Assembly (NCBI GenBank): GCA_937922785.1
Contig: CALAJQ010000013.1
Span: 1-64,000, forward strand
Source of the DNA: an uncultured Acidimicrobiales bacterium
Lineage (GTDB): Bacteria > Actinomycetota > Acidimicrobiia > Acidimicrobiales > SZUA-35
Length of the DNA: 64,000 nt
Direction: 5' to 3'
The notes under the pieces were generated by a model. The model did no database searches and had not been told where the DNA came from. It saw only the letters and a program-made list of their open reading frames with translations. The translations under genes and the position numbers were made by a program. This document shows, piece by piece, positions 1 through 64,000 of the stretch. Each line of letters begins with the position of its first letter. Position 1 is the first letter of the stretch.

Positions 1-587
1 CCCATAATTTCTCGGCGAGCCTTAGAAGCGGAGTCATCCAACAAAGCAACCGGGACATAAGCCGAATCCGGGTCACGCAACATCGAACGAACAATCTGCT
101 CACCACCCTCACCAGCACCAAACACAACAACCCGAAACTTGTTGTCATCTTGGTCAGGTCGGCGATAGCGGTCGGCGATGCGGCGCCAGGCAAACCTGAT
201 TCCGAACATGAACATCAAGACCATTGGAAGGGCAGTGATCAAAGCGCTAGTGGGTACAGGACGATCTAATAGGAGGTAGTTGATGCCCACGACCGGCACA
301 GCCGTGGCCGCCCAGCTCAGAACAAGACTTTCCGCTTCGTCGACTGACCCGATGCGGAATCTGCCTAGACCTTTGACCACGAACAGAGACAAGAAAACTT
401 GGATCGCGCCGGCAATCAGAGCCAGAACAGCCAAGGCACCCCAGTTTGGAATTCTGCCCGCAATGCTGAAGCGCACCGCTGAGGCACATCCGAGGGCGAT
501 CACCCAGGCCGAAATATCAATCGCACCGAGAACGCCTGTTCTGAATCGCAACATCGTCGGAGATGTCACCCTTGTACTTGCCGCCAT
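1..587 (-). CDS. CapD/WbpM-like polysaccharide biosynthesis protein, N-terminal part (cut by window edge)
   Basis: Membrane-bound nucleotide-sugar dehydratase/epimerase family that supplies modified sugar nucleotides for surface polysaccharide. The open frame runs from an ATG at 587 to the window edge (195 whole codons), so the catalytic SDR domain is missing here. Four hydrophobic segments can be read (starting around residues 15, 45, 75 and 105), followed by a cytosolic Rossmann-like start with FRVVVFGAGEGGEQIVRSML, typical of the CoA-binding-like domain of this family. A purine-rich AAGGGA lies just upstream of the ATG. It is the most upstream-oriented member of a minus-strand run with the Wzz-kinase at 660-2321 and the sugar transferase at 2393-4021. 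Which sugar it modifies cannot be told from this part. Confidence 0.85.
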   Translation of the reverse strand, partial: MAASTRVTSPTMLRFRTGVLGAIDISAWVIALGCASAVRFSIAGRIPNWGALAVLALIAGAIQVFLSLFVVKGLGRFRIGSVDEAESLVLSWAATAVPVVGINYLLLDRPVPTSALITALPMVLMFMFGIRFAWRRIADRYRRPDQDDNKFRVVVFGAGEGGEQIVRSMLRDPDSAYVPVALLDDSASKARREIM

Positions 588-659
588 TATGTTCCCTTGA
601 CCTCGTCCGCCAGACGCCCTCTGATACAAGCTACCACCAGGAGTGGTAATGAAGAAAGA

Positions 660-2321
660 CTAATCTCGTCGGAGTAGTCGTGAAACCAATGATTTCTCTT
701 GTTTCTCAATTCCAGCCTCATATCGGTAGCCGTATCGACCGTAGACCGGATCATGCTTGACACCAATAAGCACAACTCCTGCAAGTTCAGCTCCAACCTG
801 CTCCAAGTTGCCTATTGCTCTTGCCAATTGGTCCTGAGTTGTTTTGCCCGCGAATGCCACCACTAACACGGCATCCACATTTCGAGCAATCGTTAAAGCG
901 TCTGCTACAGGCAGCACAGGGGGAGCGTCGAACACAACAAGATCGGCCTCTTTTTCCATGAGGCGGATCACGTCAACAAAGGCCGGACTGCCAACAAAGT
1001 CGCCAGGACTTGGGGGTGGAGAGCCCGAGGGCATGATTACAAGGTTTCCGTCGGCCTCATCGACGTGTAGAACCAACTCATGTAACGGGACGCCGTCTAC
1101 AAGGTGGTTTGACAACCCGGGAACTGCATCGCAGCCAAACACCTGGTGGATGCGCGGTCGTCGAAAATCGACGTCCGCAAGAACCACTTTGGTGCCAACA
1201 GCGGCCATAGACGAAGCAAGATTGGAAGACGTTGTGGTCTTGGCCTCTGACTGGTTTGCGCTGGTAACAAGCAAAGACTGGATGTCCTTGGCTAAGAATG
1301 AGAACTGCAGCGCCGTTCTGATCTGATGGTAACCATCGGCAATTGGACCCTCGGGGTTGTTCAACGCCGAAAGGGCTAACTCGTCTTCGGTTACATACTT
1401 GCCAGCAGAGGGCACCGATCCCAGAACTGGAACTGAGGTGAGAGCTCGCAAATCGTCAACGGTCTTGATCGAACGGTCCAAGTTCTCTGCAAGTAAGGCT
1501 GCACCTGCGCCAAGAATGGATCCTAGAATCAGCCCTAGTGGCAGATTCCGGCTGAGCGGGGCGTTTGACTTGCCGACGGGGGCGAACGCTTTCTGAATGA
1601 TCTGCGCAGTGCCAAGGCTCTGCAACTCGCCGCTGATTTCAAGATTGGTTATTCCGGCTGCAACAGCATTCACCTGAGCATCGACCACCTGAAGCTCGGG
1701 TCCAAGATCCGATAGTTCGCGATCGTATTCTCGTTGAAGTTGTGCTCTGCGCTCATCGGTGATTGCGTTAGCAATCCTGTCTTGAAGTTCGTCAAGCGGT
1801 TCGCGTAGAGTCTGACGCTGCACTCGTAAAGTGATCAATCGGTCGTTGAGCTGGGCAACTGCACTGTCGATGCTTTGTTGAGCTTCAGCCTGACGTCTGG
1901 CAACGTATGAGTCAGCCCAAGCGTTGGCTTCGATTGCGGCTGCTTCAGGTGTAGCTGATCGGGAACGAAAGTTGAGGACGTCAGCGGTTGAGTCTCCAGT
2001 GATAGTGACGTTAGGCAGTTCGCCAAGGGCTGCTATTACAGCGTCTTCGACGGCATCGCCCTGAGCAAAGTTGATTTCGTTAGTCAGTTCCCGACTAAGG
2101 GTTTGGGTATTCGTAAAAGAAGAGTCCAGAGCATCGGTAGCTGCAGATTGCCTCAAGCCGACCTTGGCCGTGCTTGAGTACGACGGAGTCGCCGTTGTTG
2201 TGAGAACAGTCGCAAGTCCGCCGCAAAGAACGAGGGAGGCCAGAACCCACTTCCATCGTCGCCGCAGTATCTGGATGTAGTCGCCAAGATCCAATTCTTG
2301 ACCGACTGTTGCCTCGTTCAT
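660..2321 (-). CDS. Wzz / BY-kinase fusion with degenerate P-loop (polysaccharide co-polymerase)
   Basis: Inner-membrane polysaccharide co-polymerase fused to a cytoplasmic bacterial tyrosine kinase domain; such proteins set chain length and export in Wzy-dependent assembly. Of 553 residues, TM1 is near 25-43, a long extracytoplasmic coiled coil spans about 130-225, TM2 is near 260-278, and the kinase domain spans about 320-525. Walker A-prime (LADVDFRRP, about 381-389) and Walker B (LVVFDAPP, about 461-468) are present. The Walker A position reads ANQSEAKTTTSSNLA (355-369), so the usual GEGK is SEAK and both glycines are gone. The C-terminal tail has a tyrosine cluster (YGRYGYRY). A GAGGA Shine-Dalgarno precedes the ATG. 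Nucleotide binding may be weakened or lost; the family call itself is secure. Confidence 0.9.
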   Translation of the reverse strand: MNEATVGQELDLGDYIQILRRRWKWVLASLVLCGGLATVLTTTATPSYSSTAKVGLRQSAATDALDSSFTNTQTLSRELTNEINFAQGDAVEDAVIAALGELPNVTITGDSTADVLNFRSRSATPEAAAIEANAWADSYVARRQAEAQQSIDSAVAQLNDRLITLRVQRQTLREPLDELQDRIANAITDERRAQLQREYDRELSDLGPELQVVDAQVNAVAAGITNLEISGELQSLGTAQIIQKAFAPVGKSNAPLSRNLPLGLILGSILGAGAALLAENLDRSIKTVDDLRALTSVPVLGSVPSAGKYVTEDELALSALNNPEGPIADGYHQIRTALQFSFLAKDIQSLLVTSANQSEAKTTTSSNLASSMAAVGTKVVLADVDFRRPRIHQVFGCDAVPGLSNHLVDGVPLHELVLHVDEADGNLVIMPSGSPPPSPGDFVGSPAFVDVIRLMEKEADLVVFDAPPVLPVADALTIARNVDAVLVVAFAGKTTQDQLARAIGNLEQVGAELAGVVLIGVKHDPVYGRYGYRYEAGIEKQEKSLVSRLLRRD

Positions 2322-2392
2322 TAGTCCTCGGTTTCAATCGCGTGGGCATGCACTTGCCCAAACACCCCTAGATGTTACAACCAGCTTCGCGG

Positions 2393-4021
2393 CTAGTGGG
2401 GATGGGTAGTTTGAGCGGTGCTACCCACGGTTGTGGGGGCCGTTCGGACTAGATTTTCCGGCTCTAGGTTGGGTTCACGGAGGTCTAACACCACTCCGTA
2501 ATCGGCATCAGCGATTGTGTCGACTCCGCGACCCTTTGTTAGGAATTTCAGCGGCAGTAGGAACACGCTTTCAATTACCTGAGCAACAGTTGCCATCAGA
2601 ATCCTGATGTCGAGGCCAAGGCTCCAGTTCTCCAAATAGTGCAGATCCAAGCGGTGGTAGGCAGCAAAGCTTGCATTGGAACGGGCCTCAACTTGCCAGA
2701 GGCCAGAAATGCCGGGACGGATGTTGAAGCGGGCTCTTAGCTCGCCGTCGAAAGCTGCTTCTTCTTCTGGTAGGGCAGGTCTAGGCCCGACGAGGCTCAT
2801 GTCGCCCTTCAGGACGTTTATTAGCTGAGGTAGCTCATCGATTGAAAGATCGCGGATGAAGCGTCCAACCCTGGTGATCCGAGGGTCGCGAGACAACTTG
2901 AACAACGGGCCGCTGCGCTCGTTTTCCTCTTGCAGCTTCGCCTTCTGAGCCTCGGCGTCAATGACCATAGAGCGGAACTTGATCATGCCGAACATCTCAG
3001 CGTCTAGGCCTGCACGCGTTTGCATGAAGAACACCGGTCCACGATCTTCAAGCTTTATGGCCAGCGCAGTCAGCACAAATACTGGCGCAGCTAGCACCAG
3101 GGCCACTAAAGCTCCAACGACATCCATAACCCGCTTGATGCGATGGGTCCACCCTGGTGCTTGGTGTCTTGTAAGCACTACCAGAGGCTCATGGGCTACC
3201 GACCGTATTCCGTAAGATCCGGCATGGGTGCGCGTTATCCCCGTGGAAAGATAGACGTCGTAGCCGTTGGCGAAAAGGTTTCTTGTTATCTGCCCGAACT
3301 GTTCAGACCTGAACCCGGTGGGAGTAACAACAGCGGCCGCGGCAGAGTGGGCTCGCATCAACTCGGCAGTTCGCTCTACCGGACCGAGCCAGGCCGAACC
3401 GAGACCGTGCTGGCCAGCGATGGTTAGGTCTCCAATTACACCAACCAGCTCTAGCGAACTTTCCGGGTGGTCCTGGATGAGTTCGGCGACTTCATGGGCT
3501 TCGGCTCCGACGCCCACAATTACCACTCGGGCCTTGGAGTCGGTGCGTATTTGGTCTTTAAGCGCCCGGTGAACCCCGCGCCCCAGTAGGAGGGCAGTTA
3601 TCGAAAGCACTGTTCCAATGATGATCTCTGCGGCGCCCAGCTGAAAGTCTGTAAACGCAGCGGTTACGGCCATCATTGCCGAGCCGAAAACACCAGATCG
3701 AGTCAATCCTGCGATTTCGTCGGTTCGTGGAGCAGTGGGCTCCGAATACAGGTCATAACGCTGAAGGGCTAGTCCAGTCGCAAGCGAAACAGCCCCCACA
3801 AGTATCCAGCTTTGTAAATCAGTGCGCGTTTCGACGTCGGTGATGTTGGCCCAAACGAGGGTCCCGCTCCATATCGTCGCCATTGCGATTAGGTCGCCGA
3901 CGCGCAGCTTCCAAAATCTGAACCGTTTACGACGGCTCTGCACACTATTACTAAACAATTCGCCTGGTCTTTCCCGCCTTGATGCCAACCCAGTGTTATC
4001 ACGAGACTGGCAACCAACCAA
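2393..4021 (-). CDS. Polyprenyl glycosylphosphotransferase (WbaP/WcaJ type, long form)
   Basis: Initiating enzyme of exopolysaccharide repeat-unit synthesis: it transfers a sugar-1-phosphate from a UDP-sugar to undecaprenyl phosphate in the membrane. About 542 aa: N-terminal hydrophobic helices (about 40-150), a central nucleotide-binding-like region (KARVVIVGVGAEAHEVAEL), one further hydrophobic helix and the C-terminal catalytic domain with KFRSM, DELPQL, SLVGPRP and RPGISGLWQV. Length matches the long WbaP/CpsE class. The far-upstream start at 4021 is TTG with no clear ribosome site; in-frame TTG/GTG codons about 22-27 codons further in follow a purine-rich stretch and are equally possible. 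Divergent from the epimerase gene at 4186 across a 160-nt gap that must carry both promoters. Confidence 0.92.
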   Translation of the reverse strand: MVGCQSRDNTGLASRRERPGELFSNSVQSRRKRFRFWKLRVGDLIAMATIWSGTLVWANITDVETRTDLQSWILVGAVSLATGLALQRYDLYSEPTAPRTDEIAGLTRSGVFGSAMMAVTAAFTDFQLGAAEIIIGTVLSITALLLGRGVHRALKDQIRTDSKARVVIVGVGAEAHEVAELIQDHPESSLELVGVIGDLTIAGQHGLGSAWLGPVERTAELMRAHSAAAAVVTPTGFRSEQFGQITRNLFANGYDVYLSTGITRTHAGSYGIRSVAHEPLVVLTRHQAPGWTHRIKRVMDVVGALVALVLAAPVFVLTALAIKLEDRGPVFFMQTRAGLDAEMFGMIKFRSMVIDAEAQKAKLQEENERSGPLFKLSRDPRITRVGRFIRDLSIDELPQLINVLKGDMSLVGPRPALPEEEAAFDGELRARFNIRPGISGLWQVEARSNASFAAYHRLDLHYLENWSLGLDIRILMATVAQVIESVFLLPLKFLTKGRGVDTIADADYGVVLDLREPNLEPENLVRTAPTTVGSTAQTTHPH

Positions 4022-4185
4022 TCTTACGCAATGAAAACGTCATATTTCCCGCGAACGTGCCGATGGTGGATTATTACCCAATCCAGGTGAGCCAGATGTT
4101 TGGCCGTCCCGATTAGCGTCAGGTCTAGGTTGGATATACCCCAGAAACAGTCCGAGAACATCGGAATTAGAAAGAGAAGACTTAG

Positions 4186-5160
4186 ATGAGCAAGAAGATT
4201 TTGGTTGCAGGCGGCGGCGGCTTTATTGGTGGCCATTTGGTTGATCGCTTGCTTAAAGAAGGAAACGAAGTCCGGTCAGTTGACGTCAAGAGCTTTGACA
4301 ACTGGTACCAGGTGCACTCTGAAGCGGAGAACCTCGAACTAGACCTGTCGGAAAAAGAAGCCAGCATTAAGGCTGCCGATGGCATGGACGAGATCTACTG
4401 CCTGGCTGCAGACATGGGCGGCATGGGGTTCATTGAAAATAACAAGGCGCTCTGCATGCTTAGCGTCCTTACCAACACCCACTTGCTGATGGCAGCGAAA
4501 GACGCTGGCGTAGGCCGCTATTTCTATGCGTCCTCAGCGTGTGTCTACAACGGTGACAAGCAGACCGACGCCGACGTTATTGCGCTTGCGGAGTCTGACG
4601 CATACCCCGCTTTGCCCGAAGATGGCTACGGCTGGGAGAAGCTTTTCAGTGAGCGCATGTGTCGCCACTTCCGTGAGGACTACGGCATGGAAACTCGCTA
4701 CGCCCGCTACCACAACGTCTATGGCCCAGAAGGCACATGGACCGGCGGCCGCGAAAAGGCACCAGCAGCAATCGCTCGCAAGGTCGCCGAGGCCAAGATC
4801 TCGGGCAACCACACCATCGAAGTTTGGGGCGACGGTCTGCAGACTCGCAGCTTCATGTACGTCGATGACTGCGTGGAGGGTTCGATGCGACTGCTCGCAT
4901 CAGACTTCAACGACGCCATCAACATTGGTTCGTCAGAGCTAATCAGCATCAACGGTTTGGTCGACATGGTCGCCGATATTGCTGGCATCGAAGTGACTCG
5001 AAACCACGACCTGACTGCGCCTCAAGGCGTTCGCGGCCGTAACTCCGACAACACACTCATCAAAGAGGTCATGAACTGGGAGCCCTCAATCTCCCTTCGC
5101 ACTGGCATGGAAAAGACCTACGCCTGGGTCTATGACCAAGTTCTTGCCTCCAAAGGCTAA
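4186..5160 (+). CDS. GDP-mannose 3,5-epimerase
   Basis: Extended short-chain dehydrogenase/reductase that converts GDP-D-mannose to GDP-L-galactose and GDP-L-gulose, familiar from plant ascorbate synthesis and found in some bacteria for polysaccharide sugars. The 324-aa protein has the NAD-binding GGGGFIGG at 9-16, the family signature AADMGGMGFIENN (74-86), the SSACVY stretch with the catalytic-type Cys119, Tyr148 and Lys152 of the YxxxK pair, GGREKAPAA with Lys191, and GDGLQTRSF followed by EGVRGRNSDN-like residues near the end. These extended matches recall plant GME closely, making this more specific than a generic epimerase call. It is followed after 4 nt by the WecG-type glycosyltransferase, with which it is probably cotranscribed. 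Confidence 0.88.
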   Translation: MSKKILVAGGGGFIGGHLVDRLLKEGNEVRSVDVKSFDNWYQVHSEAENLELDLSEKEASIKAADGMDEIYCLAADMGGMGFIENNKALCMLSVLTNTHLLMAAKDAGVGRYFYASSACVYNGDKQTDADVIALAESDAYPALPEDGYGWEKLFSERMCRHFREDYGMETRYARYHNVYGPEGTWTGGREKAPAAIARKVAEAKISGNHTIEVWGDGLQTRSFMYVDDCVEGSMRLLASDFNDAINIGSSELISINGLVDMVADIAGIEVTRNHDLTAPQGVRGRNSDNTLIKEVMNWEPSISLRTGMEKTYAWVYDQVLASKG

Positions 5161-5164
5161 TTAG

Positions 5165-5935
5165 ATGATGGAAACCAAGCCCGCTCACCAGAGGGTCGAT
5201 GTCTTAGGTGTCAACATAAGCGCAGTGAACATTCCGACCGCCGTTGAGGTCATCGGAAACTTCATCGCTGACGACGCCCGGACCTATGTCACCGTTACTA
5301 GCGTCCACGGAGTTGTTGAGTCACAACATGACTCAGAACTCATGGACATCCACAACCGCTCTGGAATGAGTACGCCTGACGGCATGCCACTTGTGTGGTG
5401 CTGCAAGAAGGCGGGCGTGGAGACCTGTGAGCGGACCTATGGCCCTGATCTGATGCTTGCGCTTTGCGAAGAATCGGCGCGCAAGGGCTGGACTAACTAT
5501 CTTTACGGCGCCGGACCCGGCGTTGCCGACGAGCTGGGTAAGCGGCTTGAAGCCGACTACCCAGGCTTCAAGGTAGTGGGCACCCATTGCCCGCCGTTTC
5601 GGCCACTCACCGACGAAGAAGACGCGGCGATCATTGCTGAGATCAACAATCTGAACCCCGACATTGTTTGGGTTGGACTGTCGACGCCTAAGCAGGAGTG
5701 GTGGATGGATGCTCACGTCAACAAGATCAATGCTCGTGTGATGATCGGCGTAGGGGCCGCTTTTGATTTCCACAGTGGAAATACCAAGCAGGCTCCAACC
5801 TGGATGCAAAAGAGTGGTCTCGAGTGGCTGTTCAGATTGGCCACAGAGCCAAAGCGGCTATGGAAGCGCTACTTGCTTGGTCACCCTCAATTTGTTTGGG
5901 GCATGATCAAGCAGCGCCCAAAGATCGCCGACTAG
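5165..5935 (+). CDS. WecG/TagA/CpsF family glycosyltransferase
   Basis: Family GT26 enzymes add a sugar (ManNAc or ManNAcA in the studied members) to a lipid-linked intermediate at the inner face of the membrane. The 256-aa protein shows the family landmarks VTSVHGVVES, STPDGMPLVW with the presumed catalytic Asp, LYGAGPGVADELGKRL, and WVGLSTPKQEWWM followed by GVGAAFDFHSGN. Length is normal for the family. Two ATG codons in tandem (5165 and 5168) are both usable. It follows the GDP-mannose 3,5-epimerase by 4 nt. Its stop codon overlaps tail-to-tail with the stop of the next, opposing gene at the palindromic CTAG of 5932-5935. The donor sugar cannot be inferred. Confidence 0.9.
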   Translation: MMETKPAHQRVDVLGVNISAVNIPTAVEVIGNFIADDARTYVTVTSVHGVVESQHDSELMDIHNRSGMSTPDGMPLVWCCKKAGVETCERTYGPDLMLALCEESARKGWTNYLYGAGPGVADELGKRLEADYPGFKVVGTHCPPFRPLTDEEDAAIIAEINNLNPDIVWVGLSTPKQEWWMDAHVNKINARVMIGVGAAFDFHSGNTKQAPTWMQKSGLEWLFRLATEPKRLWKRYLLGHPQFVWGMIKQRPKIAD

Positions 5936-7095
5936 GTCCCACCTGAGTTGGCGGCGGCGCCAAGCGCGTCGGCCAAAGGCTGTAGAGCATCAAGGCTGAA
6001 ACTCTCACGACACGCCTCATAAGCCGAGTTCTGAATTCGGTTCAACGCGTCCAAGTCATCGATGATGTCTTTGATGGCAGGCGCTATTCCGTCGCGGTTT
6101 TCAACCTCAATTATGTTGGTCCCGGCCGTCAGCGGAAGGCTGTCGGCCGATCCCTTGCCAATCACCAGAGGGACCCTATTGAAGATGAAGTCCAAAGTCT
6201 TTAGTTTGAACCCACCGCCGACGGGCTCATACACAAGGCCAACACGGCATTGATCTAACGCAGCCTGAAAATCCGGGACATATCCCTCAAACTTCACATT
6301 TGGGTGGGCATCCATGATTTCAGCGGGTGGGGGATAGCCGCCGGTAAACACAGTCAGTTCGATGCCCTCGTCAGTGAGCGGCTTCAGCCCCTCCAGAGCC
6401 TCAATCAGGTTGCCAATCTTCGCGTCCCAGAACAAGGTGGAAATAATTGCGATCCTGCGAGGGGTGGCCTCGCTAATGGTTCGGCTCTCCAGTCTGTGGC
6501 CCTTGTAGATAGGCAGCGACAATACTGTTTTGCCGGCGCCACCTCTGACCCCGAGCGATTCGACGTCGGCCTCACTGATCGCACTTACCCCAGCGCATTC
6601 GCCTAGAAGTCGGTTCTCGAGCTTTCGGAGCTTCGCAAGGTCTGCCGTGAACGCCAGCTTCTTTGCTCCCGTCGCTTCGGCCAACATTTTCTTGCGGACC
6701 ATCACTTCATCGTTCTGGGAAAAGTAGAAACTCGGAACGTCGCCGATTGAGTCGATGGCAGCTCCCACTCGTAGATGATTAAACACGACCAGATCTGGCT
6801 GGATCGAGCTAAGCGCTTCCTTAACAGCCTCCTCGTAGTCGGTATCCCAGATTTCCATGACCTTCACAGGATGTTTAACGCTGGCGAGTTTGCGGATCAT
6901 GGACGGGTTGCGGGGTTCCAGCAAGATCCAATTGTCAGGTACTTCAAGCGGCTCGCCGTCGGTGCGGCGCCGGCCAAGAAGCGTGACGTCGTGACCCAGT
7001 TCGGCAACTGCGTCGGTGGTGTCGAGGCTGTAGCGATACATACCATTGTCCGCTGGACGGAAGTAGTGGCCAGCAAGCCAGAGAATTGAAGCCAT
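5932..7095 (-). CDS. Glycosyltransferase, GT4/GT-B-like
   Basis: A two-domain GT-B fold sugar transferase by appearance. The N-terminus MASILWLAGHYFRPADNGMY is the usual glycine-containing start of the acceptor domain, and the C-terminal half has the Rossmann-like pattern RRIAIISTLFWDAKIGN, VKFEGYVPDFQAALDQCRVG and KLKTLDFIFNRVPLVIGKGS, which corresponds to the donor-binding region and the E/K-rich motif of GT4. About 387 aa from the ATG at 7095; a TTG two codons upstream (7101) is possible but less likely. It is divergent from the GT2 gene at 7164. Donor and acceptor are unknown; it lies in a run of five sugar transferases. Confidence 0.8.
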   Translation of the reverse strand: MASILWLAGHYFRPADNGMYRYSLDTTDAVAELGHDVTLLGRRRTDGEPLEVPDNWILLEPRNPSMIRKLASVKHPVKVMEIWDTDYEEAVKEALSSIQPDLVVFNHLRVGAAIDSIGDVPSFYFSQNDEVMVRKKMLAEATGAKKLAFTADLAKLRKLENRLLGECAGVSAISEADVESLGVRGGAGKTVLSLPIYKGHRLESRTISEATPRRIAIISTLFWDAKIGNLIEALEGLKPLTDEGIELTVFTGGYPPPAEIMDAHPNVKFEGYVPDFQAALDQCRVGLVYEPVGGGFKLKTLDFIFNRVPLVIGKGSADSLPLTAGTNIIEVENRDGIAPAIKDIIDDLDALNRIQNSAYEACRESFSLDALQPLADALGAAANSGGT

Positions 7096-7163
7096 AGCCA
7101 ATACACGTTAGGTGAGAAATCACCGTCCCTCAGTCCTTTGGCTAAGGCTGAGATAATCAACTG

Positions 7164-8183
7164 GTGTCTGACTCAAGTGACTTGCCAAATCAAACCCCGG
7201 TAGAACCCTCAGGGTTCACGCTTTCTGACCTGACGATCAATATTTGTACAGTCAACCGGCCTCAACACATGAGAGTTGCAATCGAGTCGCTATTGGAACA
7301 TACGCCCCAGGGTCCGACGCTGCAGCTGGTTCTTAACGAAGCTTCACCCGAGACTTGGCCAGCAATTTCTGACCTAGTCGAGGCCTGGCACGGCCCAACC
7401 AAAGTGGTAGAGATCGAACCTCGCGTTCCGGTTGACGAGTCTCATCAACGTGCTCTCGAGGAATGCCAGACTCCGCTGATCAACTTCATGGGCGACGACG
7501 ACATCATCCTTGGAAATCGTTTTGACGAGGCAATCTCTATCTTCAACGAGAACCCTGGACTGGGCGCGCTTGGCACGTGGGTGCAGAGAATCGGTGGACC
7601 TCCAGATGCGCCTAGATTCCTTGGTCGCATGGACCTCGGCCCGACCACAGTTGAAGAGTGGCGCTCAATGCAGGCTGGCAGCGTTCCGGTTCAGTACTGC
7701 TTCCCAGCAACGATCTTCAGCAAGCAGGCTGCGATAAACGCAGGTGGGTTCGAGGCTCGGTTTGGCTCGGCTATGGATGTTGGACTCAGTGCGCTGATCG
7801 GACGAGAAGTTCTTTGTCTAACCCAGACCAGTCGACTGTTCGGATTTAGGATCCACGACGGCTCGGATTCGGCCCAGAACTTTGCCGCCCAGTTTCACGG
7901 CTGGAACTATCTGCGTGATTGCATCATCGCTTTGGATGCTGGTGAGGTAGAGCCCACTTTTGAACAGTGGCAAGCTGCTCAAGCCGCGCAACCACAATGG
8001 AAGCGATTCCTGTTTGACCAGAACATTCGGAGTCGACATTCGTTCCGCAGAGCGGGGGCGGCGCTTTTGGATCGCCGAATGCTGGACTTTGTTAAGTTTG
8101 GCGGCAAGAGCTTCTTCTATTCGCCGAGGCTGTTCTTCCAGAAGACTTTGGAGCAGATGGGCCGGCGCGCACCGTCTGACTAG
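7164..8183 (+). CDS. Glycosyltransferase family 2
   Basis: GT-A fold, nucleotide-sugar-dependent transferase. The 339-aa protein begins its domain with LTINICTVNRPQHMRVAIES and carries the metal-binding GDDD (within INFMGDDDIILGN, about residues 110-122), preceded by a short SDSSDLPNQTP tail. No membrane segment is evident, unlike processive synthases, so it probably adds single sugars to the lipid-linked repeat unit. Start is GTG at 7164 with a weak AAGG-type ribosome site. It ends one base before the stop codon of the opposing GT4 gene (8184), again with no terminator between the two. Confidence 0.85.
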   Translation: MSDSSDLPNQTPVEPSGFTLSDLTINICTVNRPQHMRVAIESLLEHTPQGPTLQLVLNEASPETWPAISDLVEAWHGPTKVVEIEPRVPVDESHQRALEECQTPLINFMGDDDIILGNRFDEAISIFNENPGLGALGTWVQRIGGPPDAPRFLGRMDLGPTTVEEWRSMQAGSVPVQYCFPATIFSKQAAINAGGFEARFGSAMDVGLSALIGREVLCLTQTSRLFGFRIHDGSDSAQNFAAQFHGWNYLRDCIIALDAGEVEPTFEQWQAAQAAQPQWKRFLFDQNIRSRHSFRRAGAALLDRRMLDFVKFGGKSFFYSPRLFFQKTLEQMGRRAPSD

Positions 8184-9416
8184 CTAGCTTGCATCACGTA
8201 GCTGCTGGTAAACCCCGTCCAAGTACTCAGCCCAGTCTGACCATCGGTTCTTGTGGCTTTGGGCAAGTGCAGCCTTGCCCATCTCCACTCTGAGCTGCGG
8301 GTCTAAGGCAAGAGTCACCATGGCTTCGGCCAGGTCTCTAACCGACTGCTGCGGATTGGACAACGGCACTTTGATTGCCCACGAATCGTCAGTTATGAAG
8401 CCCGGGCCCTGATGGTCAAGAACAACTGCGGGCATACCCCAACGGCTGGCAGCATGGAGGGGGGCTGATCCGTTGTCCCTCAATGAGTTGTAGAGCATGA
8501 TGTCGTTGTTCTCGAAGGCCTCGTCGATGCGGTCTTGCTCGGACCACCCGAGGTCAATTAGAAGAGAGCGATCAACTAGATCTTTGATCTTGTCCGCGTT
8601 GGGTTCTCGGTCTGGACCATCACCGATGAGAGTAAGAACTACGGGCGCCTTCTTGTTGGCCTCGGAGATGGCATCAAGCGCCATCCCCAACCCCTTTCGC
8701 TCTAAGAGCCGACTCATCCACATAACACGCAGTGGTCCGTCGGTGCTTTGTTTGATGGGGGAGTCACGCAGTTCGGAGTCCCCGACGGCATCGTCGAATC
8801 GGGCACGACAATCTGCCACCCCCATCTTCTTCAAAACTTCAGCCGTCTCGGGGTTGGTGGCAACCATGAAGGCGGCGTTTGAAGTAACAGATCGCGTCGT
8901 CGGGTTGAAACGCATCAGATCGACAACTCGGTTGCGGATCTGCTCACCCCTCGGGTGCTGGAGCTCACTCATGTAGGCCTCAGGTGCCTTGACCCCGCCG
9001 CCAACTGGTCCCATGACAAACGGGATACCCAGCTTATGAAACGGAGAACCTTGGATAAGGCTTGACCAACTGAGGTGATGGACCACATCAAAGGGTTCCC
9101 GCTGATGCATCTCTCGAGCTCGCTTCAACGCAGTTCTTAACCATTGCTGATAGCGCACCACCACATATGGCATCACTGGGAGTTTGCTGTCAGTAGGACG
9201 CTGGGCAATATCAATTGACACAAAATTGACATTTTCGGGCGTCTCCACCGAGTTGGGGTCAATCGGTGAAGTCTGGTCCAGCCCGTTACGGAGAACCGTC
9301 ACATCGACACCTTGGCGCCCTAAGTGGACGGCCGTCTCAAACGATGAGCGGGCTTCAGATCCGCCGCTTGGAGAGCAGTTGTGGGCAACAAGAAGTAGTC
9401 GCACTGGGTTGGGCAT
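8184..9416 (-). CDS. Glycosyltransferase family 4
   Basis: GT-B enzyme of the GT4 family. The N-terminal domain starts MPNPVRLLLVAHNCSPSGGS with the glycine-rich loop. The C-terminal domain contains LRVMWMSRLLERKGLGMALD (the R/K pair that contacts the donor diphosphate), VVLTLIGDGPDRE, and a late segment SLRDNGSAPLHAASRWGMPA where the usual EPxGxxxxEA is changed to DNGSAPLHA. A close variant, so retaining activity is likely but the acidic residue is shifted. 410 aa, normal length. ATG start at 9416; it diverges from the beta-helix lipoprotein gene at 9503, leaving 86 nt for promoters. Confidence 0.88.
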   Translation of the reverse strand: MPNPVRLLLVAHNCSPSGGSEARSSFETAVHLGRQGVDVTVLRNGLDQTSPIDPNSVETPENVNFVSIDIAQRPTDSKLPVMPYVVVRYQQWLRTALKRAREMHQREPFDVVHHLSWSSLIQGSPFHKLGIPFVMGPVGGGVKAPEAYMSELQHPRGEQIRNRVVDLMRFNPTTRSVTSNAAFMVATNPETAEVLKKMGVADCRARFDDAVGDSELRDSPIKQSTDGPLRVMWMSRLLERKGLGMALDAISEANKKAPVVLTLIGDGPDREPNADKIKDLVDRSLLIDLGWSEQDRIDEAFENNDIMLYNSLRDNGSAPLHAASRWGMPAVVLDHQGPGFITDDSWAIKVPLSNPQQSVRDLAEAMVTLALDPQLRVEMGKAALAQSHKNRWSDWAEYLDGVYQQLRDAS

Positions 9417-9502
9417 ATTTAACCAATCAACGTGTAGGCCATTTAACAGGGGTGACCAGACTTTTACCTCAAGATCAAAGCAAACTGGCCGATGTGAAGA
9501 TC

Positions 9503-11506
9503 ATGAATGAGGGAATCCCCCGCGCCCGAATCCGGGCCAATTTAGCATGGTTTTCGCTTTTGCTAGTGGTTTTTACACTAGCTGGGTGTTCCTTCGGAGC
9601 AGAAAATTCAGCCTCGGTTGAACCTTCGGTTACAACGGAGAGTCCTGGTGTCAGCGTTGCCGATGATGCTCCTGGCGTTTCTGAGGCTCCCGAAGAGCAG
9701 CGTTCGTGGTTTGACGTCTTGGGCGAGCAGGCTCAAACGTCTTTCCCTGCCGGCAAGTACGTGTCACCGTCTGGAAACAACGGCAACGGTGGAACGTCAC
9801 CAAACGATGCGTGGAAGACAGTGGCGCACGGAATCTCCAACGTTCAGGCCGGTGAAACCCTGTTCTTGATGGGCGGAACTTACAACGAGTCGCTAACGAT
9901 GCGAAACGGCGGCCGCCCTGATGCCTGGATTCGAATTACAGCTTTCCCTGGAGAGAAGCCTGTTATTACTCAGTTCAACAGCAACGGCATCCAGTTTGAA
10001 CAGGGCGCCCAGTACATCGAACTTTCCGGCATCGAATTTGCTGGCAACCCCGATCAAAACCACGTCGACGGGTCTTGGCCAGGTGCCGGTGTTGTGGCCT
10101 TCACTGGTTCACACCACATCCGGGTTTACAACAACAACATCCACAACTACGGCGCTGGCGGTGTTGTCGGTTTCGAAGCCTCCCACCTTGACGTGCGCAA
10201 CAACGTGATCTGGGAGAACGCCTACCTGGAACGCAATCAGCACTCGGGAATTTCGTTCTTTGAGTTCCACAATATTGCTGGCGGAAACGACGGCAACGGT
10301 TACTCCAACTACGCAATGGGCAACCTCGTTTATAGGAACGAGAACAAACGAGTCAGCCCTTCTGGTGAAATTACTGACGGCAACTGCGTGATCGTTGATC
10401 GCTTCGACATCACGGGCTACAACGGTCGCACACTGATTGCAGACAACATTTGCATCGACAACGGCGGACGAGCGCTAAACGTCTTCAAGAGTTCGGGCGT
10501 TGACGTGTTCAACAACACCGCCTACCACAACCTTCGGACACCGCGGATAGCCCAGGACGGCGGCGAGATGTTCGCTTACCAGTCAAGCGACGTGCATTTT
10601 GCAAACAACTTGATTTTTGCTCGGCCCGGAATCCGCCCGGTGTTCAACGTCGGTTCCAGCGGCATCACCTTCACCAACAACATGTACGTAGGTGATCAGA
10701 ATCCAAACGTGAGCGGGAATGACATTTATCTGCAGACCGGCACTCCGGTTGTTAACAACGCCTCAACGCAGGCAACTGCATCGAACTTCGACCTGATCAG
10801 TGGTTCCCCAGCCATTGACGCTGGCGCCACCCAGATCCCAGCTCCGATCAAGACAGACTTCGTCGGCCGCGCCCGTATCCAGGGTGGGGCTCCCGACATC
10901 GGTGCTCATGAGTTCCGGGCCGATGGTTCTGAACCTCCACCATCGACTACACCACCTACGACTGCTGCACCTACCACCGCTGCACCTACAACTGCGGCAC
11001 CTGCCACTGATGCGCCAACTAGTGGCGCTCCGGCAGAGACCTCACCTCCAACGTCTGAAGGCGCTGCTCCAGAACCAAACTCTGATGAGCCAGAGGTAGC
11101 TGCTCCCGCTCCGGCTAACCCGAGCCCGAGCGGCCCTAACCCTCCTGCGGTGCCGTCTTCTGGTCCAACACCTGGAGATCCCGCTGGATCGTCTAACCCA
11201 TCGCCTTCGGGGGCCCCGACCTCACCCGGAACTCCCACTACGGCCCCGTCAGTCTTTGCCCCAGCAAACGGCTTGACGCCAACGACGATTGGTCCACCTC
11301 CAGAGGCACCAGCGGTTGATGATTCACCAGTTGTGACAACTGACTCAGGTACGGTTGAAAATAGTGCGCCTGACCTGGCTTTTGTTGAGTCCAGTAAGTC
11401 AAATGCCTCTGGTCTGTGGATTGCATTGTCGCTACTCTTAGTAGCTTCGGGCTTTGGTGCGATGCAAATGTCCAATGGAGCGAAATCGCGCCGCAGGCAC
11501 CAGTAA
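9503..11506 (+). CDS. Secreted parallel beta-helix lipoprotein with Pro/Thr-rich stalk and C-terminal membrane segment
   Basis: Surface protein that probably binds, cuts or epimerises polysaccharide. From the ATG at 9503 (667 aa) there is a lipoprotein signal peptide ending in FTLAGCSFG. Next come a degenerate Ser/Glu region and then a right-handed beta-helix domain (about residues 80-480). Its start KYVSPSGNNGNGGTSPNDAW is the DUF1565/pectate-lyase-like entry motif, and it has repeated NN turns such as VYNNNIHNY, DVRNNVIWEN and DVFNNTAYHN. A long TTPPTTAAPTTAAP-type linker follows (about 485-610). The C-terminus is a hydrophobic helix with a basic tail (SRRRHQ). An upstream in-frame GTG/ATG extension exists but would lose the signal peptide. 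It sits 24 nt before the second Wzz-kinase and is probably in that operon. Confidence 0.82.
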   Translation: MNEGIPRARIRANLAWFSLLLVVFTLAGCSFGAENSASVEPSVTTESPGVSVADDAPGVSEAPEEQRSWFDVLGEQAQTSFPAGKYVSPSGNNGNGGTSPNDAWKTVAHGISNVQAGETLFLMGGTYNESLTMRNGGRPDAWIRITAFPGEKPVITQFNSNGIQFEQGAQYIELSGIEFAGNPDQNHVDGSWPGAGVVAFTGSHHIRVYNNNIHNYGAGGVVGFEASHLDVRNNVIWENAYLERNQHSGISFFEFHNIAGGNDGNGYSNYAMGNLVYRNENKRVSPSGEITDGNCVIVDRFDITGYNGRTLIADNICIDNGGRALNVFKSSGVDVFNNTAYHNLRTPRIAQDGGEMFAYQSSDVHFANNLIFARPGIRPVFNVGSSGITFTNNMYVGDQNPNVSGNDIYLQTGTPVVNNASTQATASNFDLISGSPAIDAGATQIPAPIKTDFVGRARIQGGAPDIGAHEFRADGSEPPPSTTPPTTAAPTTAAPTTAAPATDAPTSGAPAETSPPTSEGAAPEPNSDEPEVAAPAPANPSPSGPNPPAVPSSGPTPGDPAGSSNPSPSGAPTSPGTPTTAPSVFAPANGLTPTTIGPPPEAPAVDDSPVVTTDSGTVENSAPDLAFVESSKSNASGLWIALSLLLVASGFGAMQMSNGAKSRRRHQ

Positions 11507-11530
11507 AACTAAGAGAGCTGAGCGAACCAA

Positions 11531-13177
11531 GTGATCGAAAACAGAGCGGCGCAAGATGAGGTCACAACACTCGAGGACTACATCGAGGCGATCAAGAATC
11601 GCAAGTGGGTTGTAATTGGTACTGCGCTTGCAATTTTGCTGCTAGCCATTGCTGGCACCAGCCGACAGACGCCTATGTATGTAGCCAACGGCACTGTCGA
11701 GGTGCTTCCTAGTGTTTCGGGCTCAAATAACGGAAACCCGGCGAGTCCAAACATGGACCTCGAGGCTGAAAAGATCCTTGGGGATGAGGTCAGGGCAGCT
11801 GTCGCAGAGTCTTTGAGCGTTGGTCTCGACGTTCTTCCTGAGCCCGACGTCGAGTTCTTGCCCACCAGCCGAGTCCTGTTCCTTGAACGGCGAGATGCAG
11901 ACCCTGAGCAAGCGGCTGCGATCGTCAATGAATACGCGACGGCTTACACACAGCAGAGAGTCGCAGCAGACAAGGCGATTTACGCTTCCAGAATCGCTCC
12001 GATCGAAACCGAGATCGAGATGAATCAAGCTGTGATTGAAGAGCTCACTGCCGAGCTGAATTCGCTGACCGATGAGCGGCTGACAATTTCTCGCGATGCC
12101 ACGCTCACAACGGCAATCAAAGATCAGCTGTTAGACGACAACGCCACAAATCGCAGCAGGGTTATCTCTGACCTAAACACCGTTGCCTCCAACTTGCGAG
12201 TGTTACAGACACGAGTTCAGCAAGAACGAATCGGTGAATCATCTGCCGAGGATGCTGCCTCGGTGATCCGCCAGGCCACTGTTCCAACAAGTCCAAGCGG
12301 TATACCAAAAACTGCCGTCTGGATAGCAGCTGGTATTGCTGGCCTTCTATTCGGAACCGCAGTTGCCTTCCTGGTAGAGCGCCTTGACGCAACCGCCCGG
12401 GACGAAGACGATGTCTCCCTCGCACTTGGATCAAAGGTTCTGGGCTCAGTTCCAACCTTTGGTCTTGGTAACCGCGGTGGACCAGCGGCCGCGGTGATGC
12501 TTATCAACGACCGCAAGCCGCGGCTGGCTCAAGCCAGGGAATCAATTCGTCGACTCCGATCAAGCATTCAGTTTGCAGCGGCATCAACTGACGGTCAGGT
12601 ATTCCTGATGACTTCAGCTTTTCCTGGTGAAGGTAAGAGTGTGGTTAGTGCCAACTTGGCCGCAGCGCTTGCCCAAAGTGGCAAGAAAGTTGCGCTGGTT
12701 AACGCCGACATGCGCAGGCCAACTATGGAGTTGATCCTTAACGTTCCCAACACAGACGGGCTGTCGAACTTCTTGACCGGTCGTGAAGAAGTTATGAATC
12801 TGCGCGAGGTTGAGGGTGTGACTGGACTGTTCTTTGTTCCAGCCGGACCTCCTCCTGCAAACCCTGGAGAACTCCTAGGTTCATCACAGTTTGAGCGGCT
12901 AATTAAGGACCTAAGAACTCATGCTGATTACGTCCTAATTGACTCTCCGCCGGTACTGAGCACGGCCGATGCTGTGACCGCTTCCCGATACGCCGACGGC
13001 GTAATCGTGGTAGTCGACTCACGTCGCACCGAGACCAGCGACTTGTTGAGAGTTCGAGACGATCTTGACCGAGCAGGCGCAACGCTTGTTGGAGCGGTGA
13101 TGAATAAGGTACGGCCTGCAGGCGGAATCTTTGGCCGCCGCGATGCCTATGCCTATTACGGCACCGGCCAGTCGTGA
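11531..13177 (+). CDS. Wzz / BY-kinase fusion (polysaccharide co-polymerase with tyrosine kinase domain)
   Basis: Second co-polymerase/tyrosine autokinase of the locus, on the opposite strand to the one at 660-2321. 548 aa: Wzz segment with TM1 about 27-42, a coiled coil about 145-235, TM2 about 262-282, then the kinase domain. Here the Walker A is canonical (SAFPGEGKSVVSANLA, Lys369), with Walker A-prime LVNADMRRP and Walker B YVLIDSPPVL. The tail RRDAYAYYG supplies tyrosines for autophosphorylation. The start is GTG at 11531 after a GAGAG-rich stretch. The gene overlaps the following polymerase by 4 nt (GTGA). The LMW-PTP at 15377 is the expected antagonist phosphatase. Confidence 0.92.
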   Translation: MIENRAAQDEVTTLEDYIEAIKNRKWVVIGTALAILLLAIAGTSRQTPMYVANGTVEVLPSVSGSNNGNPASPNMDLEAEKILGDEVRAAVAESLSVGLDVLPEPDVEFLPTSRVLFLERRDADPEQAAAIVNEYATAYTQQRVAADKAIYASRIAPIETEIEMNQAVIEELTAELNSLTDERLTISRDATLTTAIKDQLLDDNATNRSRVISDLNTVASNLRVLQTRVQQERIGESSAEDAASVIRQATVPTSPSGIPKTAVWIAAGIAGLLFGTAVAFLVERLDATARDEDDVSLALGSKVLGSVPTFGLGNRGGPAAAVMLINDRKPRLAQARESIRRLRSSIQFAAASTDGQVFLMTSAFPGEGKSVVSANLAAALAQSGKKVALVNADMRRPTMELILNVPNTDGLSNFLTGREEVMNLREVEGVTGLFFVPAGPPPANPGELLGSSQFERLIKDLRTHADYVLIDSPPVLSTADAVTASRYADGVIVVVDSRRTETSDLLRVRDDLDRAGATLVGAVMNKVRPAGGIFGRRDAYAYYGTGQS

Positions 13178-14478
13178 CGATCGCTGAGGTCCGCTTAAGC
13201 GATACCTCGCAACCGCCGACCAAGCGGCCCCGTTTCATAAGTCGGCCCGGCTTCCTGGAACGCTCGCTTGCGTTCTTTGCCATTGCCTTCCTTACAGTTG
13301 GTCTGCCGAACGAATGGTTCGTAACAGACGTTGACGGGACTAACGCGTCCTCAGGCGGCCCGTTTGTCATCGTGGTCTTTATGGCTCTTGTTGGTGCTTT
13401 GCTTGTGTTCTCGCTGAAGGACCGAGGCGTAATGGGGAACTTGGTTATCGCCGAGCTGCCCCTGGTGCTGCTGTCACTGATAATTCTGTTCTCGGCAGTC
13501 TGGAGCGTTGACCCCAACACAAGCTTCCGCCGATCCATTGCAGTGACCCTGACTACATTACTGGGCGTTTACTTCGTTGCCAGATTCGAACTTGACGAGA
13601 TTCTGTTCACCGTTGCGTTAGTGATGATGTTTGCCGTCGCACTTAACTGGGTCTTCGTAATGGGCCTGCCCGCCTATGGCAAGAACTTCGACGGAACCCA
13701 GTATCTAGGCGCCACCACAAACCGAAACGTGCTTGGTCAGTTGATGGTTTTGGGGTGTCTCTCGTTTCAGTTCCTCATGGGCAATCGCCGATGGCGATTT
13801 ATCGCGATCCTGTTTTGGTTTGGAGCTTTTGGCCTCGTGCTCGGCACCAGATCAAAAACGTCGCTGCTTAGTCTGATTCTGATCAATGTGCTCTGGTTTA
13901 TCTTCAGCACGTTCCGAGCACGGAAGCAATTGTTCGGTGCGGTTTTGGTTAGCGAAGTAACTGCAGGTTTGTTCGGCTTCCTCTTTGCTACTGCGAACCT
14001 TCCGCTCATCACCGATCTACTAGATCGCGATATCACCCTTACGGGGCGCACGATCCTGTGGGGAGACCTTCTTGTGCCAATTGGAGAGAGATTCTGGCTA
14101 GGTCACGGTTGGTCAGCCTTCTGGGGCGGCTATCGAAGCCCGGCCCATGAAATCTGGGTTTCCCATGACTGGACTCCTCCGACAGCTCACAACGCCTTTT
14201 TGGAGTATCTGCTTGTAATCGGGTTTGTTGGCCTTTGCCTTTGGATGCTGGTAACAGCCCGCGGCTTGCTCAGATCCATTCACCACTTGCGTGACATTCC
14301 TGGCACCGCCGGAATGTTCCCGATCTTGATGATCAGTTACATGCTTCTATTTTCAATCACTGAAGCCGGTTCGCTAAGACGAGGACTGGATTGGATGTTG
14401 GTGGTGGTTGCGGTTGTAGAAACCAAGAGATTCATTCAGACAAAACCGGCAGGGTTTAAGCGAACCATCAACACATGA
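13174..14478 (+). CDS. O-antigen ligase/polymerase-like membrane protein (Wzy/WaaL family)
   Basis: Polytopic membrane protein with about ten hydrophobic helices and a larger extracytoplasmic loop containing GHGWSAFWGGYRSP and TPPTAHNAFLEYLLVIGFVG. The H-N-x-(F/Y)-L-(E/Q) signature of the Wzy/WaaL superfamily is visible there. 434 aa, normal length. Such proteins polymerise repeat units or ligate polymer to an acceptor on the outer face of the membrane. GTG start at 13174 overlaps the stop of the Wzz-kinase by 4 nt, implying translational coupling; polymerase function is favoured by the pairing with a co-polymerase. A second member of the superfamily lies at 15884-17218. Confidence 0.87.
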   Translation: MTIAEVRLSDTSQPPTKRPRFISRPGFLERSLAFFAIAFLTVGLPNEWFVTDVDGTNASSGGPFVIVVFMALVGALLVFSLKDRGVMGNLVIAELPLVLLSLIILFSAVWSVDPNTSFRRSIAVTLTTLLGVYFVARFELDEILFTVALVMMFAVALNWVFVMGLPAYGKNFDGTQYLGATTNRNVLGQLMVLGCLSFQFLMGNRRWRFIAILFWFGAFGLVLGTRSKTSLLSLILINVLWFIFSTFRARKQLFGAVLVSEVTAGLFGFLFATANLPLITDLLDRDITLTGRTILWGDLLVPIGERFWLGHGWSAFWGGYRSPAHEIWVSHDWTPPTAHNAFLEYLLVIGFVGLCLWMLVTARGLLRSIHHLRDIPGTAGMFPILMISYMLLFSITEAGSLRRGLDWMLVVVAVVETKRFIQTKPAGFKRTINT

Positions 14479-14684
14479 CAAGAAGCACATCCGATATTGT
14501 TTTTCATAAGGGCCAAGTGGCCCACAACAAAGTGCATTTCTGCTCTTAAAGGCGGAAACGGAAACTTCTAAAGTTGGGGGATGGGCAGTGTTGCCCTAAC
14601 ACCATCTAGATCTGCAATAGTCTCACATATCCGAGTACTCTCGGTGGTGGGTAGGTGCGGGTAAGGCATAAGGCGTAGCGGCAA
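14479..14684 (+). promoter_or_regulatory. Gap with putative structured 5' leader of the short sugar transferase
   Basis: A 206-nt non-coding stretch. Three inverted repeats can be seen: GGGCC-aagt-GGCCC near 14513-14526, GGGCA-gtgt-TGCCC at 14583-14596 (itself bracketed by GATGG/CCATC), and CCGAG-tact-CTCGG at 14631-14644. None is followed by a T-run, so they look like leader structure rather than an intrinsic terminator. No known riboswitch consensus was recognised. Confidence 0.35.
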
Positions 14685-15374
14685 ATGAGTACAACTCACT
14701 CAGAGTTAGACCAAAAATCAACCGGACAAGTAGTGGTCCTCGGAGACGAGCGTTTCGTTCGCGACCGGAGCGTCTATGAAGTCATGTTCAAGCGGCCTTT
14801 CGACATTCTCGTCGCCGTCGGAGCATTGACTTTGCTATCGCCCGTGTTGCTCGGAACATGGCTTGCAGTTCGCCTAATGCTTGGCCGGGGTGTCCTGTTA
14901 ACCCAGGAACGGATCGGTTGCGAGGGCGAGGTATTCAACATGTTGAAGTTCCGAACCATGCGCCACGATCGTCGAGCTTCTCCCGATGGCGCCTCCTTTG
15001 CAGGTGAAGATCGTCGTCAAACTCACAAGTCTGCTGACGACCCTCGTCACACAAACCTCGGCAGGTTCTTGCGCAGCGCAAGCATTGACGAGCTACCACA
15101 GCTTCTGAATGTTCTCCGCGGCGACATGAGCATTGTGGGCCCGAGGCCCGAAATGCGATACGTAGCCAAGCGAGACGGGATCATTCATCACCCCCGCCAC
15201 GTCGTCCGACCTGGCCTAACTGGTGCATTCCAGGTAAGCGGACTTCGCTCAAGCGAAGGCCTCGCTCAGGGCCTCCACCTTGATTTGGCCTACGTCTTGA
15301 ACCTAAATTTCTCAACCGACTTGCGCATAATGATTAAGACTGTTGGAGTTCTGTTTAAGCGAACCGGAGCTTAA
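14685..15374 (+). CDS. Bacterial sugar transferase (short polyprenyl-phosphate hexose-1-phosphate transferase)
   Basis: Minimal phosphoglycosyltransferase that loads a sugar-1-phosphate on undecaprenyl phosphate. 229 aa: short cytosolic leader, one re-entrant hydrophobic helix (FDILVAVGALTLLSPVLLG), then the catalytic core with LLTQERIG, MLKFRTMR, SIDELPQLLNVLRGDMS, IVGPRPEMRY and RPGLTGAFQVSG. This is the second initiating transferase in the locus besides the long form at 2393-4021, suggesting either two polymers or alternative first sugars. It starts a small operon with the LMW-PTP, 2 nt downstream, behind a long leader. Confidence 0.92.
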   Translation: MSTTHSELDQKSTGQVVVLGDERFVRDRSVYEVMFKRPFDILVAVGALTLLSPVLLGTWLAVRLMLGRGVLLTQERIGCEGEVFNMLKFRTMRHDRRASPDGASFAGEDRRQTHKSADDPRHTNLGRFLRSASIDELPQLLNVLRGDMSIVGPRPEMRYVAKRDGIIHHPRHVVRPGLTGAFQVSGLRSSEGLAQGLHLDLAYVLNLNFSTDLRIMIKTVGVLFKRTGA

Positions 15375-15376
15375 TC

Positions 15377-15898
15377 ATGAATCGGCGTAGAATTTTATTT
15401 GTGTGCACGGCGAACATTTGCCGTAGTCCCACGGCTGAATACCTCACCAGAGAGCGATTTGGCAACGACACCTTTCACACTCGTTCTTCTGGTTTCTTGA
15501 GCTCAGAGCATCGTGTTCCTAAAGAGATCCAGACCCTAATGGGCCAGCGGGGCGTCGACATTAGCGGGCACCGCAGCTACAAGGTTGATCTGGACACAGT
15601 TAGGGCTGCAGACTTGATTTTGACCATGGAAGCCCGTCACGTCTTGGAGATCACACTCCTCGAGCGTGCGGCTCTGGCCAAGACCGTCCCGCTCAAGGAA
15701 GCCGCAAAGCTTGTGAGCGGAACTGAGTCCATCGAAGACTTCTTGACTCGAATCAACGATCAGCGAGATCCCCAGACCTATCTAGGTGGATACGCCTTCG
15801 ATGTTTCCGATCCGTACAAGAAGCGCATGAAGGTCTACGAGCGAGCTGTCGAAGAGATCGACGATCTTGTGACTACGGTATTCTCAGCGATTAGCTGA
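15377..15898 (+). CDS. Low-molecular-weight protein-tyrosine phosphatase (Wzb-like)
   Basis: Cytoplasmic phosphatase that removes phosphate from BY-kinases and allows cycling of polysaccharide export. 173 aa; the P-loop CTANICRSP (Cys10 nucleophile, Arg16, Ser17) is at the N-terminus and the general-acid Asp appears in VSDPYKK near the C-terminus, both in canonical places. Slightly longer than typical (about 150 aa) because of an insert around residues 95-130. It is cotranscribed with the sugar transferase 2 nt upstream, and its last 15 nt overlap the end of the opposing gene at 15884. Confidence 0.93.
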   Translation: MNRRRILFVCTANICRSPTAEYLTRERFGNDTFHTRSSGFLSSEHRVPKEIQTLMGQRGVDISGHRSYKVDLDTVRAADLILTMEARHVLEITLLERAALAKTVPLKEAAKLVSGTESIEDFLTRINDQRDPQTYLGGYAFDVSDPYKKRMKVYERAVEEIDDLVTTVFSAIS

Positions 15899-17218
15899 GG
15901 TTCTGGCTAGATCACCGGCAACTACCGCCGCCGCGAGCAGGGAAAACCAACCAAAGGCTGGAACCCGAATTGCGGCCTCGCTAATTCCGTCCACCAGGAT
16001 CAGCACTAGCAGCGCAGGCCCCAAGGGCGATCCCGAGAACGATCGAGCGGCGGCCGAAACCAAGGCAGCCGCCATCAGCATCAGACCTACATAACCGGTT
16101 GTAAGCAGAACTTGCAGGAACAGGTTATGAGTGTGTTGGGCCAGCCAACCAATGCGACCTTGGGCATACAATGTGGTGACGATGTCTCGATCCGATCCAA
16201 TTCCATAGCCGGTGACGGGCACAAGATTGGCTTCCTCGATGATCTCAGGCCAAATCTCAAGCCGCCCGTTAAGACTCTGAATCTCGCGTGACTGGTCAAG
16301 CGCGGATTCGCTCTCGCGGCTGGCGATCGCCTCGAAGTTTCCAACCAGCGGCGACAGGCCCCCCGCTACAAACAGGCCAACAGCTAAGGCTGCGGCCCCT
16401 AGGGCCAGGCCGGCAACAGCGATAGTCCTCTGTCTTGGCTGAGGAGCCAGTGCGATGGCAAAAACGATCAGGGACAGCACCAAAGCCGCTGTCCCAGTCC
16501 TGCTTCCGCCGGCGTAAACAACAGCCAAACACGCGACCCCGCCGAGAACGCCTGAAGCGATCCTCCCCATTGACGCTGACCGCATTCCAGTGAGGGCTAA
16601 GTATGCAGAACCCAGGGCAGCTGCGCCAGCGATCCGGACAAGTTGGTTCGCTTCCAGCGCTAGCAGTGACAGTCGATCCCCAGGGGAGCCGAGGTTCGTT
16701 GCCGGATCCAACGCTCTCGCCGCCAGCGAGATGGCTACAAAGACCACAAATCCGCCTAGCAGTGTGCGGGCAAGACCTAGCTCGCCATTGGAGTCATGGA
16801 TAGCGATTACCGCACCAGCGACAACGGCAAAGAGAGCCACCCACCACACTGCTTGTGATCCCGTTGGAGAAAACACTGCGGTGCCAGCAGCCCACGCCAG
16901 CCAAAGCACCAACCACCTAAACGACGGAGCAGAGGCTTTGCGCCAAACTGGGGCGCCAATCTGTACCTGCTCCATCATCGACGCGGCCGCGAAGGCAAAC
17001 AACCCATAGGTAACTAAAGAACTGGCTCCCAACCTTGAAGTGTCGATCGCAGACAGCGCAATTAGGCAGGCTGTCCAAACCTCGATTCGAATTCGGGCGT
17101 CGAACCTACTCAACGGATGCGGCGAGCCGATTGGGCTCAGATGCTGAGAGTTCTCGCTTGGTCCGACGGTTGTCATCAGTGAGGTCGATGGTCTGGTTGC
17201 CGCCGACTCCAGAGTCAT
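15884..17218 (-). CDS. Second O-antigen ligase/polymerase-like membrane protein
   Basis: Polytopic membrane protein with about eleven hydrophobic helices and a large loop carrying LVPVTGYGIGSDRD and HTHNLFLQVLLTTGYVGLML, the Wzy/WaaL-type H-N-x-x-x-Q signature. Up to 444 aa. The first ATG (17218) would give a polar 35-residue extension that lies wholly inside the upstream gene (113-nt overlap); a TTG at 17113, just before the upstream stop, gives a start close to the first helix and is plausible. No strong ribosome site was found for either. With the polymerase at 13174, one may polymerise and the other ligate, but the sequence does not say which. Confidence 0.82.
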   Translation of the reverse strand: MTLESAATRPSTSLMTTVGPSENSQHLSPIGSPHPLSRFDARIRIEVWTACLIALSAIDTSRLGASSLVTYGLFAFAAASMMEQVQIGAPVWRKASAPSFRWLVLWLAWAAGTAVFSPTGSQAVWWVALFAVVAGAVIAIHDSNGELGLARTLLGGFVVFVAISLAARALDPATNLGSPGDRLSLLALEANQLVRIAGAAALGSAYLALTGMRSASMGRIASGVLGGVACLAVVYAGGSRTGTAALVLSLIVFAIALAPQPRQRTIAVAGLALGAAALAVGLFVAGGLSPLVGNFEAIASRESESALDQSREIQSLNGRLEIWPEIIEEANLVPVTGYGIGSDRDIVTTLYAQGRIGWLAQHTHNLFLQVLLTTGYVGLMLMAAALVSAAARSFSGSPLGPALLVLILVDGISEAAIRVPAFGWFSLLAAAVVAGDLARTSANR

Positions 17219-17954
17219 TGTCTCGAATCATCGACAACGCCAACAGACTAAGGAAGAACGCTCCGACGGCCGCAGCCAATGCAGAGTTCAAATCGTTCGT
17301 GGTTTGTGCCGCTGCTTGAGCGTCACCGATGGCTACTAGGGGAGAGGCCTTTGAATTGAGATCTGCTTCGATTCGGGCGACATCTTGCTGAAGGACCGAC
17401 GCAACTGCGGCCACGGACTCTACTGATGCTGTTGCGACCGCTCGCTGGGCATCGTCGTCGATGCCCGACGCAAGCTGGCTCAGTAATGCGTCACGATCAG
17501 CGACAGCTGTGGCTAGATCGGCTTTCAGGGCCTCCAGTTGGGCCTCTACTGGTGCTGCTCGATCCAGGACCGACTGGTTTATCGCAAGATCTGCAGCGGC
17601 GGTAACGGCCGCCAGGGCAGTGGCTTCGTCGGTGGCTCGGGCCACAATCTCGACAGATGCTGGATCGCCAAGCGAAGAGGCTTCCACCGAAATTAGCGAT
17701 GCCTCAGACGTCAAGGAAGATCGAATTTGTGACTGGCCGCTGGCATCGTTGATTGACGCGACCGCCTCTCGTTGTAGCGCAGAGTGATTAGGCCAAGAAA
17801 CGACCTCGTCGTGTAGTCGCAAGGCAACAGATGCCTTTGCGTCACTGTTGTCACGAGCCTGAACAACGTAAGTAAAGGCGCCGAAAACTAAGCCGATCGC
17901 AGCGGCTACGCCAATGAGCAGGCCAATTGGGCCAGCAAGAAATTTGTTAATCAT
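17106..17954 (-). CDS. Wzz-like membrane protein without kinase domain
   Basis: Topology of a polysaccharide co-polymerase: TM1 near the N-terminus (GPIGLLIGVAAAIGLVFGAF), an Ala/Asp/Ser-rich extracytoplasmic region with coiled-coil heptads (EAQLEALKADLATAVADRDA), then TM2 (LAAAVGAFFLSLLALSMI) and a short polar tail. About 282 aa from the ATG at 17954; TTG/GTG codons 2-4 codons upstream are alternatives. Sequence resemblance to Wzz is weak and mostly compositional, so the call rests on topology and on its place next to a polymerase-like gene. The 3' end overlaps the next gene's reading frame. Confidence 0.6.
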   Translation of the reverse strand: MINKFLAGPIGLLIGVAAAIGLVFGAFTYVVQARDNSDAKASVALRLHDEVVSWPNHSALQREAVASINDASGQSQIRSSLTSEASLISVEASSLGDPASVEIVARATDEATALAAVTAAADLAINQSVLDRAAPVEAQLEALKADLATAVADRDALLSQLASGIDDDAQRAVATASVESVAAVASVLQQDVARIEADLNSKASPLVAIGDAQAAAQTTNDLNSALAAAVGAFFLSLLALSMIRDNDSGVGGNQTIDLTDDNRRTKRELSASEPNRLAASVE

Positions 17955-18071
17955 TTGCACACGCAACGGCTACAGAGCGCCGTCTCCAATTCAGAGGCTA
18001 CAGACGATTGTTGGAATGGGCATTAGGGACCTGTGCTTAGGTCGCTAGGTCATCAGAACCTGGCGACAGCC

Positions 18072-19292
18072 CTAGCTGCGCAGAACCTTCCATGTGATCG
18101 AGCAGTTCAGTAGATAGTTGCCCACTGTTGCGATCAACACCCCGCCAATAAGGCTTAGGAGGTCCCAAAGCAGGGTGTCTGGCGTTCTCTGAGCGAGGTA
18201 GGACTGAACGCCGTTAGCTACTATCAGCCCGTATCCGGCCACGAGGTGGAACTTGATCAGGCCGCTTATGACGCTGGGGCCGCGATGGCGATATGGCGCG
18301 AACGTGAAGACGTTGTTGAATCCGTAGTTTGAGATGATCGAAACTTCTAGAGCAATGATCGCCGCAGCCGACACTCCGATAGCGGTACCGGCGGCTTCAA
18401 TGCTTAGGCGGATCATCAGGCCAAGAATGCCCACTAGCGCATACGCGCTGAATGTTGCTGTGACAAACCGGCCGAACGAGAGTTCCATCAGCGCGAGCAG
18501 GTATGAGGCTGCCACCGAGCTTGTCAGTTTTGTTGTGCCGTGGATGCGATCTCGGAACGTGTAGCCGACTTCAGCAACTTGAGGTTTTGGACCATTGGCT
18601 AAGAACTCAAGAAGAATCTTGAATCCCCGAGGATTCACCGAAGCCACTACCGACTCATACCGCTCGCGACTAAGTACAAAGAAACCAGACATCGGGTCTG
18701 CGACACTGACACCAAGCATGGTTCTCGCCAGCTGAGCGCCACCCCAACTGATAAAGCGACGGTGCGGCGCGAAGTTGCCGTAGCTTCCACCGTCGACTTC
18801 ACGAGAACCAACAGCCATATCTGCATCACCTTGGCTGACGAGGTTGATGAGTTCTGGCAGGATGCGTTCGTCGTGCTGGAGGTCGGCATCAAGAACCGCA
18901 AGGGTTTCGCCTTGGCCGATTGCGAAACCGGCCATGACGGCAGATGAAAGCCCTCGAGTGTCCATTCGTCGGATGACCTTGATGTGGCGGTTCTCCTCGG
19001 CCAGCTCCTGGCCAACCTTCCAAGTCTCATCGGGGGAGTTGTCGTCGACGACTATGAGCTCGTAGGGGATCTTGTTAAGAACATTCTCTAGTCGGCGGAC
19101 CAGAACTGGCAGGTTGCTTGCCTCGTTGAACGTCGGGATAACAACTGAAACGACAGGGCGGCCAGGAACCCGATCTTGAGCTCGGCGTCCGCTACCGCTG
19201 CGGACCTTGCGCGAAGTACCTTGGCCTGCGGTAGGCGCAGCTGTTGGAGGGTTAGGAGCCACCCCTATCAATCGGCTCGAAACCTTCAGCAA
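18072..19292 (-). CDS. Glycosyltransferase 2 (dolichol-phosphate-mannose synthase-like) fused to GtrA-like membrane domain
   Basis: The N-terminal GT-A domain (about residues 45-270) has VVSVVIPTFNEASNLPVLV, ELIVVDDNSPDETW, VLDADLQHDE with the DXD-type metal site, and RDRIHGTTKL. These are the hallmarks of polyprenyl-phosphate mannose/glucose synthases. The C-terminal about 130 residues hold four hydrophobic helices with SIISNYGFNNVFTF and GNYLLNCSITWKVL, the GtrA pattern. Fusions of this kind make and perhaps flip a polyprenyl-phosphate sugar for extracytoplasmic glycosylation. TTG at 19292 is the longest start; a basic, low-complexity N-terminus makes the true start uncertain. Confidence 0.88.
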   Translation of the reverse strand: MLKVSSRLIGVAPNPPTAAPTAGQGTSRKVRSGSGRRAQDRVPGRPVVSVVIPTFNEASNLPVLVRRLENVLNKIPYELIVVDDNSPDETWKVGQELAEENRHIKVIRRMDTRGLSSAVMAGFAIGQGETLAVLDADLQHDERILPELINLVSQGDADMAVGSREVDGGSYGNFAPHRRFISWGGAQLARTMLGVSVADPMSGFFVLSRERYESVVASVNPRGFKILLEFLANGPKPQVAEVGYTFRDRIHGTTKLTSSVAASYLLALMELSFGRFVTATFSAYALVGILGLMIRLSIEAAGTAIGVSAAAIIALEVSIISNYGFNNVFTFAPYRHRGPSVISGLIKFHLVAGYGLIVANGVQSYLAQRTPDTLLWDLLSLIGGVLIATVGNYLLNCSITWKVLRS

Positions 19293-19372
19293 TAAGGGTC
19301 AGGAGGCTGCCGTCTACATAATGAGTTCTACGGCTCATTTCACCCGAAAACCGGGTTCCTAGACCGCAGTGT

Positions 19373-20098
19373 TTAGGGCCTGGTGGCGGTAATCAGCTGA
19401 GTTATTCCCGTTGTTAGCTGAGCATGGGTTACTTCGGTCAGACCAGCGGCCTGTACCAGGGCAACAAGCTCCGGCGGCTCAGGCAGGTAGCTGACAGACT
19501 TTGGTAGGTAGGCGTAGGCCTTTGCATCACTAAGCAACGCACCCACTTTGGGAACGACCTTATTGAAGTAGAACTGATGACCGGCTCGCAGTACTGGGTT
19601 TGCGGGCTTGGAAACGTCAAGCAGCCCGATGCGGCCACCTGGCTTAACGACCCGGTGAAGTTCGGCAAAGAATGGCTCCAAAGACACAAGGTTCCGTAGC
19701 GCAAAACCACAAACCGCGGCGTCCACAGAGTTGTCAGCGATCGGAAGCTTCAACAGGTCGCCCTGAACTAGGGGATCCGAACACCGAGCCGATGCGAGCA
19801 TCCCATAAGAAAGATCTATGGCTACTGGTTTGTGGCCAATCTTTGAAAGCTCAACACAAAAGTCTCCAGTGCCGGCAGCGAGATCGAGCACCACTGAACC
19901 TGGCTTCAGTTTTAGATCCTTAATGGTTCGCTTACGCCATCGCACGTCAAGCCGCATTGTCATAAGCCGGTTGACCATGTCATAACGGGGGGCAATCGTG
20001 TCAAACATCGATTGCACCGCCGCCCGTTTCTCGTCGCCAGTCGGCAGCTCTTCGGTCGATGCGTTAGGCATCAAGAGATCATAGGTTCCCCGAGGCAT
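19373..20098 (-). CDS. menG: Demethylmenaquinone methyltransferase (MenG/UbiE)
   Basis: SAM-dependent methyltransferase for the last step of menaquinone synthesis. The core reads RAAVQSMFDTIAPRYDMVNR (UbiE entry motif), VVLDLAAGTGDFCVELS (SAM motif I), VDAAVCGFALRNL and HRVVKPGGRIGLLDVSKP, followed by the family's FYFNKVVPKVGALLSD and AYAYLPKSV. About 241 aa from the ATG at 20098; an ATG nine codons later (20071) is also reasonable, whereas the open frame back to 20215 encodes an unlikely Cys-rich extension. Quinone type cannot be proven, but an actinobacterium implies menaquinone. It diverges from 20342, and the palindrome at 20267-20314 lies in between. Confidence 0.93.
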   Translation of the reverse strand: MPRGTYDLLMPNASTEELPTGDEKRAAVQSMFDTIAPRYDMVNRLMTMRLDVRWRKRTIKDLKLKPGSVVLDLAAGTGDFCVELSKIGHKPVAIDLSYGMLASARCSDPLVQGDLLKLPIADNSVDAAVCGFALRNLVSLEPFFAELHRVVKPGGRIGLLDVSKPANPVLRAGHQFYFNKVVPKVGALLSDAKAYAYLPKSVSYLPEPPELVALVQAAGLTEVTHAQLTTGITQLITATRP

Positions 20099-20221
20099 AG
20101 TCAGCTGACCGAGGCTCTGAGACCGAAATAAAGTTTCAGTGACAAGCGCGTACCACGGTGCTACCCTTACGCCGTCAGTGTCACTGTGCTTTTGGCGGGC
20201 GCAACACACATACATAAGGTC

Positions 20222-20260
20222 TGCTGGTCCCGGGACTGCCGCCGCCCCCCGGGGCCAGCA
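20222..20260. repeat. GC-rich inverted repeat next to the 48-bp palindrome
   Basis: Arms 20222-20234 and 20248-20260 are 13 bp each with one G-T-type mismatch and enclose a GC-rich loop. No T-run follows in either direction. It stands between divergent genes, immediately beside the perfect palindrome. Confidence 0.6.
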
Positions 20261-20266
20261 ATCATG

Positions 20267-20314
20267 TTCTGTCAGAGGTTTATCGGGCTATAGCCCGATA
20301 AACCTCTGACAGAA
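20267..20314. repeat. Perfect 48-bp palindrome (24-bp arms, no loop)
   Basis: Arms 20267-20290 and 20291-20314 are exact reverse complements with no spacer; the symmetry breaks at 20266/20315. It lies between the starts of menG (minus) and a small membrane-protein gene (plus, 20342), so it is not a simple convergent-gene terminator. As RNA it would form a very stable hairpin in the leader of either transcript. Confidence 0.95.
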
Positions 20315-20341
20315 GCAGGTTTGACCCATACTGGTGGTCTC

Positions 20342-20734
20342 ATGAATCAGTTCACTAATCCCTCACACCCAAGAACGTTGTCCGCTGCGGTCATCTTCGG
20401 GTACTTCCAGGGGGTCTTCAGCTTGCTTCGAATCGGCGGCGGATGGCTTGGCATGCTTACTCTGGCTGCTGGGTTCGGGCTCTTGGGCGGAGCGTTCCTG
20501 ACCGCCAACAACCGCAAAGCGGGTCACACGTTGTTGTCAGTTTGCGCAGGCCTTGGTGCATTCTTGTCCGCCTGGGTGCTGCTTCTGGCCATCGGTCGCT
20601 TTGGCGACGGCTCGGCCCTGTCTTGGCTGAACCTAATGCTTCGCGTCTGCATCGAAGCGGTCTTCCCGGTCACGCTATTTGTGGCCGCGGTGCATCCTCA
20701 GTCTCGAAACTGGGTGAAGTCCTTTTTCGAGTAA
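20342..20734 (+). CDS. Small four-helix membrane protein of unknown function
   Basis: 130 aa from the ATG at 20342; the open frame extends seven codons upstream (20321) but the internal ATG fits better with a helix-rich protein of this size. Four hydrophobic stretches can be read (about residues 18-35, 40-57, 66-88 and 100-118), with short polar loops and a basic C-terminus. No catalytic motif or known family was recognised. It diverges from menG and converges on rlmN with 26 nt in between. The coding pattern (codon choice, sensible hydropathy) supports a real gene. Confidence 0.65.
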   Translation: MNQFTNPSHPRTLSAAVIFGYFQGVFSLLRIGGGWLGMLTLAAGFGLLGGAFLTANNRKAGHTLLSVCAGLGAFLSAWVLLLAIGRFGDGSALSWLNLMLRVCIEAVFPVTLFVAAVHPQSRNWVKSFFE

Positions 20735-20760
20735 GAACTCTGGATTGGGCTGGGTTGGCC

Positions 20761-21774
20761 TTATCGCTCGTTCGCTGCGCTCAGTTGTCCACAAGCGGCA
20801 TCAATATCGGTGCCCCTGTTGGCTCTAACCGTTACGTTGACGCCGTGGTCTCCCAGCGCTTTTGCAAATGCTGCGATCCGTTCGGGCGGAGTTCCAACGG
20901 TTGGGTATCCCGGGGTTGGGTTCAGTGGAATCAGGTTCACGTGAGCCGACGCCGCTTTGGCAACCTTGGCCAACTCAGCGATGTCTGAATCCTTGTCATT
21001 TACCCCATCGATCATGGCCCATTCGAACGAGACTCGACGTCCGGTCTTGGCTCGAAAGTTCTGACTGGCTTCGATGAGCGCAGAGATTGGGTGTCGCTTG
21101 TTGATCGGCACCATCTCGGTTCGTTCAGCGTCGTTGGCTGAGTGCAAACTAACTGCCAGTCCCACTTGGAGCCCTTCTTCGGCGAAGCGGTTCATCTGAG
21201 GAACAAGCCCGACAGTTGAGACGGTGATCCGACGAGCGCCTATCTCAAAGTCGTCGATGATCCGGTGCAGCGAGCTAATCAGCGGCCCGTAGTTGGCCAT
21301 GGGCTCACCCATGCCCATATAAACCACATTCGACAGTCGGCGTGGTTGCGCAGCAGCCCGAGCCTGAACGACTTGCTCCAAGATCTCGCCGGTTGTTAGA
21401 TGACGAGTAAAGCCGGCTTGGCCTGTGGCGCAGAAGTCACACGCCATAGCGCAGCCGGCCTGTGAAGAAATACAGACTGTTGCCCGTTCGGCGTAAAGCA
21501 TCAGAACGGTCTCGATACGAGCCCCATCTGGAAGTTCCCATAGCCACTTGATTGTGTTGCCGTCAGCTGAAGTCTGGCGTTGAACCTCGGTCAGCGCTGG
21601 TTGGAAATGTTCGGCCAACTTGGAGCGCAGCTTGATCGGAAGTGAGCTGATCGTTTCAGGCGGCTGCCCTTCGTGGTGCAGGCCATGCCAAAGCTGATCG
21701 ATTCGATATCGAGGCTCCGACGACAGCAGATCAGCAATTTCTTCCTTGTTGAGATCCCACGGGCTGCTACTCAT
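20761..21774 (-). CDS. rlmN: 23S rRNA (adenine-2503-C2)-methyltransferase RlmN
   Basis: Radical-SAM dual-specificity methyltransferase for A2503 of 23S rRNA and A37 of some tRNAs. The 337-aa protein has the radical-SAM cluster motif CAMACDFCATG (Cys108, Cys112, Cys115), the family stretches VYMGMGEPMANYGP and RRITVSTVGLVPQM, and the ending GVNVTVRANRGTDIDAACGQL with the conserved second-site Cys. Length is normal. Its ATG overlaps the mshD stop by 4 nt, so the two are translationally coupled. Confidence 0.96.
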   Translation of the reverse strand: MSSSPWDLNKEEIADLLSSEPRYRIDQLWHGLHHEGQPPETISSLPIKLRSKLAEHFQPALTEVQRQTSADGNTIKWLWELPDGARIETVLMLYAERATVCISSQAGCAMACDFCATGQAGFTRHLTTGEILEQVVQARAAAQPRRLSNVVYMGMGEPMANYGPLISSLHRIIDDFEIGARRITVSTVGLVPQMNRFAEEGLQVGLAVSLHSANDAERTEMVPINKRHPISALIEASQNFRAKTGRRVSFEWAMIDGVNDKDSDIAELAKVAKAASAHVNLIPLNPTPGYPTVGTPPERIAAFAKALGDHGVNVTVRANRGTDIDAACGQLSAANER

Positions 21775-22652
21775 GTGCCCATGCCTTGTGTGTCTGTCGC
21801 TTCGCTCCAGGCTCGGTAAGTGGCAAACACCGAGAAGCCCAGCCGCTCGTAGGTAGCCACTGCGGGGGAGTTGTTAGCTTCCACATAGAGCATTGCGGTG
21901 ACCAAACCCTGTTGAGCTAGCCAACTCAGACCAGCTGCGGTCATCGGAACACCAAGCTTTCGGCCGTGATGGCTGGGGGCGAGTCCAATTACGTAGATTT
22001 CGCCTAGATCAGTCAAAGGGGCTCGGCGATGGATCTTTGTCCAGCAGAATCCGGCTAGCACGTCGTCATCGAAGAACAGTCTGAATCCATTGGAGTCAAA
22101 CCAGGGTTCTTGCATTCGTTCGTTGAGATCGGCTTGTGTGTAGGTGCCTTGGTCTGGGTGGCCGGCGAAGCTTGAGTTGTTGACTTCAATCCAAGCGGAG
22201 TCATCAATTCCTGGTCTGAAAGCAACGGTCGGAACGGGGTCTACATCGATCGGTAGAGGGGCCCGCATCTGGAACAGTTCCCGACTCTTGGAGAGGCCTA
22301 ACTTGCTGGCCAGTTCATCGTGATAGGGCTGGGCCGGTCTTCCCCACAACTCTGGTCTCGAGGTAGAGCTTGCCACCGCAGCACCGGCGGCTGCATCCCA
22401 AAGCTCCGGCGCAACCGCTTCGTGGCCAGGAACCACGACTAAGTCGAGCGCAGTGGCCACCCCATCGTCCGGAGTCCCCATGCAGAAACCAATGGGCTCT
22501 TGGCCGTCACAGGCCACAGCGCAGATTTCGCCGACCCCACCGTCAAGCCGGTCGTCGCGGACTTCGTCGCCAAGGGCCGCCTCAAAAACGTGGCGACACT
22601 GACTGAGTACGTCCGGATCGGAGGGTTCCATAAGCTTTACGAGGGGTGACAT
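21771..22652 (-). CDS. mshD: Mycothiol acetyltransferase MshD (tandem GNAT)
   Basis: Catalyses the last step of mycothiol synthesis, acetylating Cys-GlcN-Ins with acetyl-CoA. Two GNAT repeats: a degenerate N-terminal one (to about residue 140) and an active C-terminal one with FAGHPDQGTYT, LAGFCWTKIH, LGEIYVIGLAPSHHGRKLG (acetyl-CoA-binding segment) and LYVEANNSPAVATYERLGF. 293 aa from the ATG at 22652, chosen because a near-perfect GGAGGT lies 6 nt upstream; the ATG four codons earlier sits on top of that site. It marks the organism as a mycothiol-making actinobacterium. Divergent from nth with only about 20-30 nt between starts. Confidence 0.92.
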   Translation of the reverse strand: MSPLVKLMEPSDPDVLSQCRHVFEAALGDEVRDDRLDGGVGEICAVACDGQEPIGFCMGTPDDGVATALDLVVVPGHEAVAPELWDAAAGAAVASSTSRPELWGRPAQPYHDELASKLGLSKSRELFQMRAPLPIDVDPVPTVAFRPGIDDSAWIEVNNSSFAGHPDQGTYTQADLNERMQEPWFDSNGFRLFFDDDVLAGFCWTKIHRRAPLTDLGEIYVIGLAPSHHGRKLGVPMTAAGLSWLAQQGLVTAMLYVEANNSPAVATYERLGFSVFATYRAWSEATDTQGMGT

Positions 22653-22672
22653 AGCTACCTCCACTCTAGGGT

Positions 22673-23320
22673 GTGAGTTCTATGGCTAAGCCTCGAACCC
22701 CAAAGGGTCGCGCCCGGAGAACGCACGAACTATTGGCCTTGGAGTATCCCGAAGCCGAATGCGAGCTGACCCACGAGAACCCCTTCCAGCTTCTGATAGC
22801 GACGATTCTGTCGGCTCAGGCCACCGACGTTGGGGTCAACAAGGTGACCCCAGGGCTGTTTGCCCGGTTCCCTGATGCCGAATCCCTAGCTGTGGCGAAT
22901 CCTGAAGAGGTGGAGAAACTGATTGGTTCGCTTGGCCTGTTTCGCAACAAAACAAAAAGCGTGATCAAGTGCGCCAACCAGTTGGTTGACAACCATGGCG
23001 GCGAGGTGCCCCACAAGATGAAGGACCTCGTGGCGCTGGCCGGAGTTGGAAGAAAGACGGCCAACGTCGTGCGGTCGGTGGCGCTGGGCGAGCCTGGCCT
23101 CCCGGTGGACACCCACGTGTTGCGGCTGACGAGCCTGTTGAAGATTGCCGAAGAGACCGATCCTGTAAAGGTTGAGCTGGAATTGAACCCGATGATTCCT
23201 GCCGCCGAGCGTGGAGAGTTCAGCCTAAGAATCATCCTTCACGGCCGAAGGGTCTGCATAGCAAGACGCCCCAAGTGTGATGAGTGCGTACTGAACACCT
23301 TCTGCCCCAGCCGTAGCTAG
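22673..23320 (+). CDS. nth: Endonuclease III (DNA glycosylase/AP lyase)
   Basis: Base-excision repair enzyme for oxidised pyrimidines. 215 aa with the helix-hairpin-helix LVALAGVGRKTANVV containing the catalytic Lys, the catalytic Asp in LPVDTHVLRL, and the C-terminal iron-sulphur ligands in the pattern C-x6-C-x2-C-x5-C (CIARRPKCDECVLNTFC). The longest start is GTG at 22673; an ATG three codons later (22682) is equally good. Because mshD begins 20 nt away on the other strand, the promoter of each gene must reach into the other. Confidence 0.95.
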   Translation: MSSMAKPRTPKGRARRTHELLALEYPEAECELTHENPFQLLIATILSAQATDVGVNKVTPGLFARFPDAESLAVANPEEVEKLIGSLGLFRNKTKSVIKCANQLVDNHGGEVPHKMKDLVALAGVGRKTANVVRSVALGEPGLPVDTHVLRLTSLLKIAEETDPVKVELELNPMIPAAERGEFSLRIILHGRRVCIARRPKCDECVLNTFCPSRS

Positions 23321-23334
23321 ACGGCAAAAATGAC

Positions 23335-23418
23335 GCTGACGCCCCCGAAGGGGCGCCAGCGGCGCGAAACAGGGCGGCGGATCCCTGTTTCGCTGCTACC
23401 AGGTGGCGGGAACCTGGT
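23335..23418. terminator. Three consecutive hairpins at the nth / 66-aa gene junction, probable bidirectional terminator
   Basis: Inverted repeats follow each other: 23335-23345 with 23350-23360 (11 bp, one G-T mismatch), 23364-23374 with 23383-23393 (11 bp, perfect), and 23398-23404 with 23412-23418 (7 bp, perfect). They begin 14 nt after the nth stop and precede the end of a minus-strand small gene, i.e. they lie between convergent genes. There is no T-run, which is common for actinobacterial terminators. Confidence 0.6.
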
Positions 23419-23505
23419 TCGGTAACAGTAACTGAGGTGTTGTCACGAGTGGGCGATATTCCCCAACAGAATATTCAAATCGTCACTAGGAGCATCTGTC
23501 CAGCA

Positions 23506-23706
23506 CTAGCCGCGGCGCTCTTGGCCACGGAGAGACTTGTTCAAACGCCGCGACGCAGTGCTGAGTTGCCGTTCGACTTCAGTCAGGTCGACCACGATTT
23601 CATCCTCGGAATCGCATTCTCTTCTTATCCGCGCCATGCGGTCCGAGAGATCCTCGAGAGAAGCGGCAATTGAGCGGAGTTGGGGGATGTCCGAGGGCAC
23701 TGCCAC
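23506..23706 (-). CDS. Small coiled-coil protein of unknown function (66 aa)
   Basis: The frame reads IPQLRSIAASLEDLSDRMAR, an acidic turn and then EIVVDLTEVERQLSTASRRL with a basic end; heptad-like leucines and charged residues suggest two short helices that pack together. Start would be GTG at 23706 or 23700; no ribosome site stands out. The opposite-strand frames across this stretch are much less protein-like. It diverges from hisD (start about 23761). Function unknown; existence is moderately supported by composition only. Confidence 0.5.
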   Translation of the reverse strand: MAVPSDIPQLRSIAASLEDLSDRMARIRRECDSEDEIVVDLTEVERQLSTASRRLNKSLRGQERRG

Positions 23707-23760
23707 ACGGTATCGAAATTCGGTTCTCAGCCACCGGCCAGAGCCTGTACCGTCTACCAG

Positions 23761-25059
23761 GTGTTAAACCGACTCGATCTGAGGGGACACGGCACTGATG
23801 TTGCCAACCGCTTGCCCCGCCCAACCCTTGATGGCTCTGAACCGGTCGAGGCAGTTCGCGAGATCATTTCTGATGTGCGATCCAAGGGCGACGAAGCCCT
23901 GTTGGAACTTACGGCGAAGTTTGACGGCGTCGAGTTGGCATCGGTTCGGGTTGCTCAAGCTGAGCTTGATGCAGCGTTAGACAACATCAGTTCCGGCTTG
24001 AGAGAGGCACTTGAAGCTTCGGTAGCCAGCGTGGACCTGTTCCACCAGCACCAGTTGCGGGCGCCCGAAGTAATCGATCGAGACGGCGTTGTAATCAATG
24101 CTTACCAGAAGCCGATCCAACGAGCTGGACTGTATGTGCCCGGCGGGCGGGCCGAATATCCGTCAACTGTTGTGATGACGGCGGTGCCAGCCAAAGTTGC
24201 CGGTGTCGGATCGGTGGCGTTGTGTGTGCCGCCGAATCGGACTACCGGCAAAGTTGCCGACTCCGTTCTTGCCGCGGCAAAACTGAGCGGTGTTGACGAG
24301 GTCTACGCCGTCGGCGGCGCCCAGGCAATTGCCGCCATGGCATACGGCACAAAGTCGATCCCGCCGGTTGACGTAATCGCCGGTCCAGGCAATATCTATG
24401 TGGCTCTGGCCAAACAGATGGTTGCGGGCGACGTGGGCGTGGCGGCCGCTTTTGCTGGCCCCTCCGAAGTTGTTGTTGTGGCCGACGAGACGGCGGTGCC
24501 CGAATTTGCCGCTATCGATGTGATGCTGCAGGCCGAGCACGGGCCTGACGGTCTGGCCTGGCTAATTACTTGGGATGAAGCGGTGGCCGACGCTGTCTGT
24601 GAGGCGGGCAATGCCCTTTTGGCAACTGCTGTTCGGGCCGATGAGATCCGGTCGACGCTGGCCGAAGGCGGATACGTTGCCCTAGTCGATGACGAAGCTG
24701 CGGCCTTGGCTGTTGTTGACGCAATCGCTCCCGAACACTTGGAACTGCAGGTTGCCGATGCGGAGTCTCTAGCCGCCCGAGTGAACAATGCCGGGGCAAT
24801 ATTCTGCGGCAACCTCGCGCCGGCTTCGCTTGGCGACTACATCATCGGGCCCAGCCATGTATTGCCAACCTATGGCTCGGCTCGATTCGCCAGTGCTTTA
24901 ACCGTCGGTGACTTCATGAAGGATCATCACGTGGTGACTGTCAACACCGATGGGATTTCGAACTTTGGGCCCCACGTCATAACACTGGCTGAGGCCGAGG
25001 GTCTTGACTCTCACGCTGAATCGATTCGACTGAGAATGAAAGCGGGAGACGGCAAGTGA
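23761..25059 (+). CDS. hisD: Histidinol dehydrogenase
   Basis: Zinc enzyme that performs the last two oxidations of histidine synthesis. The GTG at 23761 gives 432 aa, the usual length; the frame is open further upstream but that part (Cys/Gly-rich) is not HisD-like. Family stretches: YVPGGRAEYPSTVVMTAVPA, YAVGGAQAIAAMAYGT, IAGPGNIYVALAKQ, FAGPSEVVVVADETA, and IDVMLQAEHGPDGLAWL, with late GPSHVLPTYGSARFAS supplying zinc/substrate ligands. First gene of the his operon; it overlaps hisC by 4 nt. Confidence 0.96.
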   Translation: MLNRLDLRGHGTDVANRLPRPTLDGSEPVEAVREIISDVRSKGDEALLELTAKFDGVELASVRVAQAELDAALDNISSGLREALEASVASVDLFHQHQLRAPEVIDRDGVVINAYQKPIQRAGLYVPGGRAEYPSTVVMTAVPAKVAGVGSVALCVPPNRTTGKVADSVLAAAKLSGVDEVYAVGGAQAIAAMAYGTKSIPPVDVIAGPGNIYVALAKQMVAGDVGVAAAFAGPSEVVVVADETAVPEFAAIDVMLQAEHGPDGLAWLITWDEAVADAVCEAGNALLATAVRADEIRSTLAEGGYVALVDDEAAALAVVDAIAPEHLELQVADAESLAARVNNAGAIFCGNLAPASLGDYIIGPSHVLPTYGSARFASALTVGDFMKDHHVVTVNTDGISNFGPHVITLAEAEGLDSHAESIRLRMKAGDGK

Positions 25060-26135
25060 GCTTGCCCAAAGTAAGGCCGGATCTTAGAGCTCTCGAGGGT
25101 TACCACTCACCTCAGGTTTCGGTTGACATCAGACTCAACACGAACGAGGCTCCGGGTTCTCCGCCAGCCGGCTTCGCCGAAGCTGTAGCCCAAGCAGCAC
25201 GAGACACCCAGTGGCACCGATATCCAGACCGGGCGGCCACAAAACTGCGCACTGGAATTGCTCAATTTCATACCGCTGGGGGCCACAACATTGACGCCTC
25301 GCAAGTCTTCTGCGCCAATGGTTCTAACGAAGTGCTTCAAACGATTCTGCTGACCTATGCCGGGCCCGGCGGCACCACTCTCACCTTCGAGCCGACTTAT
25401 GCGCTTCATACCCACATTGCCCGAATGGTCGGGGCCAACCCCGTAGTGGCCGAGCGCGGCGAAGACTTTGCGCTGGATCTGCCAGTTGCCTTGGCCGCAA
25501 TCGCTGAACATAAGCCGGCCGTCACCTTCCTTTGTTCGCCCAACAACCCAACGGGAATGGTCGACTCTCTGGAAACGACCAAGGCCGTGCTTGACGCCGT
25601 CACCGATATCGGGGGCCTACTTGTTGTTGACGAGGCTTACGGCCAGTTCGCGCCGTCAACCGCACTAGATCTGTTGGGCGAAGATGTCCCGATGGTGGTC
25701 AGCCGAACCTACTCAAAGACTTGGGCTATGGCTGGGGCCCGCCTTGGCTATCTGGTCGGGCCATCGGAAGTTGTTAGTGAGCTTGAGAAAGTTGTTCTTC
25801 CATATCACTTGGACGCCCTCAAGCAGGCCGCCGGATCGGCAGCGCTTAACTTTTTGGATGACATGGACCGCCGGGTCTCAATGATCACTGAACAACGCGG
25901 TCGGGTCGAAGCTGGGTTGGCCGAACTGGGAGCGACAGTGTGGCCCTCAGGCGCAAACTTTGTTCTGTTTCGCCCGGCCGACGGCGACGGCGAGCGTGTC
26001 TGGCAAGGGCTGCTTGATCAGTCAATCCTTATTCGTAATACCTCAAGCTGGGATCGCCTTGACGGCTGCCTTCGGGTAACAATCGGCACCCCAGATGAGA
26101 ACACGGCATTTCTCGAAGCAATGAAAGGTCTGTGA
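25056..26135 (+). CDS. hisC: Histidinol-phosphate aminotransferase
   Basis: PLP-dependent fold-type I aminotransferase converting imidazole-acetol phosphate to histidinol phosphate. 359 aa; N-terminal RLNTNEAPGSPPAGF, NPTG motif in CSPNNPTGMVDS, LLVVDEAYGQFAP (Asp/Tyr contacts to PLP), and the Schiff-base lysine in SRTYSKTWAMAGARLGYLVG. The start is GTG at 25056 overlapping the hisD stop (GTGA). The end overlaps hisB in the same way. Confidence 0.96.
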   Translation: MSLPKVRPDLRALEGYHSPQVSVDIRLNTNEAPGSPPAGFAEAVAQAARDTQWHRYPDRAATKLRTGIAQFHTAGGHNIDASQVFCANGSNEVLQTILLTYAGPGGTTLTFEPTYALHTHIARMVGANPVVAERGEDFALDLPVALAAIAEHKPAVTFLCSPNNPTGMVDSLETTKAVLDAVTDIGGLLVVDEAYGQFAPSTALDLLGEDVPMVVSRTYSKTWAMAGARLGYLVGPSEVVSELEKVVLPYHLDALKQAAGSAALNFLDDMDRRVSMITEQRGRVEAGLAELGATVWPSGANFVLFRPADGDGERVWQGLLDQSILIRNTSSWDRLDGCLRVTIGTPDENTAFLEAMKGL

Positions 26136-26731
26136 TGAGCGGAACTCGCACATCTACCCAAGTCCGAAGCACGAAGGAAACCCAGATCGAGATCTCTCTC
26201 GATCTGGATGGAACCGGTCAGACCCAGATAAGCACTGGGCTTCCGTTCTATGACCACATGCTGGATCAGATCGGTCGCCATGGCGGGTTTGACCTGACCA
26301 TTGCCGCCGAGGGCGATCTTCACATCGACTCTCATCACACGGTCGAGGACACTGCAATCGTGCTAGGTGAGGCATTTGCCGAAGCCATCGGCGACAAGAA
26401 GGGCGTTCGCCGATTCGCCAGCGGCCTTTACCCTTTGGACGAGGCTCTTGTGGAGGTAGCGCTGGACCTTTCTGGCAGACCCTACTTTGTTTGGGATGTT
26501 GAAATGCCCGAATCGATCCCGCTGGGCAACCCTCCGTTCGATCCGCAATTGGCCGAGCATGCCATGCAGAGTTTTGCCACCTCGGCTGGAATCACCTTGC
26601 ATGTGAACCTCAAAGCCGGCCGCAATGTACACCACATCATCGAGGCCTCGTTTAAGGGGTTGGCTCGTTGTCTGCGCGACGCTGTGCGTATTGAAAGCTC
26701 TGAGCTTCCTTCAACCAAAGGTGCGTTGTAA
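26132..26731 (+). CDS. hisB: Imidazoleglycerol-phosphate dehydratase
   Basis: Manganese-dependent dehydratase of histidine synthesis; stand-alone form without the N-terminal phosphatase of enterobacteria, 199 aa. Metal ligands are visible in the two signature motifs: HHTVEDTAIVLGEA and VHHIIEASFKGLARCLRDA, plus FYDHMLDQIGRHGGFDL near the N-terminus. GTG at 26132 or ATG at 26135 can start it; both overlap the hisC stop. hisH follows directly after the stop codon. Confidence 0.96.
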   Translation: MMSGTRTSTQVRSTKETQIEISLDLDGTGQTQISTGLPFYDHMLDQIGRHGGFDLTIAAEGDLHIDSHHTVEDTAIVLGEAFAEAIGDKKGVRRFASGLYPLDEALVEVALDLSGRPYFVWDVEMPESIPLGNPPFDPQLAEHAMQSFATSAGITLHVNLKAGRNVHHIIEASFKGLARCLRDAVRIESSELPSTKGAL

Positions 26732-27349
26732 GTGACCAAGATTGCTGTCCTTGACTACGGCATCGGCAACCTACGTTCAGCGCAGAAGAGTCTTGAGCGA
26801 GCTGGAGCGGTTGCCTCACTTACTGCTGATCCTGACGAAATTGCTGAGGCTGACGGTGTTGTGTTGCCTGGAGTCGGGGCCTTTGGAGCCTGTATGGCAG
26901 CGCTGCACGAAACACGATTAGCAGCTGAGGCCCACAAGGCCGCCGACAGCGGCCGGCCCTTCTTGGGGATCTGTGTTGGAATGCAACTGCTTTATGAATC
27001 TTCGGCTGAGACGCCTGGAGTGGATGGGCTTGGCATTCTCGAAGGCACGGTGGAACGGCTCGGTGAAGGAGTCAAGCATCCGCAGATGCAGTGGAACACT
27101 TTGCAGGTTGAGATGCATCCCTTAACCGAAGGCCTTGACGGCGAATGGATGTACTTTGTGCACAGCTATGCCGCTGTGCCCGAGAACGCGGCAACTGTTA
27201 TCGCTCGTACTGACTACGGCGGCCCGGTGGTCGCAGCAGTTGCGAAGAACAATGTTTGGGCCACTCAGTTTCATCCTGAAAAGTCCGCCGACGCTGGCCA
27301 TCGACTGATAACGAACTGGGTCAACTGGGTAGAGAGAGTCTCACAATGA
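26732..27349 (+). CDS. hisH: Imidazole glycerol phosphate synthase, glutaminase subunit
   Basis: Class I glutamine amidotransferase feeding ammonia to HisF. 205 aa; nucleophile Cys in FLGICVGMQLLYESS, oxyanion region VLPGVGAFGACM, and the His/Glu of the triad in TQFHPEKSADAGHRLI. GTG start immediately after the hisB TAA. The stop overlaps the hisA start by 4 nt. Confidence 0.96.
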   Translation: MTKIAVLDYGIGNLRSAQKSLERAGAVASLTADPDEIAEADGVVLPGVGAFGACMAALHETRLAAEAHKAADSGRPFLGICVGMQLLYESSAETPGVDGLGILEGTVERLGEGVKHPQMQWNTLQVEMHPLTEGLDGEWMYFVHSYAAVPENAATVIARTDYGGPVVAAVAKNNVWATQFHPEKSADAGHRLITNWVNWVERVSQ

Positions 27350-28077
27350 CCATCCTTTATCCGGCAATCGATCTGCTGGGCGGAGCGTGCGTTCGTCTGT
27401 ATCAAGGCGACTACGCGCAGGCTAAAACCTATGGCGAGGACCCTGTGGCTCAGGCTCAGGCTTTTGTAGCCGAGGGTGCCCAGTGGATTCACATGGTCGA
27501 CCTCGATGCCGCCAAGTCAGGCGAAGCTACTAACTCAGAGTCGATTGCCAGAGTGTGTGCAGCAGTTGACGTTCCGGTCCAAGTGGGCGGCGGTGTTCGG
27601 TCACTTGACGCAGCACTTGCGCTTAAGGAGTTAGGCGTAGCCCGAGTTGTCATAGGGACAGCCGCAATGGAGCAACCCGAGATCGTTCCCCGGGTTGCCG
27701 AACACATCGCAGTTGCTGTTGGTCTTGATGCCCGAGACGGCGAGGTTGCCATTCACGGTTGGACCGAGGGAAGCGGCCGTCAGGTTGTTGAGGTCGCTGC
27801 AGAGTTTGCCGATGCTGGCGTATCGGCCCTTGTGGTTACAGACATCGGCGTTGACGGAACCATGGAAGGCGCCGATGTTGCAGGGCTTAGTGGCCTTATG
27901 GCTCGAAGTGCCTTGCCGATCATCGCATCGGGGGGAGTTGGAACTCTTGCCCATCTTGAGGCCCTGGCCACGGTTGAGATCGACGGGAAGCGTTTCGAGG
28001 GCGCCATTGTTGGTCGGGCCCTTTACGAAGGTGCCTTCACAGTCAGTCAAGCGATCCAAGCGCTGGAGGCAAAGTGA
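27346..28077 (+). CDS. hisA: Phosphoribosylformimino-5-aminoimidazole carboxamide ribotide isomerase
   Basis: TIM-barrel isomerase of histidine synthesis, 243 aa. Catalytic Asp in the first strand ([19 protein letters not shown]) and second Asp in [13 protein letters not shown]; phosphate-binding [10 protein letters not shown]-type loop near the end ([16 protein letters not shown]). In many actinobacteria this position is filled by bifunctional PriA that also replaces TrpF; here a separate trpF exists at 37641, so dual function need not be invoked. Coupled by 4-nt overlaps on both sides. Confidence 0.95.
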
Positions 28078-28847
28078 ATTCAAGTGTTGTGCGAGTCATT
28101 CCGTGCCTAGATGTCGACAAAGGTCGGGTCGTTAAGGGAGTCAACTTTGTTGATCTTCGAGACGCGGGCGACCCGGTTGAGATGGCAGCGATCTATGACA
28201 AACAGGGCGCAGATGAGTTGGTCTTTCTGGACATCACCGCCTCAAGTGACGGTAGGGAGACCACAGTTGCAATGGCTCGAGCAGTAGCCGAGCAAGTCTT
28301 CATTCCTTTCACCATCGGTGGCGGAATTCGTTCAGTCGACGATGCTCGGATGCTTCTTAGAGCGGGCGCTGACAAGGTGTCGGTCATGTCGGCCGCCATC
28401 GCCAGGCCCGAGCTAATAACCGAGATCGCCACCGAGTTCGGGAGCCAATGCTGCGTTGTTGCCATTGATTCCCGCCGGTCTGAGAACACACCAAGCGGCT
28501 TTGAAGTGTTCACTCACGGCGGACGAACTCCGTCTGGAGTGGACGCGATCGAGTGGGCCGCTCGGGCTGAACAGCTGGGGGCCGGCGAGATATTACTGAC
28601 CTCGATGGATCGTGACGGCACCCGCGAGGGCTTTGATCTACCTCTCACCTCTGCAGTGTCGGCGGTGGTGAACGTGCCAGTGGTGGCCAGCGGGGGAGTT
28701 GGTGGCGTTGCCGACCTGGCCCCTGCTGTAATCGAAGGAGGGGCGGACGCAGTTCTGGCTGCCAGCATCTTCCACTTTGGCGAGTGCACGGTTGCCGACG
28801 CTAAGGGCGCCTTGGCCGATGCTGGAGTCCGCGTCCGACCGGCGTAA
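28074..28847 (+). CDS. hisF: Imidazole glycerol phosphate synthase, cyclase subunit
   Basis: TIM-barrel cyclase partner of HisH, 257 aa. Catalytic aspartates in [17 protein letters not shown] and [16 protein letters not shown]; glycine-rich phosphate loops [12 protein letters not shown] and [13 protein letters not shown] are intact. GTG start overlaps the hisA stop. The next gene, GroES-like, starts 12 nt after the stop. Confidence 0.96.
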
Positions 28848-28859
28848 CCTTGACTGCTT

Positions 28860-29195
28860 ATGGCGTCTCCCGAATCTAAAGTCGGCAAGCTTCCAATCAA
28901 GATGCTGAGCGATCGTGTGCTGGTATCAGCCGAGGTCGACGGCGAGCGGCAATCGACTGGTGGCATTCTCATTCCGGCAACAGCACAAATGGGCAAGCGG
29001 CTGACTTGGGCAGAAGTTGTGGCTTTGGGGCCAAACGTGAGGTCAATGCAACTAGCGGACCGGGTCTTGTTCAATCCAGAGGATCGGCACGAAGTTGAGG
29101 TGGGCGGCCACGATTACATAATGCTGCGAGAGCGAGACGTTCACGCCGTAGCCTCAGAGCGCCTCGACGATTCGCCTACAGGGTTGTACCTCTAA
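28860..29195 (+). CDS. GroES-like co-chaperonin within the his operon
   Basis: Chaperonin-10 fold protein, 111 aa. The frame gives LSDRVLVSAEVDGERQ, the mobile-loop hydrophobic tripeptide in STGGILIP, the conserved AEVVALGPN strand and a final DYIMLRERDVHAV, in register with GroES. A roughly 10-residue N-terminal extension and an ending of about 15 residues (LDDSPTGLYL) exceed classical GroES. There is no groEL in the window. Twelve nt after hisF and followed by a repeat-filled 161-nt gap, it is probably cotranscribed with the his genes. Whether it caps GroEL or has another partner is unknown. Confidence 0.82.
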   Translation: MASPESKVGKLPIKMLSDRVLVSAEVDGERQSTGGILIPATAQMGKRLTWAEVVALGPNVRSMQLADRVLFNPEDRHEVEVGGHDYIMLRERDVHAVASERLDDSPTGLYL

Positions 29196-29323
29196 GCCAA
29201 ATTTCTGCAAGCCAAATTTCTGCCCCAGGTGACAATCTCCCCAAATTTCTGCCCCAGGTGACAATAGTTGTCACCTCCAGCTGACATTTCGGGGTTTTGT
29301 CACCTCCAGCAGAAATTTGGGCG
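29196..29323. repeat. Cluster of direct and inverted intergenic repeats (period 29 nt)
   Basis: Units CCAAATTTCTGCCCCAGGTG begin at 29212 and 29241 (29 nt apart), with a shortened copy at 29196. The same element in inverse orientation (TTGTCACCTCCAG...ATTT...GGG) begins at 29268 and 29297, again 29 nt apart. The two orientations meet at AGGTGACAA-tag-TTGTCACCT (29257-29277). It fills the gap between the GroES-like gene and hisI. Confidence 0.9.
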
Positions 29324-29356
29324 AGGGCATGAGGTGGCTCAGATAGAGTCTTTCTC

Positions 29357-29710
29357 ATGCCAGAAGCTATGACGATCACGCCCACTGAAGAACAACTTGG
29401 CAAGGTCAAGTACAACTCCGATGGGCTAGTTGCAGCCATCGTTCAAGAAGAGCACACGGGCCAAATTCTGATGATGGCTTGGATGAACGCCGCCACGCTG
29501 GCTCAGTCCTTGGAAGAAGGCCGCACTGTGTTCTGGAGCCGTTCTCGTCAAGAGGTTTGGCGCAAGGGTGACACATCTGGCGATCGTCAATTTATCCGTA
29601 AGGCTTCTTATGACTGTGACGGCGACACCCTGTTGTTCGTGGTCGAACAAGAAGGCAAAGGCGCTTGTCACACCGGCAACTATTCGTGCTTCTTCAGTGA
29701 TTTCGGGTGA
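29357..29710 (+). CDS. hisI: Phosphoribosyl-AMP cyclohydrolase
   Basis: Zinc/magnesium enzyme opening the purine ring of PR-AMP in histidine synthesis; monofunctional, 117 aa, with no HisE domain fused. Signature residues: [37 protein letters not shown], the metal-binding [10 protein letters not shown] and the Cys pair in [11 protein letters not shown]. Start ATG at 29357, six codons before another possible start. It overlaps trpE by 4 nt, coupling histidine and tryptophan genes. Confidence 0.95.
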
Positions 29711-31209
29711 CAACAACGCTTGAAGAATTTCGGGCCCTGGCCACCGAGTACCGAGCCATTCCGGTCAGCCGAGAACTAGTCGCAGATCTAATCACCCCGG
29801 TTGGGGCCTTTCTGCGAACAGTCGGCGACGAGCCAGGCTTTGTTCTTGAATCGGTGGACGGAGCTGAATGGGGACGCTTCAGCTTTGTTGGCCGCAGACC
29901 TCTGGCTCGACTGGTCGCTCGTGACCAAAAGGTGACCCTCACTGGCACCCTTCCTGACGATGACCTACCCCTCGACGACGGCATTCTTGCCGTCGTCGAC
30001 GCCTTGCTCGAGCGTTACCGGGCTCCAAGTCTTCCAGACCTTCCACCCCTTATCGCCGGTCTTGTGGGCTACTTGGGTTACGACGTTGTCCGAGAGATCG
30101 AGCGGATTCCGAACGAAGCGGTGGATGACACGGGCTACCCCGATGCCTCGCTGGAGATGATCGGCGAGATGGCTGTGTTTGATCACTACCGACAGCGGGT
30201 AACGCTTATAGCCGTTGCTCTTTTGGGCGCCGACGCAGACGACGCAGAGATTGAGGCAGCGTATGACGACGCCATCGGTCGGTTGGATCAGCTAGCCAAC
30301 GATGGTGCCCGGCCTTTGGCCGAACCGCTACATGAGCCTCCAGTTGTTTCGGATCCTCCTGAGGTTTCCTCCTCGATGGGGGGCGGAATGTACGTGGGTG
30401 CAGTCGATGCTGCCAAAGAGTTCATTCGATCCGGTGACATCTTCCAGGCCGTGCTCGCCCAGAGGTTCGACTTTGAACTCGATGCAGAACCAATTGACGT
30501 TTACAGGGTCTTGCGCCAGATCAACCCCAGCCCGTACATGTACTTCCTGCGACAGCCTGAGCTGACGTTGGTTGGCTGCTCACCAGAACCGCTGGTCCAG
30601 GTGCGTGAAGGCCGAGTGATATCTCGTCCAATCGCAGGCACCCGCCGCCGTGGCCGCACCGAAAGCGACGATCGTCGAATGGCGGCGGAGCTCAGCGAAG
30701 ACCCTAAGGAGCGGGCCGAACACGTCATGCTGGTTGATCTAGCCCGAAACGATGTGGGCCGCGTGGTCGAGTTCGGGTCACTAGAGGTTACTGAAATGAT
30801 GACACTCGAGCGATTTAGCCATGTCATGCATCTGACCAGCCAAGTAGAGGGCGATTTACGCGACGACAAGTCGGTAATCGACGTGCTGCGGGCAACCTTG
30901 CCGGCTGGAACAGTTTCAGGAGCTCCGAAGGTTCGGGCCATGGAGATCATTGATTCGCTAGAGCCAGTGCGTCGCGGTCCTTATGCCGGCGTAGTTGGGT
31001 ATCTCGATTTCTCCGGAAACCTCGACACGGCGATTGCCATCCGAACCATGGTCTGTCACCCGGACGGCACTGCTTCGGTTCAAGCTGGCGCCGGTGTTGT
31101 GGCTGACAGTGTTGGTGAACTAGAAGACCTTGAGTGCGCCAACAAGGCCAAGGCTCTGTTGGCGGCAATTGAGCCGGCAAGACAGATGACTGCCAAGAAG
31201 AACGCCTAA
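29707..31209 (+). CDS. trpE: Anthranilate synthase component I
   Basis: Chorismate-using enzyme that forms anthranilate with ammonia from TrpG. 500 aa; tryptophan-binding region in the N-terminal half ([18 protein letters not shown] contains the LLES-like allosteric patch). The catalytic half has [59 protein letters not shown] and the final [14 protein letters not shown] start overlaps hisI. trpG and trpD are not in this window. The last base pairs overlap the opposing SGNH gene (stop codons share 31206-31209). Confidence 0.95.
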
Positions 31210-32348
31210 TTCAACTTCCATTTAGCTGACACAGACTCCCAAACCAGGTCGGCGATCCAGGTGCTCGATGTGGCAGTGAGGTGCACTCCGTCCGGGGCTC
31301 GGGCTTTTCGCAGGTTGCCATCGGGGTCTAACAGCTGGTCTGTGTAACCGCCCTCGGGGCTGGTGAACAAGGGGATGATGTTCATCACGTCAACCCACGA
31401 GCGGCTGGCTGCTTCGTCAAAAACAATCTCGTTGATAACCGAGGTGATTTCGTTCCTAACCTCGTCGCGCATGGGCGGAAGGTTGATCCAGAACAGTCGG
31501 GTGTCGGAATAACCCGACACGTCCATCACGGTCGCTACCCGGCTTCGATACTCGTCGCTCCAGGCATCGGTGAGAGGTTGCACCACCGATCCGTCGGCGC
31601 GGCGCATCGGTTGGTCATCGTTGCCGCCCAGCATCAACACGAGAGCTTCAGGTCTGTCCTCGATCTTGCTCATTTCTTGGGTCAGTCTGGCAGGCCAGTC
31701 GAAGTAGTCAGGCCGGGTCAGCCCGGTTGAGATGTTGTAGTCATCGCTAACCGTTGAGAGGTCGCGGTCTGCGAAACTGTTCTTGAGATCCCCGCCGATG
31801 AACTGGCCCAGTGAGTCGCCGCCAACCCAGACTCGAAGTGGTTCGTCTTCGGTAATCGTCCGCAAGAGGGGCGCCTGGGGTGCAGCCGGTTCGGGCTCGG
31901 ATGGCTGTTCATCAGGTTCGGTTGTCTCGTCACTTGGCGTTGGTGTTACCGAACCATCGGGATCTTCGGCCTGAGTTTCACCAGCTGGCCCGCCACTTGA
32001 GTCTTCGACACCTAGAACTGCGACGTCGTCATCAGCTTGGGGCTCTTCTGCCAGCTCTCCGATAACTACTTCGGTTTCGGGAGCGTCAGTGTCAATCAAT
32101 CGGTCTGAAATCTCTGCAGGCACGTCCAGGTATAGCTCTGAAGCTGCTTCGTCGATTACCAGCGCGGCGTTCAGCCAGCGGTCCCGCTTGGGTCCGAACT
32201 CGAGCCGATCGGCGACCTTCACCAATTGCTGAGAATTCAACATTGTGGCCAACACGCCACAAAACAGGACGCTAAGCACAGCCTTGAAATCGCCCGTCCG
32301 GTTGGCGGGTCGATCAGCGGATCGGGCTGGCTTAGGGGTAGAGGTCAT
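31206..32348 (-). CDS. SGNH-hydrolase-like DUF459 protein, membrane-anchored
   Basis: Probable polysaccharide O-acyl carrier/transferase partner of the MBOAT encoded 6 nt upstream. 380 aa: short cytosolic start, one TM helix (AVLSVLFCGVLATML), an acidic Pro/Glu/Thr-rich linker (about 90-160), then the SGNH fold with VGGDSLGQ (nucleophile Ser), MLGGNDDQ (block III Asn) and APDGVHLT (Asp-x-x-His). The topology puts the SGNH domain outside the membrane, where acyl groups delivered by MBOAT are passed on. Start ATG at 32348. No direct evidence of the acyl acceptor. Confidence 0.87.
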   Translation of the reverse strand: MTSTPKPARSADRPANRTGDFKAVLSVLFCGVLATMLNSQQLVKVADRLEFGPKRDRWLNAALVIDEAASELYLDVPAEISDRLIDTDAPETEVVIGELAEEPQADDDVAVLGVEDSSGGPAGETQAEDPDGSVTPTPSDETTEPDEQPSEPEPAAPQAPLLRTITEDEPLRVWVGGDSLGQFIGGDLKNSFADRDLSTVSDDYNISTGLTRPDYFDWPARLTQEMSKIEDRPEALVLMLGGNDDQPMRRADGSVVQPLTDAWSDEYRSRVATVMDVSGYSDTRLFWINLPPMRDEVRNEITSVINEIVFDEAASRSWVDVMNIIPLFTSPEGGYTDQLLDPDGNLRKARAPDGVHLTATSSTWIADLVWESVSAKWKLN

Positions 32349-32354
32349 GGTTAG

Positions 32355-33776
32355 TTAGAACTGGAAGTAGATAAATGGCGAGACCCCGTCGGGGCCGGCG
32401 GCGACTACAACTGCGATCCACACCGCAAGAAGTCCACCTTGAATAATTGGCTCAAGGGCGAAGAATTTCTCGCGATAAGGCAGGAATCGCTCCGGAGAAA
32501 CGAGCTGCACAGCGATAGCGCCGACGATAACCATAACCGCGATCAACGACGGGGCCGGGCCCATCGGCGCTCTGAGAAGGCCGCTTAAGAACTGTCCTGC
32601 CTCGCTCATGCTTGGGGCCCGGAACAGGATCCAGCTGATGCAGATCAGGTGGAGTGTCACAAACCAGTGCAAAGCGATCCTTCGCTGGGAATGGACCCTG
32701 CTGGCGGCTGTAACTGCGCCCCAGCGGCTTGAGGTGACCCGTTCAGCCACGAGGAACACTCCAAGTAGAACTCCCCACGCAACGAAGTTCCATGCCGCTC
32801 CGTGCCATAGCCCGCCCAGCAGCATTGTAACTAGCAGGTTTCGATAGGTCTTGTTCCGGCCCCCACGATTCCCGCCTAACGGAACGTACAGGTAATCGCG
32901 CAACCAGCGTGAGAGTGTCATGTGCCAGCGCTGCCAGAATTCTCCGACGCTGAGTGCCCGATACGGGTTGTCGAAGTTCGTAGGGAACCGGAAACCGAGC
33001 ATTAGCGCTAAGCCAATTGCCATATCGGTGTAACCGGAAAAGTCGGCATAGATCTGCACGGCGTAGCCGTAAGTGGCAACGATTAGCTCGAACTTTGTTG
33101 CAGCACTTGGAGCCGACCACACCGGGTCAACGATGTTCTCGGCCAGATAGTTCGATATCACGACCTTCTTGATTAGGCCTCGGCCGATGAGCCAAGCCGC
33201 AGTTCCCGTGTCGATCTCGCGGCGCGTCCGGGCCGGTTCCATCTGCGGTAGAAACTCATCAGCACGGACGATCGGACCCGCTACGAGCTGCGGGAAGAAA
33301 GACAGGTACATCGCAAAGTCCAGCAAGTAGGCGCTGTTTAGGCGGCCCTTGTAAACATCCACGATGTAGCTAATTGCCTGGAATGTGAAGAACGAGATGC
33401 CGATCGGCAAAAGAATGTTCAGAAGCGGCAGTGACGATCCGGCGGCCGTGTTAACCGATTCAACGAAAAAATCTACGTACTTGAAGAATCCGAGCATGGC
33501 GAGGTTGGCCGCTATGCCAAAGATGAGCAGGGGTTTTTGGGCGCGTCGGCCTTTCCAGATCTCCTCCCCAATAATCCAGTTGAAAGCTGTTGAGGCTGCT
33601 AACAACCCTAGGAAACGCCAGTCCCACCATCCGTAGAAGAAGTAGGAGGCGACAATCATCATCACTTTCCACGGATCGCCTTGGGGTCGAAAAAGGACGT
33701 GGAGTATGAAGACTCCAACAAAGAAGAGACCGAAGGTGAAGGTAGGGAAGAGCACAGCGGATTGGTTTCGGGGCAT
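32355..33776 (-). CDS. MBOAT family membrane O-acyltransferase (AlgI/DltB-like)
   Basis: Polytopic membrane enzyme that moves acyl groups across the membrane for polymer acetylation. 473 aa with about ten helices; family signatures QIYADFSGYTDMAIG, VGEFWQRWHMTLSRWLRDYL followed by YVPLGGNRGG, and the active-site His in LLGGLWHGAAWNFVAWG. The DUF459 SGNH gene follows after 6 nt, the classic two-protein arrangement. Its ATG at 33776 is only 9 nt from the GTG of the divergent ygfZ-like gene. Confidence 0.94.
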   Translation of the reverse strand: MPRNQSAVLFPTFTFGLFFVGVFILHVLFRPQGDPWKVMMIVASYFFYGWWDWRFLGLLAASTAFNWIIGEEIWKGRRAQKPLLIFGIAANLAMLGFFKYVDFFVESVNTAAGSSLPLLNILLPIGISFFTFQAISYIVDVYKGRLNSAYLLDFAMYLSFFPQLVAGPIVRADEFLPQMEPARTRREIDTGTAAWLIGRGLIKKVVISNYLAENIVDPVWSAPSAATKFELIVATYGYAVQIYADFSGYTDMAIGLALMLGFRFPTNFDNPYRALSVGEFWQRWHMTLSRWLRDYLYVPLGGNRGGRNKTYRNLLVTMLLGGLWHGAAWNFVAWGVLLGVFLVAERVTSSRWGAVTAASRVHSQRRIALHWFVTLHLICISWILFRAPSMSEAGQFLSGLLRAPMGPAPSLIAVMVIVGAIAVQLVSPERFLPYREKFFALEPIIQGGLLAVWIAVVVAAGPDGVSPFIYFQF

Positions 33777-33785
33777 ACTTCGCCC

Positions 33786-34652
33786 GTGACCCTCGATCTT
33801 GCCTTAACTGAAGCCGCGATTAGTTCATCCGTGGTAGCCAATTTGACCCAGCGCGACGTTGTAGTTGTGAAAGGACCTGACGCAGCGTCGTTTCTTCAGG
33901 GTCAGGTGTCTCAAAATGTGGAGCGGCTTGGGCTTGACGAAAGCGCTTTGAGCTTCTTGCTTCACCCTCAGGGCAAGGTCGCGGCTTGGGGTCGGGTATC
34001 GCGAGTAGGCGAAGAAGAATACTGGTTCGACGTCGATGCCGGTTTTGGCCAGGCCGCAGCCGAGCGCCTCCAGCGGTTCTTGTTGCGGGTCAAGTGCACT
34101 GTGGAGTCTGAGACGTGGCCAATGGTTTCTCTACGAGGGCCAGAAGCAGTAGCTCCCGAAGCCGTCCCCGCCCAGTCTCACGTGTTCGTCGCTCGCTTGG
34201 CGAACTCCGATGTTGGCTACGACATTCTTGGCCCCGATGCTGAAGTGCCTGACGATGTTCCTGTGGGCGAAGAGTCAGCCTTCGAAGCACAGAGAATTTC
34301 CCTGTCATGGCCAGCAATGGGGGCTGAAATAGGCGAGTCGACCATCCCGGCCGAGGTTGGAGTTGTGGAGGAATCGGCCGATTTCACCAAGGGTTGCTAC
34401 GTCGGTCAAGAATTGGTGGCCCGTATCGACAGCCGTGGAAGCAATACTCCCCGCAAGATGCATCGGGTAAGTGGCCAAGGGGCTGCTCCAGAAGTCGGCC
34501 AAGAGCTGACACAAGCTGGCGAGGGCGTCGGCGTGTTAACCAGCGCAGCGTCGTTGTCTAGTGGCTCGTGGGTTGGGCTGGCATCAATTAAGCGATCAGC
34601 TGAAGGCTCAACCGAAGCGGAGATCAACGGCGAGGCGGTCGAGATTGTCTAG
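33786..34652 (+). CDS. ygfZ: YgfZ/GcvT-domain folate-binding protein
   Basis: Tetrahydrofolate-dependent protein implicated in repair or assembly of iron-sulphur enzymes. GTG at 33786 gives 288 aa; the frame is open upstream to 33681 but that part is the antisense of MBOAT and highly charged. Signatures: VVKGPDAASFLQGQVSQNV, FLLHPQGKVAAWGRV, and the invariant KGCYVGQELVARIDSRG with its Cys. Length is normal. It converges on the histidine kinase with 6 nt between stops. Confidence 0.92.
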   Translation: MTLDLALTEAAISSSVVANLTQRDVVVVKGPDAASFLQGQVSQNVERLGLDESALSFLLHPQGKVAAWGRVSRVGEEEYWFDVDAGFGQAAAERLQRFLLRVKCTVESETWPMVSLRGPEAVAPEAVPAQSHVFVARLANSDVGYDILGPDAEVPDDVPVGEESAFEAQRISLSWPAMGAEIGESTIPAEVGVVEESADFTKGCYVGQELVARIDSRGSNTPRKMHRVSGQGAAPEVGQELTQAGEGVGVLTSAASLSSGSWVGLASIKRSAEGSTEAEINGEAVEIV

Positions 34653-34658
34653 TGCTCG

Positions 34659-36041
34659 CTAGTGAGCGGGCAGGTCGATGACCATGTTTGTGCCCTGACC
34701 CAATTCGCTGGCCACGCTTACGTTGCCACCCATGGCATGAGTTAGCTCGCGCACAATGGCAAGACCCAGGCCGCTCGATGACTCTTGGCGCTTAGGTTTC
34801 TGCTGGGTCACGTACAGTCGCTCGAACACTCGTGGTAGGTCATCAGGTGAGATGCCTGGGCCATCATCGACAATAGAGATCCTGACCATCGGTGGGTGGC
34901 TAGCGGAGGTCAGGGGGGTGACTGTTACCGAAATCGCTGTTTCGGCATACTTGAGACCGTTGCTAACTAAGTTGCCGACGATTTGAGACAGTCGGTCCGG
35001 GTCAGCCATAACGGAGGAGACTGTGTCGCCTTGGAAACTAAGACGAACGCCACGATCTTCAGCCTCGGGCTGCAGACCAGCAACGGTTCTACCGACGGCA
35101 ACGGCAGGGTCCAGTGGCTTCATCTCCAACTTGAACTGTCTCGCCTGCAGGCGGGCAAGGTCCAACAGGTCGTTGACTAGCCGGTCGAGTCTTTCAGCAT
35201 GATTGGAGATAACTTCGCCGGTCTTCACCGGATCGTCCACCGCTCCGTCACTTAGCGCCTCGGCGTAACCTTCGATTGCAGTTAGCGGTGTGCGGAGATC
35301 ATGAGTGATTGACATGAGGAACTGCTGCTCTAGCTCTCGTGAACGCGAAAGATCGGCCGCCATAGCGTTCACGCTTTCGCCGAGCTGAGCTAGCTCGTCT
35401 GATCCGATCACTTTCACCCGTGCATCAAGATCACCGCCAGCGATCGATCGGGTCGCATTCTCGATTGAGGCGATCGGCTGTGTGAACCTCTTGGCCAGCC
35501 ACGACGCCACAAAAGCTGCAAGCAACAGCACGCCGGCAGCAGAGGTGAGAAACCAGTTGCGCGCTGGTGTGCTGACCGTTGGCACAGGTCCTTCGGCGAT
35601 CAGCGAGGGTATGAATCCCGGCCCACCGAGTTCCAGATCTATTGGCTGCAGGCCTACTACTTTGCCTCGTTGGTCGATGAAGATCTGTTCTCCGGCTGCC
35701 AGTTGTGTCACTTGATCAGCGTTCAGCGTCACTGAGTTGGTCAGTTTCGTGGACGAGCCCTGGTTGTTTCGCCGCTGCCTTGGAGCAAGCAGGGTGCCAT
35801 CGGCCGAAACTGCGACGAACTCCAGCTCGTCGAACTCAAGAGCCTTTTGCAGCCGACCAAGATCTGCTGGGCCGCGTCCATCCCTAAAGTCGATTTCGCT
35901 GATGGCCGTCAGGCTCTCGCTCATCTGGGTTACCGCTTCTTCTCGTGCGCCAATTTGGGCCAGCGAAGCAACGCCGAGACCGACAAAAACGATCGATGCT
36001 AGGGCGATGCCGACCAGGGCAAGAGTCAGGCGTCGCCGCAT
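34659..36041 (-). CDS. Sensor histidine kinase
   Basis: Membrane two-component sensor, 460 aa. TM1 about 8-30, an extracytoplasmic sensor domain about 31-160, TM2 about 163-183, HAMP about 184-236 (RFTQPIASIENATRSIAGG), HisKA with ITHDLRTPLTAIEGY (phospho-His about 247), and HATPase_c with NLVSNGLKYAE, DDGPGISPDDLPRVFERLYV and SSGLGLAIVRELTHAMGG. No signal-specific motif in the sensor domain. The response regulator gene lies 15 nt upstream in the same operon, and the pair is a classical OmpR/EnvZ-type system. Confidence 0.95.
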   Translation of the reverse strand: MRRRLTLALVGIALASIVFVGLGVASLAQIGAREEAVTQMSESLTAISEIDFRDGRGPADLGRLQKALEFDELEFVAVSADGTLLAPRQRRNNQGSSTKLTNSVTLNADQVTQLAAGEQIFIDQRGKVVGLQPIDLELGGPGFIPSLIAEGPVPTVSTPARNWFLTSAAGVLLLAAFVASWLAKRFTQPIASIENATRSIAGGDLDARVKVIGSDELAQLGESVNAMAADLSRSRELEQQFLMSITHDLRTPLTAIEGYAEALSDGAVDDPVKTGEVISNHAERLDRLVNDLLDLARLQARQFKLEMKPLDPAVAVGRTVAGLQPEAEDRGVRLSFQGDTVSSVMADPDRLSQIVGNLVSNGLKYAETAISVTVTPLTSASHPPMVRISIVDDGPGISPDDLPRVFERLYVTQQKPKRQESSSGLGLAIVRELTHAMGGNVSVASELGQGTNMVIDLPAH

Positions 36042-36056
36042 TTAGGGTGTGTCTCC

Positions 36057-36746
36057 TTACCCAAGGCGGTAGCCGACACCGCGAACCGTGTTTAGAGGAA
36101 GGTCATCGCCCAACTTTTTTCGCAGCTGGCGAATATGAACGTCAACTGTTCGAGGGTCGCCGATCCAGTCTGGGCCCCATCCTCCATCAAGAATCTGTTG
36201 ACGACTTAAAGCCATGCCTGTGTTCTCTACTAGGAATTCCAGCAGCGACCATTCTTGGGTTGCTAGCGGGACCGTTTGGCCATCCACCAATGCTTCTTTG
36301 CGGTCTGAATCGATCACGATGGAATCAAAACTAGTTCTTGGCGACTTCGTGTCACTGCTTAGTTGCCCGCCTCGCCGCAAGATGGCCTTGACTCTGGCCA
36401 CGATCTCCCGAGGCGAGAACGGCTTCACCACGTAGTCATCGGCCCCTAACTCCAGACCCAGTAGCCGGTCGACCTCGTCTTCGCGGGCGGTTAGGAAAAG
36501 AACAGGCACATTCGACGTGGCACGTAGCTCGGCACAGACAGCCAGGCCATCTAACTTGCCTGGTAGACCAATATCGAGAATGACAAAATCTGGCTGTCGA
36601 GCCCTGATCGTATTCAGACCGTCCTCGCCTGACCGGGCTACAAAAACGTCCCACTGCTCACGGCGGAAATACAGTGCGAGCAGGTCAGCGATGTCAGGCT
36701 CATCCTCGACAACCACAATCGATAAAGGGGCAGTGGCAAGACTCAT
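36057..36746 (-). CDS. OmpR/PhoB family response regulator
   Basis: Phospho-acceptor receiver domain (residues about 8-125: acidic pair VVEDEPD, Asp58 in FVILDIGLP, Lys108 in DDYVVKPFSPRE) linked to a winged-helix DNA-binding domain (VPLATQEWSLLEFLVENTG; VDVHIRQLRKKLGDD; TVRGVGYRLG). 229 aa. It is first in the operon with the histidine kinase. Targets are unknown; the 14-bp tandem repeat at 36780 lies in the gap between it and trpC. Confidence 0.95.
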   Translation of the reverse strand: MSLATAPLSIVVVEDEPDIADLLALYFRREQWDVFVARSGEDGLNTIRARQPDFVILDIGLPGKLDGLAVCAELRATSNVPVLFLTAREDEVDRLLGLELGADDYVVKPFSPREIVARVKAILRRGGQLSSDTKSPRTSFDSIVIDSDRKEALVDGQTVPLATQEWSLLEFLVENTGMALSRQQILDGGWGPDWIGDPRTVDVHIRQLRKKLGDDLPLNTVRGVGYRLG

Positions 36747-36779
36747 ACTTAACCAACACTAGATCGGCATCGTTAGGGC

Positions 36780-36831
36780 TTTGTTATCTTGTGTTTGTTA
36801 TCTCGTGTTTGTTATCTCGTGTTTGTTATGG
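36780..36831. repeat. 14-bp tandem repeat upstream of trpC
   Basis: Units TTTGTTATCTTGTG (36780), TTTGTTATCTCGTG (36794), TTTGTTATCTCGTG (36808) and a partial TTTGTTATGG (36822), i.e. about 3.7 copies. The unit length is not a multiple of three, so copy-number change would alter the reading frame upstream of trpC. Confidence 0.95.
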
Positions 36832-37621
36832 CCTCTACACTTATGTCATAGCTACTTACTTAGACGCAATTGTCGCTAGTCACCGCCAAGGTGCCAAAGC
36901 CGAAAACCGGTCACTCGAATCGCTTATCAGCGACGCAAGTGAGCTGGAGCCTTGTAGAGGGTTCCGGGCTGGGCTAGCTGACCCCGATCTGTCAATAATC
37001 TCTGAGATCAAGCGGCGATCGCCCTCCAAAGGTGACCTCAACGCCAATCTTGACCCAGCCTCGCTGGCGCGCAGCTACGCCGACGGAGGTGCTGCCTGTC
37101 TGTCGGTTCTAACCGACGTTGACTATTTCGGCGGATCACCCGAGGACCTGCGAATGGCCCGCCGAGCGGTCGATCTGCCCGTAATTCGCAAAGACTTCAC
37201 GGTGTCGCCGTTTGATGTCGTGGATGCACGTCTGATGGGCGCCGATGCGGTTCTGCTGATTGTGGCAGTTCTCGATGATCATGAGCTCAAGGACTTCCAT
37301 GATCTTGCTACCGAGCTTGGCATGGACGTCTTGGTTGAGACCCACGATGAAGCCGAGGTCGAGCGAGCACTGGCGGTTGATGCCAGCTTGATCGGAGTAA
37401 ATCAGCGAGACCTCGTTACCTTCGAGGTCGACACCGACCGCGCGGTTCGGGTTGCCGGAGTGTTACCTGAAGGAGTTGTGCGAGTGGCCGAATCGGGAGT
37501 TACTGGTCCCGCTGATGCCACCCGATTACGGGAGGCTGGCTACCACGCGCTGTTGGTTGGTGAAGCACTAGTTCGCTCAGGTGACCCTGTGTTGGCCTTA
37601 ACCGAGCTTCGCTCGGCTTAG
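36791..37621 (+). CDS. trpC: Indole-3-glycerol-phosphate synthase
   Basis: TIM-barrel enzyme closing the indole ring in tryptophan synthesis. Signatures are intact: SIISEIKRRSPSKG (catalytic Lys), RKDFTVSPFDVVDARLMGAD with Lys, GVNQRDLVTF (Asn) and RVAESGVTGPADA. The start is a puzzle: homology predicts a start around residues ATYLDAIV, where the codon is ATA (36848), not ATG. The nearest in-frame canonical codons are GTG 36791 and TTG 36809, both inside the tandem repeat and giving a hydrophobic 15-19 residue extension. I list the GTG as a formal start. The mature part is about 258 aa, normal for the family. Confidence 0.85.
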   Translation: MFVISCLLSRVCYGLYTYVIATYLDAIVASHRQGAKAENRSLESLISDASELEPCRGFRAGLADPDLSIISEIKRRSPSKGDLNANLDPASLARSYADGGAACLSVLTDVDYFGGSPEDLRMARRAVDLPVIRKDFTVSPFDVVDARLMGADAVLLIVAVLDDHELKDFHDLATELGMDVLVETHDEAEVERALAVDASLIGVNQRDLVTFEVDTDRAVRVAGVLPEGVVRVAESGVTGPADATRLREAGYHALLVGEALVRSGDPVLALTELRSA

Positions 37622-37640
37622 ATTCGGTTAGGTTGCTTCG

Positions 37641-38375
37641 GTGAGCGATTTGTTTGATCCAGATCAGGTCTTTGTCAAGATTTGCGGCATCACGAACGCC
37701 GACGATGCCTTGCTGGCGGCTGGCATGGGTGCAGACGCCATCGGGATGATCTTCGCCGCCTCGTCTCGGCGAGTCACGCGAAGCCGAGCCCATGACATCA
37801 TTCGCCGATTGCCCGCCGACATCTTCACAGTTGGAGTTTTTCGCGACGAGAACCGTGAGCGAGTTATCGAGATAGCCAATGGCATAGGGCTAAAGGCCGT
37901 GCAACTTCACGGGAAGGAGAGCCCGGCCGACACCCAATGGATCGCTGAGCGAGTGCCTGGCGGTGTGATACGAGCATTGCCGATTGACTCGCCCATGCTC
38001 GACCACATTGATGACTTCGGTCCGGTTCGATTGTTAGTTGACAGCCCGGCGCCCGGATCCGGCGAGACATTTGACTGGGATCTGCTTGACACGATTCCAT
38101 CACACAAAGACTTCATCCTGGCTGGGGGCCTGGACCCGAATAACGTCCTTGAGGCCATTGACCAAGTTCGCCCGTGGGGCGTGGACGTTGCGTCAGGCGT
38201 CGAGGCAAGCCCTGGGATGAAGGACACTTCAAAGACCCTTCGGTTCATCAAGAACGTGAAGTCTGTGCGAATCTCGGAGCTTGGGCCGAGAAAACCACGG
38301 CTCCCTAAACCGGCCCCCAAACCTGGCGGGTCATCTGAGATTTTCGATTGGCAAGAGGACGACTCATGGCAGTAA
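37641..38375 (+). CDS. trpF: Phosphoribosylanthranilate isomerase
   Basis: TIM-barrel isomerase of tryptophan synthesis; 244 aa from GTG at 37641. Catalytic Cys in [16 protein letters not shown], Asp in [13 protein letters not shown], phosphate-binding loops [10 protein letters not shown] and [16 protein letters not shown]. The Pro/Lys-rich tail ([14 protein letters not shown], ending in an Asp/Trp stretch) is longer than usual. A stand-alone trpF is notable for an actinobacterium because many lack it and rely on PriA. It overlaps trpB at the 3' end. Confidence 0.95.
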
Positions 38376-39586
38376 CTAATCCCGCAGGCCCAACCATGGG
38401 CGACCCCGACAACACAGGGCGGTTCGGACGTTTTGGCGGCCGATATGTGCCTGAAACTCTGGTTCCGGCATGCGCAGAGCTTGAGGCTGCGTTTAAGGAG
38501 GCGTGGTCTGACCAGGGGTTCCGAGACGAGTTCGAAGAGACCTTGCGAGAATATGGCGGCCGGCCGTCGCCAATGACAGAGTGCCACAATCTCTCTAAGG
38601 AACTCGGCTTTCGAATTCTCCTTAAACGTGAAGACCTCAACCACACTGGCTCACACAAGATCAACAACGTGTTGGGTCAAGCGCTACTGGCCAAGCGGAT
38701 GGGGAAGACCCGCTTAGTGGCTGAGACAGGCGCAGGCCAGCACGGTGTGGCGTCGGCAACTGCAGCCGCCCTCTTGGGTATGGAATGCATTGTTTACATG
38801 GGTGAGGTAGATGTGAAGCGACAAGCGCTGAACGTTTTCCGCATGCAGCTCCTAGGCACCGAGGTGCGAACGGCAATGAGTGGTAGCCGCACACTGAAAG
38901 ACGCTGTCAACGAAGCGATGCGCTACTGGGTTGCCAGCGTTGAGACCACTCACTACTGCCTTGGATCAGTAATGGGCCCCCACCCTTACCCGTGGATGGT
39001 TCGCGAGTTCCACACGGTCATCGGCAACGAGGCTCGTGAGCAATGCGCAAAGCTCTTGGGCGACTCAAACCCTGTGCCGGATGTAGTTGTGGCGTGCGTT
39101 GGCGGCGGCTCTAACGCAGCAGGGATCTTCTCGGGGTTTGCTGACACCGATGCTGAGATGGTTGGCGTAGAACCAGCCGGTGGCGCTGCTGTCGGTCGTC
39201 AAGTTCCTGGCGTAGTGCATGGCTCGCTTAGCTATCTGATGCAGGACGAGTTTGGTCAAGTGCAGGAAGCCCATTCGGTTTCGGCCGGTCTGGACTATCC
39301 GGGAGTTGGACCCGAACATGCCCACCTGGCTGACATTGGCCGTGCGCGGTATGAATCGGTAACCGACACAGAAGTGTTGGACGCTTTCCAGCTGCTAAGC
39401 CGCAGCGAAGGAATCATTCCGGCCCTTGAGCCAGCCCATGGCCTGGCCTGGATGGTTAAAGCCAAGGACGAGCTTGCGGGCAAGACGGTTTTGCTGAACT
39501 TAAGTGGCCGAGGTGACAAGGACGTGGCTCAAGTTCAAGCAATTCTCGACGGAGACCCCGAAGCTCTATCTACGATGCGACCGTGA
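38366..39586 (+). CDS. trpB: Tryptophan synthase beta chain
   Basis: PLP enzyme joining indole with serine. The ATG at 38366 is preferred over TTG at 38348 because AGAGGA precedes it at good spacing; it gives 406 aa, the normal length. Signatures: [23 protein letters not shown] (Schiff-base Lys), [13 protein letters not shown], and [14 protein letters not shown] (PLP phosphate loop). It begins inside the 3' end of trpF by 10 nt, and trpA begins on its stop codon. Confidence 0.97.
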
Positions 39587-40362
39587 TCTCTTTAGAAGAA
39601 CATCTGCTGGAACTGCGAGCATCAGGCCGCAAACTACTGCTGCCTTATGTAACTGGTGGCTACCCAGTGGACGAGTGGCCCCGGTTGATCGAGGGTTTTG
39701 CTAGTGCTGGCGCCGACGCTATGGAGATCGGAATCCCCTTTAGTGATCCCGTGATGGACGGGCCAACAATCCAGGAGGCGTCGTCAATTGCTTTGGCGAA
39801 CGGCTCGAACCCTCAGATGGTGCTTGATGCGGTGTCTGGCGCTGACCCTGGCGTTCCACTTGTGGCGATGACCTATTACAACCTCTGCTACCGCATGGGT
39901 CACAAGCGATTTGCTAGCTCTTTGGTAAAGGCCGGAATGTCAGGGGCGATCCTGCCTGACCTTCCATTGGAAGAGGCAGGGGAGTGGGCCACCGAAGCCG
40001 ATGAGGCCGGTATCGCAACCGTGATGCTGGCCGCACCCACCGCTGACGACGCTCGCCTTGAGAAGGTTTGTGAGCGAGCGCGCGGGTTTGTGTACGGCGT
40101 CGGTTTGGTTGGAATCACCGGCGAGAGAGCAGAACTGTCTAAAAGCGCCCTAAGCATCGCAAAACGGCTAAAGAACCTCACAGACAAGCCTGTGATTATC
40201 GGAATCGGAATCTCTAACCCTGAACAAGCAGCGGAGGTGTGCGAGGTCGCCGACGGAGTCGTCGTCGCCTCAGCCATCATCAGGCGCATGCTTGACGGCG
40301 GCTCGACCGATGAGGCAATCGAGTTTGTAGCGGCACTCAGAGCCGGCCTCGATTCGGTCTAA
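39583..40362 (+). CDS. trpA: Tryptophan synthase alpha chain
   Basis: TIM-barrel lyase producing indole for TrpB through the shared tunnel. 259 aa from GTG 39583, overlapping trpB by 4 nt. Catalytic Glu and Asp are visible: [20 protein letters not shown] (Glu) and [13 protein letters not shown] (Asp); loops [11 protein letters not shown] and [13 protein letters not shown] hold the phosphate. Last of the trpCFBA group; a gap with repeats follows. Confidence 0.96.
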
Positions 40363-40370
40363 GAACCGTT

Positions 40371-40503
40371 CTGGCGGTGTAGCCAGTCAAAAAATCCGAA
40401 CTGGCGGTGTACCCAGTCAAACCCGGCTGGTTCCCAGGTCAGAAGCGATTTGGTGGCTGGTTGCCAGGTCGGTTCGGGAGTTGGTGGCTGGTTGCCAGGT
40501 CAG
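40371..40503. repeat. Five-unit intergenic repeat cluster with 30-31 nt period
   Basis: Two units CTGGCGGTGT-ACCCAGTCAA-type start at 40371 and 40401; three units GGCTGGTTGCCAGGTC-type start at 40425, 40455 and 40486. Successive like units are 30, 30 and 31 nt apart. Each unit is a mini inverted repeat of the form CTGG...CCAG. The cluster fills most of the gap between trpA and the DUF3179 gene. Confidence 0.9.
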
Positions 40504-41811
40504 AACGTTAGTGGTGAGTTGGTGGAATTATGTTGGGCGGCGGTTGGTTTGACTGGATATGCGAAACTCTCCGCCGAGACTCTTTCGGCCCGTTGCTATT
40601 TCCCTGGCTCTTGCCCTGACAGCTGCCGCCTGCGGTCAGTCCGCTAGTGACAACACCGCAAGCGAGCTAGAGGCCACTGAACAGCCTGAGACGGGCGATG
40701 GAGCGGAAACCACAACCGCAGACAGCAACACCGATAACAACACACCCGCCGACGCACAAAACTTCGACTACTCGACAGTTGACTATGACGCTCCGAGGGT
40801 TGGCTCAGCCATCCAGGATCGGTTCGACGCCGACTTTCCCCCTCCTGTCATCGATCCCAATTTGATCGTTTCTGGGGGTCCACCTCCAGACGGTATTCCA
40901 TCGATCGACGTTCCCCAGTTTGTGAGTCCGGCCGACGCCGATTTCATAACTAGCGACGAAGAGCCGGTGATCGCCATCGAAGTAAACGGTGATGCTCGTG
41001 CATACCCCGTGCAGATTTTGACCTGGCACGAGCTGGTAAACGATGTCGTAGGTGACGTTCCGGTAGCCATTGCCTACTGCCCGCTTTGCAACTCTGCAGT
41101 TGCTTTCGAACGTGACTTTGGCAAACGGACGCTGACGTTTGGAACGTCGGGGTCGCTTTATCAAAGTGCTCTCGTCATGTATGACCGTCAGACTGAAAGC
41201 CTTTGGGCCCACTTCACCGGCCAAGGGGTAGTCGGCCATTTTGCTGGCGCTGAGCTGGTGCACGTTCCAGTGCAGACTGTGAGCTTTGGTGCATGGCGTG
41301 AAGCGAATCCTGACGGCAAGGTTCTGTCAACAGATACAGGCTTCCAGCGAAGCTACGGATCGAACCCCTACGTGGGCTATGACCAGGAAGACACCGGCCC
41401 AATTGGCAGCTTCTTTAATGGCGAAGTGGATCCCCGCTTGCTAGCGAAGGCCCGAATTGTTGGAGTCGATGACGACAGCGGATCCGTAGCTGTGCGTCTT
41501 GATGACTTGAGAGAAGCCGGGGCGTTACCGGTAACCGAGGCTGGACGGAACCTGGTTGTGTTCCACCAGGCCGGGCTAGTTTCTGCGCTTGATACTGGAG
41601 CGATTGCTGAAGGCAAAGAGGTTGGGCAAACCGGAGTGTTTGTGGCCGAGTCTGATGGCCAGAGTTTGACGTTCTCCCAGAATGATGACGGCAGTTTCCA
41701 AGACGACCAAACGGGCTCAACCTGGAACATATTCGGCACCGCAACCGCAGGTGACCTAGAAGGGAATCAGCTAGAAGCTGTTCCCCATCTAGACACCTTC
41801 TGGTTCGCCTG

Positions 41812-43806
<1,995 letters not shown>

Positions 43807-43807
43807 T

Positions 43808-43852
43808 TAGGCGGCCGGGCCCAGAAGTCGGAGGTTTAGGAGGAAGTTCATG
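43808..43852 (-). CDS. Leucine leader peptide upstream of leuA
   Basis: A 14-codon frame reading MNFLLNLRLLGPAA then TAA. Five of the 14 codons are leucine, with two Leu-Leu pairs, and they use CTC, CTA, CTC, CTT and CTG. It sits about 130 nt upstream of the leuA start on the same strand, the expected arrangement for ribosome-mediated attenuation by leucine supply. No strong ribosome site is seen before the ATG, so a leaderless or near-leaderless transcript is possible. Confidence 0.75.
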
Positions 43853-43864
43853 TTGAGAAAGAGC

Positions 43865-44158
43865 TTAGCCCTCTAGATCGGTTGGCACCACAATTTGTCC
43901 GGTGGAAACTCGTTGTGTGAATACCTCAAGCCTACTGAGCACTGTTTCATCGATATCTGAGCCGCCAACAGCAATGGTGGTCTTGATGCGCTGATAGATC
44001 ACACTCTCTGGTTCGCAGTTGACACAAAGTGATAGATGGCCAGATACCTGGCGGGCAACAGTCTCGTCAGTTTCGCCATCCAGGTAGCTCTGCAACACTT
44101 CGAGAACCTCATTGCAGTTCAAGTTTTTCTCACGCTTGAAGATGCTGAACAATCCCAT
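43865..44158 (-). CDS. RsrA-like zinc-binding anti-sigma factor
   Basis: 97-aa soluble anti-sigma factor. The zinc anti-sigma motif is present as Cys in LNCNEVLEVLQSYLDGE and HLSLCVNCE (His-x3-Cys-x2-Cys). In RsrA this site is the redox switch: oxidation releases zinc and the sigma factor. Here the spacing fits the ZAS family. The polar C-terminal third is unlike other members. Its ATG abuts the stop of the sigma gene upstream (1-nt overlap), so the pair is cotranscribed. Name by analogy; thiol-redox control is likely but not shown. Confidence 0.8.
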   Translation of the reverse strand: MGLFSIFKREKNLNCNEVLEVLQSYLDGETDETVARQVSGHLSLCVNCEPESVIYQRIKTTIAVGGSDIDETVLSRLEVFTQRVSTGQIVVPTDLEG

Positions 44159-44829
44159 TACAGGCCTCCCCGGTTGTTGTTGTTTCGGTTAGCGTCGCCG
44201 TCGCCGCTGTCGTCATTGGCACCGAATAGAACATCTCCTCCGCCGGCCAGAACTGCCTCGGTAGAGTCCAAGCCTTGAGCTGAGATTTCATCACGAATTC
44301 GCTTACGTGCTCGGTGTAAGCGGCTCATAACTGTTCCGACTGGAATTCCTAACGCTGCGGCTGTGTCTCCGTAGGACTTTCCTTCAAGGTCAACCATGCG
44401 CACCACGCTGGAGAACTTCTCCGGGAGTTGGTCGAACGCATCCAACACGACCGTCTCAAAAATGGGTTCGAGAACGATCTCTTCGGGGCCGGTATGTTCG
44501 GCAAAGTCCTGTGAGCGTTCGAAGGTAGCTTCAGGGTCGTTCAAGAGGTCAGGCTTCTTCTTCCGAGCCCGGTTAATGTTGGTGTTGCGGAGGATCGTTA
44601 GCAGCCAAGCTCTGGGGTAGCGGCCATCGAATCGATCGATGGCCCTGAAGGCTCTCAGTAACGTGTCCTGCACAAGGTCCTCGGCGTCAGCGTCGCTGCG
44701 AGAGAGCGAGCGAGCCGTGCGGTAGAGCACAGGTAGTTCTGGAAGCACATATGAGTTGAACGCGTCGGTGCTGGCGTTCGAACCCGCCTCAGTCGGCGTA
44801 TCGGCTTCTGTCTTTCTGGGACTCTCCAT
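44158..44829 (-). CDS. ECF sigma factor, SigR-like
   Basis: RNA polymerase sigma factor of the ECF class. Region 2 reads ELPVLYRTARSLSRSDADAEDLVQDTLLRAF and RAWLLTILRNTNINRARKKKP (core- and -10 recognition); region 4 reads EKFSSVVRMVDLEGKSYGDTAAALGIPVGTVMSRLHRARKR (-35 recognition helix-turn-helix). The 3' end adds a Gly/Asp/Asn-rich tail of about 40 residues. The ATG at 44829 gives 223 aa; ATGs further upstream (44850, 44934) are possible but the longest would overlap the divergent glbO gene. Coupling to the RsrA-like gene supports a thiol-stress regulon, as in mycothiol-making actinobacteria. Confidence 0.88.
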   Translation of the reverse strand: MESPRKTEADTPTEAGSNASTDAFNSYVLPELPVLYRTARSLSRSDADAEDLVQDTLLRAFRAIDRFDGRYPRAWLLTILRNTNINRARKKKPDLLNDPEATFERSQDFAEHTGPEEIVLEPIFETVVLDAFDQLPEKFSSVVRMVDLEGKSYGDTAAALGIPVGTVMSRLHRARKRIRDEISAQGLDSTEAVLAGGGDVLFGANDDSGDGDANRNNNNRGGL

Positions 44830-44910
44830 TAATGCAACCACACAGTTCATAACAGGCGACGTGCGCACATGATTCCGCCTCATGGCGTGTAGGGGATACC
44901 GTAGCCGCGA

Positions 44911-45306
44911 ATGGATGATCAACAAGCCCCCCACGGTCAGCCCGTGACCCTTTATGAAGCAGTTGGGGGACAGCCCTATTTCGTCGCGTTAGTGGAGGAC
45001 TTCTATGGCCGCATAGAAACCGATCCGGTTGTGCGGCCGCTGTATCCCGATGATCTCGGTCCATCAATTACCCACACCGCTTTGTTTCTCATTCAGTACT
45101 GGGGAGGACCGGGCACCTATTCCGAGACGCGTGGTCACCCACGGTTGCGTATGCGTCACGCACCGTTTGTTATTGGCCAAGCCGAACGCGATGGTTGGTT
45201 CAAGCACATGTCAGATGCAGTCAACGAGACCGACGTAATCCAAGAAGCAAAAGACATGATGATTCGATATTTCGATCACGCCGCCACGGCGATGATGAAT
45301 AGTTGA
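44911..45306 (+). CDS. glbO: Group II truncated haemoglobin
   Basis: Heme protein of the trHbO family (oxygen/peroxide/NO chemistry, often membrane-associated). 131 aa: LYEAVGGQPYFVALVEDFYG (B-helix Tyr region), DPVVRPLYPDDLG, LFLIQYWGGPGTYSETRGHP, RLRMRHAPF (proximal His F8) and ERDGWFKHM (Trp G8, diagnostic of groups II/III). Length and landmarks match group II. ATG at 44911 lies head-to-head with the sigma-factor gene, about 80 nt apart from its likely start, leaving room for shared regulation. Confidence 0.93.
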   Translation: MDDQQAPHGQPVTLYEAVGGQPYFVALVEDFYGRIETDPVVRPLYPDDLGPSITHTALFLIQYWGGPGTYSETRGHPRLRMRHAPFVIGQAERDGWFKHMSDAVNETDVIQEAKDMMIRYFDHAATAMMNS

Positions 45307-45464
45307 TCACTATCCATGTAGTTTGGGTCAACACCTGCTAATGCCACTGCTGTAGATGAAAAACCCCCATTAATAGTGGCTAAATCCTTGACTTTGTAGT
45401 TTGGGTGGACTGAGGTACAGACGTCTACCCGAACGGCGGGCGGATGAAAACAGGAGTTCGCACC

Positions 45465-45761
45465 ATGAACAAAACAGAATTGATCGACGCAGTATCAGAC
45501 CGCACTGGACTCTCAAAGAAGGACGTCGGCGAAACAATTGACGCCATGTTCAACGAGATCTCCAACGTTGTTGCTAAGGGTGGCGAAAAGGTCACAATCC
45601 CAGGCATGGTTTCCTTTGAGCAGGTAGCTCGAGGCCCTCGCAAGGGATTCAACCCACAGACCAAGCAGCCAATCCAGATCCCAGCTTCCAACGCAGTGAA
45701 GATCACTGCTGGTGCCAACCTCAAGGCTTACGCCAAGGGCACCAAGACTCCTCCTAGCTAG
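45465..45761 (+). CDS. hup: HU-family DNA-binding protein
   Basis: Nucleoid-associated histone-like protein. The ATG at 45465 (98 aa) is chosen over the frame start at 45444 because HU begins MNKTELIDAVSDRTGLSKKD; AGGAG lies about 8 nt upstream. The dimer core (GETIDAMFNEISNVVAKGGEKVTIPG), the DNA-binding arm (ARGPRKGFNPQTKQPIQIPA) and the ending VKITAGANLKAY are canonical. No Lys/Ala-rich C-terminal tail as in mycobacterial HupB, apart from a short KGTKTPPS. A strong hairpin follows. Confidence 0.95.
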   Translation: MNKTELIDAVSDRTGLSKKDVGETIDAMFNEISNVVAKGGEKVTIPGMVSFEQVARGPRKGFNPQTKQPIQIPASNAVKITAGANLKAYAKGTKTPPS

Positions 45762-45773
45762 AAACTTTGATCG

Positions 45774-45821
45774 GTTCTGTCGGCGTCAGCAGCCTGTTTT
45801 GGCTGCGTACGCCGACAGAAC
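45774..45821 (+). terminator. Large stem-loop downstream of hup
   Basis: Outer stem 45774-45786 pairs perfectly with 45809-45821 (13 bp); inner stem 45789-45794 with 45801-45806 closes a TGTTTT loop. A short T-rich stretch follows (TTTTCGTTTGG). Typical intrinsic terminator for the HU transcript. Confidence 0.85.
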
Positions 45822-45861
45822 TGGGATTTTCGTTTGGTTTGGCAGATCCTAGACTTCAGCC

Positions 45862-46290
45862 ATGAGTGATCTGCCAACCCCCGAAAGCCTGCTGCCTCAT
45901 AGGGAGCCATTTCTTCTTGTTGATGAGCTAACCGAGCTGGTGCCGGGCGAAAGCGTCAAAGGAATCTGGCACATCACCGGTGACGAGTATTTCTTCCCAG
46001 GGCATTTCCCGGGCCGTCCAACCCTTCCGGGCGTTTTGATGGTCGAAGCCCTAGCCCAAGCCGGAGCCTGCGCCGCCCTTGTTGATGAGCGGTTCAAAGG
46101 CCGGATACCGCTGTTCGGGGGAGTGAACAATGTGAAATTCCGGCGCCAAGTAGTGCCGGGCGAGACGCTCGAGCTTGAGGTCACATTCGCAAAGATCGGC
46201 TCAAGAGGCGGTCGAGGTCAAGGCACCGCCACAGTGAATGGTGAGGTTGCATGCACTGCAGAATTGATGGTTGTTCTCGTAGAGGCCTAA
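45862..46290 (+). CDS. fabZ: 3-hydroxyacyl-ACP dehydratase FabZ
   Basis: Hot-dog fold dehydratase of fatty-acid elongation. 142 aa, with LLPHREPFLLVDELTELVPG, the active-site His48 in FFPGHFPGRPTLPGVLMVEA and Glu62 in MVEALAQAGA, and FGGVNNVKFRRQVVPGETLELEV. Start ATG at 45862 after the hup terminator. It lies apart from the fabDHG-acpP-fabF operon and on the opposite strand; it may be transcribed alone or with the PPOX gene 19 nt downstream. Confidence 0.95.
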   Translation: MSDLPTPESLLPHREPFLLVDELTELVPGESVKGIWHITGDEYFFPGHFPGRPTLPGVLMVEALAQAGACAALVDERFKGRIPLFGGVNNVKFRRQVVPGETLELEVTFAKIGSRGGRGQGTATVNGEVACTAELMVVLVEA

Positions 46291-46309
46291 TGAGAACTAG
46301 GTTTGGATC

Positions 46310-46729
46310 GTGGATCTAAACCAAGCGTTGAAGTGGGCGGCCGAGCGTAAGAACGGCGTGCTCATCACAATTCGTGCCGATGGCCGTCCTCAGTCCTCAG
46401 ACGTCACTTACTTGGTCGCCGATGAGAAGTTCACCATTTCAGTCACCTCGGACCGGGCAAAGACAAAGAACATGCTGAGGGACAATCGTGTTGTGATGCA
46501 TCTAACCAGCATCGACACGTGGAGCTATCTGTCCTTTGATGGAACAGTCACGTTGTCTCCACCGGCGGCTTCAGCCGATGACCAAACCGTCGACCAACTC
46601 GTTGCGTACTATGAAGCGGCTGCGGGACAGCCTCACCCAGACTGGACTGAATATCGCCAGGCAATGGTCGACGAAGGACGGTTGCTAGTGACGTTCAGTC
46701 CGAGCAAGGTCGTTGGCCAGATTAACTAG
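46310..46729 (+). CDS. PPOX-class F420-dependent flavoprotein/oxidoreductase
   Basis: Split-barrel fold protein, pyridoxamine-phosphate-oxidase superfamily. 139 aa from GTG 46310: LNQALKWAAERKNGVLITIR, ADGRPQSSDVTYLV, DRAKTKNMLRDNRVVMHL, DTWSYLSFDGTVTL. These match the short actinobacterial F420-binding subgroup. Cofactor (F420 vs FMN vs heme) cannot be decided by eye. Its last 8 nt overlap the end of the opposing fabF gene. Confidence 0.82.
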   Translation: MDLNQALKWAAERKNGVLITIRADGRPQSSDVTYLVADEKFTISVTSDRAKTKNMLRDNRVVMHLTSIDTWSYLSFDGTVTLSPPAASADDQTVDQLVAYYEAAAGQPHPDWTEYRQAMVDEGRLLVTFSPSKVVGQIN

Positions 46730-47894
46730 CGGGCCCAATAATTATTGAGCCGTTGTGGCCGCCGAAGCCAAGGCTATTGGACATGCTAGGTCCGGGTTCC
46801 CACGGGCGAGCTTCGCCATAAACGAGGTCGATCTTTGGGATTTCTGGATCGAGCGATTTAGTGCCGGCCGTTGGCGGAATGAGCTTGTGTTCCATTGCGA
46901 GCACGGTCGCTACTGCCTCAAGTGCCCCTGCGGCGCCTAGTGAGTGGCCGGTTACACCTTTGATGGACGTAACGGCCGGGCCGGGCTCACCGAACAGAGT
47001 TGAGATAGCCATTGCCTCGGCCTCATCGTTCTTTGGAGTTGAGGTGCCGTGGGCGTTCACATGGACAATGTCAGACGGTACTAAGCCAGCCTCACTCATG
47101 GCGATTTCCATGCAGCGGATCGCACCAGCGCCGCCGGGTGAAGGGGCAGTGATGTGGTGAGCGTCAGCAGTGGAAGCTGCCCCAAGGATCTCGGCCAGGA
47201 TGTTGGCACCGCGGCCAACAGCTGTATCCCAGTCTTCGAGCACTAATATTCCGGCACCTTCGCCCATCATGAATCCGTCACGACGTGAATCGAATGGGAC
47301 AGATATTCCTGACGAACTCAGGGCAGTCATGTTGCCGAAGCCAGCCAAAGAAGTGGGGGTGAATGGAGCCTCGGCGCCGCCCGCTATCACAACATCACAA
47401 CGATTGTCAGCCACTAGGCGTGCTGCGTTACCAATTGAGTGAGTGCCGGCCGCACATGCTGTAACCGTGGCCTCACACGGACCTTGGAATCCGTGGCGCA
47501 TTGAGATACTCGCCGCAGCAGCATTCGGCATCATCATTGGGATAAGGAACGGTGAAACACGACGATCGCCCTTTTCGTGACGCGTCACAATTTGGGTTTC
47601 GTTGGTGCCAATGCCACCAATGCCGGTTCCCACCAGGGTTCCGATACGAGCTGGGTCTGCGCTGAGTTCGCCAGCCTGAGCTAACGCCTCAGCTGCGGCC
47701 CCCAATGCGTATTGGCTGAACGGATCAGACCGTCGAGCCTCCTTGGGGTTGTCGAACAGTGGCGCTGGATCCCAGTTTGGAACCCTCCGTTCCCCGTCTG
47801 GGGCGGGGGAGAGCAAGCCATTCCAAAACGCTTCCCTCCCCACCCCGCAAGGGGCGACGACACCTATACCGGTAACCGCAACCCGACGTGCCAT
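46722..47894 (-). CDS. fabF: Beta-ketoacyl-ACP synthase II FabF
   Basis: Condensing enzyme for fatty-acid elongation, 390 aa. Nucleophile Cys147 in ATVTACAAGTHSIGNA and the two histidines in VNAHGTSTPKND and KGVTGHSLGAAGALEA are in place. Slightly shorter than the usual 410. The start codon overlaps the acpP stop by 1 nt (TAATG). Last gene of the minus-strand fab operon. Confidence 0.96.
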   Translation of the reverse strand: MARRVAVTGIGVVAPCGVGREAFWNGLLSPAPDGERRVPNWDPAPLFDNPKEARRSDPFSQYALGAAAEALAQAGELSADPARIGTLVGTGIGGIGTNETQIVTRHEKGDRRVSPFLIPMMMPNAAAASISMRHGFQGPCEATVTACAAGTHSIGNAARLVADNRCDVVIAGGAEAPFTPTSLAGFGNMTALSSSGISVPFDSRRDGFMMGEGAGILVLEDWDTAVGRGANILAEILGAASTADAHHITAPSPGGAGAIRCMEIAMSEAGLVPSDIVHVNAHGTSTPKNDEAEAMAISTLFGEPGPAVTSIKGVTGHSLGAAGALEAVATVLAMEHKLIPPTAGTKSLDPEIPKIDLVYGEARPWEPGPSMSNSLGFGGHNGSIIIGPAS

Positions 47895-48133
47895 TAGAGC
47901 TTGGTAACTACCAAGTCGTAGGCTCCGCCCGTTGTTTCAACGCCTTCGAGCTCTTCCTCTTCGACAGAAACGTCGAACTCTTCCTCAAGCGCCATAACGA
48001 ACTCGACGAGGTCGAGACTGTCAGCGTCGAGGTCTTCGGCGAACTTTGCTTCTTTGGTTACCTGTGCAGCTTCGACTGACAGGACCTCGACCGCACACTT
48101 TACGAAGCGGTCCCAGGTTGATTCTTCACTCAC
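47894..48133 (-). CDS. acpP: Acyl carrier protein
   Basis: 79 aa from the GTG at 48133, chosen because a strong GAGGAGG lies upstream at proper spacing; the frame open to 48187 includes that site and is not protein-like. The phosphopantetheine Ser is in DLDADSLDLVEFVM (Ser39). Acidic helices EEEFDVSVEEEELEGVETTG follow. It sits between fabG and fabF and overlaps fabF by 1 nt. Confidence 0.96.
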   Translation of the reverse strand: MSEESTWDRFVKCAVEVLSVEAAQVTKEAKFAEDLDADSLDLVEFVMALEEEFDVSVEEEELEGVETTGGAYDLVVTKL

Positions 48134-48201
48134 TTTGTTCCTCCTCGGAACGGTTACTGCACCCAACTGTTCGGTGCAAGATTTCACGATTCTAGTGCGG
48201 T

Positions 48202-48936
48202 TTAGCCGCCGCCCATGCCCAAACCGCCATCTACCGCGATTGTGGTTCCAGTTATGTAGCCTGCGGCTTCGCTGGCCAAGAAACCAACAGCTGCGGCAAC
48301 CTCTTCGGGTTGGCCAACTCGACCTAGTGGCACGGCGCCGACCATGGCCTCATGGGCTTTATCAGAGATTGCGCCGAGCATGTCTGTGTCGATCGGTCCC
48401 GGCGCCACAAGGTTCACAGTTATGTTTCTCGACGCGAACTCTCGGGCGAGGGATCTTCCAAGGCCAACCAGACCGGCCTTGGAGGCGGAGTAGTTAACTT
48501 GGCCAGCTTGGCCTACAGATCCAACTACTGATGCCATAAGGATGATGCGTCCCCATCGGGCCTTCATCATTGGCTTGACGCTGCGCTTTGCGATTCGCCA
48601 CGCGCCGGTCAGGTTTGCATCTAGAACCGTGGAGAAATCGTCTTCGCTCATGCGTAGCATCAAGCCGTCTTTGGTAATGCCAGCATTGGCAACCGCTATT
48701 TCGACTGGGCCAAGCTCGGCCTCGACTGCGGCAAAGGCTGCCTCCACGGAGTCGCCATCGGTTACGTCCAAATGCGTCCAGAAAAGCTCGCTTGGTAAAT
48801 CGTCGGGCTTGGTTCTGGAGGCAACTGCTACCCGACAGCCCTGACCTGCAAGCTCAAGCGCACATGCCAAGCCAATTCCTTTGGTGCCGCCGGTTACTAG
48901 CGCTACGCGCCCTTGAGGTTCAGCGTTATCGGTCAT
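48202..48936 (-). CDS. fabG: 3-oxoacyl-ACP reductase FabG
   Basis: Short-chain dehydrogenase, 244 aa. NADPH site TGGTKGIGLACALEL, NAGITKDGLML, Ser/Tyr/Lys triad in ASVVGSVGQAGQVNYSASKA, and the ending YITGTTIAVDGGLGMGGG. It lies between fabH and acpP, a position not occupied in the simpler fabD-fabH-acpP-fabF order of Streptomyces. About 68 nt separate it from acpP. Confidence 0.94.
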   Translation of the reverse strand: MTDNAEPQGRVALVTGGTKGIGLACALELAGQGCRVAVASRTKPDDLPSELFWTHLDVTDGDSVEAAFAAVEAELGPVEIAVANAGITKDGLMLRMSEDDFSTVLDANLTGAWRIAKRSVKPMMKARWGRIILMASVVGSVGQAGQVNYSASKAGLVGLGRSLAREFASRNITVNLVAPGPIDTDMLGAISDKAHEAMVGAVPLGRVGQPEEVAAAVGFLASEAAGYITGTTIAVDGGLGMGGG

Positions 48937-48937
48937 G

Positions 48938-49909
48938 TCAGAAGCCTGCTGTGTGAGTTGTGATTCCGTTCCAACGCAAGAGGACGCTGGCCCAGGTCAT
49001 ACCTGCGCCGAACCCCAACATAAGGACGTTGTCGCCGGTTTTGATTCTGTCTTGGCTTAGACCCCGATCAAGGCAAAGGGGGATGCTGGCTGCTGAGGTG
49101 TTGCCCGTCTCGTTTAGGACCATAAGCGTCTTGTCCATAGAGAATCCGAGCTTCTTCCAGGCAGATTCAACAATGCGCACGTTGGCCTGGTGAGGAACGA
49201 TGATGTCGACGTCGTCAACTGTCAGGCCGGCCATCTCAAGAGTCTTCATTGTTGATTGGCGCATGACCTTGACGGCCTGGCGGAAGACCTCTTTGCCATC
49301 CATGACCATCGTGTCATCGTGCTCTGAATACAGGATGTGAACGTACTTGCCGTTGGCGCCTAGATCCCAGCCCAAGATCTGGCCTTCGCCGGTCTCGTCG
49401 GCTTCAACCACTGCTGCACCTGCCCCGTTGGCAAACAGAATTCCTGTGCCACGGTCTGTGTAGTCGGTGATGCGTTCCATCGTGTCGGCCCCGATAACCA
49501 GGATCTTGGTAAGACCTTGCGCCAAGTATCCCTGAGCAACAGTTATTGCGTATGCGAAACCCGAACACACTGCCGCCACGTCGAAGGCCCCGCAATCGAG
49601 CCCTAGCTCGTGGGCGACGGCGGGAGCGGTGGCGGGCATGATGTAGTCAGGAGTTGTTGTGGCCACGATGAGTAGCTCGATCTCGAGCGGATCAACTCCG
49701 CTTTCATCGAGCGCTTTTTGGCCCGCCTCGATGGCTAACCCCGAGGTAGTTCCACCAATTCGCCTTTGCGAAATTCCAGTGCGCTCTCTGATCCACTCGT
49801 CTGAAGTGTCCATGAAAGCAGTGAGGTCTTCGTTAGTGATGACCTTTTCGGGAAGGGCAGCACCCATCCCAGTGATCTTCATGCCAATTCCAACACCTCG
49901 GTTGGTCAT
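48938..49909 (-). CDS. fabH: Beta-ketoacyl-ACP synthase III FabH
   Basis: Initiating condensing enzyme that joins acetyl- (or branched) CoA with malonyl-ACP. The ATG at 49909 overlaps the fabD stop (ATGA) and is preferred to the one at 49924. About 323 aa: MDTSDEWIRERTGI, Cys nucleophile in DVAAVCSGFAYAI, His in IVPHQANVRIVESA and Asn in LNETGNTSAAS. A FabG gene follows after 1 nt. Confidence 0.95.
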   Translation of the reverse strand: MTNRGVGIGMKITGMGAALPEKVITNEDLTAFMDTSDEWIRERTGISQRRIGGTTSGLAIEAGQKALDESGVDPLEIELLIVATTTPDYIMPATAPAVAHELGLDCGAFDVAAVCSGFAYAITVAQGYLAQGLTKILVIGADTMERITDYTDRGTGILFANGAGAAVVEADETGEGQILGWDLGANGKYVHILYSEHDDTMVMDGKEVFRQAVKVMRQSTMKTLEMAGLTVDDVDIIVPHQANVRIVESAWKKLGFSMDKTLMVLNETGNTSAASIPLCLDRGLSQDRIKTGDNVLMLGFGAGMTWASVLLRWNGITTHTAGF

Positions 49910-51090
49910 TGGGCTCGAAGCCAAGCGATTGGTTGCGATGTAGTTACGCGTTCGCCTTCAAGCGCCAACATCCCTTGGAACTGGCCTTCGAAAGCGGAGC
50001 GAACCTCATTTGCACCAACCGACCCCAGCAGGAAGCCTCGTGAAATGGCTGTCCCGGCCGAGATTTGTGCGGATTGAGAGAAGACACCGGTGGCCGGACT
50101 CACGATGAGCTTTTCGTTCGCATACAGGTGTTCGCCCTCGAGCCCGCTGCCTGAGTGGGACTCGCCAGCCAGGGTTTCGAGAAGCTGGTCAACTCCTGAC
50201 GGGGTGGAGACGCTTAGGAGCTTGGCCTCTTTGATTGTGCGCTTGGCCATGCCAGAAAGAACCGAACCGGGCCCCAGCTCTACAAAGACGGTTGCGCCCG
50301 CGTCGGAGAGCTCGTGGAGAATGTGACGCCAGCGAACTGGGGAGGTGAGCTGAGCGCCAAGCAAGGATGCCCATTCTTGTCCGTCAGAGTGCGGGGCGGC
50401 GTCAACGTTGGCATAAACAGGGCGGGACGGATTGCGCAGATCGACGTCTCGCAGTGCCTTGCGTAGTCGGTCTCGGGCCGGGGCCATAAGAGGAGTATGA
50501 AACGCTCCACCAACCTTCATCGAAAGCACCCGCTTTGCGCCCAGCTCCTTAGCTTTGGCGCTGGCTAGCTCTATTGCGTCGGGAGAGCCTGCAATGACTA
50601 CCTGACCTGATGCGTTGTAGTTCGCCACAAACACTTCGCCATCTGTACTTGAGCACGCTAGGGCTACCAATTCGTCGTCAAGGCCCAGAACAGCAGCCAT
50701 GGTGCCAGGTTCGGCGTCGGCCGCTGCCTGCATGGCGTTGCCACGTTCGGTAACAAGCCGCACTGCATCGGCGTAGTCGATTACGCCTGCGGCAGTAAGG
50801 GCGGAATATTCTCCGAGGCTGTGGCCAGCGTGGAAGGCAGGCTCGACCCCAGTCCGGACGACTGCGTCGAGAGCGACCATCGAGAGCACAAAGGTAGACA
50901 GCTGTGAATTGCGGGTTTCCTTTAGCTCTTCAGCGTCGGCCTCAAGAAGCAATTTTGCGACGTCTCTGCCTGACACGTCGGAAGCTTCAGTAACCAGTTC
51001 CCATGAAGGGTGGTCAACCCATGGGTCGCCCATTCCGGGCGCTTGGGATCCCTGGCCGGGAAACGTGAATGCGATCATCACATTGCTCAT
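49906..51090 (-). CDS. fabD: Malonyl-CoA:ACP transacylase FabD with C-terminal biotinyl/lipoyl-like domain
   Basis: The N-terminal about 305 residues are a complete FabD: FTFPGQGSQAPGMG, GHSLGEYSALTAAGV with Ser91, His198 in VGGAFHTPLM, and PVRWRHILHEL. A linker (about 306-322) is followed by about 70 extra residues ending in IVSPATGVFSQ, ISAGTAISRGFLLG, SAFEGQFQGMLALEGERVTT and SQPIAWLRAQ. The spacing of Gly, Val and Ile matches the barrel-sandwich hybrid fold of biotin/lipoyl carriers. The carrier lysine (MKM in biotin domains) is absent, since the hairpin is shortened to SVGANEV. First gene of the fab operon, coupled to fabH. The fusion is clear by eye but the fold is inferred from pattern. 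Confidence 0.9.
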   Translation of the reverse strand: MSNVMIAFTFPGQGSQAPGMGDPWVDHPSWELVTEASDVSGRDVAKLLLEADAEELKETRNSQLSTFVLSMVALDAVVRTGVEPAFHAGHSLGEYSALTAAGVIDYADAVRLVTERGNAMQAAADAEPGTMAAVLGLDDELVALACSSTDGEVFVANYNASGQVVIAGSPDAIELASAKAKELGAKRVLSMKVGGAFHTPLMAPARDRLRKALRDVDLRNPSRPVYANVDAAPHSDGQEWASLLGAQLTSPVRWRHILHELSDAGATVFVELGPGSVLSGMAKRTIKEAKLLSVSTPSGVDQLLETLAGESHSGSGLEGEHLYANEKLIVSPATGVFSQSAQISAGTAISRGFLLGSVGANEVRSAFEGQFQGMLALEGERVTTSQPIAWLRAQ

Positions 51091-51214
51091 TGTTAGGTTG
51101 GACCACCTTGGGACTTGTTCGGTTTCATTTAAGTCGGAAATTCTTTCAAATCCCAGTTACCGCGCGGTCATTTTGGTGAACCTAGGATCATGACCGGCTA
51201 GGATATTGAGTTCG

Positions 51215-51297
51215 GCCCGGGTGGCGGAATGGCAGACGCGGTGGATTCAAAATCCACTGTCCGAAAGGGCGTGTGGGTTCGACTCCCACCCCGGGCA
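51215..51297 (+). tRNA. tRNA-Leu (anticodon CAA)
   Basis: Cloverleaf can be drawn: acceptor 51215-51221 with 51290-51296, D-arm region TGGCGGAATGGCAGACGCG, anticodon stem GTGGA/TCCAC with loop TTCAAAA (anticodon CAA, codon UUG), a class-II long variable arm (TGTCCGAAAGGGCGT) and T-arm GTGGG-TTCGACT-CCCAC. Discriminator A at 51297. CCA is not encoded. Confidence 0.95.
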
Positions 51298-51360
51298 CCG
51301 AGATATGAATGCCGTTCCCCGACAACTAAAGGCTTGCCCGCCTTTGTGAGTCGGCCCAAG

Positions 51361-51678
51361 ATGAAAGTCAGCATGGGTCAACCCCGCAGTCGTAGTGCTA
51401 TTGAAAAGAAGCTGACCCAGGTGGGTTCGGAGCTTCAGATAGTGCGAGAACAGCTCCGGGTGATTGACGAACAGATGGCTCATTTTGCTGACGAGGCCGA
51501 AGAGCTTCGGCTTCGGGCTCTGGTTTCTGAGACACCGTTGGCTGCCAAAGAGCACAAGAATGCAGCGCGAACTGTAAACGGAGTCCAAAAAGACAAGGAC
51601 GCCAAGCTGGCCCGGCTCAGAAAGCTAGAAGAGAGTCAGGACCAGTTGCTGGACCGCCTGAACGAGGTTTTGTCATGA
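51361..51678 (+). CDS. Coiled-coil protein of unknown function upstream of pdtaR
   Basis: About 105 aa from the ATG at 51361 (51373 also possible). The upstream part of the open frame lies over the tRNA and is not real. Composition is highly charged with long heptads (ELQIVREQLRVIDEQMAHFA, AEELRLRALV, DAKLARLRKLEESQDQLLDR), predicted to be an extended helical coiled coil. The last codons overlap the pdtaR start by 4 nt, so it is probably cotranscribed with the regulator. No known domain recognised; a role linked to the regulator is inference. Confidence 0.72.
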   Translation: MKVSMGQPRSRSAIEKKLTQVGSELQIVREQLRVIDEQMAHFADEAEELRLRALVSETPLAAKEHKNAARTVNGVQKDKDAKLARLRKLEESQDQLLDRLNEVLS

Positions 51679-52256
51679 CTAAACCATTGCGAGTGGTGAT
51701 CGCCGAGGACGAGTCGCTTATCAGGCTTGACCTCGTGGAGACCTTGACTGAAGAGGGCTATGAGGTCGTCGGCCAGGCTGGTGATGGAGCGAAGGCGGTC
51801 GAGCTGGTTCGTGAACACCGCCCTGATGTGGCGGTGCTTGACATCAAGATGCCAGGCACCGATGGGCTTGAAGCGGCGCGCCTTATAGAAGCAGACAATC
51901 TATGTGCCGTTGTTGTCCTAACTGCCTTCTCTCAGGCCGAGTTGGTCACTGCTGCCTCTGAGGCTGGAGCCATGGCCTATGTGGTCAAGCCCTTTAATAG
52001 GAACGACCTCGTCCCGGCCATCGAATTGGCGGTGGCTCGCTTTGGAGACATGCGTGCTGCACGCGAAGTCAACGAAGATCTCGTCGAACGACTCGAAAGC
52101 CGCAAGGTGATTGACCGAGCAAAGGGTCAACTGATGGACCAACACAAAATGTCTGAGGCTGATGCGTTCAAATTTGTACGGTCCTCGGCAATGACGAACC
52201 GAACCTCTATGGGTGACATCGCCAAAGAGATTCTGGACGGGAAGTTGAAGCCCTAA
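51675..52256 (+). CDS. pdtaR: ANTAR-domain response regulator (PdtaR-like)
   Basis: Receiver domain (acidic EDE near 11-13, Asp56 in VAVLDIKMP, Lys in AYVVKPFNRN) joined to a C-terminal ANTAR RNA-binding domain (residues about 125-185: ESRKVIDRAKGQLMDQHKMS and EADAFKFVRSSAMTNRTSMG). 193 aa. ANTAR proteins act as antiterminators by binding paired hexaloop hairpins. The cognate kinase (PdtaS) is not in the window. polA follows with a 1-nt overlap (TAATG), as is common in actinobacteria. Confidence 0.94.
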   Translation: MTKPLRVVIAEDESLIRLDLVETLTEEGYEVVGQAGDGAKAVELVREHRPDVAVLDIKMPGTDGLEAARLIEADNLCAVVVLTAFSQAELVTAASEAGAMAYVVKPFNRNDLVPAIELAVARFGDMRAAREVNEDLVERLESRKVIDRAKGQLMDQHKMSEADAFKFVRSSAMTNRTSMGDIAKEILDGKLKP

Positions 52257-54907
52257 TGCCAACCCTGATGCTAATTGACGGCAACTCACTGACCTACAGA
52301 GCTTTCCACGCCCTCCCGCCTGATCTGGCAACTTCGTCTGGGCAGATTACGAACGCAGTTCTTGGATTCACTTCGATGCTCATCAACCTGGTGCGGGACC
52401 ACAAGCCAGACGGTATTGCGGTTGCCTTCGATCGTCCCGAACCCACCTTTCGTCACGAGCAGGTAACCACTTACAAGGCCAACCGCGACAAGGCGCCAGA
52501 TGTGCTTCGCGAACAGATGGGCCTAGTCCGCCAGGTTCTTGACGCCATAGGACTTCCGGCCATCGAGAAGCCGGGCTTTGAAGCTGACGACATCATCGCC
52601 ACGTTGGCAACTCAAGCAGCAGCACAAAAGATCACGACATTGGTGGTCACTGGAGACCGTGACAGCTACCAACTTGTATCCGATCCCTACATCAGGGTCA
52701 TCTATAACAAGCGCGGCGTAAGCGACTACGCCAACTACGACGAAGCAGGCATATTGGAGCGGACCGGCGTGCCGCCAGAAATGTACGTCCAGTACGCGGC
52801 AATGAGGGGCGACAACTCTGACAACTTGCCGGGAGTCCCTGGAGTTGGTGAAAAGACCGCAGCCAAACTGCTGATGAAGTACGGCGGCATCGACGGGATC
52901 TATGAACACGTCGAAGAGCAGACGCCAAAGCTGAAAGAGAACCTCAAAGCCAGCGAAGACCTTGTGCGCTTGAACATGATCGTCATGGACCTCATTCGAG
53001 ATATGGAGCTGGACCACACAGTCGACGAGCTGCTGGAAATGGAGCCTTACAACGCCGAGTCGGTGAAGGAGATATTTGACTTCCTTGAGTTCCGCACGAT
53101 GTGGGGACGCTTCCAGGAGGCCTTCGGCGGCGGCGACGGTGAGGAGCTTCCGGCGGCGGTTGAGGCCAAAGATCTCGAAGTCATTGAGGTCAAGATTACT
53201 GATTCAATTATCGACGAACTTTCGAAGTCGACTCAGCCAATTGGGGCTGCCGCTTCACTAGAGGGTTCCCATTTTGGTGGTCTTGCCATCGTTACCGACC
53301 CGGATGCGGGCGAGGTGGCCTATGTTCCGGCCTCAGACATTGCCAAAGTGTCTCAGTTGGTCGGACCAGATGGGCCAGGCCTTGCAGCGCATGATTCCAA
53401 ACCTCTGCTGCGGGCTCTATTGGATGCCGATGATGAGATTGAGGTCTATGTAACTCTCGACACTGCGTTGGCTGCCTACCTTCTGGACCCCGCGGGCGCT
53501 AGCTACCCGCTGGACCAGCTGCTGGTTTCTCGCACGGCTTGGCAGATGCCAGTAGATGAGGGCCCGCCGGAAGGCCAGCTCGACTTTGGCGAGAACCGAG
53601 TCACCCCGGCTACCGAAGCTTGCCGCGAGGCTTTGGCCGTTGCCCGCTTGACTCCACTGTTGCTGGCTTCGCTGGAAGAATCTGGCCTTACCGAGCTGAA
53701 CGAGACGGTTGAAGTTCCACTGGTACGCGTTCTGGCAAAGATGGAGCATGTCGGCGTTGGCGTCGATAGAGCCGAGCTGGAGCGGCTTAACGCCGAGATG
53801 GCAGGTGAAGTTGAAGGCTTACGCACTGCAATCTGTGAAGATGCTGGTGAAGAGTTCAACGTCAACTCAACTAAGAAGCTCCAGGAGATCCTGTTCGAAA
53901 AGCTTCAGCTGACGCCAGGCAAGAAGAACAAGTCAGGCTATTCGACCAACCAGGCGACGTTGGAGAAACTGGTTGGCGAGCATCCGATCATCGACAAGTT
54001 GCTGGCCTACCGCGAGGTCGAGAAGCTTCGTTCAACTTATGGCCAGTCGCTCTTGGCCTCGGTTGAATCCGATGACAGGATTCGAGCCACTTTCAACCAG
54101 ACGGTTGCGCGCACCGGCCGGCTTTCTAGTGAGAACCCTAATCTGCACAACATCCCGGTCCGTTCCGAACGAGGTCGAGCATTCCGCAAAGCGTTTGTCC
54201 CTGCCGTGGGCACCAGTTTCTTAGTTGCTGACTACAACCAGATTGAGCTGCGCTGCATTGCTCATCTTGCTAACGATCCGGGCATGGTTAGCGCCTTTAC
54301 CTCAGGCGAAGACATCCACCGATCCGTGGCGTCTCGCGTGTTTAGCGTGGAACCATCCGAGGTTGATTTCGAGCAGCGCTCTAAGGCCAAGATGGTCAGC
54401 TACGGGCTGGCCTATGGCATGGAGGCATATGGCCTCGGTCAACGGTTGGGCATTCCAACTCGAGAGGCCGCGGAGATTTTGGATGCGTTCTTTGAAGGGT
54501 TCCCGGCCATCCGTGACTACATGGACTCAACTGTCACAGAAGCCCGCAACCGTGGCTACACCGAAACCCTGTTCGGTCGGCGACGGTCTATCCCAGAGCT
54601 GATGAGTGACAACCGAAACGTTCGCCAAGCTGGTGAGCGTCAGGCAATGAACGCAGGAATCCAAGGCTTAGCTGCAGACATATTTAAGGTCGCCCTAGTG
54701 CGCTTAGACCAACGCCTCCGTGATGAAGCAATGGCAGCTCGGGTGGTGCTACAAGTTCACGACGAGGTCATTCTGGAGCTGCCAGCTGAAGAAAAGGACA
54801 AGTCAGAGGAGGTCGTCCTTGAAGAGCTGCGAAACGCATTCAAGCTCAACGTTCCTCTTGAGGTGAATCTAAGCTTTGGCGAAACTTGGGCCGACGCAAA
54901 AGACTGA
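52256..54907 (+). CDS. polA: DNA polymerase I
   Basis: 883 aa. The 5'-3' exonuclease/FEN domain occupies about 1-290 (MLIDGNSLTYRAFHAL, GFEADDIIATLA, VTGDRDSYQLV, GDNSDNLPGVPGVGEKTA). The polymerase domain is about 480-883 (RLSSENPNLHNIP, ADYNQIELRCIAHL motif A, RSKAKMVSYGLAYGM motif B, VVLQVHDEVILELP motif C). The central 3'-5' exonuclease fold is degenerate: motif I reads AAASLEGS rather than D-x-E, motif II reads HDSKPLLR, and the Tyr-x3-Asp third motif is gone, so no proofreading is expected, as in mycobacterial Pol I. ATG start overlaps the pdtaR stop. Confidence 0.97.
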   Translation: MPTLMLIDGNSLTYRAFHALPPDLATSSGQITNAVLGFTSMLINLVRDHKPDGIAVAFDRPEPTFRHEQVTTYKANRDKAPDVLREQMGLVRQVLDAIGLPAIEKPGFEADDIIATLATQAAAQKITTLVVTGDRDSYQLVSDPYIRVIYNKRGVSDYANYDEAGILERTGVPPEMYVQYAAMRGDNSDNLPGVPGVGEKTAAKLLMKYGGIDGIYEHVEEQTPKLKENLKASEDLVRLNMIVMDLIRDMELDHTVDELLEMEPYNAESVKEIFDFLEFRTMWGRFQEAFGGGDGEELPAAVEAKDLEVIEVKITDSIIDELSKSTQPIGAAASLEGSHFGGLAIVTDPDAGEVAYVPASDIAKVSQLVGPDGPGLAAHDSKPLLRALLDADDEIEVYVTLDTALAAYLLDPAGASYPLDQLLVSRTAWQMPVDEGPPEGQLDFGENRVTPATEACREALAVARLTPLLLASLEESGLTELNETVEVPLVRVLAKMEHVGVGVDRAELERLNAEMAGEVEGLRTAICEDAGEEFNVNSTKKLQEILFEKLQLTPGKKNKSGYSTNQATLEKLVGEHPIIDKLLAYREVEKLRSTYGQSLLASVESDDRIRATFNQTVARTGRLSSENPNLHNIPVRSERGRAFRKAFVPAVGTSFLVADYNQIELRCIAHLANDPGMVSAFTSGEDIHRSVASRVFSVEPSEVDFEQRSKAKMVSYGLAYGMEAYGLGQRLGIPTREAAEILDAFFEGFPAIRDYMDSTVTEARNRGYTETLFGRRRSIPELMSDNRNVRQAGERQAMNAGIQGLAADIFKVALVRLDQRLRDEAMAARVVLQVHDEVILELPAEEKDKSEEVVLEELRNAFKLNVPLEVNLSFGETWADAKD

Positions 54908-54996
54908 GCGACTAGTCACTGGGGGTTCAGTTTCCGGCCTGCGGAAAGAGCCGCTCGGCTAGAGACTGGGAAGCAAAAGACTTATAAGGTTCGGCT

Positions 54997-55974
54997 ATGC
55001 CCTTGATCGACAATCTTCAGTTCTCTAATTGGTCACCGAAGATCTTTGAGCAGCTGAACGCGGGTGGAGTTCACGCCGTCCACGCCACGATCGTTTACCA
55101 CGAGAACTTCAGGGAGATGGTCGCTCGAGTTGAAGAATGGAACTTGTGGTTCGAGCAGTTTCCAGAACTCATCTTCATGGGTCGAAATGGAGAAGACGTA
55201 AGGCGGGCCGAAGCCGAGAACAAGACAGCGATCTTCTTTGGATTCCAGAACCCTTCACCAATTGAAGATGACATCGGCTTGGTGGAGGTGTGTCACACCC
55301 TGGGTGCGCGCTTCATGCAGCTGACCTACAACAACCAGTCGCTTCTCGCCACAGGATGTTATGAAGATGTGGACAGCGGAGTGACCCGCTTTGGCAAACA
55401 GGTCATCGCCGAGATGAACAGAGTCGGGTTGGTCATCGATATGAGCCACTCCGCTGAGCGATCCACACTTGAGGCAATTGAGATTTCTGAGCGGCCGATT
55501 GCCATAACGCACGCAAATCCGGCCTGGTGGCACCCGGCGCTACGCAACAAATCTCACGAAGTCCTCACTGAGCTAACCCAAGCAGGCGGCATGCTCGGTT
55601 TCTCGCTTTATCCCCACCATCTGGCTGAGTCGAGCCAATGCACGCTGGAGAGTTTCTGTGAAATGGTGGCTGAAGCGGCAAGCCGCTACGGGATTGAGAA
55701 TCTAGGAATTGGCTCTGACCTTTGCCAAGACCAACCAGACAGTGTTGTCACCTGGATGCGTAATGGCCGCTGGACCAAAGTGATGGACTACGGCGAAGGC
55801 TCAGCGTCGGCTCCCGGGTTCCCAGACCAGCCCAGCTGGTTCGGCGACAGTCGCGACTTCAAAAACATTGCCGCAGGCTTGCTGGCTGTTGGGTTTAGCC
55901 AGGCTGATGCGGACGCCGTGATGGGAAACAACTGGCTTCGGTTCTACGACGAGTCCTTCGGGCCACAACAGTGA
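54997..55974 (+). CDS. Divergent M19-type (renal dipeptidase-like) protein with altered metal site
   Basis: TIM-barrel amidohydrolase-like protein, 325 aa. Recognisable M19 elements: GVHAVHATIVYHENFREMV, VIDMSHSAERSTLEAIE (His151), ITHANPAWWHPALRNKSH (His172, Arg183), and LGIGSDLCQDQP (Asp241). However, the N-terminal H-x-D metal pair is replaced by LIDNLQFSNW, and the bridging Glu is Gln84 (FFGFQNPSP). Two of the binuclear ligands are thus gone. The start is ATG 54997. The 3' end overlaps the next gene by 4 nt. It may be a hydrolase with a different metal use or an inactive partner; dipeptidase activity should not be assumed. Confidence 0.85.
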   Translation: MPLIDNLQFSNWSPKIFEQLNAGGVHAVHATIVYHENFREMVARVEEWNLWFEQFPELIFMGRNGEDVRRAEAENKTAIFFGFQNPSPIEDDIGLVEVCHTLGARFMQLTYNNQSLLATGCYEDVDSGVTRFGKQVIAEMNRVGLVIDMSHSAERSTLEAIEISERPIAITHANPAWWHPALRNKSHEVLTELTQAGGMLGFSLYPHHLAESSQCTLESFCEMVAEAASRYGIENLGIGSDLCQDQPDSVVTWMRNGRWTKVMDYGEGSASAPGFPDQPSWFGDSRDFKNIAAGLLAVGFSQADADAVMGNNWLRFYDESFGPQQ

Positions 55975-57635
55975 GACCCCCTGGCGTAGTGATGCGACTA
56001 GAGCGGATGGGTTCGTTCTTCCCGACACGCCTTAGTTTCATGCGCTCGCTAGTTAGGACTCTGGACGACGAAGGCGCCTCAGTAAGCCGGCCCGTGTGGG
56101 AGATGGACGATGAGGGATTTGGTCGGGCCGTCTACTCTGTGGACCTCAGCGGGCACACGTACTCACTGGTTGCAATCTCCTCCCAACTCGATTCCACTCA
56201 GCGAACCGATCGGGTAATCGCCGAAGCTTGGGACGCAGCATTTGTTCTGTTTGATGGTGTGCCAAGCACGGCTGACCTTGATCGACTTGAAGCCAACGCA
56301 CCGCTTCAAGAGGCAGGCCGCTTCTTGCCGTCAGACCTTGTGCTGTCGCGCGCCAACAAATCGGTCAGGCTGTTCGACCACGTCGTGTCGGCGCTGGCCG
56401 AGGGACGGCAGCCCGATATGAAGATGGTTAGCTCGATTGGCTACCTGATGAGAACTACGGCGGTCTATGGCAACGGAAAGTTTGGAATCGCTGACCGAAC
56501 CAAGCTAATTGACCGCCCAGGCATGGACCACCCCTTTAGGGCCGAGATGTTAACTGTGTGGCTGATTCGCGGTTTCACCCATGATCTGGCCGAACACGTC
56601 GCCGTCGCTCAGTCAACTGACGGCGCCGCACGGCTTGATGATTCCACTAAGCGATTCCTAGGTATTGGCAACTCAACAGGGTTGGGGATGGCGCCATTCC
56701 TAGTGAGTCACCCTGTGCTGATTAACAACTGGATGTTGGTTCGAGAAACTGCGTTGCAGCGAGTGCGCGAAGTGGCAGATGCTACTGAGGCCGAGATTGC
56801 AACGGTGGTGCGGCTTATCAAGCGGGCGCAGCAGCACTGTCGAGAATGGAACGTGCCAGACGATCGGCAAATGAGCCGGGTCGTCTCTCTTCGGGCCGAG
56901 CTTGAGGCCCTAGCTGAAGTAGCAACGCATGACTGGCTAGCGGCCAAGCAATATCCGTGGGATCGGCTAGTCAGAGAGTCCGAGCAGCACTCTCTGGAAT
57001 GTCAGGAACTAGTGGTTGGGCTTGTTCTGGAGCCTTACGGCGAACTCGTGGATGGGCTGGCTCATTGCATGGCAACTACATTTGAGGCACGGCTTGACCC
57101 GGCTATGACGTTGGCCGAACTAAAGCAGATAATTGAGGTCGATTTCGCCTGGGCGCTTGAAATCGATTTCAGTTCAGTCGCTGAGTCTTGCCAATTTTGG
57201 TACGTATCGGAAGAGAAGCTCGAACCGCGGCTGGGCCTGCGTTACGAGGAGCCAGGCGCCGAGCTTGAACAGCCACTGGACATAGCCAGAAGGGTTCAGC
57301 TACTTGGTGCTGATGTCAGTCGGCTTCAGAATCTGGCCTCACAGACTGTGGCTGAGTTCTTGGTGGCCCATCCGAATCATCGGTTTGCCGTGCGTCGAGT
57401 TCAGAATCTAAGCCGCCATCCGTATTCAGAGATTCGTGACAACCTGATCGGGGAGCAATGCCTCCCGATCGACATGTTGAGATCAAAGCTGTCCTTTTTC
57501 GGGGCGTCAAAGTTTGATCCCAAGTCTGACCGGTGGACTCGAATAACGATGTACCAAGGTGCACCTCTCTTTAGCGATCTCGCCGATAGTGGGCGAAACA
57601 ACGATGACTGGTGGCTGCCAGTTATGGCTTCGTGA
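55971..57635 (+). CDS. Uncharacterised 554-aa protein linked to M19-like and DUF3726 genes
   Basis: I do not recognise a characterised family. The frame begins GTG (55971; ATG 55992 possible) and soon reads LERMGSFFPTRLSFMRSLVR. There is no signal peptide or membrane helix. Several stretches look conserved: EAWDAAFVLFDGVPSTADLD, SSIGYLMRTTAVYGNGKFG, FLGIGNSTGLGMAPFLVSHP followed by VLINNWMLVRE, and NLIGEQCLPIDMLRSKLSFF near the C-terminus. Much of it is predicted helical with many Arg/Glu pairs. Overlaps of 4 nt with both neighbours mark a tight three-gene operon. I recall similar proteins beside DUF3726 genes in other bacteria, but no function. Confidence 0.75.
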   Translation: MRPPGVVMRLERMGSFFPTRLSFMRSLVRTLDDEGASVSRPVWEMDDEGFGRAVYSVDLSGHTYSLVAISSQLDSTQRTDRVIAEAWDAAFVLFDGVPSTADLDRLEANAPLQEAGRFLPSDLVLSRANKSVRLFDHVVSALAEGRQPDMKMVSSIGYLMRTTAVYGNGKFGIADRTKLIDRPGMDHPFRAEMLTVWLIRGFTHDLAEHVAVAQSTDGAARLDDSTKRFLGIGNSTGLGMAPFLVSHPVLINNWMLVRETALQRVREVADATEAEIATVVRLIKRAQQHCREWNVPDDRQMSRVVSLRAELEALAEVATHDWLAAKQYPWDRLVRESEQHSLECQELVVGLVLEPYGELVDGLAHCMATTFEARLDPAMTLAELKQIIEVDFAWALEIDFSSVAESCQFWYVSEEKLEPRLGLRYEEPGAELEQPLDIARRVQLLGADVSRLQNLASQTVAEFLVAHPNHRFAVRRVQNLSRHPYSEIRDNLIGEQCLPIDMLRSKLSFFGASKFDPKSDRWTRITMYQGAPLFSDLADSGRNNDDWWLPVMAS

Positions 57636-58132
57636 TCTGTTCCCAGAACGAGATCGTCGCCGTCATCTACAAGGCAGCGATTGGATCGGGTCTAGCCGTT
57701 GGGATCGCCCAGGACCTGGCCCAGGCCGGGGCACTGCTTTGCGCGGAGGGCAAACCAGGCGTTGCGCTTGCTATCGAGAGTTTTGATGAGGATGTGGCGA
57801 GCTGGTGTTCCGCGTTTGACCTGCTGGCGTGCGGCAGCCAAACCGAAGTCACAGTTGTGCTGGAAGCTGCCGCCGATGTGTTGTGGGCCCTCGGAGTGCT
57901 GGCCGGCCGCGCCTATGGGATTACCTACCATCACGAGGTCGCAAGTGGCACTGCTGTGGTGACTTGTGTTGCGGGCGCTCCAGCTGCTTGGATCGCAGGG
58001 TCTACTGGGGCAGTAGAAGTAGCTGAGGCCGATCTTGAGCGCGCACACGCGTTGGCCCACAAGACTTACGTTCCAGCGACCGAAGCATCACGTATCAGCG
58101 GCGCTGGCGCTGGCCTGACTGACAACGACTGA
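57632..58132 (+). CDS. DUF3726-domain protein
   Basis: About 166 aa from the GTG at 57632, which overlaps the upstream stop by 4 nt (GTGA); the frame is open to 57611. The N-terminal sequence CSQNEIVAVIYKAAIGSG, LAVGIAQDLAQAGALL and GKPGVALAI matches the DUF3726 pattern as I remember it. The protein ends KTYVPATEASRISGAGAGLTDND, an apparently conserved tail. Alanine-rich, soluble, no signal peptide. No biochemical role is known to me. Third gene of the operon with the M19-like and 554-aa proteins. Confidence 0.72.
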   Translation: MICSQNEIVAVIYKAAIGSGLAVGIAQDLAQAGALLCAEGKPGVALAIESFDEDVASWCSAFDLLACGSQTEVTVVLEAAADVLWALGVLAGRAYGITYHHEVASGTAVVTCVAGAPAAWIAGSTGAVEVAEADLERAHALAHKTYVPATEASRISGAGAGLTDND

Positions 58133-58329
58133 GCCTCCAGATTCGGCATTCGCCCGTGGTGGCCAAATACTCTAGGTAAGAAATAACTGGGTAATTGTGT
58201 CTATCTACATTGCGATCCAGTTACGATCCGTTACGCAATCGTCATATTGGCAGTCTTAGCTCGGGCGAAATGAGCGGACCAGTCAAGACAAACAAAGTGC
58301 GGAATGAATCTAAGCAAGTGGAGGAAACA
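58133..58329 (+). promoter_or_regulatory. Gap upstream of the GH26-like gene
   Basis: 197 nt with no convincing gene. It contains a 6-bp inverted repeat ATTGCG (58209-58214) / CGCAAT (58234-58239) around a tandem CGATCC-GTTA motif, and ends in a strong GGAGGAA ribosome site before the ATG at 58330. The promoter must lie here but no clear -35/-10 was found. Confidence 0.35.
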
Positions 58330-59688
58330 ATGCGAAACGCGGGTTCGCGCCATAGCCGAAAGCGGCTAGCAGGCACGTTACTAGTTCTGGCTGCCTTGAT
58401 TGGCAGTGTCATGGGAGTCGGCAGTCCGGTTCAAGCAAGAGTCAATGGTGGCGTCATGTTTGGTGCCTCGGTTGGCCCAACTCGTCAGCGCGGGCTAGCT
58501 GAAACCGAAGCACTGCTGGGCCGTCAGCTAGACCTTGTCCGGGTCTTTGAAAGCTGGGATGGCCACTCACCAAAGGCCTACTGGACCGATGTTCTCGAAG
58601 AGGGCCGGACCATGTTGATCTCGGTTAGGTCAAAGCGAAGCAACGGCTCACGGGTTAACTGGCGCCAGATCGCTGACGCTCAACCTGGCAGTCAACTCCA
58701 CAACGAGATGGTCGCCTGGGCAAAGTCAATGAGAGACGCCAAGGGTGAAATTTGGTTCACCTTCCAGCACGAGCCTGAGATCACCGAGAACCTAAGCAAC
58801 GGAAACAGTTCTGACTTCAAGGCTGCATGGCGCAAGTTCGTGTCAATCATGCGAGCCAACAATGCCAACGTAAAGTACGCCTGGATCATGAGCTCGTGGT
58901 CCTACCAGGTGAATTCGTCGGATCGCCGTTCGGCTAACAAGTGGTACCCAGGCGATGATGTCGTCGACTTCATCGGGGCTGATCCGTACAACTGGTCAAA
59001 CTGTCGAGCCAACGACGCAGTGGTTAATCGCTCAATGGCCGAAATCACAGAGTCCTTCCGTAAGTTCGGCCAAAGCCACCCGAACAAGGGTCTGATCCTG
59101 GGGGAGTGGGCATCCACTGACTTCCGGAACTCTGGCACAAAGGCCGGTTGGATCAACGACGTTCGGGCTCTGTTCAAGAAATCGGAGTGGTCACAGTTGG
59201 CAGCCATTGCCTACTACAACGCTCACGACCCGAAGTTCCCTCGATGTACTTGGGAGATCGATTCCTCCACTTCTGCGTTGAACGCTCTGAAGGCGATGGC
59301 AAACGATCCGTTCTACAACCCTGGTGGCGGTGCCCCCGACCCAGTTCCGGGCGGTGGTGACGGTGACCCAAAATTGCCTCCCGGTCCAGCAGTCGGCCCC
59401 CGACAGTCGCTGATGACAGGCCGGGTGAACTCCAACAACCAGGGTCACGCACGGTGGGTTTCAACTACATACACCGCTCCTAAGACCGGAAGTTACGTCT
59501 TCAAGATGTGGCATCAAGGCGGAAACCTCGATGCAGATATCCGAAGGACTAACGGCGCATGGATCGGAGTGCTCGGAGGTGACCTGGTCACTCGAGTAAA
59601 CCTGACCCAAGGGCAGAATTATCAAGTGGCCATTTGGGCTAAGTCCGGCGAGGGCCTATTCGAAATTAACGTTTACGCACCCCGCTAA
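58330..59688 (+). CDS. Secreted glycoside hydrolase, GH26-like, with C-terminal beta-sandwich domain
   Basis: Exported polysaccharide hydrolase (beta-mannanase or related clan GH-A enzyme). ATG 58330 is preceded by GTGGAGGAAACA at ideal spacing; 452 aa. Signal peptide: basic SRHSRKRL, then LAGTLLVLAALIGSVMGVG and a cut after VQA. The catalytic barrel (about 30-330) carries the acid/base Glu in FTFQHEPEITEN, YPGDDVVDFIGADPYNW, and the nucleophile Glu in LILGEWASTDF. After a Gly/Pro/Asp linker (PDPVPGGGDGDP) a 90-residue beta-rich domain (ARWVSTTYTAPKTGSYVFKM ... YQVAIWAKSGEGLFEINVYA) resembles a pre-peptidase C-terminal/carbohydrate-binding fold. Substrate unknown; it may trim the exopolysaccharide. 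Confidence 0.83.
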   Translation: MRNAGSRHSRKRLAGTLLVLAALIGSVMGVGSPVQARVNGGVMFGASVGPTRQRGLAETEALLGRQLDLVRVFESWDGHSPKAYWTDVLEEGRTMLISVRSKRSNGSRVNWRQIADAQPGSQLHNEMVAWAKSMRDAKGEIWFTFQHEPEITENLSNGNSSDFKAAWRKFVSIMRANNANVKYAWIMSSWSYQVNSSDRRSANKWYPGDDVVDFIGADPYNWSNCRANDAVVNRSMAEITESFRKFGQSHPNKGLILGEWASTDFRNSGTKAGWINDVRALFKKSEWSQLAAIAYYNAHDPKFPRCTWEIDSSTSALNALKAMANDPFYNPGGGAPDPVPGGGDGDPKLPPGPAVGPRQSLMTGRVNSNNQGHARWVSTTYTAPKTGSYVFKMWHQGGNLDADIRRTNGAWIGVLGGDLVTRVNLTQGQNYQVAIWAKSGEGLFEINVYAPR

Positions 59689-59710
59689 CCCTTAAAGGCT
59701 AACCATTGTG

Positions 59711-59741
59711 AGCTAGCCACCGATCCAATCGGTGGCTAGCT
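59711..59741 (+). terminator. Perfect stem-loop after the GH26-like gene
   Basis: Arms 59711-59724 and 59728-59741 are 14-bp perfect reverse complements around a CCA loop. It begins 23 nt after the stop codon. No T-run follows, but the stability and place fit a terminator for the GH26-like transcript. Confidence 0.75.
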
Positions 59742-59839
59742 GCTGACCGGAGAAACCGGATTTGGTCAGATCTGCATTAGTACCGGTACCCGCAACTAAG
59801 CAGTCAAGTTTCCAGCTACGCTTGGCGGCTTCAAGTTTT

Positions 59840-59865
59840 CGCAGCCGCATTTAGGTGCGGCTGCG
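59840..59865 (+). promoter_or_regulatory. Hairpin in the rpsA leader
   Basis: Arms 59840-59849 and 59856-59865 are 10-bp perfect reverse complements (GC-rich) around TTTAGG, 45 nt before the rpsA ATG. It could be a control element for S1, which in other bacteria autoregulates its own translation, or the end of a short upstream transcript. Confidence 0.5.
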
Positions 59866-59910
59866 GCAACGTTCTCTACTAATTATTCCCTAGAAACAGG
59901 TCCTCTACTT

Positions 59911-61305
59911 ATGTCCGATGCAACTACCGAAGCCTACGTACCCCGACAAATCATCGAAAATGATCTAGTCGGATCCCTAGATGAGGCCTATGCCGCATCC
60001 ATGGTGACCGTCGATGACGGTCAGCTAGTAACAGGTCAGGTCGTCCGCGTTGACCGCGACGAAGTGTTGCTCGACATTGGTTTCAAGAGTGAAGGCGTCA
60101 TTCCCGCTCGAGAACTCTCTATCCGTAACGACATCCCACCGTCAGAGGTTGTGTCAGTCGGAGACGAGATCGAAGCTCTCGTTCTTCAAAAAGAAGACAA
60201 AGAAGGACGTCTGCTTCTGTCCAAGAAGCGGGCCCAATACGAGCGGGCCTGGGGAACCATCGAAGCTGTCAAAGAGCGCGATGGCGTTGTTCGTGGACCG
60301 GTCATCGAAGTTGTTAAGGGCGGCCTAATCGTAGACATCGGTCTCCGAGGCTTCTTGCCAGCATCACTAGTTGAACTCCGCCGAGTTCGTGATCTCCAGC
60401 CTTATGTGGGTCGTGAACTAGACGCCAAGATCATCGAGCTCGACAAGAACCGCAACAACGTGGTTCTCAGCCGTAGAGCATTCCTTGAAGAGACCCAGAA
60501 GGAACAGCGCGAAGGCTTCTTGGCCGATCTTCAGCCAGGCGAGGTCAAGAGTGGTGTTATCTCCTCTGTTGTCAACTTCGGCGCATTCGTCGATCTTGGC
60601 GGCATGGACGGACTCATCCACGTTTCCGAGCTTTCTTGGAAGCACGTCGATCACCCAGGCTCAGTTGTAGCCGTCGGCGATGAAGTGACTGTTCAGGTCC
60701 TCGAAGTGGATCTCGACCGAGAGCGAATCAGCCTCTCTCTAAAGGCTACACAGCAGGATCCATGGCAAGAATTTGCCTCCGGTCACCGCGTTGGCGAGCT
60801 CGTTTACGGACGTGTCACCAAGCTTGTACCGTTCGGGTCCTTTGTACAGGTCGGAGACGGAATCGAAGGTTTGGTCCACATCTCGGAGATGTCGGCCCAT
60901 CACGTCGACCTACCAGAGCAGGTTGTTACCCCAGGCGAAGAGCTCTGGGTCAAGATCATCGACATCGATCTTCAGCGTCGCAGGATCAGCCTTTCGATCA
61001 AGCAGGCCGCCGAAGGTGGCGTTGTTGCCCAGGAATACCAAGAGCACTTTGGCGAGCACGCCTTTGATGCTGACGGCAACTACATCGGCCCAACCGAAGT
61101 TGACCCTGCAACAGAGGCTGCGTGGGCTGAATACTACGAAGAGTTGGGTAACACCACAGCTCCAGGCGCCGACCTTGAAGCTGAAGGCGAAGCAGCTGCC
61201 GATGGAGCCACCTCAGAAGCTCCAGCTGACGCTGCTCCAGAGGCACAAACTGCGGCCGCAGAAGCGCCGGCAGATGGTGCTGATGGCCCAGGTCAAGAAG
61301 CCTAA
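59911..61305 (+). CDS. rpsA: 30S ribosomal protein S1
   Basis: RNA-binding ribosomal protein that recruits mRNA. 464 aa with four S1 (OB-fold) repeats at about 38-108, 124-190, 210-278 and 295-365, each ending in the R/K-N/R-x-I/V-x-L-S pattern (GRLLLSKKRA, NNVVLSRRA, ERISLSLKAT, RRISLSIKQA). The C-terminal about 55 residues are Ala/Glu/Pro-rich, ending GADGPGQEA. Four domains are typical of actinobacteria. ATG at 59911. Confidence 0.96.
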   Translation: MSDATTEAYVPRQIIENDLVGSLDEAYAASMVTVDDGQLVTGQVVRVDRDEVLLDIGFKSEGVIPARELSIRNDIPPSEVVSVGDEIEALVLQKEDKEGRLLLSKKRAQYERAWGTIEAVKERDGVVRGPVIEVVKGGLIVDIGLRGFLPASLVELRRVRDLQPYVGRELDAKIIELDKNRNNVVLSRRAFLEETQKEQREGFLADLQPGEVKSGVISSVVNFGAFVDLGGMDGLIHVSELSWKHVDHPGSVVAVGDEVTVQVLEVDLDRERISLSLKATQQDPWQEFASGHRVGELVYGRVTKLVPFGSFVQVGDGIEGLVHISEMSAHHVDLPEQVVTPGEELWVKIIDIDLQRRRISLSIKQAAEGGVVAQEYQEHFGEHAFDADGNYIGPTEVDPATEAAWAEYYEELGNTTAPGADLEAEGEAAADGATSEAPADAAPEAQTAAAEAPADGADGPGQEA

Positions 61306-61454
61306 AACAACCATTTAGACACACTCGCCCTAAACGAGCGACACATTCTTTCAACAAACTGCTAACGGTTAGCCCTTCTCGGGCCGAAAGAACTCCTGAG
61401 TGAAATTGGTAACTGGAAGAACGGCTTCCGGTCCGAAACAATCAGGAGCGTGTC

Positions 61455-62357
61455 GTGAGTTCACGGCGAATGATAATTCTAATCGTGGCAGTAGTAGTGG
61501 CCGCCTTGTCGGCGTTCGGCCTACTGACCTATGTCCGAGGCATTGACGATGCTGCACAAGCAGAGGACCAGGCGGTCCAGGTTTGGTTCGTAACTACGCC
61601 AATCGCCAAAGGTACTCCTGCGAGCGAGGTCATTGAACAGCGCCTGATCAACCTGGACGACATTCCTGTCCGGTTTGCTCCTGCGACTGCAATCAAGGAT
61701 CCCGACGAAGAGCTCAAGGGCTTTGTTGCGGTTACCGACCTGCCACCAAACACGATCTTGGTTGACGGACACTTCGTTAGCCCGAACGTCGTATCTACCG
61801 GCATCACCGATCGCCTCGCTGAACGAGACATGGTCTCAGTTACATTCAGCGTAAGTCAGATTGGTGGCGTCGCCTACCTCATGGAGCCAGGCGACTACGT
61901 CAACATCCTCACCGAGTTCCCCATCGCTCGTGAAGAAGCTGGCATCACCGAAGACGTAGCGACTGAGGAGTCTCAGGCTTCCTTCGGCTCAGACGAGTTC
62001 ATTTACGATCGCTCTGAAGCTGACACCATGAGCTACGACGTTCGTTACATCTACCAAAAGGCAGAGATCCTCGCGATTGATAAGCGACTGACCGCTGACC
62101 TCGGCGAGACTGCCGGTGAAGCAGCTGCGGAGGGCAACGGTGGCATGATCACGATGGCCGTTCCACCTGAAGCGCTACAGATCATCCTGGGCATCGGTAA
62201 GGAAAACCTTTACCTATCACTCGTTCCTCAGGACTACGTGCCTTACCCAATCCCGCCGATCGACCTTCGTAGCGAGGGAGCACTGCTTCCTGCCGAGGAC
62301 GCAACCCGTTTGACCCCATACGTATCCGGTGAGGACGCCTCTACAGAGGCGCCTTAA
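61455..62357 (+). CDS. cpaB: Flp pilus assembly protein CpaB (SAF domain)
   Basis: Periplasmic/extracytoplasmic component of the Tad (tight-adherence) secretion system. 300 aa: N-terminal TM helix (MIILIVAVVVAALSAFGLLT), then a SAF/RcpC domain (VWFVTTPIAKGTPASEVIEQ; DIPVRFAPATAI; GFVAVTDLPPNTILVDGHF; VSVTFSVSQIGGVAYLMEPG; GDYVNILTEF). The late segment TMAVPPEALQIILGIGKENLYLSL is the family's second half. GTG start after GGAGCG. First gene of an operon that continues to the end of the window. Confidence 0.93.
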   Translation: MSSRRMIILIVAVVVAALSAFGLLTYVRGIDDAAQAEDQAVQVWFVTTPIAKGTPASEVIEQRLINLDDIPVRFAPATAIKDPDEELKGFVAVTDLPPNTILVDGHFVSPNVVSTGITDRLAERDMVSVTFSVSQIGGVAYLMEPGDYVNILTEFPIAREEAGITEDVATEESQASFGSDEFIYDRSEADTMSYDVRYIYQKAEILAIDKRLTADLGETAGEAAAEGNGGMITMAVPPEALQIILGIGKENLYLSLVPQDYVPYPIPPIDLRSEGALLPAEDATRLTPYVSGEDASTEAP

Positions 62358-62385
62358 GGACTCGTAGGAACTAGGAGAAGAAAAT

Positions 62386-63714
62386 ATGATCGAGAACGAC
62401 TTCAGCGAATTCGGCCTCGATGACTTCTCTGCTGGGGAGTCATTCGGAGCAGCAGACACCGACACACAGGATTTTGAATCAAGCGAATCTGCCCCTGAGG
62501 GTTTCGACCCTCGACTGCCTAACGGCGCAGGTATTGCAGTTGTTGATTCGGACCAGTCAGTCCGTGAATATCTCGCAGCTCAGCTTGGAGAGGGTGCTGC
62601 TTCGGCAGGGTCACTCGAAGAGCTCGAGCCACGCCTAGGAATGAGCCCGGTAGTAGTAGTGCTTGGACCGTCTTGTACTGATCCTTCAGATCTTGCTCGC
62701 ATTGAGTCATGGAGTCGAACCAATCCTGAAGTTGGTTCGGTCCTGGTCACCAATGAGATGTCAACGGATCTGTTGCGTTCAGCGCTTCGAGCCGGCGTCA
62801 AGGACGTACTTTCTGCTCCTATTGATCAAATGCAGCTGATCGACACGGTTAACCGTGTCGCCGAGGGTCTATCAACTCACAACCCTGGGCTTGGCGGCGG
62901 CTTTGATTCCACTCCACTCGAAGAGCTAGACGGTGATCCGGGCCGAGTTGTAACGATCTTCTCCACCAAGGGCGGATCGGGCAAGTCGGTTACTGCATCA
63001 AACGTTGCTGTTGCCCTGGCCAAGCGGTCAGATCGCCCCGTCGTCCTGATCGATGGACACCTGCAATTTGGCGACATGGCTGTGATGTTGAAGTTACAAC
63101 CGAGACATACCGTCGTGGATGCCGTTTCCCAGGTTGACAGGCTTGACTCACAACTTGTCCAGCAGCTTATGACAACTCACGAGCCAAGCGGCCTGCTGGT
63201 TTTGCCTGCACCGCTTGAGCCAACCTTTGCTGATCAGATCACCGGCCAGCAGATGGTTGGGCTGATTGAGATCATCAAGAGCTTTGCCGGACATGTCATT
63301 GTTGACCTGCCAGCGTTCTTCAACGACGTTGTAATCAGCATTCTCGAATGCTCTGACGATGTAGTAATGGTTGCCGGTCTCGACATTCCGAATATCAAGA
63401 ACGTGAAGATCGGTCTAGCCACTTTGGCGATGCTGAACATCAATTCTGAAAAGGTTCACCTGGTTCTCAACCGAGCCGATTCGAAGGTGAAGCTAGACGT
63501 TGGTGAAGTTGAGAAAACTCTCGGCATCACCGCAGCGGCCCATGTTCCATCTGATGTGGTTGTACCCATCTCTGTGAACAAAGGCAGTCCCGTAGTTCTT
63601 TCTGCGGCTAAGTCGGGCGTTGCCCGTGCGTTTGAACAACTTGCTGGTCGATTCCTTGATGGAGTCGAAAGCGAACCGGTGGCTGCTCCCAGCCGTCGCA
63701 AATTCTTTGGATAA
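62386..63714 (+). CDS. cpaE: CpaE/TadZ-like P-loop ATPase
   Basis: MinD/ParA-related ATPase that positions the Tad apparatus. 442 aa: an acidic N-terminus, an atypical receiver-like domain (about 48-165: GIAVVDSDQSVREYLAAQLG, VVVLGPSCTDPSDLARI, VKDVLSAPIDQMQLIDTV), then the ATPase with deviant Walker A STKGGSGKSVTASNVAVALA (Lys195 and Lys200), VVLIDGHLQFGDMAVML and IVDLPAFFND. ATG at 62386, 28 nt after cpaB. A C-terminal RRKFFG tail. Confidence 0.92.
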   Translation: MIENDFSEFGLDDFSAGESFGAADTDTQDFESSESAPEGFDPRLPNGAGIAVVDSDQSVREYLAAQLGEGAASAGSLEELEPRLGMSPVVVVLGPSCTDPSDLARIESWSRTNPEVGSVLVTNEMSTDLLRSALRAGVKDVLSAPIDQMQLIDTVNRVAEGLSTHNPGLGGGFDSTPLEELDGDPGRVVTIFSTKGGSGKSVTASNVAVALAKRSDRPVVLIDGHLQFGDMAVMLKLQPRHTVVDAVSQVDRLDSQLVQQLMTTHEPSGLLVLPAPLEPTFADQITGQQMVGLIEIIKSFAGHVIVDLPAFFNDVVISILECSDDVVMVAGLDIPNIKNVKIGLATLAMLNINSEKVHLVLNRADSKVKLDVGEVEKTLGITAAAHVPSDVVVPISVNKGSPVVLSAAKSGVARAFEQLAGRFLDGVESEPVAAPSRRKFFG

Positions 63715-63730
63715 GTGAGAGGTACCGGCG

Positions 63731-64000
63731 ATGTCCCTGTATAAGCGATTGCACGATAGTGAAGAAGCAGAGGCTGCGGCAGCAGCCGCAGCTGGCGGTA
63801 CGACACCACCAGTCAAGGCGTCAGGTCGAAGAGACCCGGCGTTGGATGAGCTGCGCCACCGGGTGCACTCTTCTCTGATCGAAGAACTCGGCCCGATCCT
63901 CTACGACAAGCGTCTAACTGAGGATGACCTTCGCAAGAAGGTGCACGACGCACTTCACGCAGCAATTGCTGCCGAGCGCACCCCTCTGTCGGCTGCGGAC
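63731..64000 (+). CDS. cpaF: CpaF/TadA secretion ATPase, N-terminal part (cut by window edge)
   Basis: Ninety codons are visible, from an ATG at 63731 preceded by GAGAGG. The frame starts MSLYKRLHDSEEAEAAAAAA, then LDELRHRVHSSLIEELGPIL and the helical TEDDLRKKVHDALHAAIAAE. This matches the N-terminal helical domain of type II/IV-like secretion ATPases of the Tad pilus; the ATP-binding domain lies beyond the window. Position 16 nt after cpaE supports the assignment. Confidence 0.85.
   Translation, partial: MSLYKRLHDSEEAEAAAAAAAGGTTPPVKASGRRDPALDELRHRVHSSLIEELGPILYDKRLTEDDLRKKVHDALHAAIAAERTPLSAAD

Follow-up and report, generated by a model that had tools for sequence, protein, structure and literature searches.

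Catabolism of homarine (N-methylpicolinate) has been published (Ferrer-Gonzalez et al. 2026, Nat Microbiol 11:1531, cited in PMC13390433), and N-methylglutamate dehydrogenase (Mgd) appears as a partner in it in the excerpts of PMC13390433. In the passages of the homarine literature that were searched, no homarine gene besides Mgd is named, and homABCDER is not mentioned in the literature searched. A dipeptidase gene, pepD, sits in an operon for an N-methyl compound according to the excerpts of a separate report (PMC12093977). In this study, a trio of adjacent genes was analysed in a window of 64,000 nucleotides (the whole stretch of DNA examined), apparently from an actinobacterium, encoding an M19-like protein, a 554-residue orphan and a DUF3726 protein. 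The homarine operon of Ferrer-Gonzalez and colleagues is said to comprise five enzymes and a regulator, with roseobacters and small-genome oligotrophs as its carriers, and its hom genes may be the same as those of the module to which the trio would belong. Since the homarine pathway is already published, the substrate discussed below may not be new.

The gene trio and its neighbourhood

All three genes lie on the plus strand. The M19-like gene spans 54997 to 55974 (325 aa, ATG start), the orphan gene 55971 to 57635 (554 aa, GTG start), and the DUF3726 gene 57632 to 58132 (166 aa, GTG start). A purely mechanical ORF call places the start of the third gene at 57611, but the start of its relatives (MICS-NE...) corresponds to the GTG at 57632. 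A GTGA overlap of 4 nt on the plus strand joins the M19 stop to the orphan start (55971 to 55974), and a second joins the orphan stop to the DUF3726 start (57632 to 57635), where the start agrees with that of the relatives; the first-pass annotation had correctly described both junctions as 4-nt overlaps. The choice of DUF3726 start prefers sites near the orphan stop, by which any count of 4-nt overlaps is biased upwards. Scans for promoters and terminators gave no clear excess over shuffled sequences (2 versus 1.5 and 4 versus 3.3, respectively).

When matches to their own query were excluded, 45 of the 53 alphaproteobacterial loci had an M19 gene no more than 3.5 kb from the orphan, and 47 had a DUF3726 gene at this distance; DUF3726 was also found by the orphan in 2/15 loci of the window's own class and 7/10 plasmid loci. 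The DUF3726 counts become 48/53, 3/15, and 9/10 with own-query matches included. The 53 alphaproteobacterial loci, some of which end at contig ends, come from 51 genomes, two of which (G654 and G556) contribute two loci each; G398 and G396 are also orphan-positive and were left out as already represented by L024 and L022. The trio is adjacent in both proteobacteria and actinobacteria. The window orphan carries the family residue at 71/71 positions with at least 93% conservation among 77 sequences (11 of 88 had been removed by length, as fragments or mis-started ORFs, or as a fusion). With the same neighbours in two such groups and this conservation, the trio appears to be more than a chance arrangement, and the neighbourhood counts uphold the earlier suggestion that the three genes belong together, no scattering to unrelated places having been found. 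In the window, the trio looks like a horizontally acquired unit.

The orphan and DUF3726 are a tight pair from which M19 is separable. The two are fused in Mesorhizobium sp. 131-2-1, they occur without a nearby M19 gene in four loci (L073, L075, L093, and L098), and a BCCT transporter gene lies between M19 and the orphan in Ruegeria sp. TM1040 and Sulfitobacter sp. W027. Among 395 genomes of the window's class, 16 carry the orphan, that of the window included; in the class of G398 it occurs in 53 of the 385 species genomes that were sampled, and 168 plasmid records also have it. Some carriers are single contigs, 1.20, 1.32, and 1.41 Mb in length, and these fit the small-genome carriers ascribed to the homarine operon.

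The three proteins

The M19-like protein matches PF01244 with 229 bits (Pfam scan; cut-off 26), and no signal peptide was seen. Its motifs DNLQFSNW, MSH, ITHANP, and GSD and its Gln84 were all read in the sequence as the first-pass annotation gave them. In a ligand table of 75 M19 relatives (2 of 77 sequences had been removed for length), Gln84 is present in 75/75, and neither position of the H-x-D motif is occupied by His or Asp in any row (0/75); no relative in this subgroup alignment has the canonical H-x-D or Glu ligands, as the earlier reading had anticipated. Residues His151, His172, Arg183, and Asp241 are invariant, as are D5, Q84, N85, Y111, and N112. Thus, in all 75 rows the H-x-D and the bridging Glu of the binuclear site are replaced while the two later His are retained, and the altered metal site is a fixed trait of the Gln84 clade. 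Three further M19 proteins of the same genome align unreliably at the N-terminus, so the H-x-D comparison rests on sequence reading and the match to 2i5g, an ‘amidohydrolase’ that is the closest solved structure in a sequence search. The protein is compatible with an amide or formamide substrate, and we read it as a putative formyl or amide hydrolase separate from the orphan and DUF3726.

No family name could be given to the orphan, as had been noted before: it has no match in Pfam and only a chance-level match in NCBIfam (11.8 bits versus a cut-off of 60), and a sequence search found no solved structure. RTTAVYGxGKFG, GIGNSTGLGMAPF, WYVSEEKxEPR, and FFGAxxFDPxSDRWxR are invariant or nearly so in a ten-row alignment. 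The predicted model is middling (pLDDT 71.6), with several of the conserved motifs poorly modelled; it had no Foldseek match to solved folds at E 0.001, and its best VIA alignment reached Z 4.4 over 76 residues. Neither a cofactor nor a fold could be assigned to the orphan from these comparisons; because the model is of this quality, the missing match is not evidence for a new fold. Among 8 profile comparisons, that of the orphan with Ldh_2 ranked first (P 0.016), but a relationship was considered unconvincing.

The assignment of the third gene to DUF3726 holds, with a score just over the PF12525 cut-off (22.8 versus 22.1 bits; the TM1040 relative scores 106.8); the protein ends in a C-terminal GAGAGLTDND, and no mention of DUF3726 was found in the literature searched. 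Its model aligns with Ldh_2-type dehydrogenases in VIA-align (Z 7.4 to 9.4 over 135 to 147 residues), 11 of the 12 best rows being, as we take it, Ldh_2 dehydrogenases. Foldseek gave no match to these enzymes at E 0.001, and no scanned DUF3726 protein reached the cut-off of Pfam Ldh_2 (PF02615). By profile comparison, DUF3726 has an N-terminal match to Ldh_2 with P 1.2e-5, and comparisons with seven further families from these operons gave P 0.17 to 0.96. The SHG motif, which contains the catalytic His of Ldh_2, occurs in 3/63 DUF3726 proteins (20 of 83 candidate downstream ORFs had been dropped because they did not resemble DUF3726 or had an unsuitable length) versus 29/40 linked Ldh_2 proteins (one of 40 dropped from that set). 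It appears from the model and the profiles that DUF3726 resembles an Ldh_2-like dehydrogenase fold without the nucleotide-binding part, a relation that both support. We propose that the orphan is the large subunit, and DUF3726 the small subunit, of a two-subunit enzyme.

Partner genes, linked oxidase and proposed pathway

Fuller loci, which are in the minority, also contain genes for an aldehyde dehydrogenase (ALDH), Ldh_2, LysR, betaine transporters, and an oxidase of four subunits (SoxBDAG-like). Within 3.5 kb of the orphan, Ldh_2 is present in 17/53 and ALDH in 12/53 alphaproteobacterial loci. Annotated plasmids have the order LysR-ALDH-M19-(BCCT)-orphan-DUF3726; Ldh accompanies these genes in Shinella, Aminobacter, and Ruegeria, of which the former two also have betaine-type ABC transporters. 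In loci of at most 20 kb and under strict score limits, a betaine-type transporter was counted in 9/53 alphaproteobacterial, 0/9 MAG, 2/15 own-class, and 5/10 plasmid loci, and SoxA or FAD-GcvT in 9/53, 2/9, 1/15, and 2/10, respectively; our confidence in homarine is lowered by these few loci with transporter or oxidase. The best match of the linked ALDH of TM1040 is 2,5-dioxovalerate dehydrogenase, a C5 semialdehyde enzyme (476 bits, under the cut-off of 750). No partner gene was found adjoining the trio in the window, and the best matches in its own genome are located elsewhere (Ldh_2, 44% identical; ALDH, 39% identical).

The linked oxidase groups with Mgd. In a SoxA tree of 27 rows, 7/7 proteobacterial alpha subunits from orphan loci fall into one 13-row clade (99/99), which also holds both alpha subunits of gmaS/mgs-type clusters; the 20 regions used were chosen from a much longer list, G733 is a partial row (798 aa), and HOM_G563 has a long branch. 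Solved sarcosine oxidase is matched at 677 bits by the alpha subunit of TM1040 and at 895 bits by an alpha subunit from outside the Mgd clade, the former thus being the more distant. Also outside the clade are the alpha subunits of G366, the sole linked one of the window's class, and of G556, 35 kb from the orphan; the unlinked copies G733b, G654b, and G615b are inside it. No gmaS over the cut-off was found in the linked genomes G733, G699, G468, and G563, so methylamine use is not the reason for the Mgd-type enzyme there; G609 has both a linked Mgd and gmaS.

In our reading, the trio is central to a module that makes N-methylglutamate from an N-methyl betaine, homarine being the likeliest starting compound. 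A possible route, in which we infer the substrate, the order of the second to fifth steps, and each chemical role, can be described as follows. A BCCT or ProXWV transporter would import the betaine, after which the orphan and DUF3726, as one two-subunit enzyme, would attack and open the N-methylpyridinium ring. An N-formyl (amide-like) intermediate would next be hydrolysed by the M19-like protein, whose remaining ligands would hold no more than one metal. The C=N bond would then be reduced by the Ldh_2 dehydrogenase, a reaction with a precedent within that family in delta1-piperideine-2-carboxylate reductase, and the aldehyde dehydrogenase would convert the C5 semialdehyde to N-methylglutamate. 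Finally, Mgd, or a one-chain FAD-GcvT enzyme in some genomes, would pass the methyl group to folate and leave glutamate. Should the orphan indeed open the ring, it would represent a new class of enzyme. The module offers a testable role for a protein family that is widespread yet has no name (168 plasmid records; 53 of 385 genomes of one class), connects DUF3726 with an already known family of dehydrogenases, and places altered M19 proteins in the breakdown of methylated nitrogen compounds.

Alternative readings and comparison with known systems

We give about an even chance to the main reading, in which the trio was acquired horizontally and forms the core of an operon that breaks down an N-methyl betaine-like heterocycle, most probably homarine. 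A real though lesser possibility is a module of the same kind for another quaternary or N-methyl substrate, such as trigonelline, proline or pipecolate betaines, or dimethylglycine-like compounds; M19 and the orphan would then have its breakdown products as their substrates. Betaine transporters and mandelate-racemase-like and trimethylamine-methyltransferase-like genes near some orphan copies point this way, as does the position of pepD and a hypothetical gene before dgcAB (dimethylglycine) in Vibrio natriegens and P. aeruginosa, given in the excerpts of PMC12093977. Two orphan paralogs each are present in G654 and G556, and the settings in Sinorhizobium and M. ciceri differ, which suggests that the orphan family serves more than one substrate; the window orphan groups with the second kind in a quick tree, and this kind may act on another betaine. 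However, the Mgd-type partner points to an N-methylglutamate product, which best fits homarine. It is tentative and on balance rather doubtful that the orphan and DUF3726 form a new two-subunit ring-opening enzyme for N-methylpyridinium carboxylates, of unsolved fold, in which DUF3726 would have arisen from Ldh_2 by loss of the nucleotide-binding domain, and that M19 is a deformylase, a converted dipeptidase that would remove the formyl group.

Other readings concern M19 itself. As a catalytically dead scaffold or binding protein, which may hold alongside another of the explanations, it would account for the loss of H-x-D and bridging Glu in every row; yet the invariance of the two His, Arg, and Asp, together with D5, Q84, N85, Y111, and N112, suggests selection on the pocket, which would suit an enzyme that binds a single metal or no metal at all, and we regard a dead protein as improbable. 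Slightly poorer still is the standing of the first-pass proposal, in which all three proteins make up a single cytoplasmic enzyme or complex with a small amide as its substrate. Overlapping genes and a conserved trio would suit it, but the BCCT gene splits M19 from the orphan, orphan-DUF3726 pairs occur without nearby M19, and the fusion joins those two only, so one three-protein enzyme or complex is not supported; nor is a stand-alone amide enzyme, since the wider setting looks like a betaine-type catabolic operon. An ordinary two-metal dipeptidase beside unrelated genes, to which the PF01244 match would lead, is hardly credible with the ligands missing and the linkage kept across phyla.

Compared with known systems, the M19 protein of the window shares the family match, two His, Arg, and Asp with renal dipeptidase and peptidase family M19, whereas its clade lacks the H-x-D and bridging Glu. 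It is closer to 2i5g, presumably the product of the P. aeruginosa pepD, with which it has in common the D-x-L start, GFQN at the Glu ligand, and the TGCYE and EMNRVG motifs; the partners of pepD are a hypothetical gene and dgcAB, unlike those in the trio. DUF3726 is about half as long as members of the Ldh_2 family, such as delta1-piperideine-2-carboxylate reductase, YiaK, and ureidoglycolate dehydrogenase, to which it is likened. SoxBDAG-like genes, as in N-methylglutamate dehydrogenase and heterotetrameric sarcosine oxidase, lie near a minority of orphans. Mgd is a partner of the homarine operon, and seven proteobacterial orphan loci have an alpha subunit of the Mgd clade; none is near the trio of the window, in whose genome only the three genes are clustered.

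The trio in the window and the spread of the orphan

The three open reading frames were found where the first-pass annotation had placed them, all on the forward strand: an M19-like gene (54997-55974), the gene of a 554-aa orphan protein (55971-57635) and a DUF3726 gene (57632-58132). Since 57632 is the DUF3726 start that agrees with its relatives, each gene shares a 4-nt GTGA with the next. Upstream, polA ends 89 bp before the trio; downstream come first a gene with a GH26 match and then one resembling ribosomal protein S1, polA and S1 being named from sequence. The GH26 match (58333-59688) is weak, with 23.9 bits for a cut-off of 20.2, and other loci gave no sign that this gene belongs to the module. 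No promoter or terminator pattern stood out in a scan, and only the M19 and DUF3726 genes accompany the orphan, with no partner genes flanking the window trio.

The orphan matches no Pfam family; its AlphaFold model is middling (pLDDT 71.6, pTM 0.74), and structure comparison with this model gave no match worth naming. Among 77 sequences, 33 positions are conserved in at least 98.5% of them and 38 further ones in at least 93%, and the window orphan matches the family at all 71. Relatives were present in 16 of 395 genomes of the window's class (its own counted), in 53 of 385 from the class to which G398, the genome of a Rhizobiaceae MAG, belongs and which is therefore Alphaproteobacteria, in nine named MAG loci, and in 168 plasmid records, 122 of which are from Sinorhizobium and Phaeobacter.

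A quick tree puts the window orphan in a cluster (SH-aLRT 98) with the orphans of L021, an Acidimicrobiales MAG locus holding its nearest named relative, and L129, from the window's order. On the basis of the L021 relative the window's genome is taken to belong to Acidimicrobiia. Since this group is nested in an otherwise proteobacterial part of the tree, near Shinella and Aminobacter, the tree suggests that the window orphan was acquired by transfer from proteobacteria. The orphan of L137, from the same order, lies in another proteobacterial part, and 12 further orphans of the window's order (L123-L127, L130-L136) form their own deep clade, probably with a second substrate. Their identity to the window orphan is about 35%, and M19 is the next ORF in 10 of the 12 loci, with no recognisable DUF3726 between. 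Divergent versions, about 29% identical, occur on Sinorhizobium meliloti pSymB (L034, 14944-18390) and in Mesorhizobium ciceri (L037, 12022-14423, no M19 nearby), in settings with an aminotransferase, succinate-semialdehyde dehydrogenase and RidA, and with alpha/beta hydrolases.

Gene neighbourhoods and the DUF3726 protein

The trio is a real, conserved, unnamed module. In the counts that follow, the match of a locus to a query from the same locus was left out, and genes were scored near (within 3.5 kb of the orphan) or anywhere in the locus. Among 53 alphaproteobacterial loci, M19 was near the orphan in 45 (44 on the same strand), DUF3726 in 47, Ldh_2 in 17 and ALDH in 12 (anywhere, 18); a betaine-type transporter was found anywhere in nine, and SoxA (the alpha subunit of a four-subunit oxidase) or FAD-GcvT in nine. 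Ten plasmid loci gave M19 in nine, DUF3726 in seven, ALDH in four (anywhere, nine), a transporter in five and SoxA or FAD-GcvT in two. The nine named MAG loci gave M19 in eight, DUF3726 in all, Ldh_2 in six, FAD-GcvT in two and the transporter in none. Loci of the window's class had M19 in 13/15, Ldh_2 in 10/15 (same strand, four), DUF3726 and the transporter each in 2/15, SoxA in 1/15 and ALDH in 0/15.

By annotation, the fuller operon is present on plasmids. Those of Shinella and Aminobacter carry LysR, ALDH, M19, orphan, DUF3726 and Ldh together with ABC genes of the glycine-betaine type; the operon comes with BCCT and Ldh in Ruegeria sp. TM1040, with BCCT and RidA (no Ldh) in Sulfitobacter, and with RidA (no BCCT or Ldh) in Phaeobacter. 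The TM1040 ALDH scored best as 2,5-dioxovalerate (476 bits) and alpha-ketoglutarate semialdehyde (471 bits) dehydrogenase, under the respective cut-offs of 750 and 770. The Phaeobacter inhibens DSM 17395 cluster (L031, 13973-23304) adjoins genes annotated for DMSP demethylation, and two genomes of about 1.4 Mb (L104 in G433, L102 in G661) keep ProX-ProW-ProV-ALDH-M19-orphan-DUF3726 as one run.

The DUF3726 model (pLDDT 76.9, pTM 0.69) had no Foldseek match at E 0.001. Its best VIA-align row was 1nxu (Z 9.4; 135 residues, 4.3 A), followed by 1xrh (9.1), 3uoe (9.0) and 1wtj (8.9), where best Z values of 7-8 are common; 11 of the best 12 rows are dehydrogenases that we take to be Ldh_2. In an independent comparison of profiles, 63 DUF3726 and 39 Ldh_2 proteins matched across the first 60 positions with P 1.2e-5 and a probability of 81%; seven control families gave P 0.17-0.96. 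SHG is present in 29/40 Ldh_2 proteins from orphan loci versus 3/63 DUF3726 proteins. The reading of DUF3726 as a relative of Ldh_2 that lacks the nucleotide-binding part is supported, though not proven. Because the orphan and DUF3726 are fused into one 814-aa protein in Mesorhizobium sp. 131-2-1, the 868-aa orphan of L119 seemingly has a DUF3726-like tail (by eye), and the genes overlap by 4 nt in 29/63 loci, given the starts chosen, these two proteins form the unit. Neither the enzyme class of the orphan nor the Ldh_2 relation of DUF3726 was found in the literature searched.

A proposed route from homarine to N-methylglutamate

The most likely role of the module is the breakdown of N-methyl betaines; homarine is the best guess for the substrate, a proposal we hold evenly balanced. 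A homarine operon, homABCDER, reportedly converts homarine to N-methylglutamate and glutamate, and its carriers are said to be roseobacters, SAR11 and SAR116. The orphan fits these carriers: Ruegeria, Phaeobacter and Sulfitobacter have it, and so do single contigs of 1.20, 1.32 and 1.41 Mb. Leaving the methyl aside, homarine has six carbons and N-methylglutamate five, so the route would need to lose ring carbon 6, in the simplest case as an N-formyl group following cleavage between C5 and C6. From the chemistry and gene content, the orphan and DUF3726 would open the ring, M19 would be the deformylating hydrolase, Ldh_2 the imine reductase, and ALDH would oxidise the C5-semialdehyde.

Some orphans have a four-subunit oxidase nearby, for which there are two candidate identities, sarcosine oxidase and N-methylglutamate dehydrogenase (Mgd). 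In an alpha-subunit tree of 27 rows, picked from a longer list, all seven proteobacterial subunits from orphan loci sit in one 13-row clade (99/99), which includes both subunits whose clusters carry gmaS and genes resembling glutamate synthase (the latter named by eye); one of these two has the TM1040 and G733 subunits nearby, the other has those of G609 and G699 beside it. Ten of 13 other copies fall outside the clade and three inside (G733b, G654b, G615b); the G425 copy, 23 kb from its orphan, is inside, and the G556 copy, 35 kb away, outside. The sole linked subunit of the window's class (G366) is also outside, with the window genome's two. A gmaS over the cut-off is present in G609 and absent in G733, G699, G468 and G563. 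Judged from this tree and the gmaS distribution, the oxidase linked to proteobacterial orphans is an Mgd-type enzyme, and N-methylglutamate is the most likely end product of the pathway in these bacteria. A 2026 paper that cites the homarine operon study gives Mgd a part in homarine catabolism (PMC13390433). The substrate and operon may already be published.

Candidate partners lie elsewhere in the window's genome: an Ldh_2 (44% identical to the Shinella operon protein), ALDHs (up to 39%), and, beside sarcosine-oxidase-like genes, a 68% relative of the FAD-GcvT enzyme near the L021 trio. Therefore, the pathway could be complete but scattered. Alternatively, the window copy may serve another betaine, since it belongs with the second, less decorated orphan kind of G654 and G556, genomes in which the first orphan sits with the Phaeobacter and Ruegeria ones; this second kind also takes in the fully decorated Shinella and Aminobacter operons.

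The M19-like protein and its known relatives

The window M19 protein matches PF01244 with 229 bits, and the genome has three other M19 proteins. The first-pass annotation had read its metal ligands as lost, and a table of 75 aligned M19 proteins, all from orphan-bearing loci, bears this out: Leu stands in place of the first ligand His in 74 and Thr in one, the Asp position holds Tyr, Ile, Phe, Cys, Ala or Met, and the bridging Glu is Gln in 75/75. His151, His172, Arg183, Asp241, Asp5, Tyr111 and Asn112 are invariant. Columns other than that of Glu were presumed equivalent to the renal dipeptidase ligands; in the Glu column, two other M19 proteins of the window's genome carry Glu. By this alignment, the altered metal site is a property of the whole clade. 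Another M19 protein of the genome (L001, G000:C9:87093-88220) has Gln for the bridging Glu (GFQN), Gln at the first later His and HAD in the N-terminal part, a different altered site.

The nearest solved relative by sequence, 2i5g ('amidohydrolase'), shares the D-x-L start and GFQN motif with the window protein. In Vibrio natriegens and P. aeruginosa, the genes for dimethylglycine, dgcAB, come after a dipeptidase gene and a hypothetical gene (PMC12093977). This may be a second case in which M19 proteins altered in this way belong to the breakdown of N-methyl compounds.
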